From NCBI GenBank assembly GCA_029907475.1, contig JARYLU010000008.1:1-64000 (forward strand): 64,000 nt of DNA. The letters run 5' to 3'. The notes under the pieces were generated by a model. It was not told where the DNA came from. It ran no database searches and saw only the letters and a list, made by a program, of their open reading frames with translations. Of the stretch, positions 1-64,000 are shown piece after piece. The position numbers and the translations under genes were made by a program. This DNA comes from Bacillota bacterium (GTDB lineage Bacteria; Bacillota; DSM-12270; Thermacetogeniales; Thermacetogeniaceae). Position 1 is the stretch's first letter; every line of letters begins with the position of its first letter.

Positions 1-663
1 GACGAGGAGGAGATCTCCTGACAATAATCTTGCAAAACGATCTGCCTATTTCCGGCGATCTAAAGAGCTAAAAAACACACACACACAGGAGGCGACCTGG
101 GAGCTCGATGAAAAGAAAATCGCCCAGGATGCGCGCTTTGACGGCTACTACGGCATACAGACCAGCGAAAAAGACCTGTCGGCCCTGGAGGTGATGGACG
201 CCTACCACACGCTCTGGAGAATTGAAGACAGCTTCCGGGTAATGAAGAGCACGCTTGAGGTAAGGCCGGTCTTCCACTGGACGCCGAAAAGGATCAGGGG
301 CCATTTCATGGTATGCTTCCTTTCATTTCTGATGGAACGTAAGCTGGAGGCGCTGCTCCGTGACGAAAAGGAGAAGGGATTACAAGTTTCACCCGGTAGA
401 ATCCAGGAAGCCTTGAATACCATGCAACTGGCGGCAGTGACCCTCGGTGGAGAAGAGGTCTACATCAAGGCAAAAAACCACCCTCTCGGAAATCAGATTT
501 TCAAAAAGCTTAAATTGAAGCTTCCCAAGAACATCAGCACCAAGGAGGAAATCGAAAGCTGTTTCCAAATCAAGAAAAAGGAATCCTGGGGACAACTTTG
601 CCTTTTTTCAAATTAAGAATGGCTTAAGATCAGGGGTTTTAGAACCCCAACTGTCAAAGTCGG
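1..663 (+). mobile_element. 3' part of an IS1634-type (IS4 superfamily) insertion sequence, open at window edge
   Basis: The right part of an insertion sequence: a transposase C-terminus open to the left edge, then a perfect hairpin GGGGTT-TTAG-AACCCC at 633-648. About 15 bases later the sequence becomes clpX coding (from 664). The boundary at about 663 is inferred from where clpX homology resumes. The left end, full length and target duplication lie outside the window. Confidence 0.75.
2..616 (+). CDS. IS1634/IS4-type transposase, C-terminal part
   Basis: The frame is open from base 2 to a TAA at 614-616, so only the last 204 residues are visible. The translated stretch DGYYGIQTSEKDLSALEV followed by AYHTLWRIEDSFRVMKS is the C-terminal DDE-transposase block of the IS1634 group of IS4-like elements, with the YREK-type Glu in WRIEDSFR. 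The GTG at 191 is internal, not the start, because the conserved block begins upstream of it. The gene points the same way as clpX and lonB. Family assignment rests on recognised motifs; the exact IS name cannot be given. Confidence 0.8.
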   Translation, partial: TRRRSPDNNLAKRSAYFRRSKELKNTHTQEATWELDEKKIAQDARFDGYYGIQTSEKDLSALEVMDAYHTLWRIEDSFRVMKSTLEVRPVFHWTPKRIRGHFMVCFLSFLMERKLEALLRDEKEKGLQVSPGRIQEALNTMQLAAVTLGGEEVYIKAKNHPLGNQIFKKLKLKLPKNISTKEEIESCFQIKKKESWGQLCLFSN

Positions 664-849
664 GAGCGGAATACCGGGGCGCGGGGGCTGCGGGCAATTC
701 TTGAAGATTTAATGCTCGAAGTGATGTATGACATTCCCTCGCGGGGGGATGTGACGAAATGCGTCATCACGAAAGAGGTTATTGCACAAAAGGAAGAGCC
801 GATCCTGGTCACGGTGGACAGGAAGAAAAAGAAGGAAGAAACAGCTTAA
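664..849 (+). pseudogene. clpX: clpX 3' remnant cut by an insertion sequence
   Basis: From 664 one frame reads [17 protein letters not shown] and, further on, [17 protein letters not shown], ending in a Lys/Glu-rich tail and TAA at 847-849. This is the C-terminal small domain of ClpX, the AAA+ unfoldase of the ClpXP protease (family motif ERKTGARGLRSI, then DVMFELPSR). Only about 61 of roughly 415-420 residues are present, and the codons directly upstream belong to the IS. lonB follows, the normal order in Firmicutes (clpP-clpX-lonB-lonA), so this is the native locus. The 5' part of clpX may lie just left of the window. Whether the organism has another clpX cannot be seen. Confidence 0.85.
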
Positions 850-876
850 CGGCAAAGCATCTTTAACGGAACGGAA

Positions 877-915
877 GGGGCTACCCCAGAGTGATTTGGG
901 GCAGCCCCGTTTATT
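877..915 (+). terminator. Rho-independent terminator after clpX
   Basis: GGGGCT-A-CCCCA pairs with TGGGG-C-AGCCCC (877-888 with 897-908), loop GAGTGATT, followed by GTTTATTGTT. The stem is strong and the U-tract interrupted. Confidence 0.7.
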
Positions 916-920
916 GTTAG

Positions 921-983
921 TTGCCCGGTTCTCCTGATTGCATCGCTTTGCCGGAAGGCTCCGACGGAGCAAAGGCCGGGCAA
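921..983. repeat. Imperfect 63-nt inverted repeat upstream of lonB
   Basis: TTGCCCGG (921-928) pairs with CCGGGCAA (976-983). Inside, GCTCC/GGAGC forms a hairpin extended by CTTTG/CAAAG. It lies between the clpX terminator and lonB. No known riboswitch signature was recognised; it could be a lonB leader element or a decayed mobile-element end. Confidence 0.45.
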
Positions 984-1067
984 GGGGGCGGGTTTAACGG
1001 GGGTTTAAAACCGCGGTTCCTGGTAATAATTAAGGGTAAAAGAGAAAAAATTCTCAGATAAGGAGCC

Positions 1068-2738
1068 GTGGTTGCTTTGAATGGTCACGCAGGAAGCATG
1101 GGCTGGAACAGCCTCTTGGGGCTAATTCAAATATTTTTTGTGATTGTGATCGGCCTTTATTTTTGGAATCTGCTCCGGAGCCAGCATGGAGCGCGCCTGG
1201 CGGTGGACCGCGAGGCGAAAAAAGAGTTGGAGAAAATCCAGCGCCTCCGGGGGATTTCCCTCGCCGAACCCCTTTCCGAGCGAACCCGCCCGCGGCGTTT
1301 TGAAGAAATTGTCGGCCAGGAAGACGGGCTTAAAGCGCTGAGGGCGGCTTTGTGCGGCCCCAACCCCCAGCACGTTTTAATTTACGGCCCCCCGGGTGTC
1401 GGAAAAACGGCGGCGGCCCGCCTCGTGCTCGAAGAAGCCAAGCAAAATCCTCTTTCCCCTTTCGGGTCGCATGCAAAGTTTATCGAGCTCGATGCAACCA
1501 CCGCGCGCTTTGATGAGCGGGGGATCGCAGACCCCCTGATCGGGTCCGTTCACGATCCAATTTATCAAGGGGCGGGTCCCCTGGGAATGGCCGGGATTCC
1601 CCAGCCTAAGCCGGGCGCCGTTACAAGGGCTCATGGAGGCGTCCTCTTTCTTGATGAAATCGGGGAACTCCACCCTACCCAGTTAAATAAGCTTTTAAAA
1701 GTGCTGGAGGATCGAAAGGTTTTCTTTGAAAGCGCATATTATAATTCTGAGGATGCGAATATTCCGGCTCACATTCATGACATTTTCCAGAACGGATTAC
1801 CCGCGGATTTCCGTCTGATCGGAGCGACAACCCGTCTCCCCGAAGAGATTTCACCTGCCATCCGCTCGCGCTGTGTCGAGATCTTTTTCCGGTTGCTCCT
1901 GCCGGCAGAAATCAGGATCATCGCGCAAAACGCGGCGGCAAAAATCGGTTACGATTTTGGAGCGGGAGCACTGGATGTTGTTGAGAAATACGCCACTAAC
2001 GGAAGAGAGGCTGTAAATATTGTTCAAATTGCGGCAGGTCTCGCCCAGGGCAGGGAGGCCCGGGAGATCCAGGCGGCAGATGTGGAATGGGTGGTCAACA
2101 GTGCCCAGTATTCTCCCCGTCCGGAGCGAAAAGTCCCCTCCGAACCGGCGGTCGGTCTGGTGAACGGCCTTGCGGTAAGCGGGCCGAACCTCGGCACACT
2201 TTTAGAAATCGAGGCCTGTGTCATTCCTACCGGCTCCGAAAGGGGACAGGTAATCGTCACGGGAGTCGTCGAAGAAGAAGAGCTGGGGGGGATCTCGGGT
2301 AGGCGGGTAAGGCGTAAAAGTATGATCAAAGGCTCCGTGGAAAACGTCCTCACCGTCATCCGGCGTCAGCTTGAAGTTGATCCCAGGAACTACGACATTC
2401 ATATTAACTTCCCGGGCGCCGTTCCTACCGATGGCCCTTCGGCTGGGGTGGCGATTGCCGTTGCTGTTTATTCCGCCTTGACGGAACAGCCTGTTGACAA
2501 CACTGTCGCCCTTACAGGAGAGCTTTCTTTGCGCGGTGAAGTAAAGCCGGTAGGGGGAATCGTTGCAAAGGTTGATGCGGCAAGGCGCGCCGGGGCAAAA
2601 CGCGTTCTCATCCCCCAGGAAAACTGGCAGGAAATCTTCCGGGAACTTTCCCTTGAGGTGATCCCGGTACGGCAAATCCGGGAAGTCCTGAAACTTGCCA
2701 TCCTGCCGGATTCCCGCTGGAAGCAAGTTACGGCGTGA
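1068..2738 (+). CDS. lonB: ATP-dependent protease LonB
   Basis: Membrane-anchored Lon-type protease of spore formers. A hydrophobic N-terminal segment (about residues 17-36) is followed by an AAA+ domain with Walker A GPPGVGKT (107-114) and Walker B VLFLDEIGE (DE at 197-198), then a C-terminal Lon peptidase domain with the Ser/Lys dyad at S458 (GPSAG) and K501 (GGIVAKVDAA). The 556 residues match family length. In Bacillus LonB is forespore-associated. The start is uncertain: GTG 1068 is only 2 nt from AGGAG (1061-1065), TTG 1077 has better spacing, and ATG 1098 (MGWNSLLGLIQ) matches the usual N-terminus. Sits between clpX and lonA as expected. Confidence 0.95.
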   Translation: MVALNGHAGSMGWNSLLGLIQIFFVIVIGLYFWNLLRSQHGARLAVDREAKKELEKIQRLRGISLAEPLSERTRPRRFEEIVGQEDGLKALRAALCGPNPQHVLIYGPPGVGKTAAARLVLEEAKQNPLSPFGSHAKFIELDATTARFDERGIADPLIGSVHDPIYQGAGPLGMAGIPQPKPGAVTRAHGGVLFLDEIGELHPTQLNKLLKVLEDRKVFFESAYYNSEDANIPAHIHDIFQNGLPADFRLIGATTRLPEEISPAIRSRCVEIFFRLLLPAEIRIIAQNAAAKIGYDFGAGALDVVEKYATNGREAVNIVQIAAGLAQGREAREIQAADVEWVVNSAQYSPRPERKVPSEPAVGLVNGLAVSGPNLGTLLEIEACVIPTGSERGQVIVTGVVEEEELGGISGRRVRRKSMIKGSVENVLTVIRRQLEVDPRNYDIHINFPGAVPTDGPSAGVAIAVAVYSALTEQPVDNTVALTGELSLRGEVKPVGGIVAKVDAARRAGAKRVLIPQENWQEIFRELSLEVIPVRQIREVLKLAILPDSRWKQVTA

Positions 2739-2750
2739 TTTGCTTTCGAA

Positions 2751-2790
2751 AAGCCCTTGTCTTCAACCCGGTAGGGGCTTTCTTTCTTTT
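2751..2790 (+). terminator. Terminator after lonB
   Basis: AAGCCC (2751-2756) pairs with GGGCTT (about 2775-2780), followed by TCTTTCTTTT. Thirteen bases after the lonB stop. Confidence 0.65.
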
Positions 2791-2795
2791 AGCCA

Positions 2796-2807
2796 GGAGT
2801 TGACAGC
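2796..2807 (+). repeat. 12-bp direct repeat, copy 1 (GGAGTTGACAGC)
   Basis: Identical 12-mer to 3174-3185. The two copies bracket the P-type ATPase remnant, 378 bp apart, which suggests a recombination or insertion footprint. Chance similarity is not excluded. Confidence 0.5.
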
Positions 2808-2828
2808 AGCCTGGCCTCTTTTTTATAT

Positions 2829-3124
2829 CCCAGGCAAGACGGGTGTTTGGCTGTGACCGGTAACGGGGTAAATGACGCCCCTGCGCTCAAAAGAGCGAAC
2901 ATCGGTGTTGCCATGGGCTCCGGAACAGATGTGGCCAAGGATGCCGCATCCTTGATCATTGCCGATGACAACTTCGCCTCGATTGAGACGGGGTCGAGGA
3001 GGGGCGTTTTGCTTTAGACATGGCTCCCGTCTCCTTGACTGAATGGGCGCTTCTTTTGCTTTTGGCGCTTTCTATTTTAGTGGTGATGGAGGTTTTTAAG
3101 ATCATTAGAACACGGCTTGCTTGA
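2829..3124 (+). pseudogene. Decayed cation-transporting P-type ATPase remnant
   Basis: From 2829 one frame reads [20 protein letters not shown], then [20 protein letters not shown] and [10 protein letters not shown], up to TAG at 3015-3017. This is the hinge region ([11 protein letters not shown] motif; here the second Asp is Asn) of a Ca2+/cation P-type ATPase. A second, shifted frame (3020-3124) encodes 34 residues, MAPVSLTEWALLLLLALSIL onward, resembling the last membrane helix of the same family. The N-terminal two thirds and the intervening helices are missing, so it cannot encode a working pump. It lies in the normally short lonB-lonA gap. Confidence 0.8.
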
Positions 3125-3173
3125 AGGCTTTAGCTGTTAGGCGCGTTGAAGAACCAAAAATTTATTCCCACCC

Positions 3174-3185
3174 GGAGTTGACAGC
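3174..3185 (+). repeat. 12-bp direct repeat, copy 2 (GGAGTTGACAGC)
   Basis: Second copy of the 12-mer at 2796-2807, on the far side of the ATPase remnant. It contains TTGACA, but no -10 box lies at proper distance. Confidence 0.5.
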
Positions 3186-3206
3186 TACGTCGGGGGGTTA
3201 CACCTG

Positions 3207-3236
3207 TTGCAGGAATCAATGAAATTGGAGTAGAAT
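3207..3236 (+). promoter_or_regulatory. Candidate sigma-A promoter for lonA
   Basis: TTGCAG (3207-3212), 18-nt spacer, TAGAAT (3231-3236), about 55 nt upstream of the lonA start. No CIRCE or CtsR operator is visible nearby. Confidence 0.4.
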
Positions 3237-3290
3237 ATTATAGAAAGCTCTCATAAAAAGTCTTCCCGGTGAAAAAAGGGGGTGGCTTAG

Positions 3291-5681
3291 ATGTCCCAAG
3301 AAAACTTTCAGCATTTTGAAGATCAGAACCAGGTCGGGCACGAAGAGACGGAACGTGTTTTGCCTCTACTCCCCTTACGGGGTATTTTAGTGTTTCCGTA
3401 TATGGTGGTTCATCTCGACGTTGGCCGCGAGAAATCGGTGAACGCGATCGATGAAGCGATGCTTCACGACCGGGAAATCTTTCTCGTTACCCAGAAAGAA
3501 GCTCAAACCGATGAACCCCAGGAAGCAGACATCTACCAGGTGGGTACGATTGCAGAAATCAAGCAGTTGTTGAAATTACCGGGGGGAACCTTTCGCGTCC
3601 TCGTGGAAGGATTGACCCGGGGCAGGATTAAAAAATATTTTGCACTGGAACCCTTTATCAAGGTCCTTGTGGAAGAGTACCCCGAAAGGTATGAAAAGAC
3701 ACCGGAAATCGAAGCTTTGATGCGGAGTGTCATCGGTCAGTTTGAGCAGTATGTCAAAATAGGGAAGAAAATCTCTCCCGATACCGCGGTTTCCATTGTT
3801 TCCGTGGACGATCCGGGCCGGCTGGCCGATATTATTGCCTCTCATATTAACTTAAAAGTCGGAGATAAACAGGCGATCCTGGAAGCGATCGGGATTAAAG
3901 AGAGGCTCGAAAAGCTCAGCGAAATTCTCTCCCACGAGATGGAGATCCTCGATTTAGAACGCAAGATCAACCTCCGCGTCAAGAAGCAAATGGAAAAAAC
4001 CCAGAAAGAGTACTACCTGCGGGAACAGATGAGGGCAATCCAAAAAGAACTGGGGGAAAAAGACGAGCGGGTCGCAGAAGGAGAAGAACTGCGGGAACGT
4101 ATTGCAAAGGCGCGTTTTCCCAAAGAGGTCGAGGAAAAAGCCTTAAAAGAAGTGGAGCGCCTGGAAAAGATGCCCCCAATGGTAGCCGAGGCCGTGGTTG
4201 TTCGGAATTACCTCGACTGGCTCCTGGCCCTTCCCTGGTATAAGGAAACGCGCGACCGCCTTAACCTGGAAGGAGCGGAGCGCATCCTCGAGGAGGACCA
4301 CTACGGTTTGGAAAAGCCGAAGGAGCGTATTCTGGAATACCTGGCGATCCGGAAGCTCGCCACGAAGATGCGGGGCCCCATCCTCTGTTTTGTAGGACCT
4401 CCCGGGGTAGGTAAAACATCTCTCGCGAAATCCATCGCGCGCGCCCTGGGCCGGAAGTTTGTCCGGATTTCCCTGGGCGGGGTCCGTGATGAAGCAGAAA
4501 TCCGGGGACACAGGCGTACTTACGTGGGTGCTCTGCCCGGCCGCATTATCCAGGGAATGAAGCAGGCAGGAACAAAAAACCCTGTTTTTCTCCTGGACGA
4601 AGTGGATAAAATGAGCACCGATTTCCGGGGAGACCCGAGTGCGGCTCTCCTTGAGGTGCTTGACGCGGAACAAAATCACAGTTTCAGCGACCACTATGTT
4701 GAAGTACCCTTTGATCTCTCGAAGGTCATGTTTATTACAACAGCCAACGTGGAGTATAACATCCCCCGGCCGCTCCTAGACCGGATGGAGGTGATCAGGC
4801 TTTCCGGATATACGGAAGAAGAAAAAGTCAAGATTGCCGAACGCCATCTTGTTCCCAAGCAGTTGAAAGAACACGGGCTCAAACCCCACCATCTCCAGAT
4901 TTCGGAGAACGCTTTACGGGGGATTATCCGGGAATACACCCGGGAAGCGGGGGTCCGCAACCTGGAAAGGGAGATCGCCGCAATTTGCCGGAAGACGGCC
5001 CGTGAGGTCGTCAAAAACAAGAATTACCAGGTAAAGGTTTCAGCCTCCAACTTGGGGACTTTTTTGGGAATTCCGCGTTACCACTACGGTACCATCGAGA
5101 AAGAAAACGAAGTGGGTGTGGCAACGGGTCTGGCGTGGACTGAAGTGGGCGGCGAAGTGCTTGGTGTAGAGGTGAGCATCCTGAACGGAAAGGGAAATAT
5201 TACTCTCACCGGGAAGCTGGGAGATGTGATGAAAGAATCCGCTCAGGCCGCTTTAAGCTACGTGAGGTCACGGGCCCAGGACCTGGAAATCCCGGAGGAT
5301 TTTCACGAGAAGGTTGATATTCACGTCCACATTCCGGAAGGAGCGATCCCAAAAGATGGCCCTTCGGCAGGGATTACGATGGCAACCGCGCTGGCCTCGG
5401 CCCTGAGCAGACGCCGCACGAGCCGGGAGGTAGCCATGACCGGAGAGATCACCCTGCGCGGCCGCGTGCTGCCGGTAGGCGGGATTAAGGATAAGGTGCT
5501 TGCTGCGCACCGGGCGGGAATTAAAAAGATCATTCTTCCGGCAGAAAATAAAAAAGATCTGGAGGAAATTCCCCCCAACATTAAACGGCGCCTCAAATTT
5601 ATCCTTGTCGAAAACATGGATGAAGTGCTGGGCGAATCCCTCCTGCCTCCCGCTGCAGAAAACAAAAAAGGCGAGAATTAA
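3291..5681 (+). CDS. lon: ATP-dependent protease La (LonA)
   Basis: Cytosolic AAA+ serine protease that degrades misfolded and regulatory proteins. Domain order: N-terminal substrate-binding domain ([17 protein letters not shown] near residue 25), coiled-coil middle region, AAA+ module with Walker [10 protein letters not shown] near residue 370 and Walker [11 protein letters not shown], and the Lon peptidase domain with catalytic Ser in GPSAG (about 691) and Lys in [14 protein letters not shown] (about 734). The 796 residues match the family (about 775-810). ATG start with GGGGGTGG 6 nt upstream. Second Lon of the locus, separated from lonB by the relic ATPase. Confidence 0.97.
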
Positions 5682-5766
5682 TCCCTCCCTTCCCCGGGCC
5701 GGAAAAACCCGGAGTGCTAACGGCCGGGCGTCCCGCGTAAGATAAGGGAAGAAGGGGGGATTCGCT

Positions 5767-6213
5767 TTGGGAAAAAAAGGTTTTTTCTTGAGAGGTTCGG
5801 GAAGAGGTTCCGGTTCCCTGAAAAGGGGGCTGGCAACCTCTTTTTTGCTCGGTGGCCTGGGCTGTCTCGCGGCTTTGCTTTACGCCCTGCAAGGGGGTAG
5901 TGAAACCATTTATCTTAGCTCCTTTTTGGTCTGGTGGCTTGCCTTCAGCTGTTTTTGCGGGGGCCTTGTCGCCGGGATCCGGGGAGGTTCGGGCTTGTGG
6001 CTGTCGTCCGCTCCCCTCGGTCTGGTTTTCGCCGGCTTTTTTCTCATTCTTTTTTACGGTTTTGCTCCCCGGGGCGTGGGGGCCGGGGAACTGCTTGTTT
6101 ACCTCGGAGGAGCCGCTTTTTTAGCCAGCGCCGGTGCTCTGGGGGGAGCCAACTGGAAATCCGGTCTTTCTCCCGGAAGAAAAAAGAGGCAGGTTACTTT
6201 TTCAAGAAGATGA
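5767..6213 (+). CDS. TIGR04086-like small membrane protein
   Basis: A 148-residue protein with a basic N-terminus, four predicted membrane helices (about residues 22-42, 48-70, 78-100 and 105-128), many Gly residues within them, and a basic C-terminus. This arrangement resembles the TIGR04086/YrzE family of clostridial four-helix proteins of unknown function. Start TTG 5767, preceded by GGGGGG and a 7-nt spacer. It follows lonA by 85 bp with no clear terminator between, so co-transcription is possible. No enzymatic motif is visible. Family assignment moderate, function unknown. Confidence 0.7.
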   Translation: MGKKGFFLRGSGRGSGSLKRGLATSFLLGGLGCLAALLYALQGGSETIYLSSFLVWWLAFSCFCGGLVAGIRGGSGLWLSSAPLGLVFAGFFLILFYGFAPRGVGAGELLVYLGGAAFLASAGALGGANWKSGLSPGRKKRQVTFSRR

Positions 6214-6268
6214 GAGTTTAAGTAACATTCAGGCGTTTGTGATGAGGCCCTCAATATTTCTCTTTCAG

Positions 6269-6298
6269 TTGACAAAAGTTGCGTGAAAACCGTAAAAT
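6269..6298 (+). promoter_or_regulatory. Strong sigma-A promoter for valS
   Basis: TTGACA (6269-6274), 18-nt spacer, TAAAAT (6293-6298). Gives a leader of about 120 nt before the valS ATG. Confidence 0.8.
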
Positions 6299-6301
6299 GT
6301 A

Positions 6302-6398
6302 AAAGGAACTGAGATTTAACTCCTTTCGTCCCGGCAGGATGAAAGGAGTTTTCCGTACCATTTTCCCTGGCGCGGAGGTGCGGGGAGCGCCAGGCTGC
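6302..6398 (+). promoter_or_regulatory. Structured valS leader with candidate attenuator, no T-box
   Basis: Hairpin A: AACTCCTTTCGTCC (6318-6331) pairs with GGATGAAAGGAGTT (6337-6350) over 14 bp with loop CGGCA, followed by TTTTCC. A competing upstream strand AAAGGA (6302-6307) can pair with TCCTTT (6321-6326). Hairpin B: CCTGGCGC (6366-6373) with GCGCCAGG (6387-6394). The T-box core GGTGGNACCGCG is absent. The mutually exclusive pairings are visible; attenuation itself is inferred. Confidence 0.5.
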
Positions 6399-6426
6399 GA
6401 GGCAACGAATCCTAAGGGAGGCCGAA

Positions 6427-9078
6427 ATGACGGAAGGACAAGTTATTCCTACAGTTTATGATCCCCATCAGGTTGAAGAAAAGTGGTACCGGTTTTGGTT
6501 AGAGGGTCGTTTTTTCCATGCTGATGTCGACTGGTCCCGGAAACCCTTCTGCATCGTGATCCCCCCTCCCAATGTGACGGGAAGCCTCCATTTAGGCCAT
6601 GCCCTTAACAATACAATTCAAGACATCATCGTGCGCTGGCGCAGGATGCAGGGATATAACACCCTGTGGCTTCCCGGAACTGATCACGCAGGCATCGCAA
6701 CGCAGGCCCGGGTTGAAGAGCAGTTGGCGGGGGAAGGAATAAGCAAATACGATCTGGGGCGGGAAAAGTTTTTGGAAAGGGTTTGGGCCTGGAAGGAAAC
6801 CTACGGAGGAGAAATCATCAGCCAGCTCAAGCGCCTGGGGGCCTCTTGCGACTGGGAGCGGGAGCGGTTTACGATGGACGAAGGTTGCTCCCTTGCGGTC
6901 AGGGAGGTCTTCCGGCGCCTTTTTGAAAAAGGATTGATTTACCGGGATAATTATATTATTAACTGGTGCCCCAGGTGCCAGACGACGATTTCGGATATCG
7001 AAGTCGACCATTTTGAGCAAGATGGCAGGCTTTATTATCTCCGTTACCCCGGTCCAGATGGTGGCGCGGGGGTTGTTGTGGCAACAACGCGCCCGGAAAC
7101 AATGCTCGGCGATACGGGAGTGGCCGTCCACCCCGAAGACGGGCGCTACAGGGATCTCGTCGGGAAAAAAGTGCTCCTTCCTCTAATGAACAGGGAGATC
7201 CCCGTTCTTGCCGATGAAGTGGTGGACCCGGACTTTGGGACCGGCGCCGTTAAGGTCACGCCGGCCCACGACCCCACGGACTTTGAAATCGGGCGGCGCC
7301 ACCACCTTCCCGAGGTACTGGTGATCGGAAAAGACGGGATGATGACGGCGGCGGCCGGGAAGTACGCCGGCATGACGAGGGAGGAGGCCCGCCGGAAAGT
7401 GGTTCGGGACCTGGCTGAACTGGAGCTCCTGGTTAAGGTGGAGGACTACACCCATGCTGTCGGCCACTGCTACCGCTGCGATACCGTGATCGAACCCCTG
7501 GTTTCCGAGCAGTGGTTCGTCCGGATGAGGCCCCTTGCCGAACCCGCCCTGGCAGCCGTGAAAGAGGGGCGAATCCGTTTTGTTCCCGAGCGCTTCACGA
7601 AAATCTACCTCAACTGGCTGGAAAACATCAAGGACTGGTGCATCTCCCGCCAGCTCTGGTGGGGGCACCGGGTCCCTGTTTGGTACTGCGAAACCTGCGG
7701 AGAGGTGATCTGCCCCGAAGAGGGTGATCCCGATCGTTGCCCAAAATGCTCCGGCACCGAACTGGAACAGGACCCTGATGTTCTCGATACCTGGTTCAGT
7801 TCAGCTCTGTGGCCCTTTTCTACCCTGGGCTGGCCGGAACAAACGCCGGAGCTTGCTTACTTTTACCCGACTTCAGTGCTGGTTACAGGACGGGACATCA
7901 TCTTTTTCTGGGTTGCCCGCATGATCTTTACGGCCTTGGAGTTTATGCAGGAAGTCCCCTTCCGGGAGGTGCTCATCCACGGCCTCGTGCTGGATGCGCT
8001 GGGCCGGAAGATGAGCAAGTCCCTGGGGAACGGAGTGGATCCCCTCGAGGTGATCGATCGTTACGGGGCAGATACCCTGCGCTTTATGCTGGTGACGGGA
8101 AATACTCCGGGAAACGATTTGCGTTTTCACTGGGAGCGCGTGGAGGGAACCCGGAATTTTGCCAATAAGATCTGGAACGCTTCCCGTTTTGCCTTACTTA
8201 ATTTAAAAGATTTTCAGCCTGGGCCCTGGCCGGAGCAGCTGGCGCTCGCCGACCGGTGGATCCTGAGCAGGTACAACCGGGCTGTCCGTGACGTGACCCG
8301 GTGTTTGGAGGATTACGAACTGGGCGAGGCTGCCCGCACTTTGTATGAGTTCACCTGGAACGAGCTTTGCGACTGGTACATCGAACTGGTGAAGCCCCGG
8401 TTGTATGGGAAAGAAACGCCGGAAAGCAGGTACGCCGCTCAGTATACCTTATGGTACGTTCTCCTCAAGACGCTGGAGCTCCTTCATCCTTTTATGCCTT
8501 TCCTTACCGAGGAAATCTGGCAGCACCTGCCTCACGAAGGAAAGAGTATCGTGGTCGCGCCCTGGCCGCGTTTCAGGCAGGCACTGGACGCCCCGGAACG
8601 GGAGGGTGAAATGGAGTTTCTCATGGAAGTGATCCGGGCCATCCGGAATCTGAGGGGAGAGTTGAACATTCACCCGGGACGCACCATCAGGTGCATCCTG
8701 ATTACGGCCGCTGAAACCGAAGCCCGCCTGCTCCGGCAGTACGCCGGGTATATCCAACAACTGGGGGGGGCTAGTCCCCTGGAGTTGGGGGATCCCGGAG
8801 ACGAAAAACCGACCCGGGCCTTGAGCGCTGTTGTCCGGGATACGGAGATTTACATTCCTCTTGCGGGGGTCGTTGATTTAGAAAAAGAGATTGAAAGGTT
8901 GGAAAAAGAGGCGGGAATGATTACCCGGGATCTGGATCGGGTCCGAATGAAACTCGCCAATCGCGACTTCCTGGCCAAGGCACCCCCGGAAGTGGTGGAA
9001 AAGGAACGGGCTAAGGAAGAAGAGCTGAAAAAGAAACAGGTGACGATTAACCGCCGCCTTGCCGTCCTGCGAGCTTAG
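6427..9078 (+). CDS. valS: Valine--tRNA ligase
   Basis: Class I aminoacyl-tRNA synthetase that charges tRNA-Val, with an editing domain. The HIGH-type signature [14 protein letters not shown] is near residue 50-60, and KMSKSLGNG near 528 is the second ATP-binding signature. The CP1 editing insertion includes [17 protein letters not shown], and zinc-type CxxC pairs occur ([16 protein letters not shown]). The C-terminus is a coiled-coil tRNA-binding arm ([12 protein letters not shown] onward) typical of ValRS. The 883 residues match the usual 870-890. ATG start after AAGGGAGG. Transcribed alone: own promoter upstream and a terminator overlapping its stop. Confidence 0.98.
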
Positions 9079-9098
9079 CAGACAGGGGCGGCTTTTTT
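9061..9098 (+). terminator. Terminator overlapping valS stop
   Basis: GCCGTCCTG (9061-9069) pairs imperfectly with CAGGGGCGGC (about 9083-9092), followed by TTTTTT. The 5' arm lies in the last valS codons. Confidence 0.65.
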
Positions 9099-9209
9099 AT
9101 TCTTTGTTATTCTCTTTTTTATTTATTCAGCGATAAAAAAGGAAGCAAGGCGCTTTTTGTCGAATATACTTTTGGGTCCCAAGGCGGTACAAGAAGGAGG
9201 GCGGATGGA

Positions 9210-9926
9210 GTGGTTTCAAAAATCCTCGTAGTCGACGACGAGGAATCCATCGTAAAACTCGTTTCCTTCAATTTGAACAAGGAAGGATTTCACACAATCA
9301 GTGCCGGGGACGGCCGGGAGGCGTGGGAGATCATTCAAAGAGAAAAGCCGGACCTGATTGTTTTAGATGTGATGCTACCAGAAATGGACGGCTTCTCCCT
9401 CTGCCGCTTGCTGCGCCAGGAAGGCTTCAAGACGCCGATTTTAATGCTGACCGCCAAAGACGAGGAAATTGATAAGGTGCTGGGTTTGGAGATCGGAGCG
9501 GACGATTATTTGACCAAACCGTTCAGCCCGCGGGAGCTGGTGGCGCGGGTAAAGGCGATCCTGCGCCGTACTGGAGAAAAGGAGCGGAACTCGGAAGAAC
9601 GGCTTGATTTCGGAGACCTTACGATTTTTCCGAGGAGATACGAGGTAAGGCTCAAAGGAGATCAGCTGGCCCTTACACCGAAGGAATTTGAGTTGCTCCT
9701 CATGTTCGGCCGGAGCGCAGGTCTTGTCTTGAGCAGGGAGTATATTCTTCAGACACTCTGGGGTTACGACTTTTACGGGGATACACGGGTTGTTGATGTT
9801 CACATCAGCCACCTGCGGGAGAAGATCGAGGAGGACCCCGGGCACCCGCGTTATATTAAAACAGTACGGGGAGTTGGGTACAAGTTCCACGAGCCGCTGA
9901 AAGAAGACGAAGAAATGGGATCCTGA
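9210..9926 (+). CDS. phoP: Two-component response regulator, PhoP/PhoB type
   Basis: OmpR/PhoB-family regulator of 238 residues. The receiver domain (1-120) has acidic DD at 9-10, phospho-acceptor Asp53 (LIVLDVMLPEMDG) and Lys in the DYLTKPF motif. The C-terminal winged helix (about 135-230) ends in the family motif VRGVGYKF. Start GTG 9210, AAGGAGG 9 nt upstream. The histidine kinase begins 17 nt downstream, and pstB and phoU follow, so phosphate-starvation control (PhoPR) is the best reading. WalR-type regulators look alike; the pst/phoU context decides. Confidence 0.9.
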   Translation: MVSKILVVDDEESIVKLVSFNLNKEGFHTISAGDGREAWEIIQREKPDLIVLDVMLPEMDGFSLCRLLRQEGFKTPILMLTAKDEEIDKVLGLEIGADDYLTKPFSPRELVARVKAILRRTGEKERNSEERLDFGDLTIFPRRYEVRLKGDQLALTPKEFELLLMFGRSAGLVLSREYILQTLWGYDFYGDTRVVDVHISHLREKIEEDPGHPRYIKTVRGVGYKFHEPLKEDEEMGS

Positions 9927-9943
9927 GCAAGATCAAAACGAGG

Positions 9944-11683
9944 GTGACCCTGGGCTACATCTTCCTTTTCTGCTGTTCGCTCCTTGTTCTAGGGGGAATT
10001 CTTTCCCGGTTTTTATGGAACTCCCAGGTGGATTTCCTCCAAACCGAGCTGGAACGGAAGGCAGAACTCCTCAAGACTACCTGCGATTGGGATGCTCTGA
10101 CCGGGTCTCATGAGCTTAATAAATTCCGGAGGATTGCGGGTGCCAGGATAACCCTGATCGATCCGGCGGGGGAGGTTCTGGCCGATTCGGATTATCACCC
10201 CCGGCAGCTTCAGAACCAAAAAAACGCTCCTGAAGTGAAGGCAGCGTTGCAATCCGGGTACGGTTCCAGCATCAGGCGTGGCGAAAAGGAAGACGCTTAC
10301 TTCCTTTTCGTGGCATCGACCATTCCGGAGAAGAACCGCGAGGCTGCGGGGGTTTTACGCCTCTCCGTTCCCCTGTCCCAGGTTGACGCCTCAATTACGA
10401 AAATGTGGCGGATTTTCTTCGGGGCACTCCTTGTTATTCTTGCTGTGGGAAGTTTCTTGAGCAGGCGCCTGGCGACAGGTCTAACCCGCCCTTTGTCGGA
10501 AATTACTGCGGTTGCCCGCCGGATTGCTCAAGGGGATTGGGAGATCGAGCTGGGCCCGCTTACTCAGGGTGAAGTTGGGGAACTGGCGGCTGCAGTGAAC
10601 GGGATGTCCCGGACCCTCAAGGAAAAGGTCCGGGAACTGGCCGAAAGCAAGGTAAGGTTGGAAGCGGTTCTGGCGAACATGGAAAGCGGTGTTCTGCTGG
10701 CCGACCATGTGGGGCACATCAGCCTGGTCAACCGGGCCGCAGAAAAACTCCTCGGAATTACAGAAAAAGACGTCCTGGGGAAGTCCCATGTAGAGGTCGT
10801 TAAAAACTACCTTTTGAGTTCTTTGATCGATGAAGTGCTCAGGACGCGAGAGCGCAGAAAAGAGGAGGTCGCTTTAATTTTCCCCAAGGAGCGAATTTTA
10901 GAGGCGCATGCCGCTCCCATTTTCGGTGCCCGGCAGGAGCCGCGCGGGGTTGTGGTGGTGCTTCATGATATCAGTGAAATCAGACGCCTTGAAAGGGTGC
11001 GCGCCGAGTTTGTGGCGAATGTTTCTCACGAACTGAAGACGCCGATTACGGCAGTTAAAGGGTTTGCCGAAACCCTCCTCTCGGGTGCCCTTTATAATTA
11101 CCGGGCAGCCGAGGAATTCGTACACATCATTAACGAAGAAGCCGAGCGTTTGAGCCGGTTAATTCTCGATCTTTTAGAACTTTCAAAGATCGAGTCCAGA
11201 GAGGTCAAAATGCAAGTTGAGCCCCTGGAGCTGGGGGCGCAAATCAAGTGGATTGTCAACAAGCTGAAGCCTCAGTTCCAGAAAAAGGGGTTGACACTGA
11301 GTACCGATCTTCCCGCCGGGGCATTCTTTGTCCAGGCGGACCGCGACCGGTTAGAGCAGGTTTTTTTAAACCTTTTAGATAACAGCCTGAAATACACACC
11401 CGGCGGCGGGCAGGTGGAGGTATCCCTGCAAGAGCAGGAGAATGAGGTTGTTGTTGGGATTAAAGATAACGGTATCGGGATTCCTTCAGAAGATCTCCCC
11501 CGGATTTTCGAGCGCTTCTACCGGGTTGACAAGGCGCGGAGCCGCAAGTTAGGAGGAACCGGTCTCGGTTTGGCCATTGTCAAGCATCTTGTGGAGGCGC
11601 ACCGGGGGCGCGTTTGGGTGGAAAGCGAGCTGGGGAAGGGTTCGGTGTTTTACTTTTCCCTGCCTCAAGAACAAAAAGAATAA
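9944..11683 (+). CDS. phoR: Sensor histidine kinase, PhoR type
   Basis: Membrane sensor kinase of 579 residues. One helix near 3-22, an extracytoplasmic domain, a second helix near 150-172, HAMP (about 175-230), PAS (about 240-340), then HisKA with the phospho-acceptor His near 362 in [16 protein letters not shown], and HATPase_c with N box ([13 protein letters not shown]), G1 (DNGIGIP), F box and G2 ([12 protein letters not shown]). Partner of the regulator upstream. Start taken as GTG 9944, with a weak GAGG upstream. Full-length, unlike the kinase fragment at 41745-42206. Confidence 0.92.
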
Positions 11684-11721
11684 TCAAGAGAAAACAGCAG
11701 ACGCGAGGAGTGTCAAGGGAG

Positions 11722-12540
11722 ATGCTTGCGGTAGTAAAAAAAGAAGTGCCGGGACAGAAGGAAGGTGCCGGAGAAGTGATTTCCAGAGGGATTAAAATCA
11801 AGGTTAAGGACCTGGATTTTTACTACGGAACCAACCACGTGCTGAAGAACATCGAGTTGGATATTGGTTCCCGCCAGGTGACGGCTCTCATCGGCCCTTC
11901 CGGCTGCGGAAAATCAACTTTGCTGCGTACCTTTAACAGGATGAACGATCTCATCCCGGGAGTAACCATCAGGGGAAAAGTCCTGTTGGATGGAGAGGAT
12001 ATTTACAATGCTCATGTGGATGTGGTAAACTTGCGCAAAAGAGTAGGGATGGTATTTCAGCGGCCTAATCCCTTCCCGAAATCCGTTTTTGAGAACGTCG
12101 CCTACGGGCCGCGCCGCCACGGCATCAGGGACCGGCGCCGCCTTGCCGAAATTGTCGAAGAAAGTTTGAGAAAGGCAGCTCTCTGGGGCGAGGTTAAGAA
12201 CCAGCTTCACGTATCGGCCCTTCAACTGTCTGGGGGCCAGCAGCAACGGCTCTGTATTGCCCGTGCGCTGGCCGTGGAGCCGGATGTTTTGCTGATGGAT
12301 GAACCCTGTTCCGCCCTTGATCCGATTTCCACCGCAAAGATTGAGGATTTGATCGACGAATTGCAGCAGGAGTATACCATCGTGATTGTAACCCATAACA
12401 TGCAGCAGGCGGCGCGTGTTTCCCAGTATACGGCTTTTCTTTTAAACGGTGAATTGATCGAATTTGGCCAGACGGAAACACTTTTTACAAATCCAGAAAA
12501 AAAAGAAACAGAAGATTATATTACAGGCCGGTTTGGTTAG
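11722..12540 (+). CDS. pstB: Phosphate ABC transporter ATP-binding protein PstB
   Basis: ATPase of the high-affinity Pst phosphate importer. Walker [10 protein letters not shown] near residue 58-66, signature LSGGQQQR near 169-176, Walker [14 protein letters not shown], and switch His in [11 protein letters not shown]. PstB-specific features include [10 protein letters not shown] and the phrase [13 protein letters not shown]. Start ATG 11722 gives 272 residues; a longer frame back to 11614 overlaps phoR by 70 nt and lacks family homology, and GTG 11710 is another option. No pstS, pstC or pstA is in this cluster, which is unusual. phoU follows at 38 nt. Confidence 0.92.
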
Positions 12541-12578
12541 AGGCCGCCGGGTGCTCTGAGCAGGAAGGGGGGAGAGGG

Positions 12579-13238
12579 ATGGCGGCACGGAAGTCTTTTC
12601 AAGAACAACTGGAGGAACTCCAGCAGGAAGTCTTGAAAATGGGTACTCTTGTCGAGCAGGCCATTTTTAACTCGGTTAAATCCCTGAAAGAGCGCGACGA
12701 AGCCCTGGCGCAGCAGGTCCTCGATGGCGACGATTTAATTGACGACTACCAGGTCAAAATCGAAGATCTTTGCGTTAAACTCCTTGCCCTCCAGCAACCG
12801 ATGGCGTGCGACTTGAGAGTGATCAGTACCGCCATGAAAATTGTTACAGATTTAGAGAGAATGGCCGACCACGCGGTGGATATCGCAAAGGTTACAATCC
12901 GGCTTGCGGGCCAGCCTCTCATTAAACCGCTGATTGACATCCCCCGCATGGCAGAAATCACCCAGAAGATGGTCCGGGAAAGCCTCGTTGCCTATGTCAG
13001 GCATGATGCCGATCACGTTATCCAGTTAATAGATTCTGACCACGAGGTTGACGGGCTTTACTGCCAGGTTTTGAGGGAGCTCTTGACTTTTATGATGGAG
13101 GACCCCCGCACGATCCGGCAGGCTACCCAGCTTCTTTTCGTTGCCCAGCATTTGGAGCGGATCGCAGACCACGCCACGAATATCGGGGAGTGGGTCTATT
13201 ACATGGTTACTGGAGCGCGGAAAAATCTCAATGTTTAA
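12579..13238 (+). CDS. phoU: Phosphate signalling regulator PhoU
   Basis: A 219-residue all-helical protein with two PhoU repeats. Each carries an E/DxxxD metal-cluster motif (DLERMADHAVDIA near 88-100 and LERIADHATNIGEWV near 192-206). PhoU links Pst transporter status to PhoR and represses the Pho response. ATG start with GGGGGGAGAGGG just upstream. The position after phoP-phoR-pstB is canonical. Family length and motifs complete. Confidence 0.95.
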   Translation: MAARKSFQEQLEELQQEVLKMGTLVEQAIFNSVKSLKERDEALAQQVLDGDDLIDDYQVKIEDLCVKLLALQQPMACDLRVISTAMKIVTDLERMADHAVDIAKVTIRLAGQPLIKPLIDIPRMAEITQKMVRESLVAYVRHDADHVIQLIDSDHEVDGLYCQVLRELLTFMMEDPRTIRQATQLLFVAQHLERIADHATNIGEWVYYMVTGARKNLNV

Positions 13239-13255
13239 TTCAGGGGGTAAAAACT

Positions 13256-14572
13256 GTGAATTATGATGAAGCGCTGGATTTTCTTACCGGTTTAACGAAA
13301 TTCGGGGTTAATTTCGGGCTTGGACGGATCGCGCACCTCCTTAATTTGCTGGGCAACCCTCAGCGCGCCCTCCGCGTCATCCACATCGGAGGAACGAACG
13401 GCAAAGGAACAACTGCAATGATGGTGGCGCGCATTTTAGAAAATACCGGTGCGAGGGTGGGACTTTTTACTTCACCCCACCTCCACAGCTATACAGAGCG
13501 TTACTTAATTAACCGCATTCCCATCTCCGAAGCAAGGTTCGCGGCACTCATGACGCGGCTCAGGCCCCTGTTGGAAGAGATGGTACAGGAAGGCCGGGAG
13601 CACCCAACAGAGTTCGAGGTCTGCACCGCCCTTGCCTTTCTCTATTTTGCCGAAGAAAAGGTCGACTTTCTCGTACTCGAAGTTGGTTTAGGGGGGGCGA
13701 TCGATTCTACAAATGTTGTCCCTTGCCCCCTGGTTGCGGTCATCACGAATGTTGCCTTCGATCACATGGAGTATCTGGGAACAACTCTTGAGGAAATTGC
13801 GGGAGTGAAGGCAGGGATCATCAAGAAAAAGGGGTACGTGGTAACTGCCGCCGGGGAACCCGAGGCCTTGAAAGTGATCGAGGCCAGGTGCGAGGCTGAG
13901 GGCGCTTCCCTGCTGCGGGTAGGGAAGGATCTTACCTGGGAAGTCAAAGCCGCCACCCCGCAGGGAACCTCTTTTGCTTTGCACAGCCCATGGGGACACT
14001 ATCTTAATTTATTTCTACCCCTCGCGGGAAAATACCAGGTTATTAACGCCGCCACGGCTTTAGGGGTCCTCGAAATTTTGCGCCACGTCTACGGGGTAGA
14101 CGTCACCCCGGAGCAGATCCGTACCGGTTTTTCCCAGGTTTACTGGCCTGCACGGCTGGAATTACTGGCGCTAAACCCGCAGGTGCTGGTAGATGTCACT
14201 CACAATCATGACGGGGCGCGCGCCCTGAGTGCAGCACTGAGGGAAATTTATGATTACCGGAAGCTGATCCTGGTAATAGGAATGCTCGGGGATAAGGAAC
14301 GGGAGAAAGTCGTCCGGGAACTGGCTCCCCTGGCTACTACAGTAATTGTGACGAAACCGAATAGCCCCCGGGCTGGTGATTGGGAAAGGTTAGCGGAAGA
14401 GGCGCGCCTGTATGCGCCTCGGGTGCGGGTGATTGAAGAGATTCCCGAGGCGATTTCGTCCGCCCTTGCTGAGGCCGCCGGGGGGGACTTGGTGTGCATC
14501 ACAGGTTCTTTTTATATGGTTGCGGAGGCAAGGGCCTTTTTGTTGAGCCAGTTCAGCGTTCCGGTTCTGTAG
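13256..14572 (+). CDS. folC: Bifunctional folylpolyglutamate/dihydrofolate synthase
   Basis: Mur-ligase-family enzyme that adds glutamates to folates. The P-loop GGTNGKGTT lies near residue 44-52, followed by the folate-loop region SPHLHSYTERYLIN, the conserved LEVGLGGAIDSTNV block, and the C-terminal Mur ligase domain (LVDVTHNHDGA; the usual motif is HNP or HNxxG). Start GTG 13256 with GGGGG about 9 nt upstream gives 438 residues; a longer frame from 13190 would overlap phoU. Last gene of the pho cluster by position; no functional link to phosphate is implied. Confidence 0.93.
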   Translation: MNYDEALDFLTGLTKFGVNFGLGRIAHLLNLLGNPQRALRVIHIGGTNGKGTTAMMVARILENTGARVGLFTSPHLHSYTERYLINRIPISEARFAALMTRLRPLLEEMVQEGREHPTEFEVCTALAFLYFAEEKVDFLVLEVGLGGAIDSTNVVPCPLVAVITNVAFDHMEYLGTTLEEIAGVKAGIIKKKGYVVTAAGEPEALKVIEARCEAEGASLLRVGKDLTWEVKAATPQGTSFALHSPWGHYLNLFLPLAGKYQVINAATALGVLEILRHVYGVDVTPEQIRTGFSQVYWPARLELLALNPQVLVDVTHNHDGARALSAALREIYDYRKLILVIGMLGDKEREKVVRELAPLATTVIVTKPNSPRAGDWERLAEEARLYAPRVRVIEEIPEAISSALAEAAGGDLVCITGSFYMVAEARAFLLSQFSVPVL

Positions 14573-14650
14573 ACCGGATTTAAAAAAACAGGACTGCTTT
14601 CAGCCGCGGCAGCTTGGGGACCAGTTGAGGAAGGGGGATAAGATAAGGTT

Positions 14651-15289
14651 TTGAAAACCCTCAAAATACCTGAAGCGACTGTAATGCGTCTTTCTGTATA
14701 CTCGCGATTTCTGGAACAAGCCGAGCACCATGGAATTGTCACCGTATCTTCCGGAGATATCGCGGAGGGGGTGGGGGTCAGTCCCGCCCAGGTTCGCAAG
14801 GACCTGGCTTATTTCGGCGAATTCGGGACACGGGGCGTGGGTTACAACGTAAGTGACCTTTACCAGCAGATCAGGCGAATTTTAGGCTTAAACCGGGAGT
14901 GGCCGGTAGTACTGGTAGGGGCGGGGAAGCTCGGTTCCGCTCTTGCTCGCTACCAGGGCTTTTTAGGCCGGGGCTTCCGAATTATCGGGGTCTTTGATAA
15001 TGATCCCGGCCAGTTCGGGCGCAAGCTGAACGGAAGCGAGGTTCTGCCGATCTCGCAGTTAGAAGAAGTGGTTCAGAAGAATGGAGTAGAAATTGGGATT
15101 ATAACCGTGCCTGCCGCGGCCGCTCAGGAGGTAGCCGATCGCCTGGTCAATGCCGGGATTAAAGCAATCCTCAATTTTTCTCCCCGGGTTTTGAATGTGC
15201 CAGGTCAGGTTGTGATCCGGAATGTGGATTTTTCGGTCAACCTGGAAGTCCTGACATTTAATTTAGGACTCACCAACAAGCACTTTTAA
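14651..15289 (+). CDS. rex: Redox-sensing transcriptional repressor Rex
   Basis: NAD+/NADH-sensing DNA-binding repressor of 212 residues. N-terminal winged helix (about 1-78) with [24 protein letters not shown], the Rex recognition-helix region, and a Rossmann domain with [12 protein letters not shown] near 93-104 and [10 protein letters not shown]. The C-terminal domain-swap helix is complete. Start TTG 14651 in a purine-rich context. Rex usually controls fermentation, hydrogenase and respiratory genes in Clostridia, so the ech operon is a plausible target, but no full Rex box was found in front of it. Confidence 0.95.
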
Positions 15290-15406
15290 TTTTTATGGAA
15301 AGATTTGTGAATTTAGGTACGTTCTACCGGGACCGGGGTGCTTGTCAGCCGGAATCGAAAGTGCTAGACTTAAGAACAAGAAATAAGAAAAGGAGCAAAA
15401 AATTTA

Positions 15407-15667
15407 ATGAAGGGATACGGAAACTATCGGAGTCCTTGGCTGCTGGTAATTTTATTGATTCTGGGAGGCATTTTTGGCAGTCTTATCGGCGAGGCGCTGG
15501 GTGCCATCCCCGCCCTCGCCATCTTGCGTGAGGGGCGGTCTGTTGGACTTCCTGTAACCACTTTGGACCTGGAAGTTTTAGCCCTTACCCTGGGGTTCAC
15601 TATTAAAGTGAATCTGATCAGCCTGGTCGGGTTTATTGCCGCCTTTCTGGTCTACCGCAATCTCTAG
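15407..15667 (+). CDS. DUF4321 family small membrane protein
   Basis: An 86-residue protein with a helix near 10-32 (LLVILLILGGIFGSLIGEAL) and a second near 60-82, separated by a short loop. This is the DUF4321 pattern often seen next to maf and radC in Clostridia. ATG start with AAGGAG upstream. Function unknown. It starts the maf-radC group; the maf GTG is 13 nt downstream. Confidence 0.8.
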   Translation: MKGYGNYRSPWLLVILLILGGIFGSLIGEALGAIPALAILREGRSVGLPVTTLDLEVLALTLGFTIKVNLISLVGFIAAFLVYRNL

Positions 15668-15680
15668 GGAATGAGCCGTC

Positions 15681-16277
15681 GTGCAGGAAATCATTTTGGC
15701 CTCAGCTTCACCCCGTCGGGCAGCGCTCCTCAGGTCCCTGGGGGTTCCGTTTCGGGTTTTACCGAGTCAAATTGAAGAAAATACGAAGCTTAACCTGGCA
15801 GCTCCGGAACTTGCTTTAAAACAAGCAGGCCAGAAGGCAGAGGTAATTGCGTTGAGACACCCGCAGGCAATTGTATTGGGTGCCGATACTATCGTTTGCT
15901 GTGGAGAAGAGGTCCTGGGAAAACCGCGGGATTACAGGGAAGCGTTCCAGATGCTGCAGATGCTCGCGGGACGCGTTCATGAGGTAAGTACCGGCCTGGT
16001 CTTAAGGCAGGAAAGCACAGGGCGGTTACGGGAAGAAGTCGTTACAACGAGGGTTTTCTTTCGCAATTTAAGCGAAGAAGAGATTCGCGGTTATCTCGCG
16101 ACCGGCGAGTCTTTTGATAAAGCGGGGGGTTATGGAATTCAAGGGTACGGTGCTTTACTGGTCGAAAAGATTGAAGGATGTTACTTTAATGTTGTGGGCC
16201 TTCCCCTGGCAAAATTAGGAGAGATGTTCAAGGATTTTGGAGTTGATTTACTTTGCCGGTGCCTGAATACCATTTAA
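15681..16277 (+). CDS. maf: Maf-like nucleoside triphosphate pyrophosphatase
   Basis: House-cleaning enzyme hydrolysing non-canonical or dTTP/UTP-type nucleotides to monophosphates. It has the N-terminal Maf signature ILASASPRRAALLRSLG (residues 5-21), the catalytic Asp in VLGADTIV near 70, GKPRDYREA, and the late KAGGYGIQGYGALLVEKIEG block. 198 residues, family length. Start GTG 15681. Its last 25 bases overlap the start of radC, so the two are probably translationally linked. Confidence 0.95.
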   Translation: MQEIILASASPRRAALLRSLGVPFRVLPSQIEENTKLNLAAPELALKQAGQKAEVIALRHPQAIVLGADTIVCCGEEVLGKPRDYREAFQMLQMLAGRVHEVSTGLVLRQESTGRLREEVVTTRVFFRNLSEEEIRGYLATGESFDKAGGYGIQGYGALLVEKIEGCYFNVVGLPLAKLGEMFKDFGVDLLCRCLNTI

Positions 16278-16948
16278 CGATAAAAGACTTGCCCGAAGAA
16301 CTCAGGCCTCGTGAGCGGATGCAGGTTAGCGGTCCGGGGGCCCTGTCATCCGTTGAGCTTCTCGCCATCATCCTCAGGACAGGCTCCCGGGAGGAGTCCG
16401 CTCTGGAGCTTGCTCACCGCCTCCTGCTGGAACCCCGCGGGCTTCGTTTCCTGGCGGAGGTTTCGCTTGAAGAATTATGTAAACTAAAAGGGATCGGTCT
16501 TGCAAAAGCCGCCCAGATCAAAGCCGCTGTCGAACTCGGAAAGCGCCTCGCCTGTTTGGGCCCCAGCGTGAGACCCGTTGTACGGAGCCCCCAGGAGGTA
16601 TGCACTCTTGTCATGGAGGAAATGTGCTATCTTGACCGGGAGCATTTCCGGGTAATTTTACTGAATACAAAGAATCAGGTTCTTGCCATCGAAACGATTT
16701 CAATTGGTAGTCTTAATTCTTCCCTTGTTCACCCGCGGGAGGTTTTTAAAAGAGCGGTCCAGCGCAGTGCGGCAGCAATTATTTTAGTACATAACCATCC
16801 CAGCGGGGACCCGGCGCCCAGCGCGGAGGATCTCGAGATCACGCGCCGCCTGGAGGAGGCAGGCAGACTAATTGGAATTGAAGTCCTCGACCATATTATT
16901 ATCGGGGATCATACCTTTATCAGTCTCAAGGAAAAAGCCTTAATTTAA
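16253..16948 (+). CDS. radC: RadC family JAB/MPN-domain protein
   Basis: N-terminal helix-hairpin-helix region (LCKLKGIGLAKAAQIKAA, about 72-90) followed by the RadC MPN+ metalloprotease-like domain with HNHPSGDPAPSAED near 179-192, carrying the JAMM HxHxxxxxxxxD ligands. 231 residues. Start TTG 16253 (LPVPEYHLTIKDLPEELRPR), overlapping maf. A role in DNA repair is disputed; many RadC proteins accompany mobile DNA, but this copy sits in the conserved maf-radC-mreB locus. Confidence 0.93.
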   Translation: MPVPEYHLTIKDLPEELRPRERMQVSGPGALSSVELLAIILRTGSREESALELAHRLLLEPRGLRFLAEVSLEELCKLKGIGLAKAAQIKAAVELGKRLACLGPSVRPVVRSPQEVCTLVMEEMCYLDREHFRVILLNTKNQVLAIETISIGSLNSSLVHPREVFKRAVQRSAAAIILVHNHPSGDPAPSAEDLEITRRLEEAGRLIGIEVLDHIIIGDHTFISLKEKALI

Positions 16949-16983
16949 CCCCTCTATTTTCTGCGAGGAAGGAGTAAAAAACG

Positions 16984-18006
16984 GTGTTCTTTGCAAAAGA
17001 TCTCGGAATTGATTTGGGGACGGCAAATACCCTTGTCCACGTCCGGGGAAAAGGGATTGTCCTGATGGAACCTTCAGTTGTGGCAATCCAGCGTGAGACA
17101 GGTGAAATTTTGGCTGTCGGAGAAGAAGCCAAGCAGATGATTGGGCGTACCCCGGGCAATATCATCGCGATCCGGCCGATGAAGGATGGCGTGATTGCAG
17201 ATTTTGACATTACCCAGAGCATGCTCCGCTATTTCATCAACCGCGCCTTACAGAAGCGCACCTTGTTCGTTCGCCCGAGGGTAGTGATCTCCGTGCCGAC
17301 CGGGGTGACGGCGGTGGAGGAGCGGGCCGTCAGGGAGGCGGCCTTACAGGCAGGGGCTAAAGAGGCTTTCTTGATCGAGGAGCCGATGGCTGCGGCAATC
17401 GGGGCAGGTCTCCCTGTTTATGATCCTACCGGGAACATGATTGTAGACATCGGGGGAGGGACCACCGAGGTTGCGGTGATTTCCCTGGGAGGGATTGTAA
17501 CCAGTAGATCCATCAGGGTGGCAGGGGACGAAATGGACGAGGCGATTGTGCAACACATCAAACGCTCCTACAACCTGATGGTTGGGGAAAGAACCGCCGA
17601 AGACATCAAGATCAAGATCGGGTCCGCGGTTTGGGATGGGGGTGGAGCAACTTATCAGGTGCGGGGGCGGGATCTGGTAACAGGGTTGCCGAAAACGGTG
17701 ACAATTACCGCTGAAGAGGTTCAGAAGGCCCTGGCCGAGACTGTAACAAGCATTATCGAGGCAATTAAAGTCTGTCTTGAGAAGACGCCGCCGGAACTGG
17801 CGTCAGATATTATGGACCGGGGGATTGTCCTTGCAGGCGGGGGGTCCTTGCTGCGTCACCTGGACACCCTTGTGAGCGAGGAAACGGGGATTCCGGTTTT
17901 CCTGGCCGAGGAACCTTTGTATGCGGTTGCTCTGGGTACGGGAAAGGCTCTGGAAAATATTGAAATATTGCGGCGTATTCTCTTGCCATCCAAAAGGTTG
18001 AGTTAG
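16984..18006 (+). CDS. mreB: Rod-shape-determining actin homologue MreB
   Basis: Bacterial actin that organises wall elongation. 340 residues with phosphate-1 motif [13 protein letters not shown] near the N-terminus, the phosphate-2 block [18 protein letters not shown] near 159-176, and the adenosine motif [15 protein letters not shown] near 280. Start GTG 16984 with AAGGAG at good spacing. mreC begins 3 nt after its stop, so mreBCD and pbp2 form one operon. Confidence 0.97.
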
Positions 18007-18009
18007 GGT

Positions 18010-18900
18010 GTGATTTTTTTGTACCGGCCGCCCTTGCGCAGGAACATCGTCATTCTTGCCGCCGTAATTGTTCTCTGTCTGGGTTTTGCGCGTTTTTCAG
18101 CCAATTTTACAGGGGGAGCAGCGGTTAACCTTTTCCAGGAGATTTTAGCTCCACTCCAAAGCGGAGTGATGTATGTTTGGAGTGGGATCGGTTCCTTTTT
18201 TGAGTATTTTGCCAGGGCGCGCCACCTGCAGGAAGAAAATGCCCTTTTAAGGCGACAGGTGCGGGAGTTGACCTGGGAAAATAACCGCCTGCGTGAGTAT
18301 GTTTATGAGAACCGGAGGTTACTGCGGCTCCTTGACTATAAAGAGCAGAACGCCAGGAGTTTTACCCTTTTAGGGGCGCGGGTGATCAGTCGCTCGCCGA
18401 GCAGCTGGTACAGCACTCTCATCGTGGATCGGGGGAGCGAAGACGGGGTCCAGAGGAACCAGGTGGTTGTTACTGATGCGGGTCTTGTGGGCCGGGTTAC
18501 GTCCGTAGCTTCCCATTCTGCCCGGGTTCTGCTCATTCTCGATCTGGAGGGCGCAGTTGGTGCGATGGTGCAGGATAGTCGTACTGTGGGGATTGTCGAG
18601 GGTAACAAAGACGCACCCGGCTTCCTCAGGATGGTACACCTCCCCTATAACGCGAAGCTAAAGAAGGGGGAGGCGGTTATTACTTCGGGATTGGGAGAGA
18701 TTTTCCCGCGCGGGATCCCAATCGGGGAGATTGTAAAAGTAGAAAACGAGGGAAGTGAACTGGATAAATACGCCCTCGTGCGGCCCTACGTTGATTTTAA
18801 CCGCCTTGAAGAACTTTTTATCATTACAGAAATTCATCAGGTCCCGGAACCGGTGCTTCACGGAGAGAGTGCGCCGGAATCAGGGCAAGAAGCCGCATAA
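18010..18900 (+). CDS. mreC: Rod-shape-determining protein MreC
   Basis: Bitopic protein of 296 residues: a helix near 12-30, a long coiled coil (about 70-108, rich in Leu/Glu/Arg heptads), then the beta-barrel MreC core (LLGARVISRSPSSWYSTLIVD with GLVGRVTSV and VITSGLGEIFPRGIPIGEI). It bridges MreB/MreD and PBP2 in the elongasome. Start GTG 18010, three bases after mreB. Complete. Confidence 0.95.
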   Translation: MIFLYRPPLRRNIVILAAVIVLCLGFARFSANFTGGAAVNLFQEILAPLQSGVMYVWSGIGSFFEYFARARHLQEENALLRRQVRELTWENNRLREYVYENRRLLRLLDYKEQNARSFTLLGARVISRSPSSWYSTLIVDRGSEDGVQRNQVVVTDAGLVGRVTSVASHSARVLLILDLEGAVGAMVQDSRTVGIVEGNKDAPGFLRMVHLPYNAKLKKGEAVITSGLGEIFPRGIPIGEIVKVENEGSELDKYALVRPYVDFNRLEELFIITEIHQVPEPVLHGESAPESGQEAA

Positions 18901-18978
18901 CCGGGAAAAAGCGGGCGCGGGCCTCAAGTTTTCATAAAGTCAAATCTAAGCCTCGGTTTTCCGGCGTGGAGGAAGAGA

Positions 18979-19518
18979 ATGAAAAAGGAGCTTCGCTTTT
19001 TTCTTTTGTTTCTGTTCTTTTTCGTCTCCTTGATTCTCCAGACTACCATTATTCCTTTCTTTCAAGTGGGAGGAGTCATTCCCAACCTGCTCTTAGTCTT
19101 GATTATTTTTACGGCCCTCTATTACGGATCTGGAGTTGGGGGAGCGGTTGGTTTTACGGTTGGGTTGATCCAGGATCTTCTAGTCGGCAGGTATTTCGGC
19201 CTCCTTGCTCTCAGCGGGTTGGTTACCGGATACCTTACAGGCTATCTGGAGGGAAAGGTTTACAAAGAAAACCCGCTGGTCCCTCTTTTGCTCGTTTTTT
19301 CAGGAAGTCTCTGCGCGAGCCTGGTCTTTATCACCGCACGCAGTCTCATCGGTTCTTTTTCTTTCTCACTCCCCCTTGTCTGGCGCGATTTAATCCCGGG
19401 GGCGTTTTATAATACTTTGCTCGCGGTTTTCCTTTTCCGTCCCTTTACCTGGTTGGTGAATCCCCGGCCGTCCCCGGGGGTTGATCCCGTACACATGTAT
19501 TTAGATTACAGGGGGTGA
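18979..19518 (+). CDS. mreD: Rod-shape-determining protein MreD
   Basis: A 179-residue integral membrane protein with five or six predicted helices and the family stretch GVIPNLLLVLIIFTALYYG (about 35-53), followed by GLIQDLLVGRYFGLLAL. Elongasome membrane partner of MreC. ATG start; the PBP2 gene starts 6 nt after its stop, consistent with an operon. Confidence 0.92.
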   Translation: MKKELRFFLLFLFFFVSLILQTTIIPFFQVGGVIPNLLLVLIIFTALYYGSGVGGAVGFTVGLIQDLLVGRYFGLLALSGLVTGYLTGYLEGKVYKENPLVPLLLVFSGSLCASLVFITARSLIGSFSFSLPLVWRDLIPGAFYNTLLAVFLFRPFTWLVNPRPSPGVDPVHMYLDYRG

Positions 19519-19524
19519 AACCCT

Positions 19525-21807
19525 GTGATGGTCGACCGGCAGCTCGAGGGTAAGTATAAATTTTTCAAGGGACTGATCATTGCCGTCTTTGTGCTTTTGG
19601 GCCTGCGCCTTGCAGTCCTGCAGTTGCTGGAGGCTCCTGTCTATAAAACCAAGGCGGAACTCAATCAGTTCCGTTTTTTACCCATCCGCGCCCCCCGCGG
19701 TGATATTGTGGACCGGAACGGAAGGATTCTGGCGGGGAGCAAAATTGTCAATACGATTTCTCTGGTACAGCAGCAGGGTGAGTCTCAAGAGCTGGAGCAG
19801 ACAATTAACAACCTGGTCGCAATCTTAAATGATACTTATCCGGAGCTCGACGCCGCTTACATTCAAAAGCTCCTTGCGGAGCGCCAGGGGCGTCCCTACG
19901 AGCCGGTTGTCATCAAGCGGGACGTTCCGATGGAGGTGGTTTCGCGGTTGGAGGAAAGGCGGGAGGAGCTGCCTGGTGTCGTCATTGGAAAAGAAATCGT
20001 TCGTTTTTACCCGGAGGACACTCTTGCCGGCCACATCCTCGGTTATATCGGGGAGATCAGCCCGGCCGAGATGGAGGCCCTGCGTGAAGAAAATTACAAA
20101 TTAGGCGACCTGATTGGAAAATTTGGCTTAGAGGCCCAGTATGAAAAGTACCTCCGGGGGCAGAATGGATTTCAGCAGGTGGAGGTTGACGTGCGGGGAA
20201 GACCGATTCCCCATAAGGACCTGACCACTATCCCTCCCAAGCAGGGAAACCGCCTGGTTCTCACGATCGATTACGATCTCCAGAAAACACTGGAGACGAG
20301 CATGGACAATGCAATTGCCGAGCTGCAAAAAAAGGGGCACCCTGCAAAAGCGGGAGCGGCCGTGGTTTTAGATGTACGCACCGGAGCGGTTCTGGCGATG
20401 ACCAGCCGCCCCAGCTTCGATCCCAACCGGCTTGTCCCCCCGGTGGCTGCTTCTACTGCCAGAGAATACCTCAACCCTCCTCAAGGTGAGGAACCAACCA
20501 TGGTCAACAGGGCAATCAGCAGCCGGTATCCCCCTGGTTCGACCTTTAAACCGATCACCGGAATGGCGGCCCTGGAATCGGGAAAGATTTCGCTTCAGGA
20601 GCTGGTTACCTGTAAGGGTTCTTACTGGCTGAAGCCTTTTACGGGGTGCTGGCAGACGCACGGCCCGGTGAACTTTTTCCGGGGGATGGCCGTTTCCTGT
20701 AACGTATTTTTCATCGAGGCGGGGCGCCGGGCCGGGGCGGAGTTGATGGCAAAGGTTGCCCACGAGTTCGGCCTGGACGCACCTACCGGGATCGACCTTC
20801 CCGGAGAGGTGACAGGAATTCTGTCCAGCCCTGAGAAAAAGCGTGCCGAAAACGGGCCGAAGAGGGAGAAGTGGTACCGGGACGAGCTGGCCCAGCTGGA
20901 AGAGAAATACCAGAAACTCCTCACCGAGGCGAAAGGTCCTGCCGAAAGGGAGCAAGTCCTCGCCCGGAAGCGGAATGAGGAGTGGCGGCTGCGTGCCCGC
21001 TACCAGGAGAAGGCCTTTGACGTGGAGTGGCAGCCCTATGAAACTTTCAACATGGCCATTGGACAGGGGGCAAACGAGTTTACTCCCCTCGAACTGGCGA
21101 ATTACGTGGCAACCCTCGCCAACGGCGGCAAGCGGATGCGCCCCTACCTCGTTCAGCAGATCGAAGACCGCGAGGGAAAGGTCGTTGCAAGGTTCGGCCC
21201 AAGCGTGGTCCACACGGCCGACGTTTCCAGGCAAACCATGGAAACCGTCAGGGAGGCGATGGCAGGGGTTACTGCACCCGGGGGAACCGCTTCCTGGCTT
21301 TTTCACGATCTTCCCGTAAAGGTTGCAGCTAAGACAGGAACCGCACAGTCCGGCAGGAAGCGCGGTGGGGTTGAACTCTACCACGGTGTTTTTATTGCTT
21401 TTGCCCCGGTGGAGAAACCGGAGATCGCCTTTGCGGGGATCATCGAGTACGGATACCACGGCTCTGAGTCCTCGGGTCCCGTTGCAAAGGATGTCTTTAT
21501 GGAGTATTTCGGTTTTAATAAGGATAAAAAACAGGGCGCGGCTGAAAGGGATGCCGGCCAGGAGGCTGCAGGATCGGAAGACGCGGGCGGACAGGCGGCA
21601 GCAGCACAGCGGCCGGCGGCGCAGTCCCGGCCCCAGCAGTCTTCTCCGCCGGTCAGTCAGCCTGCTCCGGGCGGGCCGACTCCGGCGCCGCCTCCTCAAA
21701 ATCAGGTACCTGCAGGGGACGAGCCTGGGGCAGGTCAGCCGCCCGGGGAGGAACAGCCGCCTCCCGGGCCCGTCCAGCCCCCTGGTGGGGAGCAGACGAC
21801 CCCGTAG
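19525..21807 (+). CDS. mrdA: Penicillin-binding protein 2 (elongation transpeptidase)
   Basis: Class B PBP that cross-links peptidoglycan with RodA. N-terminal anchor (about 15-32), PBP dimer domain (IRAPRGDIVDRNGRIL at 53-68), transpeptidase domain with catalytic Ser339 in PGSTFKP, SxN-type SCN after MAVSCNVFF, and KTGTAQ near 603. Two oddities: a highly charged, coiled-coil-like insertion of roughly 70 residues (about 430-510) within the transpeptidase domain before the NMAIGQG motif, and a C-terminal tail of about 90 residues rich in Pro, Gln, Gly and Ala. 760 residues. GTG 19525 and ATG 19528 are adjacent candidate starts. Confidence 0.94.
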   Translation: MMVDRQLEGKYKFFKGLIIAVFVLLGLRLAVLQLLEAPVYKTKAELNQFRFLPIRAPRGDIVDRNGRILAGSKIVNTISLVQQQGESQELEQTINNLVAILNDTYPELDAAYIQKLLAERQGRPYEPVVIKRDVPMEVVSRLEERREELPGVVIGKEIVRFYPEDTLAGHILGYIGEISPAEMEALREENYKLGDLIGKFGLEAQYEKYLRGQNGFQQVEVDVRGRPIPHKDLTTIPPKQGNRLVLTIDYDLQKTLETSMDNAIAELQKKGHPAKAGAAVVLDVRTGAVLAMTSRPSFDPNRLVPPVAASTAREYLNPPQGEEPTMVNRAISSRYPPGSTFKPITGMAALESGKISLQELVTCKGSYWLKPFTGCWQTHGPVNFFRGMAVSCNVFFIEAGRRAGAELMAKVAHEFGLDAPTGIDLPGEVTGILSSPEKKRAENGPKREKWYRDELAQLEEKYQKLLTEAKGPAEREQVLARKRNEEWRLRARYQEKAFDVEWQPYETFNMAIGQGANEFTPLELANYVATLANGGKRMRPYLVQQIEDREGKVVARFGPSVVHTADVSRQTMETVREAMAGVTAPGGTASWLFHDLPVKVAAKTGTAQSGRKRGGVELYHGVFIAFAPVEKPEIAFAGIIEYGYHGSESSGPVAKDVFMEYFGFNKDKKQGAAERDAGQEAAGSEDAGGQAAAAQRPAAQSRPQQSSPPVSQPAPGGPTPAPPPQNQVPAGDEPGAGQPPGEEQPPPGPVQPPGGEQTTP

Positions 21808-21997
21808 CCAGTCAGCCGTCCGGAGCTATCGCGAAGCCTGAACGTGTTCAGCGTGGGGGATTCGCCATGCGGTCAACCAGTGTAGAATTTTATCCCCGAA
21901 TTGTCAAAGCAAAGCAAAAAAAGCTGGAAAAACGAGGAATTTTTCTTCCCGTTTTTTCTTTTAAACAGCAGGAATCAAAAGGAAGGAAGTAGAAAAT

Positions 21998-22042
21998 ATG
22001 CTTTCGAAAGAAAGGACTGGAGGGACATCTGGTCGGGAATGA
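21998..22042 (+). CDS. Candidate 14-codon leader ORF overlapping the minC start
   Basis: ATG 21998 is preceded by GGAAGGAAG at good spacing. The frame encodes MLSKERTGGTSGRE and stops at TGA 22040-22042. That stop overlaps ATG 22039 of minC as ATGA, the classic arrangement for translational coupling. It could instead be a chance ORF within a longer minC 5' extension starting at TTG 21901. No homology is recognised. Confidence 0.35.
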   Translation: MLSKERTGGTSGRE

Positions 22043-22962
22043 GGGAACTGGTGAAGTTTAAGGGGAACCGCGACGGTCTCACGGTAGTCCTTAACTCCGA
22101 GGGTAATTTCCAAACGGTGTTAAAAGAGTTAATGGAAAAACTCGCAGCGGCAGATAGCTTTCTCGCAGGCTCGGAAGTAAGTTTAGACCTCGGCTCCCGG
22201 GATCTTCAATTAGAACAACTGGAGCAATTAAAAAAGGTTTTTGAGTTAAACAACTTAAAACTGCGGAGAATTTTTGCAGGACCCGGGCAAGAGGAAGGGG
22301 TTCTGGCGCGCGAGCGGGAGGTGAGAACGGTGGAACAGGAAGCAGCGAGAATTCCGGCAGGGTGGCAGGGCCGGAAAAAGAAGAAAAAGCGTAATAAACG
22401 CCATGTTTCCCCTGGGGAAAGTAACCTGGCGGCCGGTTTTGAACAGAAAGGAACGGTTGAGGGGGAAGCAGAAATCTGCGCAAGCCAGGAGGAAGTTGGT
22501 GAAGAGGATCATCAACCGGCAAAAGATGACATTCCCGTGATCCGTTTTCGTCGAACTCCCCGCGGCCCCCGCGCTGATATCGTGTCGGAAGAACAAACAA
22601 TTCTCGTCCAGCGGACGATCCGTTCCGGACAGCGGGTTTATTATCCGGGGAATGTCGTGGTGCTCGGGGATGTAAACCCCGGGGGAGAGGTTGTAGCAGG
22701 CGGGAATATTATTGTCATGGGTTCTTTTCGAGGGGTTGCCCACGCCGGGGCACTGGGCAACGAAAAAGCGGTGGTTGCGGCCTTTCGACTTGAGCCCTCA
22801 CAACTGCGGATCGCGGGTTATATTACCCGGGCTCCCGAGGGAGATTTTTCAATACCCCATCAACCTGAAATTGCCCGCGTTCAGGACGGAATTGTCATCA
22901 TCGAACAGTACCAACCCGGTTACGAGCGGTACTCAAGGGAACAAGGTAAAGGGGGATCTTAA
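22039..22962 (+). CDS. minC: Septum site-determining protein MinC
   Basis: FtsZ-assembly inhibitor. The N-terminal MinC domain (VKFKGNRDGLTVVLNSEGNF onward, residues about 5-100) is joined by a long basic and then acidic linker (including GRKKKKKRNKRH) to the C-terminal beta-helix domain (QTILVQRTIRSGQRVYYPGN, GDVNPGGEVVAGGNIIVMGS) that binds MinD. ATG 22039 gives 308 codons including the stop. An in-frame extension to TTG 21901 would add 46 residues with no MinC homology. minD begins directly after the stop. The linker is longer and more charged than in most MinC proteins. Confidence 0.9.
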   Translation: MRELVKFKGNRDGLTVVLNSEGNFQTVLKELMEKLAAADSFLAGSEVSLDLGSRDLQLEQLEQLKKVFELNNLKLRRIFAGPGQEEGVLAREREVRTVEQEAARIPAGWQGRKKKKKRNKRHVSPGESNLAAGFEQKGTVEGEAEICASQEEVGEEDHQPAKDDIPVIRFRRTPRGPRADIVSEEQTILVQRTIRSGQRVYYPGNVVVLGDVNPGGEVVAGGNIIVMGSFRGVAHAGALGNEKAVVAAFRLEPSQLRIAGYITRAPEGDFSIPHQPEIARVQDGIVIIEQYQPGYERYSREQGKGGS

Positions 22963-23763
22963 ATGGGAGATGTCTTGGTTATTACGTCAGGAAAGGGCGG
23001 GGTAGGAAAAACGACAACAGTCGCGAACATCGGCACATCTCTGGCAATGATGGGCTACCGGGTTGTCTTGGTAGATGCTGATATCGGATTGCGAAACCTT
23101 GATGTCGTAATGGGTTTGGAAAACCGGATTGTCTACGACCTTGTAGATGTTGCCCACGGTCGCTGTCGCTTACGGCAGGCCCTGATCAGGGACCGGCGTT
23201 TCGAAAGCCTCTTTCTTTTGCCTGCCGCCCAGACAAAGGACAAGACTGCCGTAAGTCCCGAGCAGGTGCGGGAGCTCTGTCAGGAACTCGAAAAAGAAAG
23301 CGATTTCGTCCTCGTTGACTGCCCGGCAGGAATCGAACAGGGTTTCCGGAATGCCATCGCAGGTGCGAATAAGGCTGTTGTCGTAACAACACCTGAGGTT
23401 GCGGCAGTGAGGGATGCGGACCGCATCATCGGCCTCCTGGAGGCATCTGAATTGAGGAGTCCCCTCTTGGTTATCAACCGCATCCGCCCCCGGATGGTGA
23501 AGCGAGGGGATATGCTGGATATCGAGGATGTCATCGAGCACCTGGCAATCGATCTTTTGGGTGTTGTGCCTGAAGATGAAACAATTATTGTTTCCACGAA
23601 CCGGGGTGAGCCCGTGGTAATCAACACTAATTCCAGGGCGGGAACAGCCTACCGTAACATCTCGCGCCGGATTGTTGGCGAGGAGGTACCGTTTTTAGAT
23701 TTAGAAGCCAATGGGAGTTTCATGGACCGGGTAAGGCGTATTTTCGGGCTTCGTACCGGTTGA
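22963..23763 (+). CDS. minD: Septum site-determining ATPase MinD
   Basis: Membrane-associated ParA/MinD ATPase of 266 residues. Deviant Walker A GKGGVGKTTT at 10-19, switch region VLVDADIGLRNLDVVMGLEN, Walker B FVLVDCPAGIEQGF, and a C-terminal amphipathic membrane-targeting helix (SFMDRVRRIFGL). ATG start directly after the minC stop. Recruits MinC and is released by MinE. Confidence 0.97.
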   Translation: MGDVLVITSGKGGVGKTTTVANIGTSLAMMGYRVVLVDADIGLRNLDVVMGLENRIVYDLVDVAHGRCRLRQALIRDRRFESLFLLPAAQTKDKTAVSPEQVRELCQELEKESDFVLVDCPAGIEQGFRNAIAGANKAVVVTTPEVAAVRDADRIIGLLEASELRSPLLVINRIRPRMVKRGDMLDIEDVIEHLAIDLLGVVPEDETIIVSTNRGEPVVINTNSRAGTAYRNISRRIVGEEVPFLDLEANGSFMDRVRRIFGLRTG

Positions 23764-23777
23764 CGGGAGGGGATTCG

Positions 23778-24053
23778 ATGCTGGAACTTTTGCAGCGGGT
23801 ATTCGGGAGGGAGGCTTCCCGGACGAGCAAGCATCTTGCAAAAGAGCGACTCCGTCTTGTTCTCATGCACGATCGCATGGATATTTCCCCGCAGCTTTTA
23901 GAGCACTTGCGCGCCGATCTCCTGAAAGTAATTACAGAATACCTGGTAATCGATGAAGGAGCAACGGAAATTACCCTGCACCGCGGTCAGGGTAGCGTTG
24001 CCCTGGTGGCGAATATTCCGGTGCTTAAGATGAGGCGGCTCCCGACACAATGA
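23778..24053 (+). CDS. minE: Cell division topological specificity factor MinE
   Basis: A 91-residue protein with an N-terminal membrane/MinD-binding segment (MLELLQRVFG), the anti-MinCD helix (RLRLVLMHDRMDISPQLLEH) and a C-terminal dimerisation domain. ATG 23778 with GGGAGGGG upstream. Completes an oscillating-type MinCDE system, so this organism uses MinE; no DivIVA is seen here. Confidence 0.93.
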   Translation: MLELLQRVFGREASRTSKHLAKERLRLVLMHDRMDISPQLLEHLRADLLKVITEYLVIDEGATEITLHRGQGSVALVANIPVLKMRRLPTQ

Positions 24054-24073
24054 TTCCCCCGTCTCCTCTTTTC

Positions 24074-24117
24074 GAACTTCTGAAAAGATAGACGAAGTTC
24101 AGGCGATGATTTATAAT
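24074..24117 (+). promoter_or_regulatory. Inverted repeat and -10 box before rodA
   Basis: GAACTTC (24074-24080) and GAAGTTC (24094-24100) form a perfect inverted repeat, followed 11 nt later by TATAAT (24112-24117). A good -35 is lacking, so this is either an activator/repressor-controlled promoter or a weak minE terminator. Confidence 0.35.
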
Positions 24118-24151
24118 AGGACCAGGTTCAAGGGGAGAAGGGGTAAAATTT

Positions 24152-25282
24152 ATGTTGAACCGGCGTTTACTTAAGAACGTGGACTATACCTTTCTTTTTG
24201 TGATCTGCTTGATTCTGGGCTTGAGTCTTTTAATTTTAAGCAGTGCCACCGCGAATATCGGGACCGATCCCCTGTTTTACGTCAAGAAGCAAATCCTGTG
24301 GATCGGTCTGGGGATCGTGGGGGCGCTCGTAATGCTCTCTTTCGATTACACGAAGTTGCTCCGTTTTGATTACGTTATTTACGGACTGGTGATTCTCTCG
24401 CTCGTTGCCGTCCTCCTCATCGGACATGCTTCGCACGGGGCCCAGCAGTGGATTTCGCTGGGGCCCTTTCTCCTTCAACCATCAGAGTTTGGTAAAATCT
24501 TGATGGTAATTTGTTTTGCCTCTTTTCTGGTCAAGCGCCAGGGGGAACTCCGGCGTTTCCGTGATTTGCTTCCGTGCTTTCTTTATTTTTCTTTTCCCCT
24601 GCTCCTGGTGCTTGCCCAGCCTGACCTGGGCACGTCACTGGTTTTTATCGCCATTTTATTCGGGATGCTTTACCTTGCGGGCGCGCGGCCGGTTTTACTT
24701 TTAGGACTGCTCGGTGGGGGTTTGGCGGCGGTTGCAATTGCCCTTGCCCTTCACTTTTCTCCCCTGCACCTTCCCCTTCCCTTACAGGATTACCAGATCG
24801 CGCGACTCGTGGTCTTTCTTGACCCCTACCGGGATCCACAGGGGCACGGTTACCACATTATCCAGTCCCTGGTGGCGATCGGGTCCGGCTGGTTTTGGGG
24901 AAAGGGTTTGTATAACGGCTCTCAGGTGCAGTTAAATTTTCTCCCGGAGCACCATACCGACTTTATTTTTTCTGTCGTTGGAGAGGAACTCGGGTTTTTA
25001 GGGGCGAGCCTTCTTCTTTTTCTCTATTTCAATCTTCTCAGCCGGGCACTCCAGGCTGCCTTCCAGGCGCGGGACCTTTTCGGGAGACTGCTTATCGGCG
25101 GTATCCTCTCGATGTGGTTGTTCCACATTTTAGAAAACATCGGGATGACCATCGGCTTGATGCCGGTCACCGGGATCCCTTTGCCGTTTTTGAGTTACGG
25201 CGGCAGTTTTATGTTGACGAACATGATTGCGGTAGGGCTGATCCTTAACGTTCATTTAAGAAGGGAGAAGATGCTTTTTTAG
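24152..25282 (+). CDS. rodA: Rod-shape peptidoglycan polymerase RodA
   Basis: SEDS-family glycosyltransferase that polymerises lipid II with PBP2. 376 residues and about ten helices. Family signature at the C-terminus: GMTIGLMPVTGIPLPFLSYGGS. The extracytoplasmic loop contains GHGYHIIQSLVAIGSG and FLPEHHTDFIFSVVGEELGF. ATG start with GGGGAGAAGGGG upstream. Closes the shape/division cluster. Confidence 0.96.
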   Translation: MLNRRLLKNVDYTFLFVICLILGLSLLILSSATANIGTDPLFYVKKQILWIGLGIVGALVMLSFDYTKLLRFDYVIYGLVILSLVAVLLIGHASHGAQQWISLGPFLLQPSEFGKILMVICFASFLVKRQGELRRFRDLLPCFLYFSFPLLLVLAQPDLGTSLVFIAILFGMLYLAGARPVLLLGLLGGGLAAVAIALALHFSPLHLPLPLQDYQIARLVVFLDPYRDPQGHGYHIIQSLVAIGSGWFWGKGLYNGSQVQLNFLPEHHTDFIFSVVGEELGFLGASLLLFLYFNLLSRALQAAFQARDLFGRLLIGGILSMWLFHILENIGMTIGLMPVTGIPLPFLSYGGSFMLTNMIAVGLILNVHLRREKMLF

Positions 25283-25342
25283 TCATATTCCTCCAGCCGC
25301 GACCATATATATCCTGTAAGACAGGGAGGGGAGTGGTCGTGG

Positions 25343-26026
25343 GTGAAGGCAAGGGGTTTTATGCGCGAAAGAGGCTCTCGTCTCTCTTTTTACGCACCGC
25401 GTGGAGCGCTTTTCGTGCGGAAACTCAAGGGTTTTTTCTACCGGAGCCTGACCGCCCTGATCATTTTCGGGCTGATTTTGGTGCTTGCTCAGGGGAAGGG
25501 ACCGCCCGCGCGGCTGGTCAGCCGGGGAATTGAGTATCTTTTAACAAGAAATTACGACCTCTCTGCTTTCGCGGCGTGGGCCAGGTCGGCCTGGCCGCGC
25601 CGGGGTCTGGAAATACAGGTTTCGCAGCCGCGCCCGCCGGCCGGAAATGACTTCCGGTTACCGGATCTCCCGGTTACGGGGCGTCTCGTCCGGGGGTTTG
25701 GCTGGCAGGAGGGAAAAGATGGCTGGCCGCGGTTTCACGAGGGTGTTGAACTGGAAGTATCAAAAGGAGCACTGGCGCGCGCCGTCCTTCCCGGCAAAGT
25801 GAGCTGGGTTGCGGAGGAAGAGCAGGTGGGCAAAATAGTGGTCATCGCCCATGAGGGTGAGGTATCCAGTCTTTACGGGAGACTCGAAAAGATCGGGGTG
25901 GAACCCGGCCAGGTCGTGGCTCAGGGCCAGGTGATCGGTACCGTTGCAGGTACCCTTTTTCACTTCGAACTGCGGCAGGGGAACCAGCTTGTGGACCCAA
26001 TACTCCGGCTGCAGCGCAAACCATGA
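25343..26026 (+). CDS. Degenerate M23 (LytM-fold) protein, SpoIVFA-like
   Basis: A 227-residue protein with a basic N-terminus, one helix (about 36-52) and a C-terminal LytM/M23 domain (about 110-225). The zinc-site motifs are altered: the usual HxxxD reads HEGVE, and the usual HxHFE reads LFHFE, so one His is replaced by Leu. It is therefore probably non-catalytic, like SpoIVFA, the regulator of the sigma-K-processing protease SpoIVFB. The position after minCDE-rodA is where spoIVFA normally lies, but no spoIVFB follows. Start GTG 25343. Confidence 0.7.
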   Translation: MKARGFMRERGSRLSFYAPRGALFVRKLKGFFYRSLTALIIFGLILVLAQGKGPPARLVSRGIEYLLTRNYDLSAFAAWARSAWPRRGLEIQVSQPRPPAGNDFRLPDLPVTGRLVRGFGWQEGKDGWPRFHEGVELEVSKGALARAVLPGKVSWVAEEEQVGKIVVIAHEGEVSSLYGRLEKIGVEPGQVVAQGQVIGTVAGTLFHFELRQGNQLVDPILRLQRKP

Positions 26027-26179
26027 GCAATTCCGTTGTTTTTTTTCACGGCTTGCCTGCTTGGGGCGGGCCTTTCATTTTTAAAAGCCCCGGCCGAGAA
26101 GTCCTCCCGCTTAAAAGGTAGGGATGGGTGTTGAGTTTTGCCGGAAAAGGGTAAAATAGGTTCAGGAGGTAAGGCGAAG

Positions 26180-28069
26180 ATGCTGGAACAGATCCTGACG
26201 GAAGAAGTTTTTCCGCGCCTGAAGAAGCCCGCCCGCTACGTGGGGACGGAGTGGAATGCAATTAAGAAGGACTGGGGCCAGGTAGCGGTCAAGATGGCCT
26301 TTGCCTTTCCGGACCTGTACGAAGTGGGGATGTCCCATTTAGGGCTCCATATTTTATACGGACTGGTTAACGAGCAACCGGACTACCTTATGGAAAGGGT
26401 CTTTGCACCGGCCCGGGATTTAGAGGAAGAATTAAGGAGGCACCGCCTCCCTCTTTTCAGCCTGGAGTCCCACCGCCCCCTGAGCGACTTTGATGTGATA
26501 GGTTTTACGTTGCAGTACGAGTTGACCTTTACCAATTTTTTAAATATGCTGGATCTTGGGGAACTCCCTTTGCTGGCAAGCGACAGGGCTGGTTTCCACC
26601 CGCTGATTATTGGAGGAGGGCCTGTTGCCTACAATCCGGAACCGGTTGCCCCCTTTTTCGATGCCCTGGTAATCGGAGAGGGAGAAGAGGTCCTGCTGGA
26701 AATTTTGAAGCTGGTTAAAACCGCCCGGGAGAAGGGTTTTCGGCACGACCGGGAGGCCCTCTTAGAAAAACTTGGAGAAATCCCCGGTGTATACGTTCCC
26801 GGTTTCTACAGCGTGGAGTACACCCCGGAGGGAAGGGTGCGGAAGCTGGAGGCAGTGCGCCCCAAGGCGCCGTCCCGTATCAAGCGGCGCCTTTTGCGTG
26901 ATCTGGATGCTGCTTATTACCCGGTTGCACCTGTCGTCCCTCTGGTGGAAGCAGTTCACGAGCGGGGAATGCTCGAGGTGTTCCGGGGCTGCACAAGGGG
27001 GTGCCGCTTTTGCCAGGCCGGGATGATTTACCGTCCTGTAAGGGAGCGGACACCGGAACTCCTGCTCCGCCAGGCCGGGGAAATTCTAAAAAATACCGGT
27101 TATGAGGAAATTTCTCTTGTTTCTTTAAGCAGTCTTGATTATAGTAGTTTAGGAGATCTCTTGCCTCCCCTGGGGGAGCGGTGCCGGCTCTCGCGCACAG
27201 GAATTTCCCTCCCCTCGCTCCGGGTAGACTCTTTTAGTGTGGGGGTTGCCCGGAACCTTCCCGGGGGACGGAGGTCGAGTCTTACTTTTGCACCGGAGGC
27301 AGGAACTCAGCGGCTCCGGAATGTAATTAATAAAGGGGTTACCGAAACCGGTTTCCTGGAAGCCGTCAGGGCGGCTTTTGACGCCGGCTGGTCTGCGGTA
27401 AAGCTCTATTTTATGGTAGGCCTTCCTACTGAAGAGCAGGCGGATCTCGAGGGGATCGGCGACCTCGTTCATAAAACCCGGCAAATCGGGAAACAGGTCT
27501 TCAAGGGACGAAAAAAGGTGCGTATTACAGTGAGCGCATCCTCTTTTGTACCCAAGGCCCACACCCCCTTTCAATGGGAGGGGCAGCAGCCCAGGGAGGT
27601 TCTGGCGGAGAAGCACAAGTTCTTGCGGGATCTCATCCAGAAAAGCGGGGCTGTTTATCGCTGGCACCAGATAGAAATGAGCTTTCTTGAAGCCGTTTTC
27701 GCGCGGGGGGACCGCAGGCTGGCTGGGGTTCTGACGGAAGCGTGGCGCCGGGGTTGCAGGTTCGATGGGTGGACGGAGAGCTTCCTCTTCCCTTTGTGGG
27801 AGGAAAGTTTTCAGGCAACCGGCCTCGATCCCCGGTTCTACGCCGAACGCCGGATACCCTATGAAGAAGCCCTTCCCTGGGATCTGATTGAATCCGGAAT
27901 CGAAAAAGATTTCCTGGTCCGCGAGCACGAGCGCGCCCTGGCGGGACTTCCAACCCTGGACTGCCGCGCTGCTCCCTGTACGGGATGCGGGGTTTGTCCT
28001 GCGTTTGGAACGGCTCCTTCCTTGAGCCGGGAAAGGCCGGCTGAAGAGAAGAAGCGGGACCAGGAATGA
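26180..28069 (+). CDS. B12-binding-type radical SAM protein (TIGR03960 family)
   Basis: A 629-residue protein with an N-terminal cobalamin-binding-like Rossmann region (GMSHLGLHILYGLVN; IIGGGPVAYNPEP) and a radical SAM domain with CTRGCRFC (cysteines at about 271, 275, 278). A C-terminal Cys cluster (PCTGCGVC) is present. The family is always found next to the TIGR03936 protein and rng, exactly as here, and its substrate is unknown. ATG 26180 has AGGAGGT at 9 nt and is preferred over TTG 26138. Confidence 0.9.
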   Translation: MLEQILTEEVFPRLKKPARYVGTEWNAIKKDWGQVAVKMAFAFPDLYEVGMSHLGLHILYGLVNEQPDYLMERVFAPARDLEEELRRHRLPLFSLESHRPLSDFDVIGFTLQYELTFTNFLNMLDLGELPLLASDRAGFHPLIIGGGPVAYNPEPVAPFFDALVIGEGEEVLLEILKLVKTAREKGFRHDREALLEKLGEIPGVYVPGFYSVEYTPEGRVRKLEAVRPKAPSRIKRRLLRDLDAAYYPVAPVVPLVEAVHERGMLEVFRGCTRGCRFCQAGMIYRPVRERTPELLLRQAGEILKNTGYEEISLVSLSSLDYSSLGDLLPPLGERCRLSRTGISLPSLRVDSFSVGVARNLPGGRRSSLTFAPEAGTQRLRNVINKGVTETGFLEAVRAAFDAGWSAVKLYFMVGLPTEEQADLEGIGDLVHKTRQIGKQVFKGRKKVRITVSASSFVPKAHTPFQWEGQQPREVLAEKHKFLRDLIQKSGAVYRWHQIEMSFLEAVFARGDRRLAGVLTEAWRRGCRFDGWTESFLFPLWEESFQATGLDPRFYAERRIPYEEALPWDLIESGIEKDFLVREHERALAGLPTLDCRAAPCTGCGVCPAFGTAPSLSRERPAEEKKRDQE

Positions 28070-28110
28070 CCGGGAATTGAGATCCGGAAAAACGGAATGA
28101 AAGACAGGGG

Positions 28111-28839
28111 ATGAGGGACGTGCTGAGGTACCGGCTTGAATATGCAAAAAAAGATTTTGCGCGATTTCTTTCTCACCTGGAGCTGCTCCGCACCTTCAAC
28201 CGTGTCTTCAGGCGCTCCGCATTGCCTCTGAGCTTTACCAGGGGTTTCAGTCCCCGCCCGAAAATCTCTTTCGGCCCTCCTCTGCCCGTGGGAGCGGCGG
28301 GCCTCCGCGAATATCTTGACTTCGAATTAGTGGAGGCGGTTCCTCCCCGGAAAGGTCTCGAGCTCCTGGCCCGGCAGCTCCCGGCCGGTTTGGTGGCAGG
28401 GCAGTTAGCGGTACTGCCTCCCGGGGCGCCGGGGTTAAGCAAATTTTTAGATTGCGCCTGGTATCAGGTTGCTCTCTTGCACTGCCAGGCAGATGCAGGC
28501 GCCTGGCGGCAGGTCCTTCGTGAATTGACAGGGGGCACCTCGCCCTGGCTGTACAGGCGTAACGGGAGCGGAACAGTTTACGATGTGAAAGCAGGTGTGA
28601 AAGAGGCGCGGATTGTTACCGGGAGGAATTCTTTCCTGCACCTTTTAGTAAATACCGGCTCCCGCGAGATCCCGTTACGGGTAATTTTGGAGGTTCTCTG
28701 GGAAAAAGCTGCTGTTCCCTGCCCTCCGCTTCCTGCCCAGGTTACGCGGGTCGGCCTTTTCCGGCGGCAATCCGGAGACCTGGTTACTCCTTTGGGTGAT
28801 GTTACGAGTTTTCAAGAAAAGGTTTGCGAGGGAAAATAA
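28111..28839 (+). CDS. Radical-SAM-linked protein (TIGR03936/DUF2344)
   Basis: A 242-residue soluble protein with the family N-terminus YRLEYAKKDFARFLSHLELL, then RAFRRSALPLSFTRGFSPRP-like sequence (here VFRRSALPLSFTRGF). Companion of the radical SAM protein upstream; in some species the two are fused. Biochemical role unknown. ATG 28111 and GTG 28120 are both possible starts. Confidence 0.9.
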   Translation: MRDVLRYRLEYAKKDFARFLSHLELLRTFNRVFRRSALPLSFTRGFSPRPKISFGPPLPVGAAGLREYLDFELVEAVPPRKGLELLARQLPAGLVAGQLAVLPPGAPGLSKFLDCAWYQVALLHCQADAGAWRQVLRELTGGTSPWLYRRNGSGTVYDVKAGVKEARIVTGRNSFLHLLVNTGSREIPLRVILEVLWEKAAVPCPPLPAQVTRVGLFRRQSGDLVTPLGDVTSFQEKVCEGK

Positions 28840-28843
28840 AAAA

Positions 28844-30559
28844 ATGCAAAAAGAGATCTTAATTGATGTTACGAAAGAAGAAACAAAAGTTGCCGTTTTA
28901 GAAAACAGGCGGCTTGTAGAAGTTTATTTAGAACGTTCTTTTCAAATGCGGTTGGCGGGGAACATTTACAAGGGAAAGGTTGAAAACGTCCTTCCCGGGA
29001 TGCAGGCAGCATTTGTAAACATCGGCCTGGAGCGCAATGCTTTTCTTTATGTGGAGGATGTTCAGAACATTCCGGGTGCTCCGGAATTGCGCCCGGAAAA
29101 AGAGGCGGCTTCTCTTCCGATTCAAAATCTGCTCCAGGAGGGGCAGGAAATTCTGGTTCAGGTAGTCAAGGAGCCCTTCGGCACGAAGGGGGCCAGGGTT
29201 ACAACCCAGGTAACCCTGCCTGGCCGTTATGTGGTCTTTCTTCCCAACATTGATTGCGTTGGGGTTTCCCGGCGGATCAGTACAGAGCGCGAGCGGGAGC
29301 GCCTGAAAGTGCTGGCCGAGGAAGTCCGGCCGCCCGGGACGGGTCTCATTGTACGCACCGTTGCCGAGGGAATTAGCAAAGAGGAATTACAGGGGGATGT
29401 TTTGGCCCTTTACGAATTATGGTACTGGATTCAGGAGAAAGCCGGCCGGAGTGCGGCTCCTGCTTTGATCCACCGGGAGCTCGAACTTGTTTCATGGGCT
29501 TTGCGGGACCTTTTCGGCGACGATGTGGACCGGCTGGTCATTAACGATCGGGAGGCTTACGAGAAGGTCCTGGAACTGCTTGAGGTCCTCGGCTCCCACC
29601 TCCGGAGCAGGGTCCTTTTGGATGAGGCAGATCTCTGGGAAGAGTACGGGTTGGATCAGGAGATTGCCCGCGCCCTGCGCCCCAAAGTCTGGTTGCGGAG
29701 CGGGGGGTATCTAGTGATCGACGAGGCTGAAGCACTTACTGTGATCGATGTAAATACCGGAAAGTATACGGGCAACAAGAACTTTGAAGATACCGTTTTC
29801 CGGACCAACCTGGAAGCTGTTCAAGAAATTGTCCGCCAGTTACGCCTCCGGAACCTCGGAGGAATTGTCATCATTGATTTTATCGATATGGACTCTCCGC
29901 AGCACCGGTCGGAGATTTTGAAGCGGCTGGAGGACGAGTTAAAAAAAGATAAGACCCGCACCTACGTTCTAGGGCTGACGCAGTTAGGTCTTGTAGAGCT
30001 TACCAGGAAAAAGGTAAGGCCGAGCTTGAGCAGCCTCCTGGAAAAAACCTGTCCTTACTGCGAAGGAAAAGGACGGGTGCTTTCCGAGGAAACCGTGAGT
30101 TTAAGGACAGCTAAAGAATTGCGTGCGCATGCGCAAAAGAGCGCGGCCCCCGCCTTCCTGGTGGAAGTGCATCCCAGTGTCGCCGCCTTTCTCATCGGAG
30201 GCGGGGGGAGCCGTCTCCGGGAACTGGAAAAGGAAACGGGAAAACAAATTGTTGTGAAAGGGATCGAGTCTCTTCACCTCGAAGAGGTTCACCTGAAGAG
30301 CCTTGCGAATCAACGGGACGTCGCCGCTCTTTCCGCGCCCGTAAAGGTGGGGCAGGTTCTTGAGGCCAGGATCGAGGAGCCCCACGCCACAAACCCCAGG
30401 GACGGGATCGCCCGGCTCGACGGGTACATTATCGATGTGGAGGAGGGCCGCGACTTTGTGGGAGAGGATACTTTCCTTGAAATTGTCAAGGTCTTTCGTA
30501 CCTACGCCAGGGCCCGGATTTTACGCGGGGCCGGTGACAGCAAGCTCCAGGAATTTTAA
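28844..30559 (+). CDS. rng: Ribonuclease E/G family endoribonuclease
   Basis: Endonuclease for rRNA maturation and mRNA decay. A 571-residue RNase G-like protein: S1 domain (about 35-125, GKVENVLPGMQAAFVNIGLERNAF region), RNase H-like and catalytic core with DVNTGKYTGNKN and FIDM Asp residues, and the zinc-link CPYCEGKG near 405. A C-terminal TRAM-like extension is also present. ATG 28844 is preferred; a frame from 28796 overlaps the upstream gene. Precedes rplU as in most Clostridia. Confidence 0.94.
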   Translation: MQKEILIDVTKEETKVAVLENRRLVEVYLERSFQMRLAGNIYKGKVENVLPGMQAAFVNIGLERNAFLYVEDVQNIPGAPELRPEKEAASLPIQNLLQEGQEILVQVVKEPFGTKGARVTTQVTLPGRYVVFLPNIDCVGVSRRISTERERERLKVLAEEVRPPGTGLIVRTVAEGISKEELQGDVLALYELWYWIQEKAGRSAAPALIHRELELVSWALRDLFGDDVDRLVINDREAYEKVLELLEVLGSHLRSRVLLDEADLWEEYGLDQEIARALRPKVWLRSGGYLVIDEAEALTVIDVNTGKYTGNKNFEDTVFRTNLEAVQEIVRQLRLRNLGGIVIIDFIDMDSPQHRSEILKRLEDELKKDKTRTYVLGLTQLGLVELTRKKVRPSLSSLLEKTCPYCEGKGRVLSEETVSLRTAKELRAHAQKSAAPAFLVEVHPSVAAFLIGGGGSRLRELEKETGKQIVVKGIESLHLEEVHLKSLANQRDVAALSAPVKVGQVLEARIEEPHATNPRDGIARLDGYIIDVEEGRDFVGEDTFLEIVKVFRTYARARILRGAGDSKLQEF

Positions 30560-30648
30560 GCAGGGGCAGGGCTTTCTGCACCGGCATCTCCTGCAGGGTG
30601 ATGGGCCGTAGCGGGTCGAACTGCCGCCCCGGCGCACCACCGTTTTGC

Positions 30649-30677
30649 TTGACAGGAACGGGGATAGGTGCTAAAAT
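30649..30677 (+). promoter_or_regulatory. Sigma-A promoter for rplU-prp-rpmA
   Basis: TTGACA (30649-30654), 17-nt spacer, TAAAAT (30672-30677). Start of a leader of about 155 nt. Confidence 0.8.
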
Positions 30678-30689
30678 GCGCTTGTAGCC

Positions 30690-30839
30690 GCACTTTTGTG
30701 AAGGTCCGGGAGGGCAGCACCTTTGTTAATCCAGGCAATTAACAAAAGCAGCTGCCGGGGACGGAAAAGACGCGCGGGGCGGGTTTAAGTGCGCCCGGGA
30801 TGGTGCCACCCGAAACTCCGGCGGAAGGAGGAGTAACAA
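30690..30839 (+). ncRNA. Ribosomal protein L21 leader
   Basis: A long structured leader between the promoter and rplU. Its main arm pairs GTCC, GGCAGC and TTTGTTAAT (30722-30730) with ATTAACAAA (30738-30746), GCTGCC and GGGAC, with loop CCAGGCA. The position fits the Firmicutes L21 leader, an autoregulatory r-protein site. Class assignment is by position and arm structure, not a covariance search. Confidence 0.6.
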
Positions 30840-31163
30840 GTGTTTGCAATTATTGAATCCGGTGGAAAGCAGTACAAGGTTCAAGAGGGGGATCTTGTCC
30901 GGGTAGAGAAGCTGGATTTCCCCCCGGGGGAGAAGGTAATCCTCGACCGTGTTTTGGCCGTCGCCCGGGACGGGGAACTGCTGGTGGGAACTCCTTTTGT
31001 TTCGGGAGCCCAGGTCGTCGGGACCGTCCGGCGCCAGGGAAAGGCGCGGAAAATTATCGTCTTCAAGTACAAGCCGAAAAAGAACTACCGGCGGAAAAAG
31101 GGGCACCGCCAGCTTTTTACGGAGCTGGTCATAGAGGAGATTATCACCTCTAGCCCGCAGTAA
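30840..31163 (+). CDS. rplU: 50S ribosomal protein L21
   Basis: A 107-residue L21 with the N-terminal [17 protein letters not shown] and the late motif [21 protein letters not shown] (written here in part), both highly conserved. Start GTG 30840 with GGAAGGAGG upstream. First gene of the rplU-prp-rpmA operon. Confidence 0.97.
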
Positions 31164-31175
31164 AAGCTGAAGCTT

Positions 31176-31581
31176 ATGATCTACATTAAAATTTTCGAGA
31201 ATCAAGCTGGCGAGATCAGAGGGTTTCTGGTTCGCGGGCATGCGGGTTATGCTCCAAAAGGCGAGGATATCATCTGTGCGGGAGTTTCCGCCCTGGTTCA
31301 GGCAGCAGTTCTGGGTTTGAGGCATTTTCTTGAAAAACTCCCGCAGGTAGAAACAGGGCAGGAAGAAAACGCCCGGCTACAGGTGCCCCGGGCACCGGGA
31401 AAACGGCGCCGGGGAGGAAAAGAGACGGAAGAGGGTGTTTTTTTTAAAGTGGTGCTCCCCGAGTCTTTAGGAGAAAAGGACCGGGAAGCTGCCAGGATCA
31501 TTTTGGAAACCCTTGAAATGGGACTGCAGGGAATCGCCCTGGGATACCGGAAATATGTTGATATAAGGAGGTGTCGCGCTC

Positions 31582-31595
<14 letters not shown>
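31176..31595 (+). CDS. prp: Ribosomal-processing cysteine protease Prp
   Basis: Cysteine protease (YsxB) that removes the N-terminal extension of L27. Catalytic His in GHAGYA near residue 22 and Cys in [10 protein letters not shown] near 34. At 139 residues it is about 25-30 longer than typical Prp because of a basic insertion ([13 protein letters not shown] region) in the middle. Encoded between rplU and rpmA as usual, and its end overlaps the rpmA start by 14 nt. Confidence 0.93.
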
Positions 31596-33256
<1,661 letters not shown>

Positions 33257-33303
33257 GACGGAGGCGTTTTAAAGATTTGATTGGGAGGTCAGGGGCAGGA
33301 TTT

Positions 33304-33495
33304 ATGGTTGAATGCCTTGATTGCGGGAACTGCCGGCAGGGGACAGCGACTTATTACTGCACGGCACGCAACGAGTTTGTAATCAGGGAGAGCCAGCTTG
33401 TTAGGGAACGGGAAAAGCGGGAGCGGGGGTGGAAAAAGGGAAATCCTCATTATGAGTCGCGGCGCCGCCGGAGCCGGGAAGAAAAAACAGGCTAG
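33304..33495 (+). CDS. Small CxxC protein of unknown function
   Basis: A 63-residue, strongly basic protein with Cys residues in VECLDCGNCRQG and a fourth in TYYCTARNEF, suggesting a small metal-binding knuckle, followed by an Arg/Lys/Glu-rich helix. ATG 33304 lies after GGGGCAGG; an alternative GTG 33244 overlaps the obg end. It sits between obg and yhbY, in a ribosome-assembly neighbourhood. No family recognised with certainty. Confidence 0.6.
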   Translation: MVECLDCGNCRQGTATYYCTARNEFVIRESQLVREREKRERGWKKGNPHYESRRRRSREEKTG

Positions 33496-33527
33496 CCTTT
33501 TTTGAACCGGTGAAGTGGGGGGTCAAG

Positions 33528-33815
33528 ATGCTTTCAGGAAAACAAAAAAGGGTGCTCCGGGCTTTTGCAACGAGCCTCGATCCTCTTTTTCAAATCGGGA
33601 AAGGCGGTGTAAGCGAAAATTTAGTTCGCCAGGTAGAAGAGGCTTTAAAGGCGCGCGAGCTGATCAAGCTCCGCGTCCTTTCCCAATCTCCCGAGGATGT
33701 CAGGCAGGTCGCCCGGTCTCTCAAAGAGCAAACAGGCGCCGAAATTGTACAAATTATCGGGCATAACTTGGTTTTATACCGGCAGGGGGAGAAGAAAAAA
33801 ATCCAATTACCTTAG
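33528..33815 (+). CDS. yhbY: YhbY family RNA-binding protein (CRM domain)
   Basis: A CRS1/YhbY-domain protein of 95 residues with FQIGKGGVSENLVRQVEEAL and the GxxG-like GKGG loop. The family associates with pre-50S ribosomes. ATG 33528 with GGGGGG 5 nt upstream is preferred over GTG 33510. Next to obg, as in many Firmicutes. Confidence 0.9.
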   Translation: MLSGKQKRVLRAFATSLDPLFQIGKGGVSENLVRQVEEALKARELIKLRVLSQSPEDVRQVARSLKEQTGAEIVQIIGHNLVLYRQGEKKKIQLP

Positions 33816-33844
33816 AAGCAATTGGATTCACTGAAAACAGGGGG

Positions 33845-35026
33845 ATGCGCGGGTTTGAAATGAGCGATTCAGCGCGTAAAGTCCTGCCGCGCGCGCGGCG
33901 GATTGTGGTAAAAATAGGAACGAAGCTCCTTTGCGAAAAAAAGGGCCGCCTTAATCTCAAGAGAATGGAAAATATCGTTAATGATCTGGCCCATTTATGG
34001 AAGGAAAAGCGCGAAGTAGTTTTAGTGACTTCAGGGGCAATCGGAGCTGGAGTAGGACGGCTGGGCTTGAAGAAGGTGCCTCAAACCCTTCCTGAGAAGC
34101 AGGCTGCTGCTGCCGTCGGCCAGGGAATTTTGATGCATCTCTACGAATCTTTTTTTGCGCCCCAGGGAATTATCGTGGCGCAGGTGCTGTTAACCAGGGA
34201 TGACATCAACCTTCGGGAGCGGTACCTCAACGCCCGGCATACTTTCCAGACCCTCCTCCGATACCGCGTGATTCCCATCGTGAATGAAAATGATACCGTC
34301 GCGGTGGACGAGATTCGCTTTGGCGACAACGATACGCTTGCGGCGCTGGTTGCTTGCCTGGTTGGCGCCGATCTGCTTGTTTTATTAACCGACCTTGAGG
34401 GCTTTTATACGGCCGATCCACGTAAAGACGGGACGGGGGAGTTGATCTCGAAAATTACAGAAATTACGCCGGAAATCGAGGCCCTCGCCGGGGGCAGGGG
34501 TTCAGCCCTTGCGACAGGGGGCATGGAAACAAAACTCCAGGCGGCAAAGATAGCCATGGGTGCGGGAATTCCTCTTGTAATCGGGAACGGGATGCAGGCT
34601 GCCATCCTGAGACGGGTTGTTGCAGGGGAAGAAGTAGGAACCTTTTTTGTGCCCCAGGAAGACCGGATGCAGGCCCGGAAACGGTGGATTGCTTACGGTT
34701 CTCTTGTCAGGGGGAGGGTTTATGTTGACCGGGGCGCGGCGAACGCCCTGATTAAAAGAGGCAAAAGCCTTTTACCAAGCGGCGTGATCGGGGTGGAAGG
34801 ATGCTTTGAAGCCGGTAGTGTGGTAAGCGTGATCGACCCCGCGGGAAAGGAGCTTGCAAGAGGCATCAGCAATTATTCCTCGGAGGCAGTAAATCTGATT
34901 AAGGGGATGAACACCGGGGAGATCCGGACGATCCTGGGTGATAAAGATTACGATGAGGTGATCCACCGGGATAACCTGACCGTCATTCCGGGGCGTGAAG
35001 TTGCGCCTGAAATTTTAGAGAAATAG
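33845..35026 (+). CDS. proB: Glutamate 5-kinase
   Basis: First enzyme of proline synthesis, phosphorylating glutamate. Amino-acid kinase domain (VVKIGTKLL near 25; VTSGAIGAGVGRLG; VNENDTVAVDEIRFGDND; GTGGMETKL-like ATGGMETKLQAAK) and a C-terminal PUA domain (about 295-375). 393 residues. ATG 33845 or 33860. Followed at 16 nt by proA, forming a proBA operon. No T-box or other proline-responsive leader is visible. Confidence 0.96.
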   Translation: MRGFEMSDSARKVLPRARRIVVKIGTKLLCEKKGRLNLKRMENIVNDLAHLWKEKREVVLVTSGAIGAGVGRLGLKKVPQTLPEKQAAAAVGQGILMHLYESFFAPQGIIVAQVLLTRDDINLRERYLNARHTFQTLLRYRVIPIVNENDTVAVDEIRFGDNDTLAALVACLVGADLLVLLTDLEGFYTADPRKDGTGELISKITEITPEIEALAGGRGSALATGGMETKLQAAKIAMGAGIPLVIGNGMQAAILRRVVAGEEVGTFFVPQEDRMQARKRWIAYGSLVRGRVYVDRGAANALIKRGKSLLPSGVIGVEGCFEAGSVVSVIDPAGKELARGISNYSSEAVNLIKGMNTGEIRTILGDKDYDEVIHRDNLTVIPGREVAPEILEK

Positions 35027-35042
35027 CCACGAGGAGGTTGGA

Positions 35043-36305
35043 ATGAATTATATGTACCAGGCGGAGTTAGAAGCAATGGGGAGAAGGGCGAAGGAGGCAG
35101 CCTATAAACTCGGCGGCATTTCCACAAAGACTAAAAATGATGCCCTTCAGGCGATGGCCAGGAGTCTAGAAGAACGGGTTGAAATGATTTTAGCGGCCAA
35201 TGAGTTGGACATGGAGGCGGGGCGGTCGAAAGGGCTCAGTAATGCTCTGCTGGACCGTTTGCTGCTTACCCCGGACCGGATCCGGGAGATGGCTGACGGT
35301 TTGCGCGCTCTCGTTGCCCTCCCCGATCCGGTTGGAGAAGTGATCAAAATGTGGACAAGGCCCAACGGCCTCCAAATTGGAAAAATGCGGGTCCCGCTGG
35401 GTGTGATCGGGATTATCTATGAAGCCCGCCCTAATGTCACTGTTGACGCGGCAGGGCTCTGCCTCAAGGCGGGAAATGCCGTCATTTTACGGGGAGGTTC
35501 CGAGGCGTTTAATTCCAACCGCGCCATCACCCAGGTCATCAGTGCTGCCGCGACAAATGCCGGAATACCTGCCGGGGCAATTCAACTTGTCGAAACAACA
35601 GACCGCGAAGCAGCCAATCTGATGATGAAAATGAATGATTACATTGATGTTCTCATTCCCCGCGGGGGCGCCGGTCTCATCCAGGCGGTGGTCCAGAATG
35701 CGACGGTCCCGGTTTTGGAGACGGGGGTTGGCAATTGCCACGTTTATGTGGAAGAAGATGCTGACTTGGATATGGCCCAGCGCATCGTTGTGAATGCAAA
35801 AACACAGCGTCCCGGTGTATGCAATGCGATGGAAACGCTCCTTGTTCACGAAAAGGTGGCTCCGGCCTTTTTACCTGCGGTTGCCGAAGCCCTGCGGGCC
35901 AAAGGCGTGGAATTGCGAGGCTGCCCCCGGACCCGGGAAATTCTGCCGGACTGTTTACCTGCCACTGAAGAGGATTGGAAAACGGAATACCTTGATCTCA
36001 TCCTTGCGATTAAGGTCGTAGACGATCTTGAAAATGCGCTGGAACACATTAACACTTATAGCAGCAAACACACAGAAGCGATTATTACAAACAGCTACCA
36101 AAAGGCGCGGCTGTTTTTGCAAAGAGTGGATGCCGCCGCGGTCTTTGTAAATGCCTCCACCCGCTTCACCGACGGTTATCAGTTCGGATTTGGAGCGGAG
36201 ATCGGAATCAGTACACAAAAACTTCACGCGCGGGGCCCCATGGGCCTTGAGGAGCTTACTTCAATCAAGTACATCATTTTTGGGGACGGTCAGATCCGCA
36301 CTTAA
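35043..36305 (+). CDS. proA: Gamma-glutamyl phosphate reductase
   Basis: NADPH-dependent reduction of glutamyl-5-phosphate to the semialdehyde. Aldehyde-dehydrogenase fold of 420 residues with VPLGVIGIIYEARPNVTVDA and catalytic Cys in TQRPGVCNAMETLLVH. ATG 35043 with GAGGAGG upstream. Its last 32 bases overlap the oppositely oriented permease gene tail to tail. Confidence 0.97.
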   Translation: MNYMYQAELEAMGRRAKEAAYKLGGISTKTKNDALQAMARSLEERVEMILAANELDMEAGRSKGLSNALLDRLLLTPDRIREMADGLRALVALPDPVGEVIKMWTRPNGLQIGKMRVPLGVIGIIYEARPNVTVDAAGLCLKAGNAVILRGGSEAFNSNRAITQVISAAATNAGIPAGAIQLVETTDREAANLMMKMNDYIDVLIPRGGAGLIQAVVQNATVPVLETGVGNCHVYVEEDADLDMAQRIVVNAKTQRPGVCNAMETLLVHEKVAPAFLPAVAEALRAKGVELRGCPRTREILPDCLPATEEDWKTEYLDLILAIKVVDDLENALEHINTYSSKHTEAIITNSYQKARLFLQRVDAAAVFVNASTRFTDGYQFGFGAEIGISTQKLHARGPMGLEELTSIKYIIFGDGQIRT

Positions 36306-37749
36306 AGTGCTTTTTCGCAGGTTTTGCTGCGTGTCGCGGGAGAGGCCAGTTTTCTTGCCCAGCTCTGGATAGGATGCTGTGGCGGGTTCCGTAGGTGAAG
36401 TAAACGAAGAGCCCCAGGGCGAGCCAGCCAAAAAAGCGGTACCAAGTAAGGACCGGCAGGTTGAAAATGAGGTAGAGGGAGGCGACCAGACTCAATAAGG
36501 GGAGGTAGGGCATCAGGGGGACCCGGAAGGGGCGGGGTCGCTCCGGTTGGGTGTACCGCAGGATGATAACTCCCAATGAGACAACCGCGAAGGCGGAGAG
36601 GGTGCCGATGTTGGCGAGTTCGGCGATGAGATGAATAGGAAAGAGGCCGCTTAAAATGGAAGCAATCGCGCCAATGATCACGACGCCGAAAACGGGCGTA
36701 CCAAAACGGGGATGAAGCCGGGCAAAAGCAGGCGGGAGCAGTCCATCGCGGGACATGGCAAAAAGGATCCGGCTCTGGGCGAAGAAGTTGACCAGCAGAA
36801 CGCTTGTGAGTCCTGCAAGGGCTCCAACTGAGACGAGGGATACCGCCCAGGTCAACCCGCGGTGGAGAAGGGCGGTGGTAACCGGAGAAGGGGTATCCAG
36901 AAAAGGGTATTTTACCATCCCCGTCAGGGCGATTGCCACCCCGAGATAGAGGATCGTTGAGATCAGCAGGGCTCCGATAATGCCGAGCGGAAGGGTGCGC
37001 CGGGGATTTCGAACTTCCTCTGCGGCTGTGGCGACCGCATCAAATCCGATGTACGCGAAAAAGATGATGCTTGCCCCCCGTAAAATTCCTCCCGCCCCGA
37101 AGGGAAGAAAGGGCTGCCAGTTGGCAGGGTCAAACCTGGCTAATCCCAGGGCAAGGAAGAGCAAAATCGCCCCAAGTTTGAGAAGAACGACTATTTTGTT
37201 TACCTGACTGCTCTCTTTTGTGCCGGCACTGATGAGGTAAGCAGCAATCCCGATAACGATCATGGGTGGCAGGTTGATGATTCCCCCGGCAAAGGGCGAA
37301 GTTGTAAATTGAGGGGGAAGGCTGAAACCAAGGGGACGAAGTAAATCGAAGAAGTAGCCGCTCCAGCCCAGTGCGACGGCTGCGGCCGCTACTGTATATT
37401 CGAGGATGAGATTCCACCCGACCAACCAGGCTGCGATTTCGCCAAGTGCTGCATATGCATAGGTGTAAGCGCTTCCCGCGGCCGGAAACATGGCGGCTAA
37501 CTCGGCGTATACGAGCGCGGCGAGGGTACTCGCAACCCCGGCAACCAAAAATGAAATAACAACTCCGGGACCGGCGTAGCGGGCCGCGGCAACGCCGCTT
37601 AAAACAAAAATACCCGTACCGATGATTGCACCCAATCCCAGGGCAATTAAATCACGTACCCCCAGGACTCTTTTTAACCCCCGGGGAATCTGTTCTCCAA
37701 GTGGCTGGTCGGGGAGTTTTGTTCGAAAGATATTTTTCATAAAGTCCAT
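36274..37749 (-). CDS. APC superfamily amino-acid permease (cationic type)
   Basis: A 491-residue transporter with about 12-13 helices. Its N-terminus has the CAT-subfamily signature LGLGAIIGTGIFVLSG and AGPGVVISFLVAG, followed by AALVYAELAAMFPAAGSAYTY (quoted in part). The substrate (Lys/Arg or another) cannot be fixed from sequence. Convergent with proA, divergent from nadD. Overlaps the proA end by 32 bp, leaving no room for a separate terminator. Confidence 0.9.
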   Translation of the reverse strand: MDFMKNIFRTKLPDQPLGEQIPRGLKRVLGVRDLIALGLGAIIGTGIFVLSGVAAARYAGPGVVISFLVAGVASTLAALVYAELAAMFPAAGSAYTYAYAALGEIAAWLVGWNLILEYTVAAAAVALGWSGYFFDLLRPLGFSLPPQFTTSPFAGGIINLPPMIVIGIAAYLISAGTKESSQVNKIVVLLKLGAILLFLALGLARFDPANWQPFLPFGAGGILRGASIIFFAYIGFDAVATAAEEVRNPRRTLPLGIIGALLISTILYLGVAIALTGMVKYPFLDTPSPVTTALLHRGLTWAVSLVSVGALAGLTSVLLVNFFAQSRILFAMSRDGLLPPAFARLHPRFGTPVFGVVIIGAIASILSGLFPIHLIAELANIGTLSAFAVVSLGVIILRYTQPERPRPFRVPLMPYLPLLSLVASLYLIFNLPVLTWYRFFGWLALGLFVYFTYGTRHSILSRAGQENWPLPRHAAKPAKKHFKCGSDRPQK

Positions 37750-37858
37750 TTTTTAGCCCTCTTCCAGACTTATTTTTTCCCGTTAGTTTCTGGTTTATCA
37801 GAGCAGGATCTGAGAAAAAAATTTTGGATAAAATCAGCAGGGAACAGGAGAGTGCCTG

Positions 37859-38473
37859 ATGAACGGGCGACGCATTGGGATCATGGGGGGGACTTTTGAT
37901 CCGATCCATTACGGTCACCTGGTGACGGCCGAAGCTGCCAGGGAGAAATACCGGCTCCAGCGTGTGATTTTTGTTCCTTCAGGGCACCCGCCCCATAAGG
38001 ACCCCGGGACGGTAACAGATTTCTGGCACAGGTATTTAATGGTAATACTTGCGGTTGTTTCAAACCCTTATTTTGAAGTTTCGCGCCTGGAATACGAGCG
38101 TGGCGGCGTGACTTACACCATTGATACGGTCCGCGAGTTTCGTCACCGCTACGGCACGGACACGGAATTATTTTTTATTACCGGAGCAGATGCGATTCTG
38201 GAGATCTTTACATGGAAACAATCGGAGGAACTCCTCGCAATGTGCCGGTTTATTGCCGCGACAAGACCCGGTTACGACCTGGGGCAGTTAAACAGTTTGC
38301 TGGGTGAGTTCTATCAGGGTGCGGTTTCGGTTCTCGAAATCCCGGTGTTGAGTATTTCTTCGAGTGACCTCCGGCGCCGGGTAAAAATGGGGCTTTCCCT
38401 GAAATACCTGGTCCCCGAGGGCGTGGAGTTTTATATAGAGCAGCACGGTCTTTACCGTGAGAACTCGAGGTAG
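37859..38473 (+). CDS. nadD: Nicotinate-nucleotide adenylyltransferase
   Basis: NAD biosynthesis enzyme forming deamido-NAD from nicotinate mononucleotide. Nucleotidyltransferase fold with GIMGGTFDPIHYGHL at 6-20 (HxGH) and the C-terminal ISSSDLRRRV signature. 204 residues. ATG 37859 with CAGGAGAG upstream. Begins the nadD-RRM-yqeK-rsfS group. Confidence 0.96.
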   Translation: MNGRRIGIMGGTFDPIHYGHLVTAEAAREKYRLQRVIFVPSGHPPHKDPGTVTDFWHRYLMVILAVVSNPYFEVSRLEYERGGVTYTIDTVREFRHRYGTDTELFFITGADAILEIFTWKQSEELLAMCRFIAATRPGYDLGQLNSLLGEFYQGAVSVLEIPVLSISSSDLRRRVKMGLSLKYLVPEGVEFYIEQHGLYRENSR

Positions 38474-38561
38474 TGGGCTTTGAGAATCTTGTGGGTATAT
38501 TCCGCTTCTCACAACCACATACTACCCTCGGGATTAAAATTTTTCAGAGGTGACGAGGCTT

Positions 38562-38822
38562 GTGACACGAACGCTCTACGTAGGAAACCTTCCGTGGCAG
38601 ACAAGGGCTGAGGAGTTAACCGTTTTTTTCGGCAATTACGGGGAAGTCATTAGCAGCCGCGTTATTGTCGACAGGGAAACGGGACGGTCGCGCGGTTTCG
38701 GTTTCGTGGAAGTGAGTGACGGGGATGCCCCCAGGATGATCGAAGCTCTCAACGGGATCGAATTTCAGGGGCGCATTTTGACGGTCAACGAGGCGAGGCC
38801 GCGCGAGGAAAGGAAACATTAA
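38562..38822 (+). CDS. RRM-domain RNA-binding protein
   Basis: A single RNA recognition motif of about 86 residues: RNP2 LYVGNL near the N-terminus and RNP1 RGFGFVEV near the centre, with a short basic tail. Such stand-alone RRM proteins occur in cyanobacteria and some Clostridia and bind single-stranded RNA. Start taken as GTG 38562; GTG 38550 is also in frame. Located between nadD and yqeK, where it is not a fixed neighbour. Confidence 0.9.
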   Translation: MTRTLYVGNLPWQTRAEELTVFFGNYGEVISSRVIVDRETGRSRGFGFVEVSDGDAPRMIEALNGIEFQGRILTVNEARPREERKH

Positions 38823-38835
38823 TGGGACGGGGTTG

Positions 38836-39444
38836 ATGAAAGAAAAAGTTTACCGGAGATTTGAATCTCAGGTCCGGGGGCGTTTAACGCCTGCCAGATT
38901 TTTTCACGCTTGTGCGGTACGTGACTGCGCAGGAGAACTTGCAGAAAAAAACGGGGGTTCCCGCGCCGAGGCCGAACTGGCCGGGTTTTTACATGACTAT
39001 GCCCGCGATCTTCCCGGAGCGGAACTCTTACGCCTTGGAGAGGAGCGGGGGTTAATCAAAAACGAAGTCGAACGCTTCGTACCGGTGCTACTTCACGGCC
39101 CCGTCGGAGCGGAGCTCGTCCGTGAAGAACTGGGAATTAAAAACACCGGGGTCTTGAAGGCGATCGCCCACCATACGCTGGGAGCTCCGGGTATGGGCCT
39201 TTTAGAGAAGGTTGTTTATGTTGCCGATTTAACTGCTGAAGGGCGAAACTATCCGGGCGTCGATCACTTGCGAGAGCTTGCACGGAAGGATCTGGAGGAG
39301 GCGCTCCTGGTAGGGTTTGCTTTTTCAATCCGTTCTTGTTTAGAAAGGCAAAAACTGATCCACCCGCAAACGATTGCGGCGTGGAATTTTTTCCTCGCGC
39401 AAAGGAAATCTTTGAAGCAACAGGTAGAGTTAATTCCGGGTTGA
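38836..39444 (+). CDS. yqeK: YqeK-type HD phosphohydrolase (Ap4A hydrolase)
   Basis: HD-domain protein of about 202 residues with FFHACAVRDCAGEL, FLHDYARDLP (HD pair), LLHGPVGAELV and IAHHTLGAPGM. YqeK hydrolyses diadenosine tetraphosphate symmetrically. Adjacent to nadD and rsfS as in Bacillus. ATG 38836 (TTG 38833 adjacent). Confidence 0.93.
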   Translation: MKEKVYRRFESQVRGRLTPARFFHACAVRDCAGELAEKNGGSRAEAELAGFLHDYARDLPGAELLRLGEERGLIKNEVERFVPVLLHGPVGAELVREELGIKNTGVLKAIAHHTLGAPGMGLLEKVVYVADLTAEGRNYPGVDHLRELARKDLEEALLVGFAFSIRSCLERQKLIHPQTIAAWNFFLAQRKSLKQQVELIPG

Positions 39445-39461
39445 GGGGAGGGAAACAGATT

Positions 39462-39809
39462 TTGCTTAACGGCCGGGAAGTGGCCATTTCTGCGGCGCGT
39501 GCCGCTGCGGAGAAAAAGGCGAGTGACATTCGGATTCTCGACTTGCGGGGTATTTTTCCGGTTGCCGATTATTTTGTGATCTGCAGCGGCCGGAATGTCC
39601 CGCAGATATCGGCAATTGCCCAGGAGATTCAAGACCGGTTAGGAAAGCTCGGGTGCAAGTTTCTCCGGCGGCAGGGAACTCCGGAGTCTGAGTGGGTGCT
39701 GCTGGATTACGGGGATGTGGTGGTTCACATTTTCAGCGGGGAGGCCCGCCAGTTTTATGCCCTGGAACGTTTGTGGGGTGACGCCCGGGAAATTTCACAA
39801 AATTTTTAA
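39462..39809 (+). CDS. rsfS: Ribosomal silencing factor RsfS
   Basis: A 115-residue DUF143 protein that binds L14 and blocks subunit joining. Motifs KASDIRILDLRGIFPVADYF, then GTPESEWVLLDYGDVVVHIF and FYALERLWGDA. Start TTG 39462 chosen because the conserved domain begins there and a GA-rich ribosome site lies upstream; a longer frame from 39336 overlaps yqeK out of frame. Confidence 0.94.
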   Translation: MLNGREVAISAARAAAEKKASDIRILDLRGIFPVADYFVICSGRNVPQISAIAQEIQDRLGKLGCKFLRRQGTPESEWVLLDYGDVVVHIFSGEARQFYALERLWGDAREISQNF

Positions 39810-39864
39810 AAAATTTCAGCAACCAGGCAGGAAAATTTGGATCTTATGTTGAATTAAGTCGAAT

Positions 39865-40944
39865 GTGATCTGCCAGATTGAAGGCGGGATGAATTTGCCG
39901 GGTGCACGGATGCAGAAGTTATACGCAAAATTCTCATCCCGAAAGCGGGAATTCGCAGTTTTGGGATTAGCTCTGGTGCTGGTGACCTGCTTGAAATATC
40001 ATGCCGCAGAAACCTGGCAGCATTTTTTTCTGATCATCTACGCGCTATTGGTTTGCGCGGCGGGGGCGCAGGGGGCGCTCCGGCCTGGTCTTGCTTTTTT
40101 AGGGCTTAGCTGGTTGTTTTGTTCGGGAGTTCCTTTCGGTTTTCAATCTCTCCCCGCTTTAGATATCGCACTTCAGGGCGTTTTTCTTGCCGTCTGTTTT
40201 ATTCTCGGATTGAGACATAACCAAATCCGGAAACTGGAAACCCGGTACCGATCTTTATGGACGGAATACAGCCAGATGCTTCAACACTTTGAGAGTTCAC
40301 GGGATGAAGTAAACCGCCTGTATTGTATGGCAGCAAATTTCCTTGCGGCAACCCTGGAGGCGCGGGATGAGGAAGCGCTCAGGCATATGGAACAGGTTGC
40401 TGCATATGCTGTTGCCCTGGCGCGAAACATGGGCCTGTCTCGAAAAGAACTGACCGACATTTATTACGCCTCAATGCTTCACGATCTCGGTAAAATAGGG
40501 ATTTCCGAGCTAATTTTAAATAAGCCGGGAAAACTCACAGGAGAAGAGTACGCGCAAGTGCGTAGACACCCCGAAATCGGAATCGAAATCCTGCAAACGA
40601 TGACTTTTATGAAGGGTTTATTTCCCTTGATCTTGCATCACCACGAATACTACGACGGTACAGGTTATCCGGGAGGACTGGCACGGGACCAAATTCCTTT
40701 AGGGGCGCGGATTATTGCGATTGCAGATGCCTATGATGCCATGACTTCAGACCGGCCTTACCGCCCGGCTTTTTCTCAGGCCGAGGCGATTGTCGAGTTG
40801 AAACGCGGCGCCGGTACCCAGTTCGATCCCCATCTGGTTGAGCGATTTCTCGAAATTCTCAAGCACGGGCAATTGAAGGAACTCCGGAGGGACTTTTCTC
40901 CTCCCCAGATACCCTTGAGCGGCTTTTATCCCGTTCTTCACTGA
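39865..40944 (+). CDS. Membrane HD-GYP domain protein
   Basis: A 359-residue protein with an N-terminal block of four or so membrane helices (about 30-120), a short coiled coil, then an HD-GYP domain: MLHDLGKIGISE (HD), HHHEYYDGTGYPGGL (GYP motif intact) and ADAYDAMTSDRPYR. Full motifs suggest an active cyclic-di-GMP phosphodiesterase. Start GTG 39865 or ATG 39889. Followed by a strong terminator at 41002. Confidence 0.92.
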   Translation: MICQIEGGMNLPGARMQKLYAKFSSRKREFAVLGLALVLVTCLKYHAAETWQHFFLIIYALLVCAAGAQGALRPGLAFLGLSWLFCSGVPFGFQSLPALDIALQGVFLAVCFILGLRHNQIRKLETRYRSLWTEYSQMLQHFESSRDEVNRLYCMAANFLAATLEARDEEALRHMEQVAAYAVALARNMGLSRKELTDIYYASMLHDLGKIGISELILNKPGKLTGEEYAQVRRHPEIGIEILQTMTFMKGLFPLILHHHEYYDGTGYPGGLARDQIPLGARIIAIADAYDAMTSDRPYRPAFSQAEAIVELKRGAGTQFDPHLVERFLEILKHGQLKELRRDFSPPQIPLSGFYPVLH

Positions 40945-41001
40945 TTGTTCGAAATCCGGTATTGAGAAAAGGTCGCCCGGTGCCGGCAGACCGGAAAGGC
41001 T

Positions 41002-41047
41002 AGCGGCATCTCCATCCGTGCAAAAGGGAGATGCCGCTGGTCTTTTT
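41002..41047 (+). terminator. Strong terminator between convergent genes
   Basis: AGCGGCATCTCC (41002-41013) pairs with GGGAGATGCCGCT (41026-41038), then TCTTTTTT. Serves the HD-GYP gene; the hairpin may also stop the GerMN gene coming from the other side. Confidence 0.85.
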
Positions 41048-41080
41048 TGGCAGGATGCCGTCCCGGCCGGCGAAATGGTT

Positions 41081-41704
41081 TTATTTCGCCAGGGTCCAGT
41101 CGGGTGCAACGGGCTCGAGCGTTCCCATGTGTCCCAGAATGCTTTCCTGTTTCTCCCCCTCTAGAAGGAACTGCACTTTTTGGATACCGGGGAGCTTACA
41201 GAGCGAGTTCACAACCGACCAGAGGGTCATCCTTTCTCCCGCCGAGCCTCCCCAGTGGTTGATTTTGAATTCCTTTGAAAGGTTGACATAGGCCACACCA
41301 CTGACCACCGAAACCGAGAGGAGCCTGGTTCCCCGGGGGATGGTTGCCTGCAGTCCTGGTTTTTGGGGTCCCCGGATTAACTCCTGGAGCATAACCGCCT
41401 CTAGTGGTTCGTCTTTTACCGTGACTTCCCGCTCCTCCGGAACCAGGTACATCGCCTCCCTATCGGCGAAGAAAAGGGTTACCTGTTGTTTTACCGCGCG
41501 GGGTTTCGCGCTGATTTCAGGATGGTCCGAACCGGTTTCCGGACCGCCTTGGTTTTTCCCCGGTTGCTCTTCCGGGGTGGTTTCCGCGGTCCCCGGTTTT
41601 TGCAGGGACCCTCCCGTTTTCACCGGCTCCCGGCTGCAACCTGCCGTGATTAAGAGCCCCACCAGCATCCCCAGTAAAATCAGACCTGCAATACAGCGCC
41701 TCAT
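41081..41704 (-). CDS. GerMN-domain lipoprotein
   Basis: A 207-residue protein with a lipoprotein signal (ITAGC, lipid Cys at 23), a low-complexity Pro/Gly/Glu linker (about 25-70) and a C-terminal GerMN domain (VTLFFADREAMYLVPEEREV, then GVAYVNLSKEF and GERMTLWSVVNSL). GerMN proteins are linked to spore germination and the outer face of the membrane. The truncated histidine kinase lies directly upstream on the same strand; kinase-GerMN pairs are common in Clostridia. Confidence 0.85.
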   Translation of the reverse strand: MRRCIAGLILLGMLVGLLITAGCSREPVKTGGSLQKPGTAETTPEEQPGKNQGGPETGSDHPEISAKPRAVKQQVTLFFADREAMYLVPEEREVTVKDEPLEAVMLQELIRGPQKPGLQATIPRGTRLLSVSVVSGVAYVNLSKEFKINHWGGSAGERMTLWSVVNSLCKLPGIQKVQFLLEGEKQESILGHMGTLEPVAPDWTLAK

Positions 41705-41744
41705 TTTTTCATCCCTCCTGTTTTTTTATAAAGGACTGCAGTCT

Positions 41745-42206
41745 TTAAGAGACCCCCGGATCTGTTTCGCAGGCGTCAAGAAGGGACTGAGCCAGGGCCT
41801 TGATGGAGCTTAAAGGGGTCTTTAGTTCGTGGGAGGCGTCGGCAAGAAACTGCCGCCGCGACCTGTCCACCGCGGCCAGTTTATTGCTCATGGTATTAAA
41901 GGCCGCGGCAAGTTCGCCCAATTCGTCCCTCCCCTGAACAGGCACTTGCTGTCCCAGGCGGCCCTGTTCCAGCTGTCGTACCGCCCGGGTCAATTCTTTC
42001 ACGGGGAGGGTAAGGATACCGGCCAGGAAGAGGCTGTAAAGGGCGGCCAGGAACCCGCTTACCAGGGATGCCAGGAACATCCGTCCCCGAATCTCCGCCA
42101 GGCGCTCCCCGATATCATCCAAACTTGCCACCAGGAGGACCGCCCCGGCAGGAGCTTTACCCTGCAGCACCGGAGCGGCTGCGTATAGGGTGACAATATC
42201 ACAGAA
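41745..42206 (-). pseudogene. Truncated sensor histidine kinase
   Basis: The frame opens after an in-frame TAG at 42207-42209. It encodes the end of a sensor domain (CDIVTLYAAAPVLQGK), one membrane helix, a HAMP domain (RAVRQLEQGRLGQQV) and the HisKA H-box FLADASHELKTPLSSIKALA, then stops after ACETDPGVS. The first helix and most of the sensor are missing, and the whole HATPase catalytic domain is absent. About 153 residues remain of the expected 450 or more. It cannot autophosphorylate. The GerMN gene follows by 40 nt. Confidence 0.8.
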
Positions 42207-42231
42207 CTATAACATCAGGGATCGTGAACTG

Positions 42232-42260
42232 TTGACAGGTGGCGCGGAATCACGTATAAT
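42232..42260 (+). promoter_or_regulatory. Consensus sigma-A promoter for the leuS leader
   Basis: TTGACA (42232-42237), 17-nt spacer, TATAAT (42255-42260): a perfect match to consensus. It would transcribe the T-box, the embedded tRNA-Ala and leuS. Confidence 0.9.
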
Positions 42261-42473
42261 AAAGTCGATTTGTGAATTGTTGAGGTCGACACGAGCTGCG
42301 GCTTATGATAAATGCAAGGAAAGGGAGTAGTAGGTCAACCCGGAGCCTACAGAGAGCCGGCGTGACGGGGTGCGAGCCGGTGGCCTGCCGGGGGCCGAAC
42401 TCGCCCCGGAGCAGCGCCGGTGATGAGCCGGTGCCGTTGCAGGCGTTAACTGGAAACGAGTGGGTAAATACGT

Positions 42474-42548
42474 GGGGCTGTGGCGCAGTGGGAGCGCGCT
42501 TCCTTGGCATGGAAGAGGTCGCGGGTTCGACTCCCGCCAGCTCCACCA
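42474..42548 (+). tRNA. tRNA-Ala (anticodon GGC), inside the leuS T-box leader
   Basis: A complete cloverleaf of 75 nt with encoded CCA. Acceptor GGGGCTG/CAGCTCC with the alanine identity pair G3:U70; T8; D-arm GCGC-AGTGGGA-GCGC with G18G19; anticodon arm CTTCC-TTGGCAT-GGAAG, anticodon GGC; variable loop AGGTC; T-arm GCGGG-TTCGACT-CCCGC; discriminator A. All invariant bases are present, so it should be functional. No own promoter is apparent between the T-box stem I and the tRNA. Confidence 0.95.
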
Positions 42549-42586
42549 GTTTATTTGCCAAGCTGGGTGGTACCGCGGGAAGTTCT

Positions 42587-42625
42587 CTCTCCCGTCCCTT
42601 CAGGGGGCGGGAGAGTTTAATTTTT
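42587..42625 (+). terminator. T-box-controlled terminator before leuS
   Basis: CTCTCCCGTCCC (42587-42598) pairs with GGGGCGGGAGAG (42604-42615) over 12 bp, loop about TTCAG, then TTTAATTTTT. Its 5' arm includes the CGTCCC strand used by the antiterminator. Confidence 0.9.
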
Positions 42626-42657
42626 AATAAAAGCGTGATCATACAGGGGGGTTAGTC

Positions 42658-45168
42658 GTGGAAGGCAGATACAATTTTCGACTCGCAGAGAGAAAATGGC
42701 AGGAGCGCTGGGAACGGGAAGACGCCTTTCGGGTGACCGAGGACCCCTCTGTTCCGAAGTTTTATTGTTTGGAGATGTTTCCTTATCCTTCAGGAAATTT
42801 ACATATGGGTCATGTCCGCAATTACGCCATCGGCGATGTCGTGGCGCGTTTTTACGCAATGCAGGGTTTCAGGGTACTGCATCCCATGGGTTGGGATGCT
42901 TTCGGCCTCCCGGCGGAAAATGCTGCGATCAAGCACGGGATTCACCCAGCCAGGTGGACCTGGGATAACATTGAAAACATGCGCCGCCAGTTGAAATCCC
43001 TCGGCGTCAGCTATGACTGGTCCCGCGAGGTCGCCACCTGTCACCCTGACTACTACTGCTGGACACAGTGGCTCTTTTTGCAGCTTTATCACAATGGCCT
43101 GGCGTACCGTAAGAAGGCCGCGGTGAACTGGTGTCCCGCCTGCGCAACAGTCCTGGCCAACGAGCAGGTCGTGAACGGGGAGTGCGAGCGGTGCGAGACC
43201 GGGGTTGTGAAGAAGGATCTGGAGCAGTGGTTTTTTAAGATCACCGACTACGCAGACCGTCTCTTGAGCGACCTTGAGAAGCTCACAGGGTGGCCCGAAA
43301 AGGTCAGGATGATGCAGGAAAACTGGATCGGCAAAAGCAGGGGGGTAGAAATCAGGTTCCGCGCAGAGAGTGGGAGTGAGATTCCGGTTTTTACGACCCG
43401 CCCCGACACGATTTACGGTGTGACTTACATTGTCCTCGCCCCGGAGCACCCGCTTGTGGAAGAGATTCTGAAAGCTCAACCCGATGCGGGCGGAGTCAGG
43501 GACTTCGTCGAAAAAGTCCGGTTGCAGAGCGAAATTGACAGGACCTCCGCAGAAACGGAAAAGGAGGGGGTCTTTACCGGAACTTACGCTTGCAATCCCT
43601 TGAGCGGGGAGCACATTCCCATCTGGGTTGCGAACTATGTGCTGATGGAATACGGGACCGGCGCCGTAATGGGTGTGCCTGCCCACGACCAGCGTGACCT
43701 GGAGTTTGCCCGGAAGTACGGGTTGCCTGTTAAGGTCGTAATCCAACCCCTCGGCCGGGACCTGGATCCCCATACCATGGAAGAGGCTTATACAGAACCG
43801 GGCTTAATGGTGGACTCCGGGACATTCAGCGGCATCGACAGCGAGGTTGCCAAGCTGAAAATCACCGCCTTTATTGAAGAAAAAGGGCACGGCCGGGAGC
43901 GGGTTAACTACCGGCTCCGGGACTGGCTTATTTCCCGGCAGCGCTACTGGGGAGCGCCGATTCCGATTATCTACTGCGAGTGCTGCGGGATCGTTCCCGT
44001 CCCCGAAGCAGACCTCCCCGTCCTTCTCCCGCTGGACGTGGAATTTGAACCGACCGGAGAATCGCCGCTCTTAAAAGCTCCGGACTTCCTCCAGACCAGT
44101 TGCCCTGTTTGCGGGGGGGCTGCCAGGCGCGAAACCGATACCATAGATACCTTCGTCTGTTCCTCCTGGTATTTTCTGCGCTACTGCAGCCCCTGTGAAG
44201 GTGAAAGGGCATTTGATCCGGAAAAGGTAAGGTACTGGATGCCGGTGGACCAGTACATCGGTGGGGTGGAACATGCCATTTTGCACCTGATGTACGCCCG
44301 CTTTTTCACCAAGGTGCTTTACGACCTGGGGCTTGTCCCGGTGGACGAACCCTTTACCAACCTCCTTACCCAGGGGATGGTTTTAAAAGACGGGGCAAAG
44401 ATGTCGAAGTCGCGGGGAAATGTTGTGAGCCCTGAAGAGATCATCGAAGCTTACGGCGCGGATACTGCCCGTCTTTTCATCCTTTTCGCGGCACCCCCGG
44501 AGCGTGACCTGGACTGGAGCGATCAGGGCGTTGAAGGAGCCTTCCGGTTTATCAACCGGGTCTGGCGCCTGGTAGCCAGCCTTGCGCCTGAAGTTCGCGG
44601 AGGAAGGGGCCTTGCTTTAAACGTCAGGGATTTGAGTCACGACGACCGGAACCTACGGCGGGCTACACACCGGACGCTTCAGAAGGTCACCGAGGACATC
44701 AGGGCACGCTTCAATTTCAATACAGCAGTCAGCGCCCTGATGGAACTCGTCAACGCTCTTTACCATTATCATGATCAGGTCCCGCCGGAACAAAGAAACA
44801 AAGGGGTTCTGCGGGAAAGCATTGTAAATCTCATCCTGCTGCTGGCCCCTTTTACCCCCCACCTTGCCGAGGAGTTGTGGGAGGTTATCGGAGAGCCGGG
44901 GAGCGTTCACAAGCAGCAGTGGCCCCCTGTCGATCCTTCGGCTTTGGCTGTTGAAGAAATTACCATCGTCGTACAGGTTAACGGGCGGGTGCGCGACCGG
45001 CTCCAGGTTCCGGTAGGGATGGATACCCGGGAGATGGAACAGATGGTGCTCGCTCAACCGAAAGTTCAGGCCCTGATTAAAGATAAAGAACTCCTCCGGG
45101 TGATTTCCGTACCTGGAAAACTGGTCAACCTCGTGGTAGGCGAGAAAACGGTGGGGAAAGTTAAGTGA
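42658..45168 (+). CDS. leuS: Leucine--tRNA ligase
   Basis: Class I synthetase charging tRNA-Leu, 836 residues. HIGH-type signature [16 protein letters not shown] near 41-56, CP1 editing domain ([20 protein letters not shown]), zinc-type Cys pairs ([17 protein letters not shown]), catalytic signature [10 protein letters not shown] near 581-590, and a C-terminal UNE/tRNA-binding domain. Start GTG 42658 with GGGGGG upstream. Controlled by the T-box described above. Its last bases overlap the ogt GTG by 4 nt. Confidence 0.98.
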
Positions 45169-45740
45169 CCCGGAGGCGTCTTCCCCCCGAAGCTTTAAAT
45201 GCCTGCTTTATTTCCACGCCCTGGGGATGGGCCTGGCTTCTTGCCACCCGGCGGGGCCTTTGGGCGTGTAACTGGCCGCTGGGAAGCAGGGAAGAAGCGG
45301 TTGCGGATCTTGAGTTAATCTTTCAACAAGCCTTCAAGGTGAATCAGGTTTTGGCACCTCTTTGCGAACTGAAGCTTGAGAAGAGCTATCTCTTAAAGCA
45401 GGCAGAGGAAGCACTGCTTGCTTTTTTTTGCGGTTCTCCGGAGCAACTGCAGGCCGTCCCGGCGGATGCCGGGCATTTTACACCCTGGCAAAAGCAGGTT
45501 TACGATGTCGTGCGGTCGATCCCTGCGGGGGAGACGCGGTCCTACCGCCAGGTTGCGAAGGAGTGCGGAAACATCAGGGCGGCAAGGGCTGTTGGACAGG
45601 CCCTCGCCACCAACCCCCTTCCTCTTTTTATTCCCTGCCACCGGGTGATTCACGAGGACGGGCGGTTGGGCCACTACGGGTGTGGTGGGACGGAACTGAA
45701 GGAGCGCCTGCTTGCGCTGGAACAAAAGAGGGGGAGGTGA
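45165..45740 (+). CDS. ogt: Methylated-DNA--protein-cysteine methyltransferase
   Basis: Suicide DNA-repair protein that removes O6-alkyl groups from guanine. A 191-residue Ogt/MGMT with the active-site motif [13 protein letters not shown] (Cys near 156), the upstream helix-turn-helix stretch [23 protein letters not shown]-type sequence and [11 protein letters not shown]. Start GTG 45165 overlaps the leuS stop, suggesting coupled translation. Confidence 0.95.
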
Positions 45741-45752
45741 AATTGAAGGGAA

Positions 45753-46370
45753 ATGCTGCCTTGGGATCGAAAGGTGCAGGGACTGCTCCTTCTTTTAGCG
45801 GCTGCTTTAATTTTTGCCGGGGGCTTCAAATATGCCCGATGGCAGGGAGTTCGTTCTCCAGCCGGAACTGTCATTGACGAGAAAACGGGTGAGGGTGAAA
45901 ATCCGGGGGGAACAGAACATCCTCAGGGGGAACTAATCGGCGTCCACGTGGCGGGGGCCGTCGGCAAACCGGGCGTCTACTACTTTCCTCAGGGGACACG
46001 GGTTGTTGCTGCCGTTGAAAAAGCGGAGCCCCTGGCTGAAGCCGACCTCGACAGTCTCAATCTGGCGCGGATCCTCGTTGACGGAGAGAAGATTTATGTC
46101 CCGCGCCCTGGCGAGACGCCTCCTTCTCTCCAGGTGGGAGGAGACAATTCTGGCTCTCCGTTGAGTCCGCCGCAAAGCAAGTTGAACCTCAATACCGCTA
46201 CTGCCGCGGATTTGGATGCCCGCCTCCCTGGAATCGGTCCTGTCCTCGCCCAGCGCATCGTCGACTACAGGAACAGCCACGGCCCTTTTCGTTCCATTGA
46301 AGACCTCCAGAACGTTTCCGGAATTGGTCCGAGCCGTTTCGAGCAAATCAAAGAACTTGTGACAATCTAA
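45753..46370 (+). CDS. comEA: Competence protein ComEA
   Basis: DNA-binding receptor for transformation. A 205-residue protein with a signal-anchor helix (about 9-26), a SLBB domain (VHVAGAVGKPGVYYFPQGTR, about 65-125) and C-terminal helix-hairpin-helix repeats (LNLNTATAADLDARLPGIGP near 143-162). ATG 45753. comEC, its usual immediate neighbour, lies 8.1 kb downstream, beyond the ech genes, fur, tatA and htrA. Confidence 0.93.
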   Translation: MLPWDRKVQGLLLLLAAALIFAGGFKYARWQGVRSPAGTVIDEKTGEGENPGGTEHPQGELIGVHVAGAVGKPGVYYFPQGTRVVAAVEKAEPLAEADLDSLNLARILVDGEKIYVPRPGETPPSLQVGGDNSGSPLSPPQSKLNLNTATAADLDARLPGIGPVLAQRIVDYRNSHGPFRSIEDLQNVSGIGPSRFEQIKELVTI

Positions 46371-46728
46371 AACAGGAAGATGAAAGGCTTCCAGGGGCCG
46401 GGGGAATTTTTGCGGGGACCGGCAGGAATTTTGCCGAAAACCTCGAATAAAATTTTACTGGAGTCTTGTTTTGTTTCCTGCCTTCGGGGGCCTGCCCTTC
46501 TGCGTGAAGCTGGAGAAGGGTGGACAAGTTTTTTTGGAATTTGATGCAGGGAGGTGAGAGGAGGTCGGGCCTTTTTGGCTTTTTCAGGATCTTTCTGATG
46601 AATAAAAGAGAGGGAGGGAAACTCCCGGGCCGGAAAGTGCTTCGAAAGCGACAAAAAGGAGAAAACAAACCTGGCTTGGTGTGATGAGCGGCAGTCAAGA
46701 TTAATGTTTTAAGGGGGGAAAAACAATT
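46371..46728. other. Gene-free gap upstream of the ech operon
   Basis: 358 bp without a supported gene. A TAAAAT at about 46446 lacks a good -35. A 54-codon ORF from about 46380 has no homology. The ech promoter must lie here or be read-through from comEA; no full Rex box was found. Confidence 0.4.
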
Positions 46729-48699
46729 ATGGATCTTAACTGGATGATGGCAGTCGCGATTCTACTCCCGCTTGTAGCCGGAATCCTGATCTTCATTTTT
46801 CGCCATTATCAGATCCGCGGCCTGATCGTAGTCATAACGGCCCTCGCACTGATCATCAACTCCATCTATTTCTTAAAGCTGGGCCCCGTTGAGTATACGC
46901 CCGAAGGTTCCAACTGGGGTCTTGCCATTACGGTTCTTGATTATCTCATCTTATTATTTTATATCTACGCAGGTCTCAGTTTACGCAACTGGCTCGTCCT
47001 GATTTTTGCTCTTACCCAGATCGTCCCGCTTGCTTACTGGGAATTTGGAATGGGAGCACATGTGGAATTAGAACCTGCCTTTGTCGTAGACCATCTTGCC
47101 ATTGTGATGACTTTAGTCATCTCCATCATTGGTTCTCTAATCTGTATTTATGCCATTCGTTACATGCATGACCACGAGCACCACCTGCACCTGGAGAAAT
47201 CGCGGCAGTCGCGTTTTCTCTTCTGGCTGGTGATGTTCCTCGGTGCCATGAACGGGCTTGTTTTTGCGAACAACCTGTACTGGCTCTACTTCTTCTGGGA
47301 AGTCACCACCCTTTGCTGCTTCCAGTTAATCGCTCACGACCTGACAAAAGAAGCAATCAACAACGCAGCCCGCGCCCTTTGGATGAACTCGCTGGGTGGC
47401 ACTGCTTTCATCCTGGCGATGATCTATCTTTATGTTAACCACGGCGGAGCAGATGCCCTTTCAATGCAGAACATCATTAGTGGGGGCTTGGGGCAGGCGG
47501 CCGCTTTGCTTCCGGTTGCGCTCCTCTGTTTCACCGGTTTCACCAAAGCAGCCCAGTTGCCTTTCCAGGGCTGGCTGCTGGGAGCGATGGTCGCGCCGAC
47601 TCCGGTTTCCGCGTTACTTCACTCCAGTACAATGGTGAAGGCCGGGGTCTACCTTGTGGTACGTCTGGCTCCTGCCTTCGCAGGAAGCTACCTGGGCGTC
47701 ATGGTTGCCCTCGTGGGAGCTTTTACCTTCTTGGGGGCCTCAGGATTGGCCATCAGCCAGACCACAGGAAAGCGTGTTCTGGCTTACTCTACGATTGCAA
47801 ACCTCGGCTTGATTATTGCTTGTGCGGGAATTAACACACCACTGGCGATTGCTGCTTCGATCCTGCTCATAATCTTCCACGCCATTTCCAAGGGCCTCAT
47901 GTTCCTCTGTGCCGGCACCATCGAGCACATCATTTGGAGCCGGGAAATCGAGGACATGGAAGGCCTTGCCGAAAAGGCTCCGGTTACTACTTTCATTACG
48001 GCGATCGGGATTCTTTCCATGTTCCTGCCTCCCTTTGGTATGCTCCTGGCGAAGTGGATGGCGCTCGAGGCCGCTTATGCAGTTCCTCTCGCGGCCATTC
48101 TCTTCGTTCTGGCCAGCGCCGCAACCATCGTCTTCTGGGCCAAGTGGCTCGGCCGGTTGCTCCAGGTCTTGCCGCGGTTGGGACGGAAGTTCGAGTCCCT
48201 TTCGCTCAGTTATTCGGTGCCCCTGTGGGTGCTCGTAATCGGGATTTTTGTCGTCGGTATCGGCGTTGCCCCGGTTTACGAGAAATTCGTTCACTTTGCT
48301 GTCAATAACGTGATTGCTGCAGAACAGGTATTTGCCGAAGGTTGGAATGTCCTGGTGCCCGGTGTCTCGGCTGTGACGCCTCTTCCTGCTCCGGCAGTAG
48401 GCGCCTATCCTGTTTGGCCGCTCTTCGTCGTGTTTGGGGTCGCCCTCTTGCTTCCCTTCCTCTTCCTGGCGCTGAAGCCCCAGGAACTGCGCCCCGTCTA
48501 CATGTGCGGTGAACAGGTGGGGGATACCGATACGGATGAGTGGGTGACCGCAGCCGACCAGAAGGCAAAGGTCCAGCTAGGTGGCTATTACTTCCAGAAC
48601 GTGCTGGGAGAAGCGGCATTGAATCCCTGGGTAAACACCGTTGCCATTGCCCTCCTCCTGATCCTGTTCGGCGTTGTGTTGGGGGTGGTCTTACAATGA
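46729..48699 (+). CDS. echA: Ech hydrogenase subunit A (proton/ion-pumping NuoL-like)
   Basis: A 656-residue membrane subunit of the antiporter family (NuoL/HyfB-like), about 14-16 helices. The core proton_antipo_M region includes LYFFWEVTTLCCF, FTKAAQLPFQGWLLGAMVAP (with the conserved Lys and Pro) and SALLHSSTMVKAGVY. First gene of a six-gene set matching echA-F in order and size. ATG with AAGGGGGG upstream. Its stop overlaps the echB ATG as ATGA. Confidence 0.9.
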   Translation: MDLNWMMAVAILLPLVAGILIFIFRHYQIRGLIVVITALALIINSIYFLKLGPVEYTPEGSNWGLAITVLDYLILLFYIYAGLSLRNWLVLIFALTQIVPLAYWEFGMGAHVELEPAFVVDHLAIVMTLVISIIGSLICIYAIRYMHDHEHHLHLEKSRQSRFLFWLVMFLGAMNGLVFANNLYWLYFFWEVTTLCCFQLIAHDLTKEAINNAARALWMNSLGGTAFILAMIYLYVNHGGADALSMQNIISGGLGQAAALLPVALLCFTGFTKAAQLPFQGWLLGAMVAPTPVSALLHSSTMVKAGVYLVVRLAPAFAGSYLGVMVALVGAFTFLGASGLAISQTTGKRVLAYSTIANLGLIIACAGINTPLAIAASILLIIFHAISKGLMFLCAGTIEHIIWSREIEDMEGLAEKAPVTTFITAIGILSMFLPPFGMLLAKWMALEAAYAVPLAAILFVLASAATIVFWAKWLGRLLQVLPRLGRKFESLSLSYSVPLWVLVIGIFVVGIGVAPVYEKFVHFAVNNVIAAEQVFAEGWNVLVPGVSAVTPLPAPAVGAYPVWPLFVVFGVALLLPFLFLALKPQELRPVYMCGEQVGDTDTDEWVTAADQKAKVQLGGYYFQNVLGEAALNPWVNTVAIALLLILFGVVLGVVLQ

Positions 48700-49556
48700 A
48701 CCCGTTCTGGATCGCTCTGATCGCTGTTATTGTGGTCCCGATTATCGGCGGGCTCCTGGCCGGAATTGACCGGAAAATTACGGCCCGGCTCCAGGGTCGC
48801 TGGGGTCCCCCGATTGTGCAGCCCTTTTTTGACTTCTTTAAGCTGCTTGGGAAGAGCAGGATTGCAACAAGCAGGATGCAGTTCGTCTGGATCTACGGTT
48901 ACCTCGTTTTCATGATTGCCTGTCTCGTCTTCCTTGTTTTGAAGCTGGATATCTTGTTGCTCGTCTTCCTGCTCGGGTTTGCAGGGGTCAGCTTTGCGCT
49001 GGGCGGCTTCAGTTGCAAGTCCCCCTACAGCCACTTCGGGGCAAACCGCGAGCTTTTGCAGATGCTTTCCTACGAGCCGGTTTTGCTGCTCATGGCTTTA
49101 GGGATTTACGCCCAAAACGGAAGCTTCATGATCAGCGAGATTTTCAACCGTTCCGAACCCTTGCTTGCTTCTCTGTGGCCGATCTTCATTGCGCTGCTGG
49201 TGATCCTGACGATTAAGCTGCGGAAATCTCCCTTTGATATTTCGACTTCCCACCACGCCCACCAGGAGCTGGTAAAGGGGATCATGACCGAGTATTCAGG
49301 CCCGTACTATGCTTTAATCCAGCTCACGGAGTGGTACGAGATCGTGCTCTTGCTCGGGATCATCGCTTTGTTCTGGGCAAATCCGCTGTGGGTCGGAATT
49401 CTCATCGCCCTTGCGGCCTTCATCCTCGAGCTTTTCATTGACAACATCGCCGCCCGTATGACCGCAGGATGGATGGTGCGGTTCAGCTGGGCGATCGGTT
49501 TGGTGCTGTGCGTTTTGAATATTGCATACCTCTATCTGATGAAGGGGGTGTCATAA
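48696..49556 (+). CDS. echB: Ech hydrogenase subunit B (NuoH-like)
   Basis: A 286-residue membrane subunit of the complex I NuoH/HycD family with about eight helices; it contains PIVQPFFDFFKLLGKS, GGFSCKSPYSHFGANRELLQ and ISTSHHAHQELVKG. It anchors the soluble hydrogenase arm and forms the quinone-site-like module coupling electron flow to ion translocation. ATG 48696 overlaps the echA stop. echC begins at the base after its stop. Confidence 0.9.
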   Translation: MNPFWIALIAVIVVPIIGGLLAGIDRKITARLQGRWGPPIVQPFFDFFKLLGKSRIATSRMQFVWIYGYLVFMIACLVFLVLKLDILLLVFLLGFAGVSFALGGFSCKSPYSHFGANRELLQMLSYEPVLLLMALGIYAQNGSFMISEIFNRSEPLLASLWPIFIALLVILTIKLRKSPFDISTSHHAHQELVKGIMTEYSGPYYALIQLTEWYEIVLLLGIIALFWANPLWVGILIALAAFILELFIDNIAARMTAGWMVRFSWAIGLVLCVLNIAYLYLMKGVS

Positions 49557-49994
49557 ATGGGAATCATCCATACTTCCCGGATTAAATCACCCTGGATTAT
49601 GCACTTTGATAACAGTTCCTGTAACGGCTGCGACATCGAGGTCCTGGCCTGTTTAACACCCCTTTATGACGTGGAGCGCTTTGGGATCGTGAACATGGGG
49701 AACCCGAAACACGCCGACGTACTTGTTATTACAGGACCTGTTAACCGTCGTACCGCCCGGGTTTTGAAAAACCTCTATGCTCAGGTTCCCGACCCCAAAA
49801 TGGTGATCGCGGTAGGCACTTGCGCCTGCAGCGGAGGTGTCTTCCACAACTGCTACAACATTCTGGGCGGCGTTGATAAGGTGGTCCCGGTGGACGTCTA
49901 CGTGCCGGGCTGTGCAGCCCGCCCTGAGGCGATTATCGACGGTGTCGTATTGGCCCTGCAAAAACTTGCACAGGCGCAGGGGGTGGCGAAATGA
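49557..49994 (+). CDS. echC: Ech hydrogenase small subunit (EchC, NuoB-like)
   Basis: A 145-residue [4Fe-4S] small subunit. Proximal cluster Cys residues are in SSCNGCDIEVLAC (C22, C25), GTCACSGGVF and VPGCAARPE. This matches NuoB and the small subunit of group 4 [NiFe] hydrogenases. ATG start directly after echB; end overlaps echD by 4 nt. Confidence 0.93.
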   Translation: MGIIHTSRIKSPWIMHFDNSSCNGCDIEVLACLTPLYDVERFGIVNMGNPKHADVLVITGPVNRRTARVLKNLYAQVPDPKMVIAVGTCACSGGVFHNCYNILGGVDKVVPVDVYVPGCAARPEAIIDGVVLALQKLAQAQGVAK

Positions 49995-50371
49995 TCGAGA
50001 ACTTAAAAGAGATCAAAAAAGACCAGTTGCTCTCAGAAGTCAAAAAATTCGCAGATGCGAAGGCAAGATTTGTCACGGCGGTTTGCAACGATCTGGGAGA
50101 TAAACTCGAGGTCACCTATTGCTTTAACTACAGCCCCGGCATGGGGATGAGCTCTTTAAGGATCGTTGTCGGCAAGGACGAGGAAGTACCCAGTATTACA
50201 GGTATTTATTTGACTGCCGTCTTGATCGAGAACGAAATGAAAGAGCTGTTCGGTCTTAAAGTGAAAGACATAGCCATTGACTTCGGCGGTCACATGCTTC
50301 TGGCCCAGGACAGCCCGGTGCTGCCCATGCTCAAGACAAGTGAGGCCGCCGGCGGGAAGGGGGGGGAATAG
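49991..50371 (+). CDS. echD: Ech hydrogenase subunit D (NuoC-like)
   Basis: A 126-residue soluble subunit of the NuoC/EchD type, with VTAVCNDLGDKLEVTYCFNY and the conserved LIENEMKELFGLKVKDIAIDF (quoted as family motif ENEMKELFGL). Structural link between small and large subunits. ATG 49991 overlaps echC as ATGA; echE starts directly after. Confidence 0.88.
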   Translation: MIENLKEIKKDQLLSEVKKFADAKARFVTAVCNDLGDKLEVTYCFNYSPGMGMSSLRIVVGKDEEVPSITGIYLTAVLIENEMKELFGLKVKDIAIDFGGHMLLAQDSPVLPMLKTSEAAGGKGGE

Positions 50372-51454
50372 ATGGCACCGCGTACAATTGCGCCATTTGG
50401 TCCGCAGCACCCGGTTCTCCCGGAACCTGTTCAGTTGAAAATCACCTATGAAGATGAAAAAGTGGTTGAAGTCGTACCCGCCATTGGATACGGGCACCGG
50501 GGAATTGAAAAGGCGTGCGAGCTGAATGAATATCCCAAAAATATTTATCTCTGTGAAAGGATTTGCGGTATCTGCAGTTGCATTCACGGAATTACCTACT
50601 GTGAAGTTGTAGAAAGGTTGTGGCCCCTGGAGATTCCACCCCGTGCCAAATACCTGCGCACCATCTGGTCGGAAATGAGCCGGACCCACAGTCACTTACT
50701 CTGGCTCGGACTTCTGGCCGATGCCTTTGGTTTTGAGAGTATGTTTATGCAGTTCTGGCGGATCCGGGAGAAAGTCCTCGATCTTCTTGAAATGACAACT
50801 GGCCAGCGCGTCACCCAGTCTATTTCCGTTGTCGGCGGCGTCCGCCGGGACATCGACGGCGAGCAGAAGAAAAAGTGCATCGAAGTCTTGAAAGATGTGA
50901 GAAAAGAATCAGAGGCCCTGATTAGCGTTCTCGCAAATGATTACACTGTGAAGGCGCGGACCGTAGGAAAAGGAGTGGTTTCCAAGGAGCAGGCCATTGC
51001 GTTGGGTTGTGCGGGACCAACACTGCGCGGCAGCGGTGTGGCCGAGGACTGCCGGATGCAGAAATACCAGGCGTATGGCGATCTGGAATTTGAGCCCATC
51101 GTGGAAACCGGCGGTGACAGCTATGCCCGGGCTCTCGTGCGAGCTCGTGAGACGCTCCAGGCAATTGACCTGCAGCTGGAGGCCTTCGACAAGATGCCTG
51201 AAGGCGAGATCAGCGTCAAGCCGAAGGGGAACCCACCGGCAAACGAAGCCATCTTCAGAACTGAGCAGCCGCGGGGGGAGGTCTTCTATTACGCAAAAGG
51301 AAACGGCACCCGGAACCTGGAGCGTTTGCGTGTGCGGACACCGACTTATGCTAACATTCCTTCCTTGCTCGTGATGCTGCCCGGATGCGAGCTCGCGGAT
51401 GTCCCAGTCATTGTTCTCTCTATTGACCCGTGCATCAGTTGCACCGAGCGGTAG
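50372..51454 (+). CDS. echE: Ech hydrogenase large (Ni-Fe) subunit
   Basis: Catalytic subunit, 360 residues. Both Ni-binding motifs are intact: CERICGICSCIHG (C65, C68) and the C-terminal DPCISCTER (C354, C357). That marks a true group 4 (4e-type) hydrogenase rather than complex I. The chain ends right after the second motif, so there is no C-terminal peptide to be cleaved and no endopeptidase would be needed. No hyp maturation genes lie in the window. Confidence 0.95.
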   Translation: MAPRTIAPFGPQHPVLPEPVQLKITYEDEKVVEVVPAIGYGHRGIEKACELNEYPKNIYLCERICGICSCIHGITYCEVVERLWPLEIPPRAKYLRTIWSEMSRTHSHLLWLGLLADAFGFESMFMQFWRIREKVLDLLEMTTGQRVTQSISVVGGVRRDIDGEQKKKCIEVLKDVRKESEALISVLANDYTVKARTVGKGVVSKEQAIALGCAGPTLRGSGVAEDCRMQKYQAYGDLEFEPIVETGGDSYARALVRARETLQAIDLQLEAFDKMPEGEISVKPKGNPPANEAIFRTEQPRGEVFYYAKGNGTRNLERLRVRTPTYANIPSLLVMLPGCELADVPVIVLSIDPCISCTER

Positions 51455-51487
51455 AAAAAGGGCGAATCTAAAAGGAGGTGGAGCACA

Positions 51488-51838
51488 ATGCCGTTAATGC
51501 TGCCGACTATTGTCCGCAACCTTTTCGGGGGGCCTGCCACCAGGCTTTACCCCTTCCAGGTCAGGGAGCCTTTCGTCCGGGCGCGGGGACATATCCAGTT
51601 CGATGCTAACAAGTGTATTTTATGTGGAAACTGTGCCCGGCGCTGCCCGGCTGCAGCCATCGAGATCGACAAGGAAAAAAAGGAACTGACTTTTTACCCG
51701 GCCAGCTGCATTATTTGCGAGGTTTGTGCCGAGGCGTGCAACAAAGATGCCATTACTGTAGAGGCCAAATGGCGGACTCCTTTTTACACGAAGCCTGTTG
51801 AAGTACACCAAGCTAAAGGGAAAGAGAAAGCGTCGTAA
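51488..51838 (+). CDS. echF: Ech hydrogenase ferredoxin subunit (EchF)
   Basis: A 116-residue NuoI-like subunit with two [4Fe-4S] motifs: CILCGNCARRC (C43, 46, 49, 53) and CIICEVCAEAC (C74, 77, 80, 84), each with the trailing Pro-like position. It takes electrons from ferredoxin to the proximal cluster. AAGGAGGTGG precedes ATG 51488. Last gene of the operon, followed by a strong terminator. Confidence 0.93.
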   Translation: MPLMLPTIVRNLFGGPATRLYPFQVREPFVRARGHIQFDANKCILCGNCARRCPAAAIEIDKEKKELTFYPASCIICEVCAEACNKDAITVEAKWRTPFYTKPVEVHQAKGKEKAS

Positions 51839-51867
51839 CAGAGGCGCAAACCGTCATTCAGGGAACG

Positions 51868-51910
51868 AAAGTGGGCCCCTTGCCGGAGGGGGCCCACTTT
51901 TTCAATTTTT
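51868..51910 (+). terminator. Terminator of the ech operon
   Basis: AAAGTGGGCCCC (51868-51879) pairs with GGGGCCCACTTT (51889-51900) in a perfect 12-bp stem, followed by TTCAATTTTTT. Confidence 0.93.
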
Positions 51911-51939
51911 TGCTCCAGCAGGAAGCGAGACTGCTATTT

Positions 51940-51968
51940 TTGACAACTGTATTAATTTCAGTTATTAT
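51940..51968 (+). promoter_or_regulatory. Sigma-A promoter upstream of the fur-family gene
   Basis: TTGACA (51940-51945), 17-nt spacer, TATTAT (51963-51968). The AT-rich spacer and flank (ATTAATT ... TTAATTAA) form an imperfect inverted repeat that could be a Fur/PerR operator. It leaves a leader of about 205 nt before the fur gene. Confidence 0.65.
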
Positions 51969-51977
51969 TTTAATTAA

Positions 51978-52039
51978 GGTTACGGAGTGGGCCCGTTCTT
52001 ATTGGAATTGAACCCTGTGTAAAACACACACCGGTAGCC
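51978..52039 (+). other. Candidate structured RNA in the fur leader
   Basis: GGTTACGG (51978-51985) pairs with CCGGTAGCC (52031-52039), enclosing a GTGT-AAA-ACAC hairpin and a TTCTTATTGGAA element. Not recognised as a known riboswitch. The rest of the gap to 52180 is AT-rich without a gene. Confidence 0.35.
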
Positions 52040-52180
52040 TCGTTCCACAAAAAGCCGGCCGTTCTCTTTAAATCTGAAGCCCCAAGGATCTTGTCGAAAA
52101 AAAAGGATTTTTTAGATTTAAGAGCGAAAAGCAAGGGTTAGTGACTGTAGCAGTTCTTTTTAAATTCGATTAGGGGCGGT

Positions 52181-52597
52181 ATGAAAAGCGTGGAGAAACA
52201 GACAAGGATGACCAAACAAAAAAAATTAATCCTGGACATTTTAAGAAGCACGAAAACACATCCTACGGCAGACTGGATCTACGAGCAGGCAAAGCGACAG
52301 ATCCCCAAGATCAGCTTGGGTACGGTTTACCGGAACCTAAAGATCCTTAAGGAAATGGGAGAAATCATGGAACTGGACTACGGGAGCACCTACAGCCGTT
52401 TCGACGGGAATCCCGCGAACCACTACCATTTCACCTGTTTAAAATGCGGCCGCGTCGATGATGTTCCGCTTGCTCCGAAGGAGGACCTGGAAGTAGAGGC
52501 TGGCGGCATCCTGGAAGGGGCCGAGGTAGATACCCACCGCCTCGAATTCTACGGGCGGTGTCCCGCCTGTGTCCGTGAAGATGGCAAGAAGTCATGA
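52181..52597 (+). CDS. Fur-family regulator, PerR-like
   Basis: A 138-residue Fur-family repressor. Winged helix (about 10-85) with ISLGTVYRNLKIL, structural zinc pairs CLKC and CPAC, and regulatory-site residues that resemble PerR: His in THPTADW, Asp in SRFDG, and HYH in NHYHFTC. A peroxide or metal sensor is likely; Fur versus PerR cannot be settled by sequence reading alone. Own promoter at 51940. Confidence 0.88.
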   Translation: MKSVEKQTRMTKQKKLILDILRSTKTHPTADWIYEQAKRQIPKISLGTVYRNLKILKEMGEIMELDYGSTYSRFDGNPANHYHFTCLKCGRVDDVPLAPKEDLEVEAGGILEGAEVDTHRLEFYGRCPACVREDGKKS

Positions 52598-52668
52598 TTT
52601 GCAACTACCGGATCCAGTTGTTGTCCCGGAGAAAGAAAAGAGTTATAATTACCTGGGGGTGGAACAAG

Positions 52669-53004
52669 GTGTTTAATATCGGGCCCTGGGAACTTCTCCT
52701 GATTCTGGCGGTTGCTTTGATCGTTTTTGGCCCCGGCCGGTTGCCCGAAGTGGCGCGGTCACTCGGGAAGGCGGTTAACGAGTTCAGGAAAGCCTCTTCG
52801 AGCGTCCAGCGTGTCTGGGATGAAGTAACGCGGGAGGCCTCCCAAGTTCAAACCGGAGAAACGCTCCGGCAAGCGGCCCGACCCGGGGAGGAAGGGGGGA
52901 AGGACGAAAACGTACCTCTGAATAGCACTGCATTGGAGCGAGTTTCTAAAGATGATGCGGGGGGCCTGCAAGAGGTTGTTCAGCACCGGGAAGAAAAAGT
53001 ATAG
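52669..53004 (+). CDS. tatA: Twin-arginine translocase subunit TatA/TatB
   Basis: A 111-residue protein with an N-terminal helix (FNIGPWELLLILAVALIVFG), the hinge FGPGRLPEVARSLGKA, an amphipathic helix and a charged tail, as in TatA/B. Start GTG 52669 with GGGGGTGG upstream; a longer frame from 52594 overlaps the fur gene. No tatC is adjacent, so its partner must be elsewhere. Confidence 0.9.
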   Translation: MFNIGPWELLLILAVALIVFGPGRLPEVARSLGKAVNEFRKASSSVQRVWDEVTREASQVQTGETLRQAARPGEEGGKDENVPLNSTALERVSKDDAGGLQEVVQHREEKV

Positions 53005-53055
53005 ATTTCGTAAGTAAAAGAACACGGGGAAAAGATTAAATTGTGACCCTGGGGG

Positions 53056-54225
53056 ATGATGTACATGAAACGAAAGCATCTGCTGGCAGCGGTTATTCTG
53101 CTTGCTTTTATTGCCGGTGCTGCGTTCACCGGTGGGGTCTTTTTTGCTGCAGGGAAGCTCTGGTTGAATCCGGTCGGCGCCGCCCGCAACGCTCCGGAGG
53201 ATAGCGGGGAGGAGTACCAGTACAGTAGCCTGCCCGGTACGACGCCCGGTACTATTGCTGGAATTGTTGACAAGGTGGGCCCTGCTGTTGTAAAAATCGA
53301 AACAACAGTAACCACGCGGGGGCGGACGGTTGATCCCTTTTTTAATGACCCTTTCTTCCGGGAGTTTTTCGGGCGCCAGTTTCTTCCGCCCGAAGCAAGG
53401 GTCCGGCAGGAGCTGGGTTCGGGAGTGATTATTTCACAGGATGGGTATATTTTAACTAATGAGCACGTGATCGGAGATGCTCAGGAAATTCAGGTGACGA
53501 TTGTCGGGAGGTCTAAACCGGTTCGCGCAAGGGTTGTAGGGGCGGATCACGACCTCGACCTGGCAGTCTTAAAAGTCGATGCCGGCTCCAATTTACCTAC
53601 TTTAAAACTGGGAAATTCCGACCAGGTTGCTGTAGGTGAGTGGGTAATCGCCATTGGTAACCCGTACGGCCTGGATCATACCGTAACGGTGGGGGTGATC
53701 AGCGCCAAAGGACGCCCCATTACGGTGGAAGACCGCAGCTACCGAAATCTCCTGCAGACCGATGCTTCCATTAACCCCGGCAACAGCGGGGGACCCCTCT
53801 TAAATCTCCAGGGGGAAGTCATCGGGATCAATACTGCGGTCAGTACCCAGGCGCAGGGGATCGGCTTTGCTATTCCTAGCAACACTGTCAAGGGTGTGCT
53901 GGAAGACCTGATCAAAAAAGGGAAAGTCAGCCGGGGCTGGCTAGGGGTAGAAATTCAAGACGTAACACCGGCAATTGCGGATTATTTTGGTTTATCCCGT
54001 TTAGAAGGGGTTTTAATCAGGAATGTTGTTTCCGGGGGGCCCGCGGCACGGAGCGGCCTTCGGAGTGGGGACATCGTTCTTGCCTGGAACGGAAATAAGA
54101 TAGAAAGCACGGAGGATCTGCTCCAAAAGATCCAGGAGGCCGGGCCGGGTAAAAAGGTGCAGCTTACCATCTGGCGTGACCGGCGCTCTCAACAGATCTC
54201 CGTTACGCTGGACGAACGTCCGTAA
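53056..54225 (+). CDS. HtrA/DegP-like serine protease
   Basis: A membrane-anchored or exported trypsin-like protease of 389 residues: N-terminal helix (about 8-32), protease domain with His in LTNEHVIG, Asp in HDLDLAVLKV and Ser in NPGNSGGPLLN, then one PDZ domain (about 290-385). Envelope quality control. ATG 53056, 53059 or 53065 are possible starts. Terminator follows. Confidence 0.95.
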   Translation: MMYMKRKHLLAAVILLAFIAGAAFTGGVFFAAGKLWLNPVGAARNAPEDSGEEYQYSSLPGTTPGTIAGIVDKVGPAVVKIETTVTTRGRTVDPFFNDPFFREFFGRQFLPPEARVRQELGSGVIISQDGYILTNEHVIGDAQEIQVTIVGRSKPVRARVVGADHDLDLAVLKVDAGSNLPTLKLGNSDQVAVGEWVIAIGNPYGLDHTVTVGVISAKGRPITVEDRSYRNLLQTDASINPGNSGGPLLNLQGEVIGINTAVSTQAQGIGFAIPSNTVKGVLEDLIKKGKVSRGWLGVEIQDVTPAIADYFGLSRLEGVLIRNVVSGGPAARSGLRSGDIVLAWNGNKIESTEDLLQKIQEAGPGKKVQLTIWRDRRSQQISVTLDERP

Positions 54226-54260
54226 TCCGGCTGTCCCAAAGTTTACATAAAGACGGCAAG

Positions 54261-54294
54261 CAGACCGTTTTCGCTTACAAGGTCTGTTTTTTTT
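54261..54294 (+). terminator. Terminator after the htrA-like gene
   Basis: CAGACC (54261-54266) pairs with GGTCTG (54281-54286), followed by eight T. Confidence 0.85.
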
Positions 54295-54523
54295 GATCAT
54301 TTCGCTTCCCGGTCTTCTCCCTGGTATCCCTCGCCTTTTGCCGCATTGGCTTGCAAAATTATTTTTGTTGCTTAATCGTACAGGAAAACGGTGAAATAAG
54401 GAGAAAAAGATAAAGAGTATGCATGTAAGCGCAATGCAAGTGCCCGGAAATTTAAGCCGGTGCAAGCGGTATAATTAGCACAACGGATTACCCAAGCGGA
54501 TTTGAAAGCCAGGAGGGTATCGG

Positions 54524-57061
54524 GTGGCGCCGCTCGTCCTGATCACTGTTGCCTACGGGGCGGGGATCGCCCTTGCTTACACGGGAATAGGTGTTTCTCC
54601 CGCGGTTGCACTTGCGGGAGCGCTTGTTTTTTTGGTTGCGACGGTCTGGGGTTCCTGGCGGGGGAAAAGGGAAACTCCCTTTTTTCTCCTTTTTTGCTTT
54701 GTCTTTGCAGGGTATGCCTGGGCGGGACTGAGCCGGGTTGCTTTTCCCCCGGAATTAGAACCTTTTCTGGGCCACTACGTAAAGCTTCGGGGCACCATTG
54801 CGGAGCGGCCTGTCATTTACCCCAACCGGATTGTCTTTACACTTCAGGAACCAACCGTTGAACTCGCCGGGGAAAGCCGGCGCGGCCCGGGAAAAATCCA
54901 GGCGGCTTTTTACTTTCCTGCCGGTCCGGACGGTAGAGATGAGAGCAAGGGGGCGCCCCTGCAGGAGGTGAGCGGCCGGCAGCAAGGGGAAAACGGGCTT
55001 CGGGAAGACGAGGGGTCGCGCCTTGAAAAACTGCTCCCCGGGGACAGGGTCCTGTTTCAGGGACGACTGGATCTCCCTCCTGAAGCGGCTAACCCGGGGG
55101 ATTTCAATTACCGGGAGTACCTGGCCCGCCGCGGCATTGTTGCCCGGTTAGAGGCACAGGGTTTACCGGTCTTCCTTGGATCGGGAGAAGGAGATCTCCA
55201 GTATCTTTTGCGCCGCTCTCTGTCCCTGGTACGCCAGCGCGTTGAGAAAGGCATCGAAGAGGATCTGCATCCGGCCCAGGCCTCGTTCCTGATGGGGGTG
55301 TTGCTTGGGGCAAAAGAAGAACTCACACCGGATGACCGGGAGGTTTACCAGCGCACCGGGGTCATGCACCTTTTCGCAGTTTCCGGGCTTCATTTAGGCT
55401 TTGTCCTCTTCTTTTTCCTTGCCCTGGCCAGGCTGCTCCGTTTCGGGCGCAGTTCCACCCTTTTCCTTGTTGCTTTCGGTGTTTTGGGTTACGCCGCCCT
55501 GGTAGGTTTTCCTCCTTCGGTAACCAGAGCGGCGGTGATGGGCCTCACGGGGACGGTGGCTTACTTGTGGCCCCGGCGCAAAAGTGCACCGGCTTCCCTG
55601 GCCTTTGCCGCCCTTGTAATCCTGATCTTCCACCCGGGGTCGCTTTTCGATGCCGGTTTCCAGCTCTCCTTTGCTGCGACCTGGGGGATTATCTATCTTG
55701 CCGGCCCCCTGGGAGACCGCCTCCCCCTCCCCCCCGGCTGGAAAGGAGCAGTCACCGTTCCCCTCGGCGCCCAACTGGCAGTGCTCCCCCTGCTCGCCCT
55801 CTATTTTCAGCAAATTCCTTTCCTGAGTTTAGTTGCAAATATCCTCGTGGTTCTCCTCGCCGGCCTGGTGGTGAACCTGGGGCTGGCCGGAATGATCCTT
55901 ACCCTGCTGCACCAGGGGCTTGCAGGTCCTTTTTTCCTAACCGCCGGTGCCCTCACCCTACCGATTCGGGGCTTGCTTGACATTTTTGCCGCAGTGCCGG
56001 GCGGGACTCTGGCTGCGCCCTCTCCTCCCTGGTTTCTCACGGCTGCCTGGTTTACGCTGCTGGCAATTTTCAACTGGAGCTTCCGCTCCGGGAACGAGGT
56101 CTCTTTCCCCCATTTTCGTTTTCGCCCGCCCGCCCGCCGCTGGCTTATCCCTTCCCTGGTGGGGCTCCTCCTGACCGGATTTCTTCTGGTCAGGGGAATT
56201 GACCTGAGCGGCACGCCCGGGCAACTCCGGGTTACCTTTTTAAATGTCGGGCAGGGGGATGCAGTCCTGGTGGAAACACCCGGCAGGCGCAGCCTGCTGG
56301 TGGACGGCGGGGGAAAGCCTGCTTTCAGCCAGTCTTCTTTCGACCCGGGGCGGCAGGTTGTCGTTCCCTACCTCACCCGCCGGGGAATCCGCCGGCTCGA
56401 CCTTGTAGTCAACTCCCACCCGCACGAAGACCACCTGGGGGGCTTGCTTGCGGTTTGCGAAAAGATCCAGGTGGGGGAAGTGGTTGCTCCTCCCGTGAAG
56501 CATCCCACCCCTTTGTGGCTGAAATTTGAAGCTTTGCTGGAGGAGAGAGGAATTCCCTTGCACCGGGTAAGCTCGGGAACGACTCTTCATCTCGACCCGA
56601 AAGTCAGAATTACCTTCCTCCACCCTCCACCCAGTCTTCTCACGGGGACGCGGAGCGACTTGAATAATAACTCACTGGTCATGCGCCTCGAATACGGGAG
56701 GTTTGGTTTTTTGCTGACCGGGGACATCGAGCAGGAGGGGATGACGGCTCTCGTTGAGGCCGTCCGGCGCGGCTCCCTAAGCAGGGAATTACTCCAGGCA
56801 GTGGTTCTGAAGGCGCCGCATCACGGGAGCGCCACCGGTATCGTTTTGGAGTTTGCCGCACTCGTCAGGCCGCAGGTGGTCGTGATCTCTGTTGGCCCCA
56901 ACTCCTTCGGACATCCTTCTCCTGAGACACTGAGGTTCTGGCAGGAGCAGAAGGCAACGGTTCTCCGCACCGATACTGACGGAGCAGTTATTTTTGAGAC
57001 AGACGGGAAGCGGCTTATTTTACGAACCGGTCGCGCGAGAGATGTCAGTCACCGAAGCTGA
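54524..57061 (+). CDS. comEC: DNA internalisation competence protein ComEC
   Basis: An 845-residue channel protein for transforming DNA: N-terminal helices with a DUF4131 domain, the Competence domain (about 235-500; GVMHLFAVSGLHLGFVLFF region), and a C-terminal metallo-beta-lactamase-like domain (from about 565, LRVTFLNVGQGDAVLVETP; metal motif NSHPHEDHLGG; APHHGS). Start GTG 54524 with AGGAGGG upstream. A TATAAT at about 54471 may belong to its promoter. Tail-to-tail overlap of 17 bp with pfkA. Confidence 0.95.
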   Translation: MAPLVLITVAYGAGIALAYTGIGVSPAVALAGALVFLVATVWGSWRGKRETPFFLLFCFVFAGYAWAGLSRVAFPPELEPFLGHYVKLRGTIAERPVIYPNRIVFTLQEPTVELAGESRRGPGKIQAAFYFPAGPDGRDESKGAPLQEVSGRQQGENGLREDEGSRLEKLLPGDRVLFQGRLDLPPEAANPGDFNYREYLARRGIVARLEAQGLPVFLGSGEGDLQYLLRRSLSLVRQRVEKGIEEDLHPAQASFLMGVLLGAKEELTPDDREVYQRTGVMHLFAVSGLHLGFVLFFFLALARLLRFGRSSTLFLVAFGVLGYAALVGFPPSVTRAAVMGLTGTVAYLWPRRKSAPASLAFAALVILIFHPGSLFDAGFQLSFAATWGIIYLAGPLGDRLPLPPGWKGAVTVPLGAQLAVLPLLALYFQQIPFLSLVANILVVLLAGLVVNLGLAGMILTLLHQGLAGPFFLTAGALTLPIRGLLDIFAAVPGGTLAAPSPPWFLTAAWFTLLAIFNWSFRSGNEVSFPHFRFRPPARRWLIPSLVGLLLTGFLLVRGIDLSGTPGQLRVTFLNVGQGDAVLVETPGRRSLLVDGGGKPAFSQSSFDPGRQVVVPYLTRRGIRRLDLVVNSHPHEDHLGGLLAVCEKIQVGEVVAPPVKHPTPLWLKFEALLEERGIPLHRVSSGTTLHLDPKVRITFLHPPPSLLTGTRSDLNNNSLVMRLEYGRFGFLLTGDIEQEGMTALVEAVRRGSLSRELLQAVVLKAPHHGSATGIVLEFAALVRPQVVVISVGPNSFGHPSPETLRFWQEQKATVLRTDTDGAVIFETDGKRLILRTGRARDVSHRS

Positions 57062-58124
57062 TTCCAATGGCCCGGGCGGCGTGGACCAGCTGGCTTTCCG
57101 GAGGAACGCGCGCCGCCTGTCTGGTTGCTTCGGCAAGGGGTACGGCGGCGATCTCCTGTCCTTTCAGGGCCACCATGAAACCGGCGCGTCCTTCCAGGAC
57201 AAGCTCTGCCGCGGCAACACCAAAGCGGGTGGCAAGGACGCGGTCGAAGGAGGAAGGGGAACCTCCCCGCTGGATGTGACCCAAAACCGTTACCCTTGTT
57301 TCAATTCCCGTTACCCTTTCAATCAATTCTCCTACAACCTGCCCGACCCCGCCCAGGCGGACGGGATCTCCGCTTCCTTTGATTTTTTCCCGGACCACGC
57401 GGCGGCCGCCAGGGGCAGGGGCACCCTCGGCCACTACGATGATGCTGAACATCTTCCCTTCAGCCTGTCTTTCTTTTATTTTTGCGATAATGCTCTCCAG
57501 GCGCCAGGGGATCTCCGGGATTAAGATCACATCGGCACCTCCTGCAATTCCGCTCCAAACCGCAATCCAGCCGGCATAGCGGCCCATGACTTCCAGCACC
57601 ATCACGCGGTGGTGGGACTCTGCAGTTGTATGGAGTTTGTCCAGCGCCTCTGTGGCCGTAGCTACTGCGGTATCAAAACCGAAGGTCTGGTCGGTGGCGG
57701 CAAGGTCGTTGTCAATGGTCTTGGGAACCCCGACCAGGGGAGCGCCCATCGAAACCAGTTTACGTGCGATGGACAGGGTGCCGTCCCCACCGATCACGAT
57801 GAGAGAATCCAGTTGAAAGGCCCGCAAATTTTCCAGTAGCCTTTCGGTTACATCGCGGTATGTGATTGTTCCATCGGGGGCCGCGACAGGATAGCGGAAG
57901 GGGTTATCCCTGTTGTTTGTCCCGAGGATTGTCCCCCCGCGGTGCAGGAGGCCGGAAACCGCGGCTTTCTCCAGGGAAATCCAGTCCCGTTCGATGATTC
58001 CCCGGTACCCGTCTTTGAACCCGATCACTTCTACGTCTCGCGCCAGTAAAGTTTTGGCCGCAGCCCTGATCACGGCGTTGAGCCCCGGGCAGTCTCCCCC
58101 ACCCGTTAAAATTCCCGCACGCAT
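57045..58124 (-). CDS. pfkA: 6-phosphofructokinase
   Basis: Glycolytic kinase, 359 residues, of the long PfkA/group III type. GILTGGGDCPGLNAVIR at 4-20 and VIGGDGTLSIA carry the donor site: Gly in GGDGT is the ATP-type residue, while PKTIDND has the Lys typical of PPi-type and group III enzymes. Catalytic TIDND is present, as are MGRYAG and the later HIQRGGSPSSFDR. Donor probably ATP, not certain. Convergent with comEC. Confidence 0.92.
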   Translation of the reverse strand: MRAGILTGGGDCPGLNAVIRAAAKTLLARDVEVIGFKDGYRGIIERDWISLEKAAVSGLLHRGGTILGTNNRDNPFRYPVAAPDGTITYRDVTERLLENLRAFQLDSLIVIGGDGTLSIARKLVSMGAPLVGVPKTIDNDLAATDQTFGFDTAVATATEALDKLHTTAESHHRVMVLEVMGRYAGWIAVWSGIAGGADVILIPEIPWRLESIIAKIKERQAEGKMFSIIVVAEGAPAPGGRRVVREKIKGSGDPVRLGGVGQVVGELIERVTGIETRVTVLGHIQRGGSPSSFDRVLATRFGVAAAELVLEGRAGFMVALKGQEIAAVPLAEATRQAARVPPESQLVHAARAIGISFGD

Positions 58125-58166
58125 TTATCTCCCTTCTTTCCCAGGAGAAATGTTTTTTATTCAGTT

Positions 58167-58190
58167 ATTATATCATAAACCGGTTATAAT
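58167..58190 (-). promoter_or_regulatory. Candidate pfkA promoter with palindrome
   Basis: On the minus strand, TATAAT lies at 58172-58167, about 40 nt before the pfkA ATG. Just upstream of it is a near-palindrome TTATAACCGGTTTAT that overlaps the expected -35 and may be an operator. The -35 itself is weak. Confidence 0.4.
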
Positions 58191-58364
58191 TACCTTTCCC
58201 CCTCTGGCACTTAAGCTTGAAGGTTGCGGCATGCCACACACCCCCTTTTCGAGCCAGCGCGGCAGTGGTTTTAGTTTCCTGTCTGAAAATAACAAGTGCC
58301 AATTTGCCGCGAAAAAGCATAAGTTAGAGAGAGACTTTAATCTTGATTACAGGGAGGGGATGAG

Positions 58365-58703
58365 TTGAGCGAACTCAATCTCGCGGGACTTTTTCAGCAG
58401 CTCCAGTCCTCCGGGTTACCTTCGGACGCCTCTCAAATCGGCACTTTTCTCCGCAGCCTGGGCATTTCTCCTGAGAACCCGGAAACCGCTAAGAAGTTGC
58501 TGGAACAGGCAGGTCTAACTGAGCAAGAACTGCAACAGAAAGAAAATATTATCTCTTTGATTAACCAGATGACTGCCAGCTTGAGCCCTGAAATGCGGCA
58601 GCAAATGTCTCAAATCATCGAGCAGACAATCAAGCAGTTAGACTGCGGGGAACTGCCTCAAGATCTTGCAGATTTTCTTAACCAGTGGAAAAAGCCTGAA
58701 TAA
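58365..58703 (+). CDS. Conserved-looking hypothetical protein
   Basis: A 112-residue soluble, helix-forming protein rich in Gln, Leu and Ser (LFQQLQSSGLPSDASQIGTF, then NIISLINQMTASLSPEMRQQ). No membrane segment or catalytic motif. Start TTG 58365, GGGAGGGG upstream. Transcribed alone, with two terminators after it. Function not recognised. The strong ribosome site and terminators argue it is real. Confidence 0.7.
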   Translation: MSELNLAGLFQQLQSSGLPSDASQIGTFLRSLGISPENPETAKKLLEQAGLTEQELQQKENIISLINQMTASLSPEMRQQMSQIIEQTIKQLDCGELPQDLADFLNQWKKPE

Positions 58704-58723
58704 AACAGCCTGAATAAACGAAT

Positions 58724-58750
58724 TCAGCCGGCTTGAAGCCGGCTGATTCT
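58724..58750 (+). terminator. Terminator 1 after the 112-residue gene
   Basis: TCAGCCGGC (58724-58732) pairs with GCCGGCTGA (58738-58746), loop TTGAA, then TTCTTTT. Confidence 0.85.
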
Positions 58751-58753
58751 TTT

Positions 58754-58780
58754 AGCCCTGGCACCTGGCCAGGGCTTTTT
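58754..58780 (+). terminator. Terminator 2, directly following terminator 1
   Basis: AGCCCTGGC (58754-58762) pairs with GCCAGGGCT (58768-58776), followed by TTTTT. Unusual tandem arrangement; the hairpins may also insulate the minus-strand small genes. Confidence 0.85.
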
Positions 58781-58791
58781 CAACATGGAAC

Positions 58792-58920
58792 CTAAGCGTC
58801 GGTAGCTACTACTCTAAAAGGGAAAAAGCAAAAGCAGCAGAAGAAGATGATGATGATAATGATGATGATAATGATCCACCACCAGAAGAACCCAAGACCA
58901 CGGCTTGCTACATCCGCCAT
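58792..58920 (-). CDS. Tiny polyisoleucine membrane protein, copy A (42 residues)
   Basis: ATG at 58920 (minus), AGGAGGG 8 nt upstream, TAG at 58794-58792. N-terminus MADVASRGLGFFWWW, then ten consecutive Ile, then an FFCCFCFF block and a short tail. One membrane helix with a Trp belt on one side and a Cys/Phe cluster on the other. Paralogue of the gene at 58957-59064. The type recalls small hydrophobic spore-associated proteins of Firmicutes (YjcZ-like), but no family is certain. Nearly all Ile codons are ATC/ATT, giving a visible trinucleotide repeat. Confidence 0.7.
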   Translation of the reverse strand: MADVASRGLGFFWWWIIIIIIIIIIFFCCFCFFPFRVVATDA

Positions 58921-58956
58921 ATTAAAAACCCTCCTTTTTTATTCAGGCAGATTCAT

Positions 58957-59064
58957 TTAAAATAAGAAGCAACAGAAGCAGAAGAAGAAGAGAATAATGA
59001 TAATAATGATGAGAATGCAGCACCACCAGGAGAAGCCAGGTTTCGGAGCTTCAAATTCCGGCAT
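58957..59064 (-). CDS. Tiny polyisoleucine membrane protein, copy B (35 residues)
   Basis: ATG at 59064 (minus), AAAGGGGGT upstream. N-terminus MPEFEAPKPGFSWWCC, an Ile-rich core (ILIIIIII), then LFFFCFCCFLF and stop. Same architecture as copy A: acidic/Pro N-terminus, GF-x-WW, Ile run, Cys/Phe end. First gene of a two-gene unit on the minus strand, with copy A 36 nt downstream. A sigma-K-like promoter lies upstream. Confidence 0.75.
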   Translation of the reverse strand: MPEFEAPKPGFSWWCCILIIIIIILFFFCFCCFLF

Positions 59065-59166
59065 ACGATAACCCCCTTTTATCACAATTTTCGCAGACCC
59101 GATTGGTTTTCGAGTGGAATGGTGAAGATGAGAAGGAAGATCGTTGCAAAAATATTTCTGCTTTTT

Positions 59167-59194
59167 TAATATATGAAGCAGGCTGGGAAGGGGT
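59167..59194 (-). promoter_or_regulatory. Sigma-K-like promoter for the polyisoleucine genes
   Basis: On the minus strand: AC (59194-59193), 17-nt spacer, CATATATTA (59175-59167), matching the sporulation sigma-K pattern AC-N16/17-CATANNNTA. About 100 nt upstream of copy B. Short motif, so chance occurrence is possible. Confidence 0.35.
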
Positions 59195-59301
59195 TCCATA
59201 CAGAGTTAGTTTTTGATTTTCCAGGCAAGGCCGCGGGGAACGGCAAGGAGGGCCCAGCCGGGGGAGGATCGTACAGAATCTGTACCAGTGAGGTGAGAAA
59301 G

Positions 59302-60312
59302 GTGCCCGTCTTATCCTATCAGGAGGCGAGGAAGAGGCTGGCGCGGGGGGATTTTCCGGCTTTGCTCCTGCTGCATGGAGAGGAGCAGTTTCTCGCGCGA
59401 GAATTGATCCAGTTCCTGCTTGCCCGGCTTGAGGCCAGGGAGGGATCTGTTGATTACCTGGAGTGGGGGGAGGGGGTTGGGGAGGCAGAACTCTCAACCG
59501 CTCTTACCACCTTGCCTCTTGGTTGCTCCAGGCGCTTCGTAGTCGCCGGCGATCCACCCCTTGCTGTCGTGACTTCCTCTTTTAAGTTCCTCAATCCTGC
59601 CCTGGTACTTGTTTTGCTTTTCCGGACAAAAATTAAAGCGTCCGAAGCTGCCTACCGGATTGGGGAAGAAAGGGGTTGGGTTGTGGAATGTACCCCATTA
59701 AAGGGGAAAGAGCTGTTGCAGTGGATGCAGGCGGAAGCCCGGGTCCGGGGCAAAGAGCTTCCTGTTCCTGCAGGAGAGTACCTGCGCTTCTTGTGCGGTG
59801 ATAGTCTGGCGCAGCTCCGGCAGGAAATCGAAAAAGCTTCTCTTTTCCTCGAACCCGCGCAAAAAGTGATTACGGTCGCGGTTTTGCAAAAGGTAGGGAG
59901 CCGCACGGCAGGGCGGAGCGTGTTCGAGCTGGTGGATGCGATGGCAGAGCGGAAAGCCGGGGCAGTCAGGGATGTGCTGGCCGATCTTTTAAGCCAGGGA
60001 CACCCCCCGGTTCTTCTGGTTGCCCTTCTATCCCGCCATTTTCTGCAAATGCTGGAGGCGGCCTGCCTCCGGGAGGAGGGTGTTAACCCCTCCCGGATCT
60101 TGGAGGTCATGGGACTTCACCCTTATGCCGCGAAAAAGTTGCTGAAACAGGTTGGTTCCTACCGGATGGAGGAGATCGAAGCTGTCCTGAACTCCCTCCT
60201 CCTTTTAGACCGGTCAATAAAGGAAGGAAAAGGTGCTCCCCATTTATTGCTGGAAGCGGGACTGAGCGAAATCTGCATGCAAAAACCCCTTGCCCTTCAA
60301 CGCAAGAGGTAG
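59302..60312 (+). CDS. holA: DNA polymerase III subunit delta
   Basis: Clamp-loader subunit, 336 residues. ALLLLHGEEQFLARELIQFL near the N-terminus (Walker-A-like degenerate P-loop), EKASLFL and the C-terminal collar domain with HPPVLLVALLSRHFLQMLE-type sequence. Start GTG 59302 preceded by GAGGTGAGAAA and matching the family N-terminus (VLSYQEARKRLA). An in-frame extension to 59173 is not homologous. Convergent with rpsT, its usual neighbour. Confidence 0.92.
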   Translation: MPVLSYQEARKRLARGDFPALLLLHGEEQFLARELIQFLLARLEAREGSVDYLEWGEGVGEAELSTALTTLPLGCSRRFVVAGDPPLAVVTSSFKFLNPALVLVLLFRTKIKASEAAYRIGEERGWVVECTPLKGKELLQWMQAEARVRGKELPVPAGEYLRFLCGDSLAQLRQEIEKASLFLEPAQKVITVAVLQKVGSRTAGRSVFELVDAMAERKAGAVRDVLADLLSQGHPPVLLVALLSRHFLQMLEAACLREEGVNPSRILEVMGLHPYAAKKLLKQVGSYRMEEIEAVLNSLLLLDRSIKEGKGAPHLLLEAGLSEICMQKPLALQRKR

Positions 60313-60338
60313 TTCAGAGCCTTAAGCCGTTGTTTTAT

Positions 60339-60608
60339 TTAACTTTCTGAAATTGTTTTTAATCGTCTTGCCAGTTGCGCTTTTTTCCGGTCCCTAGAAT
60401 TAGGGTGAATGACTCCTTTCGATGCTACTTTATCGATGAGGCGGGTCGCGGTTTTAAAAGTTGCCTCAATTTTCGTTTGATCTCCTGCTGCGAGGGCATC
60501 TTCGAATCTTTTGACCGCAGTTTTCATGGCCGATTTTTGGGAGGCATTCCGGAGTGTGCGGATCTTCGCGAGCCGGGCTTTTTTCATTGCAGAGCGGTTT
60601 TTTGCCAT
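60339..60608 (-). CDS. rpsT: 30S ribosomal protein S20
   Basis: An 89-residue basic S20 with MAKNRSAMKKARLAKIRTLR at the N-terminus and SKGVIHPNSRDRKKAQLARR (family SKGIIHKNxAARKKSRL) at the C-terminus. ATG at 60608 with AAAGGGGGTG upstream. A longer frame from 60656 is not homologous. Confidence 0.96.
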   Translation of the reverse strand: MAKNRSAMKKARLAKIRTLRNASQKSAMKTAVKRFEDALAAGDQTKIEATFKTATRLIDKVASKGVIHPNSRDRKKAQLARRLKTISES

Positions 60609-60660
60609 TTTTTCACCCCCTTTATCCCCAGGGTCGAATCTAATCTTCTCAAACATTTTT

Positions 60661-60689
60661 ATCCTAACATGACCGCACTAAAATTACAA
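60661..60689 (-). promoter_or_regulatory. Candidate rpsT promoter
   Basis: Minus strand: TTGTAA (60689-60684), 17-nt spacer, TAGGAT (60666-60661), about 50 nt before the rpsT ATG. Confidence 0.45.
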
Positions 60690-60730
60690 CCCTCCGGGCG
60701 TTTCTTTTTCCAGCGTTCCCCCACCGGGCC

Positions 60731-60752
60731 GCTCAATAATATGCTCAATAAT
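60731..60752 (+). repeat. Direct repeat GCTCAATAAT x2
   Basis: GCTCAATAAT at 60731-60740 and 60743-60752, separated by AT. Short; significance unknown. Confidence 0.5.
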
Positions 60753-60845
60753 GAATAATCACTTCAGAGATCAGCTAGAGTAATAATAACTGCCGGCGGG
60801 CGACATTATGAAACCAGCACTCTAATTTAACCGGTCTGCAAGGTA

Positions 60846-60877
60846 AATTCCACCTCGAAAGGGTGGAATTTTTTTGC
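60846..60877 (+). terminator. Terminator upstream of spoIIP
   Basis: AATTCCACC (60846-60854) pairs with GGTGGAATT (60862-60870), followed by a run of T. No gene on the plus strand ends just before it, so it may stop read-through from holA or act as a leader attenuator. Confidence 0.8.
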
Positions 60878-60945
60878 GCTCATATTTTACCACAAGCTGG
60901 AATAAGATTGTAAGGAACAGATGGGACTTAGGAGGAAGAGGGATC

Positions 60946-61938
60946 TTGAGACAATTTTTGGCTGCGCGGTTTCTTTTATTTGTTCTGATCTGCCTGAGCG
61001 GGTGGGGAATCGCAGGGGTTGCACGGGCTTCTTTAAATCAGAACCACCCTTATCCAGGTCTTCTGGCCTGGGGGCTGGGAAACCCGGGGGCTCAAACTGA
61101 GGACCGGATCATTTTAAACGGTGCTTTAGTTTACATAACAGGTGTTGACCCCGGTTACCTGCCGGGTATCCTTGAAAAAGGCCTTCCCGCCGCGGCTTTT
61201 GAGACAAATGGCGTTACTCCCGTCTTTGCCGGGGACTTTTCCGGAAGTGAAGGGGAACGCCCGCTTCAGGATGAGGAGGTTGCCGGGGAGCCTCATGATT
61301 TAAGCAGCCAACCTGTCGAGGTTGCCTTTTATCACACTCACAATGCCGAAACCTATCTCCCGCTTCACGGTACAAGCAAGGTCCAGGGGGAAAACGGAGG
61401 GGTGAGTCTGGTTGCCCGGGAAATGGCGAAATTGTTAGAAGGGGAAGGGGTTAAAGCAGTTCACGACCAGACAATTCACGACCACCCGGATTTCCCTACC
61501 TCCTATATTAAATCAGAAGCAACTGCCCAGCGCCTGGTTCAGGAGAACTCTGTTCTCAAAGCGCTGGTGGATGTACACCGGGACGCGGGATTAAGCAAGA
61601 AGGAAACCGTGAAGGTTGAGGGCAAGGAGGTTGCCCGTATTTTACTGATTGTAGGAAACGGAGACCGGCTGCCAAATCCTCACTGGCGGGAGAATTACGC
61701 TTTTGCCCAGGAAATTGCCGCCCGCCTCAAGGAAAAATACCCGGGCGTTTTGAAGGAAGTGAGGTTGAAGCCGGGGCGTTACAACCAGCACGTTTCTCCG
61801 CATGCACTTCTCGTTGAGGTTGGGAGCGATCAAAACACGCTGGATGAAGCCCTGGGCGCGGCTCGCTGCTTTGCCACCGTCCTTGCAGAACTGGTCCGTG
61901 AAAGCAGGGCCGGGGAAAGTACCAGGGACGACGGGTGA
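60946..61938 (+). CDS. spoIIP: Stage II sporulation protein P (SpoIIP)
   Basis: Membrane-anchored amidase/endopeptidase of the DMP machine that thins septal peptidoglycan in engulfment. Helix near the N-terminus (FLLFVLICLSGWGIAGVA), SpoIIP domain with VAFYHTHNAETYLP, ALVDVHRDAG and the late LLVEVGSDQNTLDEAL. All family motifs present. Start TTG 60946 with GGAGG 10 nt upstream is favoured; the upstream frame to 60874 begins in the terminator. About 330 residues. Confidence 0.93.
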   Translation: MRQFLAARFLLFVLICLSGWGIAGVARASLNQNHPYPGLLAWGLGNPGAQTEDRIILNGALVYITGVDPGYLPGILEKGLPAAAFETNGVTPVFAGDFSGSEGERPLQDEEVAGEPHDLSSQPVEVAFYHTHNAETYLPLHGTSKVQGENGGVSLVAREMAKLLEGEGVKAVHDQTIHDHPDFPTSYIKSEATAQRLVQENSVLKALVDVHRDAGLSKKETVKVEGKEVARILLIVGNGDRLPNPHWRENYAFAQEIAARLKEKYPGVLKEVRLKPGRYNQHVSPHALLVEVGSDQNTLDEALGAARCFATVLAELVRESRAGESTRDDG

Positions 61939-61944
61939 ATACTT

Positions 61945-62241
61945 TTGCGGTCCATGGGAATCTTAGTAAAAAAGCAAAGCAGGGAGGTGGCCGGATTGGA
62001 AAAATGGCAGCGCCTGACGGTTGTCTTTGCCCTGGCCCTGCTTTTAGTAAGCGGACTTAACCTTGCGGCGCGTGCGACCCAGCAAATCAAGGGGGAAGAG
62101 AAAAAATTTTTCGCCCTGGATTTGAAAAACCGGGAAATCGTAATCTGCGGCGATTCTTATCAGGTTGAAACGCTCCTGGACCGGGGCAAAAGGGATTTGG
62201 CCCACCTTCTAGAAGCGGTTTCCTGGCCGGATCTCAAGTAG
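61945..62241 (+). CDS. Small single-helix membrane protein
   Basis: A 98-residue protein with a basic N-terminus, one helix (about 23-41, RLTVVFALALLLVSGLNLA) and a soluble C-terminal part (FFALDLKNREIVICGDSYQV). Start TTG 61945 or ATG 61954, only 6-15 nt after spoIIP, so probably co-transcribed with it. No family recognised; a sporulation link is inferred from position only. Confidence 0.65.
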   Translation: MRSMGILVKKQSREVAGLEKWQRLTVVFALALLLVSGLNLAARATQQIKGEEKKFFALDLKNREIVICGDSYQVETLLDRGKRDLAHLLEAVSWPDLK

Positions 62242-62376
62242 ATATAACTCGAGAACTTCAAAGGGCTTTTTTTAAAGGGCACAAAGTGATAATATCTACT
62301 TTAGGTGCCCTGATTTATTTTTCAGAAAAGACCTTCATGCCGCTCATGCGACACCATCAGAAGAATGAAAATAAAG

Positions 62377-62473
62377 GGTTATCCTTGCGCCCGAAGACCT
62401 TGCGGAATCAGGAGCGAGTGGAAGTGCTTGCCTGGCAACCGACCGGAGTCCGGGAGCGAGCGCAAGGATAGCC
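62377..62473 (+). other. Large stem-loop in the murJ leader
   Basis: GGTTATCCTTGCGC (62377-62390) pairs with GCGCAAGGATAGCC (62460-62473): 14 bp with one G-U, enclosing 69 nt that include CCGG-AGT-CCGG and TTGCC/GGCAA segments. It ends 32 nt before the murJ ATG. Resembles a structured RNA domain; no known riboswitch class was recognised. Confidence 0.5.
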
Positions 62474-62504
62474 GGCTCATATTTTCAGGAAAGAGGAGAA
62501 AAAA

Positions 62505-64000
62505 ATGTCGGAACGCGAGCAGGTCGCCCGGGCTGCCGGGATTATTACCATTGCCATGGTCCTTTCCCGACTCCTCGGTTACGCGCGGGACCTCGCCCTC
62601 TACGCCCAGTTCGGGCAGAACAGGATCACCGATGCCTACAACGCTGCCTTTTCAATCCCCGATTTTCTCTATATGATCCTGGTGGGGGGTGCTTTGAGTT
62701 CTGCCTTTATTCCTGTATTCGGAGGGTACGTGGCCACCGGACGGGAGGATGAAGGATGGCGCGTTGCAAGCAGTCTGGTAAATTTAATGGTGCTGCTGCT
62801 TGTTTTAGGAATTACGCTGGGCCTCATTTTTACGCCCCAGCTCGTGTACATCCTGGTGCCCGGATTTGACCCCGCAGAACTCGCTCTTACCGTTCGCCTC
62901 ACGCGGATCATGCTCTTCCAGACCTTTTTCATGGGTTTGAGCGGGATTACGGTTGGGATTTTAAATTCATATAAACATTTTACAACACCCGCCCTGGGCT
63001 CAGTCCTTTACAACCTCGCCGTTGTCCTGGTGGGTTGGAGCCTGGCGCCTTACCTCGGCATTGCGGCCTATTCGGTGGGAGTTGTGTTTGGGGCCGTTCT
63101 GAACTTCGCGGTTCAGCTTCCACCCCTCCTCCGGCTCGGCCTGCGCTACCGCCCGGTGCTTGATCTGTCGCACCCCGGGGTCAGGCAAATCGCGGCATTG
63201 GTGATTCCGGTGCTGGTCGGGCTCTCAGTCTCTCAATTCAACCTGTTTGTCAGCCAGAACCTGGCCTCCGGGCTGCCGGGCGGCCACCTCGCAGCTCTCA
63301 GGACCGCCCAGCGCCTCATGCAGTTGCCGCTGGGAATTTTCGCGGCGGCAATCGGGACGGCGATCTTCCCTACTTTAACGGGACAGGCGGCGCGCCGGGA
63401 ATGGTCGCAGTTTCGCCGGACAACTTCCCTGGGCATCAGGACCGTGAACTTTATCACGATTCCCGCAGCCGCTGGTTTAATCGCACTCGGCCTCCCCGCC
63501 ATCCGGTTGCTCTTTGAGGTTGGTAAATTTACACCTGCCAATACCTGGGCAACCGCGACTGCTTTGTTTTATTATGCTTTTGGCATTGTCGGCTATTCCG
63601 GGGCGCTGATTTTAAACAGGGTCTACTATGCCTTGAAAGACACGAAAACGCCGGTGCTCGTAGGGATCGCTACTGTTTTTCTGAACCTTGTTTTAAACCT
63701 GGTGCTGGTAAGGGTCATGGGACACGCCGGGTTGGCGCTCGCCTATTCGGTCGTCGGGATTGTTAACATGGTCGCCCTGCTTCTGATCCTGCGGGCTAAA
63801 ATTGGATATATTGATGGGAGGCGAATCCTTCTCTCCGGTGGCGGGGCTCTGGTTTCGGGGCTGGTAATGGGAGGTATCACATACCTGCTGGCCGGTCACC
63901 TGGAGGGGATGCTGGGCACGGTTTCAAAGTTATCTCAAATGGTGACAGTGGGAGCAGGAGTCGTAGCAGGGTTTGTGCTTTATCTTGCGCTGACCTATCT
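62505..64000 (+). CDS. murJ: Lipid II flippase MurJ (open at window end)
   Basis: MOP-superfamily exporter that flips lipid II. 498 codons are visible with no stop, out of about 510-530 expected. N-terminus RAAGIITIAMVLSRLLGYAR, then ARDLALYAQFGQNRITDAYN and AFSIPDFLYMILVGGALSSA, the family signature; C-terminal helices continue to the edge. ATG 62505 with AAGAGGAG upstream. Follows the stem-loop leader. Confidence 0.95.
   Translation, partial: MSEREQVARAAGIITIAMVLSRLLGYARDLALYAQFGQNRITDAYNAAFSIPDFLYMILVGGALSSAFIPVFGGYVATGREDEGWRVASSLVNLMVLLLVLGITLGLIFTPQLVYILVPGFDPAELALTVRLTRIMLFQTFFMGLSGITVGILNSYKHFTTPALGSVLYNLAVVLVGWSLAPYLGIAAYSVGVVFGAVLNFAVQLPPLLRLGLRYRPVLDLSHPGVRQIAALVIPVLVGLSVSQFNLFVSQNLASGLPGGHLAALRTAQRLMQLPLGIFAAAIGTAIFPTLTGQAARREWSQFRRTTSLGIRTVNFITIPAAAGLIALGLPAIRLLFEVGKFTPANTWATATALFYYAFGIVGYSGALILNRVYYALKDTKTPVLVGIATVFLNLVLNLVLVRVMGHAGLALAYSVVGIVNMVALLLILRAKIGYIDGRRILLSGGGALVSGLVMGGITYLLAGHLEGMLGTVSKLSQMVTVGAGVVAGFVLYLALTY

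Follow-up and report, generated by a model that had tools for sequence, protein, structure and literature searches.

How can a riboswitch, which must stay whole, share one transcript with a tRNA, which must be cut out? These normally opposite needs meet ahead of leuS in the window, by which we mean the whole 64,000-nucleotide stretch of a Bacillota genome that was analysed. A first-pass annotation had reported a tRNA-Ala gene within the leucine T-box leader of this gene, and we analysed the parts of the leader, their conservation and their spread among genomes.

A complete tRNA-Ala(GGC) gene inside the leuS T-box leader

All features of the leader lie on the + strand. A sigma-70-type promoter, TTGACA-17-TATAAT (42232..42260), matches the consensus at 12/12 positions and is the sole strong promoter ahead of the leader. 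With the tRNA as an insert, the T-box leader (42308..42602) matched the Rfam model RF00230 from end to end (model positions 1-219) at 94.8 bits, the gathering score being 93. The specifier codon CTC (42400..42402) reads Leu, is cognate to the downstream leuS and matches the anticodon of tRNA-Leu(GAG), a tRNA that the genome encodes and whose ACCA end is complementary to UGGU (42568-42571) within the T-box sequence GGGTGGTACCGCGG (42565..42578). The discriminator parts are present as GAGTG-stem III-AA and the UGGU core, with the RRRNG purine motif GAGTG (42458..42462) 5' of stem III and a conserved AA (42560..42561), common to the relatives, 3' of it. A competing intrinsic terminator follows as a hairpin of 13 pairs and then a T run (42587..42615), and leuS begins with a GTG start (42658..45168), the open reading frame encoding a leucyl-tRNA synthetase of 836 aa that also served as the LeuS query in relatives. 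Contained within the RF00230 match, a complete tRNA-Ala(GGC) (42474..42548) was identified by ARAGORN and by Rfam (RF00005, 68.9 bits), with a cloverleaf, the GGC anticodon, an encoded CCA and the alanine determinant G3:U70. The embedded gene reported by the first-pass annotation is thereby borne out, and the promoter, CTC specifier, core and terminator that it had named were each found in the sequence.

Divergent from leuS, the segment at 41748-42220 on the - strand appears by eye to be a histidine kinase remnant with HAMP and HisKA-like sequence. The space up to the neighbouring gene, assigned by eye to a GerMN-like lipoprotein (41081-41704), is too small to hold an ATPase domain.

In the assembly (3.01 Mb, 99.65% complete), the embedded gene was the sole tRNA-Ala(GGC) gene found among 46 tRNA genes. 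Because it is the only one of the 46 with a GGC anticodon, its tRNA is expected to be functional in the cell, that is, excised and charged. The gene is probably essential. The determinant G3:U70 is kept in 126/126 CCA-ending embedded tRNAs across relatives. The 46 tRNAs of the assembly did not include a tRNA-Ala(TGC), whose gene may be located in unassembled rRNA operons.

The tRNA occupies the apical loop of stem III

The first-pass annotation had placed the tRNA between stem III and the antiterminator. Instead, the apical loop of stem III contains it, with the stem still flanked by the RRRNG motif and the AA. The 5' strand GGTAAATA (42463..42470) pairs with the 3' strand TATTTGCC (42552..42559), so that the tRNA forms the loop with a 3-nt linker on each side. 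In the minimum-energy fold of the leader, stem III is present and the acceptor stem of the tRNA lies on top of it. According to two published accounts, the RRRxG-stem III-AA segment is part of the aminoacylation sensor, and the stem and loop of stem III are variable (PMC7583486; PMC7778990). Ten T-boxes were found in the genome in all, and the others have ordinary short stem III loops wherever the motif is readable.

The same arrangement in other genomes

We scanned 84,980 species for the T-arm and CCA of any tRNA with a T-box core 3-33 nt downstream, and at least 120 matches were obtained. Among the 120 matches listed, ARAGORN assigned 114 to tRNA-Ala, every one with the anticodon GGC. The other six comprised four truncated or gapped copies of tRNA-Ala(GGC) and two sequences that were rejected as tRNA-Ala leaders, L056 being a tRNA piece at a contig start and L149 a chance match in other sequence. 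Complete or truncated copies of tRNA-Ala(GGC) account for 118 of the 120 matches listed; almost all of them precede leuS, and LeuS was found downstream in 113/119. Their hosts belong to Bacillota, Chloroflexota, Thermomicrobiota, Armatimonadota and Atribacterota, and cultured ones include Carboxydothermus islandicus, Desulfovirgula thermocuniculi DSM 16036, Syntrophomonas wolfei subsp. methylbutyratica, Ktedonobacter racemifer DSM 44963, Dictyobacter species, Desulfofundulus and Desulfotruncus. The search of related genomes proposed in the first-pass annotation was likewise positive, with a homologous leader throughout the window's family and in other families of its phylum.

When genomes of the window's phylum were drawn evenly, the any-tRNA pattern was present in 65/398, as it was in 9/201 genomes in the phylum of Ktedonobacter racemifer, both counts being lower bounds because core variants and tRNAs without an encoded CCA (e.g. 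in genome G027) are missed. The reversed-pattern control gave 0/398 against the 65/398, which rules out chance adjacency of tRNA and T-box core. An assembly error was ruled out by the occurrence of the same join in independent assemblies, including those of type-strain isolates. A bias of the pattern towards Ala through its CCA requirement was ruled out for this genome, in which 46/46 tRNA genes encode CCA and the scan pattern therefore does not favour Ala.

Several leaders deviate in other respects. The embedded tRNA-Ala of genome G027 (L034, 1554-1627, - strand) lacks an encoded CCA, ending ...CTCCAC and then ACTGATC; it would require CCA addition and escapes the scan pattern. In Ktedonobacter racemifer (L157, 6316-6388 and 6692-6764), a second tRNA lies about 300 nt upstream of the embedded one. 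The leader is also present on contigs of metagenome-assembled genomes labelled as Proteobacteria (L057, L148), Desulfovibrio (L112) and Aneurinibacillus (L119), whose LeuS groups elsewhere; these contigs are probably misbinned or mislabelled.

The T-box parts are conserved around the tRNA

To follow the T-box parts, we assembled 127 distinct tRNA-embedded leaders. The specifier context GAACTCG[CT]C was exact in 99/127, and most of the others, on reading, have CTC in a shifted context, so that the CTC specifier is nearly invariant in the 126 readable relatives. The RRRNG motif was present in 120/126 leaders and the AA 3' of stem III in 125/126. In 12/12 chosen relatives, among them Desulfovirgula thermocuniculi, Carboxydothermus islandicus, Syntrophomonas wolfei and Ktedonobacter racemifer, RF00230 positions 1-219 were matched across the tRNA, and 7/12 scored above gathering.

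The pairing of stem III was evaluated with a test anchored on RRRNG and AA, in which consecutive pairs were counted from the anchored base and partners were permuted. In 31 representatives sharing <75% LeuS identity, stem III gave 5.48 pairs against 2.17 +- 0.26 for permuted partners, with 0/5000 permutations reaching 5.48, and in 12 representatives at <65% identity it gave 6.08 against 2.54; permutation counts overstate independence owing to shared ancestry, and both the 75% and the 65% sets still pass, while the 60% set holds four representatives, too few to test. Both strands have changed at several positions, as in the variants GGTAA/TTACC, GACAA/TTGTC, GTTAA/TTATC, AGCAG/CTGCT, GACCG/CGGCC and GATCG/CGATC. 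By the simple test, stem III is weak or short (<=3 consecutive pairs from the anchor) in 27/119 leaders. The energy of a free leader-trailer duplex was rejected as a stem III test for being too unspecific (matched -10.2 vs mismatched -7.5 kcal/mol).

The first-pass annotation had suggested that the amino-acid logic could be lost. Leaders from different phyla have kept CTC, both flanking motifs (RRRNG and AA) and a stem III that covaries, and the logic does not seem to be lost; this conservation argues that leucine sensing is under selection, as would be predicted for a working sensor. Conservation across phyla of the whole architecture, from the promoter through stem I with CTC, the tRNA-bearing stem III loop, the sensor motifs and the terminator to leuS, is firmly supported by the comparison of sequences.

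Relatives that lack the tRNA or the T-box

Of 30 genomes without the tRNA pattern, about half carry an ordinary leuS T-box that lacks the tRNA; its stem III loop is short or of modest size and lies at the same place as the tRNA insert. Several of the 30 have neither a leuS T-box nor an embedded tRNA. In some relatives (L037, L039), a stand-alone tRNA-Ala(GGC) with its own promoter was seen elsewhere by eye. Conversely, two leuS leaders (L026 of genome G010, and L151) have no recognisable stem I and keep the tRNA-Ala, the stem III flanks and the antiterminator; they are natural deletions of the sensing half. In the leuS leader of genome G012 (L203/L031), the specifier and the T-box core have decayed, and the tRNA-Ala and a terminator-like hairpin remain. 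In decayed leaders it thus appears to be the tRNA that survives and the T-box parts that decay. Since relatives with the T-box only and relatives with the tRNA only both occur, the tRNA is separable from the switch and vice versa, and neither needs the other in principle.

These incomplete leaders bear on the reading that the locus is a tRNA-Ala gene with an accidental leuS attenuator, its T-box being a relic that has lost the leucine logic. Some relatives without stem I or the core do keep the tRNA, and processing would part stem I from the antiterminator if stem III did not keep the two together. A relic, however, would lose CTC, RRRNG, AA, UGGU, the stem III pairing and the terminator, all of which are kept at phylum-scale distances, and we regard this reading as very unlikely.

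When 127 rows were placed in a LeuS tree, tRNA-embedded leaders fell on both sides of the deepest supported split, which separates Bacillota and Atribacterota from Chloroflexota, Thermomicrobiota and Armatimonadota; T-box-only rows are interspersed, and 13 changes are needed. One old insertion followed by losses would best fit the constant tRNA type and site. Alternatively, leuS may have been transferred together with its leader.

Transcription and RNase P processing

In the window, no well-scoring promoter was seen in the segment from stem I to the tRNA, in line with the single promoter ahead of stem I that the first-pass annotation had described. Among 120 leaders, 105 have a promoter site matching at >=10/12 positions, mostly 140-230 nt before the tRNA and hence ahead of stem I, and a >=10/12 site within 110 nt of the tRNA was found only in L026 and five Ktedonobacteria. 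The earlier claim that the supply of tRNA-Ala is tied to transcription of the leuS leader also stands, as there is one promoter and no further tRNA-Ala(GGC) gene was found in the genome. With the tRNA encoded ahead of the terminator, its synthesis would depend on the promoter, whichever way the leucine read-through decision falls. That the tRNA has a promoter of its own, and is merely adjacent to the T-box or joined to it by misassembly, could be read from the promoter-like sites near the tRNA in the five Ktedonobacteria and the one stem-I-less leader. We consider it highly improbable, given that the sole strong promoter precedes stem I in the window and in nearly all relatives, that the tRNA is enclosed by stem III, whose two strands covary, and that isolate genomes carry the same join.

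Excision of the tRNA had been expected to cut the sensing domain away from the terminator. This was too strong: RNase P would cut within the loop of stem III, whose helix is retained and can span the two ends left by the cut. Pairing of the leader close to the cleavage site hinders RNase P, as do the dinucleotides G(-2)U(-1) and G(-2)G(-1), which slow the E. coli enzyme (PMC9433436). One of these dinucleotides occurs in 70/127 leaders vs 15/46 tRNAs of this genome, a background high enough that we rejected them as proof of delayed cutting; delayed cutting of the embedded tRNA is thus a suggestion.

A stronger role for the tRNA would be that of a second or timing input, with RNase P cleavage, AlaRS binding or tRNA folding in stem III altering antitermination, so that leuS would answer to the maturation of an alanine tRNA as well as to leucine. 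Stem III is a leader-trailer helix directly at the RNase P site, the slow dinucleotides are frequent, and UGGU could pair with the ACCA of tRNA-Ala as well. Moreover, the tRNA is always tRNA-Ala(GGC), no other recognisable complete tRNA having appeared among the 120 matches listed from a scan open to any CCA-ending tRNA. The single tRNA type, however, is explained by one old insertion frozen through the need for the tRNA, G(-2)U(-1) is also common in the other tRNAs of the genome (11/46), no conserved extra element was seen beyond stem III and the tRNA, and the specifier is Leu and not Ala. Overall, such a two-input or timed switch seems unlikely. Equally doubtful in our view is its fuller form, in which the embedded tRNA-Ala would be a working part of the switch, the fusion of stem III and tRNA would delay or gate RNase P, leuS would respond to leucine charging as well as to the maturation of tRNA-Ala, and the arrangement would go back to an ancestry shared by the Bacillota, Chloroflexota and Armatimonadota lineages.

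A probable composite transcript with two outputs

We therefore favour, as the probable reading, a composite transcript in which a leucine-sensing T-box carries tRNA-Ala(GGC) in its stem III loop and has a dual output, a tRNA precursor and a leuS switch. Each transcript from the promoter would yield tRNA-Ala, as the tRNA precedes the terminator. Uncharged tRNA-Leu(GAG) would stabilise the antiterminator and let RNA polymerase proceed into leuS, and charged tRNA-Leu would lead to termination, the terminated RNA then being a tRNA-Ala precursor. RNase P and 3' trimming would open the stem III loop only. Two ways of reconciling cutting with sensing can be envisaged. The decision might come first, the decision point lying about 140 nt after the 5' end of the tRNA, or a few seconds of transcription; or stem III might keep the sensor together as two strands after cutting. 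Retention of the tRNA in the leader would follow from its being needed and frozen in place. Against the composite transcript, RNase P could act before the antiterminator forms, and two strands joined by 5-9 pairs may sense aminoacylation poorly.

The supply of one alanine tRNA is thereby wired to the leuS promoter, in an arrangement that spans phylum-scale distances and always joins tRNA-Ala(GGC) to a leuS leader. It makes testable whether a riboswitch works during or after cutting, how RNase P competes with the transcription decision, and why one tRNA has been retained for long in one switch. In practice, many genomes will have overlapping annotations of a T-box and a tRNA.

Comparison with known systems

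A search of the open-access literature yielded no published tRNA gene inside a T-box, which agrees with the earlier statement that no such case was known; the tRNA-embedded T-box has apparently not been described so far, and priority is not certain. A 2020 review reports insertions of unknown function in every T-box domain, including stem III, as well as tandem T-boxes, and in the parts of it that we consulted a tRNA gene is not named among those insertions (PMC7583486). Compared with a transcriptional leuS T-box (RF00230) without an insert, the leader described here has the same stem I, CTC specifier, RRRNG-stem III-AA segment, UGGU core, terminator and leuS. The stem III loop of the former is a few to a few tens of nt long, whereas here it is a complete tRNA gene of another specificity. 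Genes for tRNAs also occur within mRNA and rRNA operons, for example in rRNA spacers, where the tRNA is excised from a longer transcript and flanked by a leader-trailer helix. Here, in contrast, the flanking helix is part of a sensor of aminoacylation, and what the tRNA interrupts is a riboswitch.
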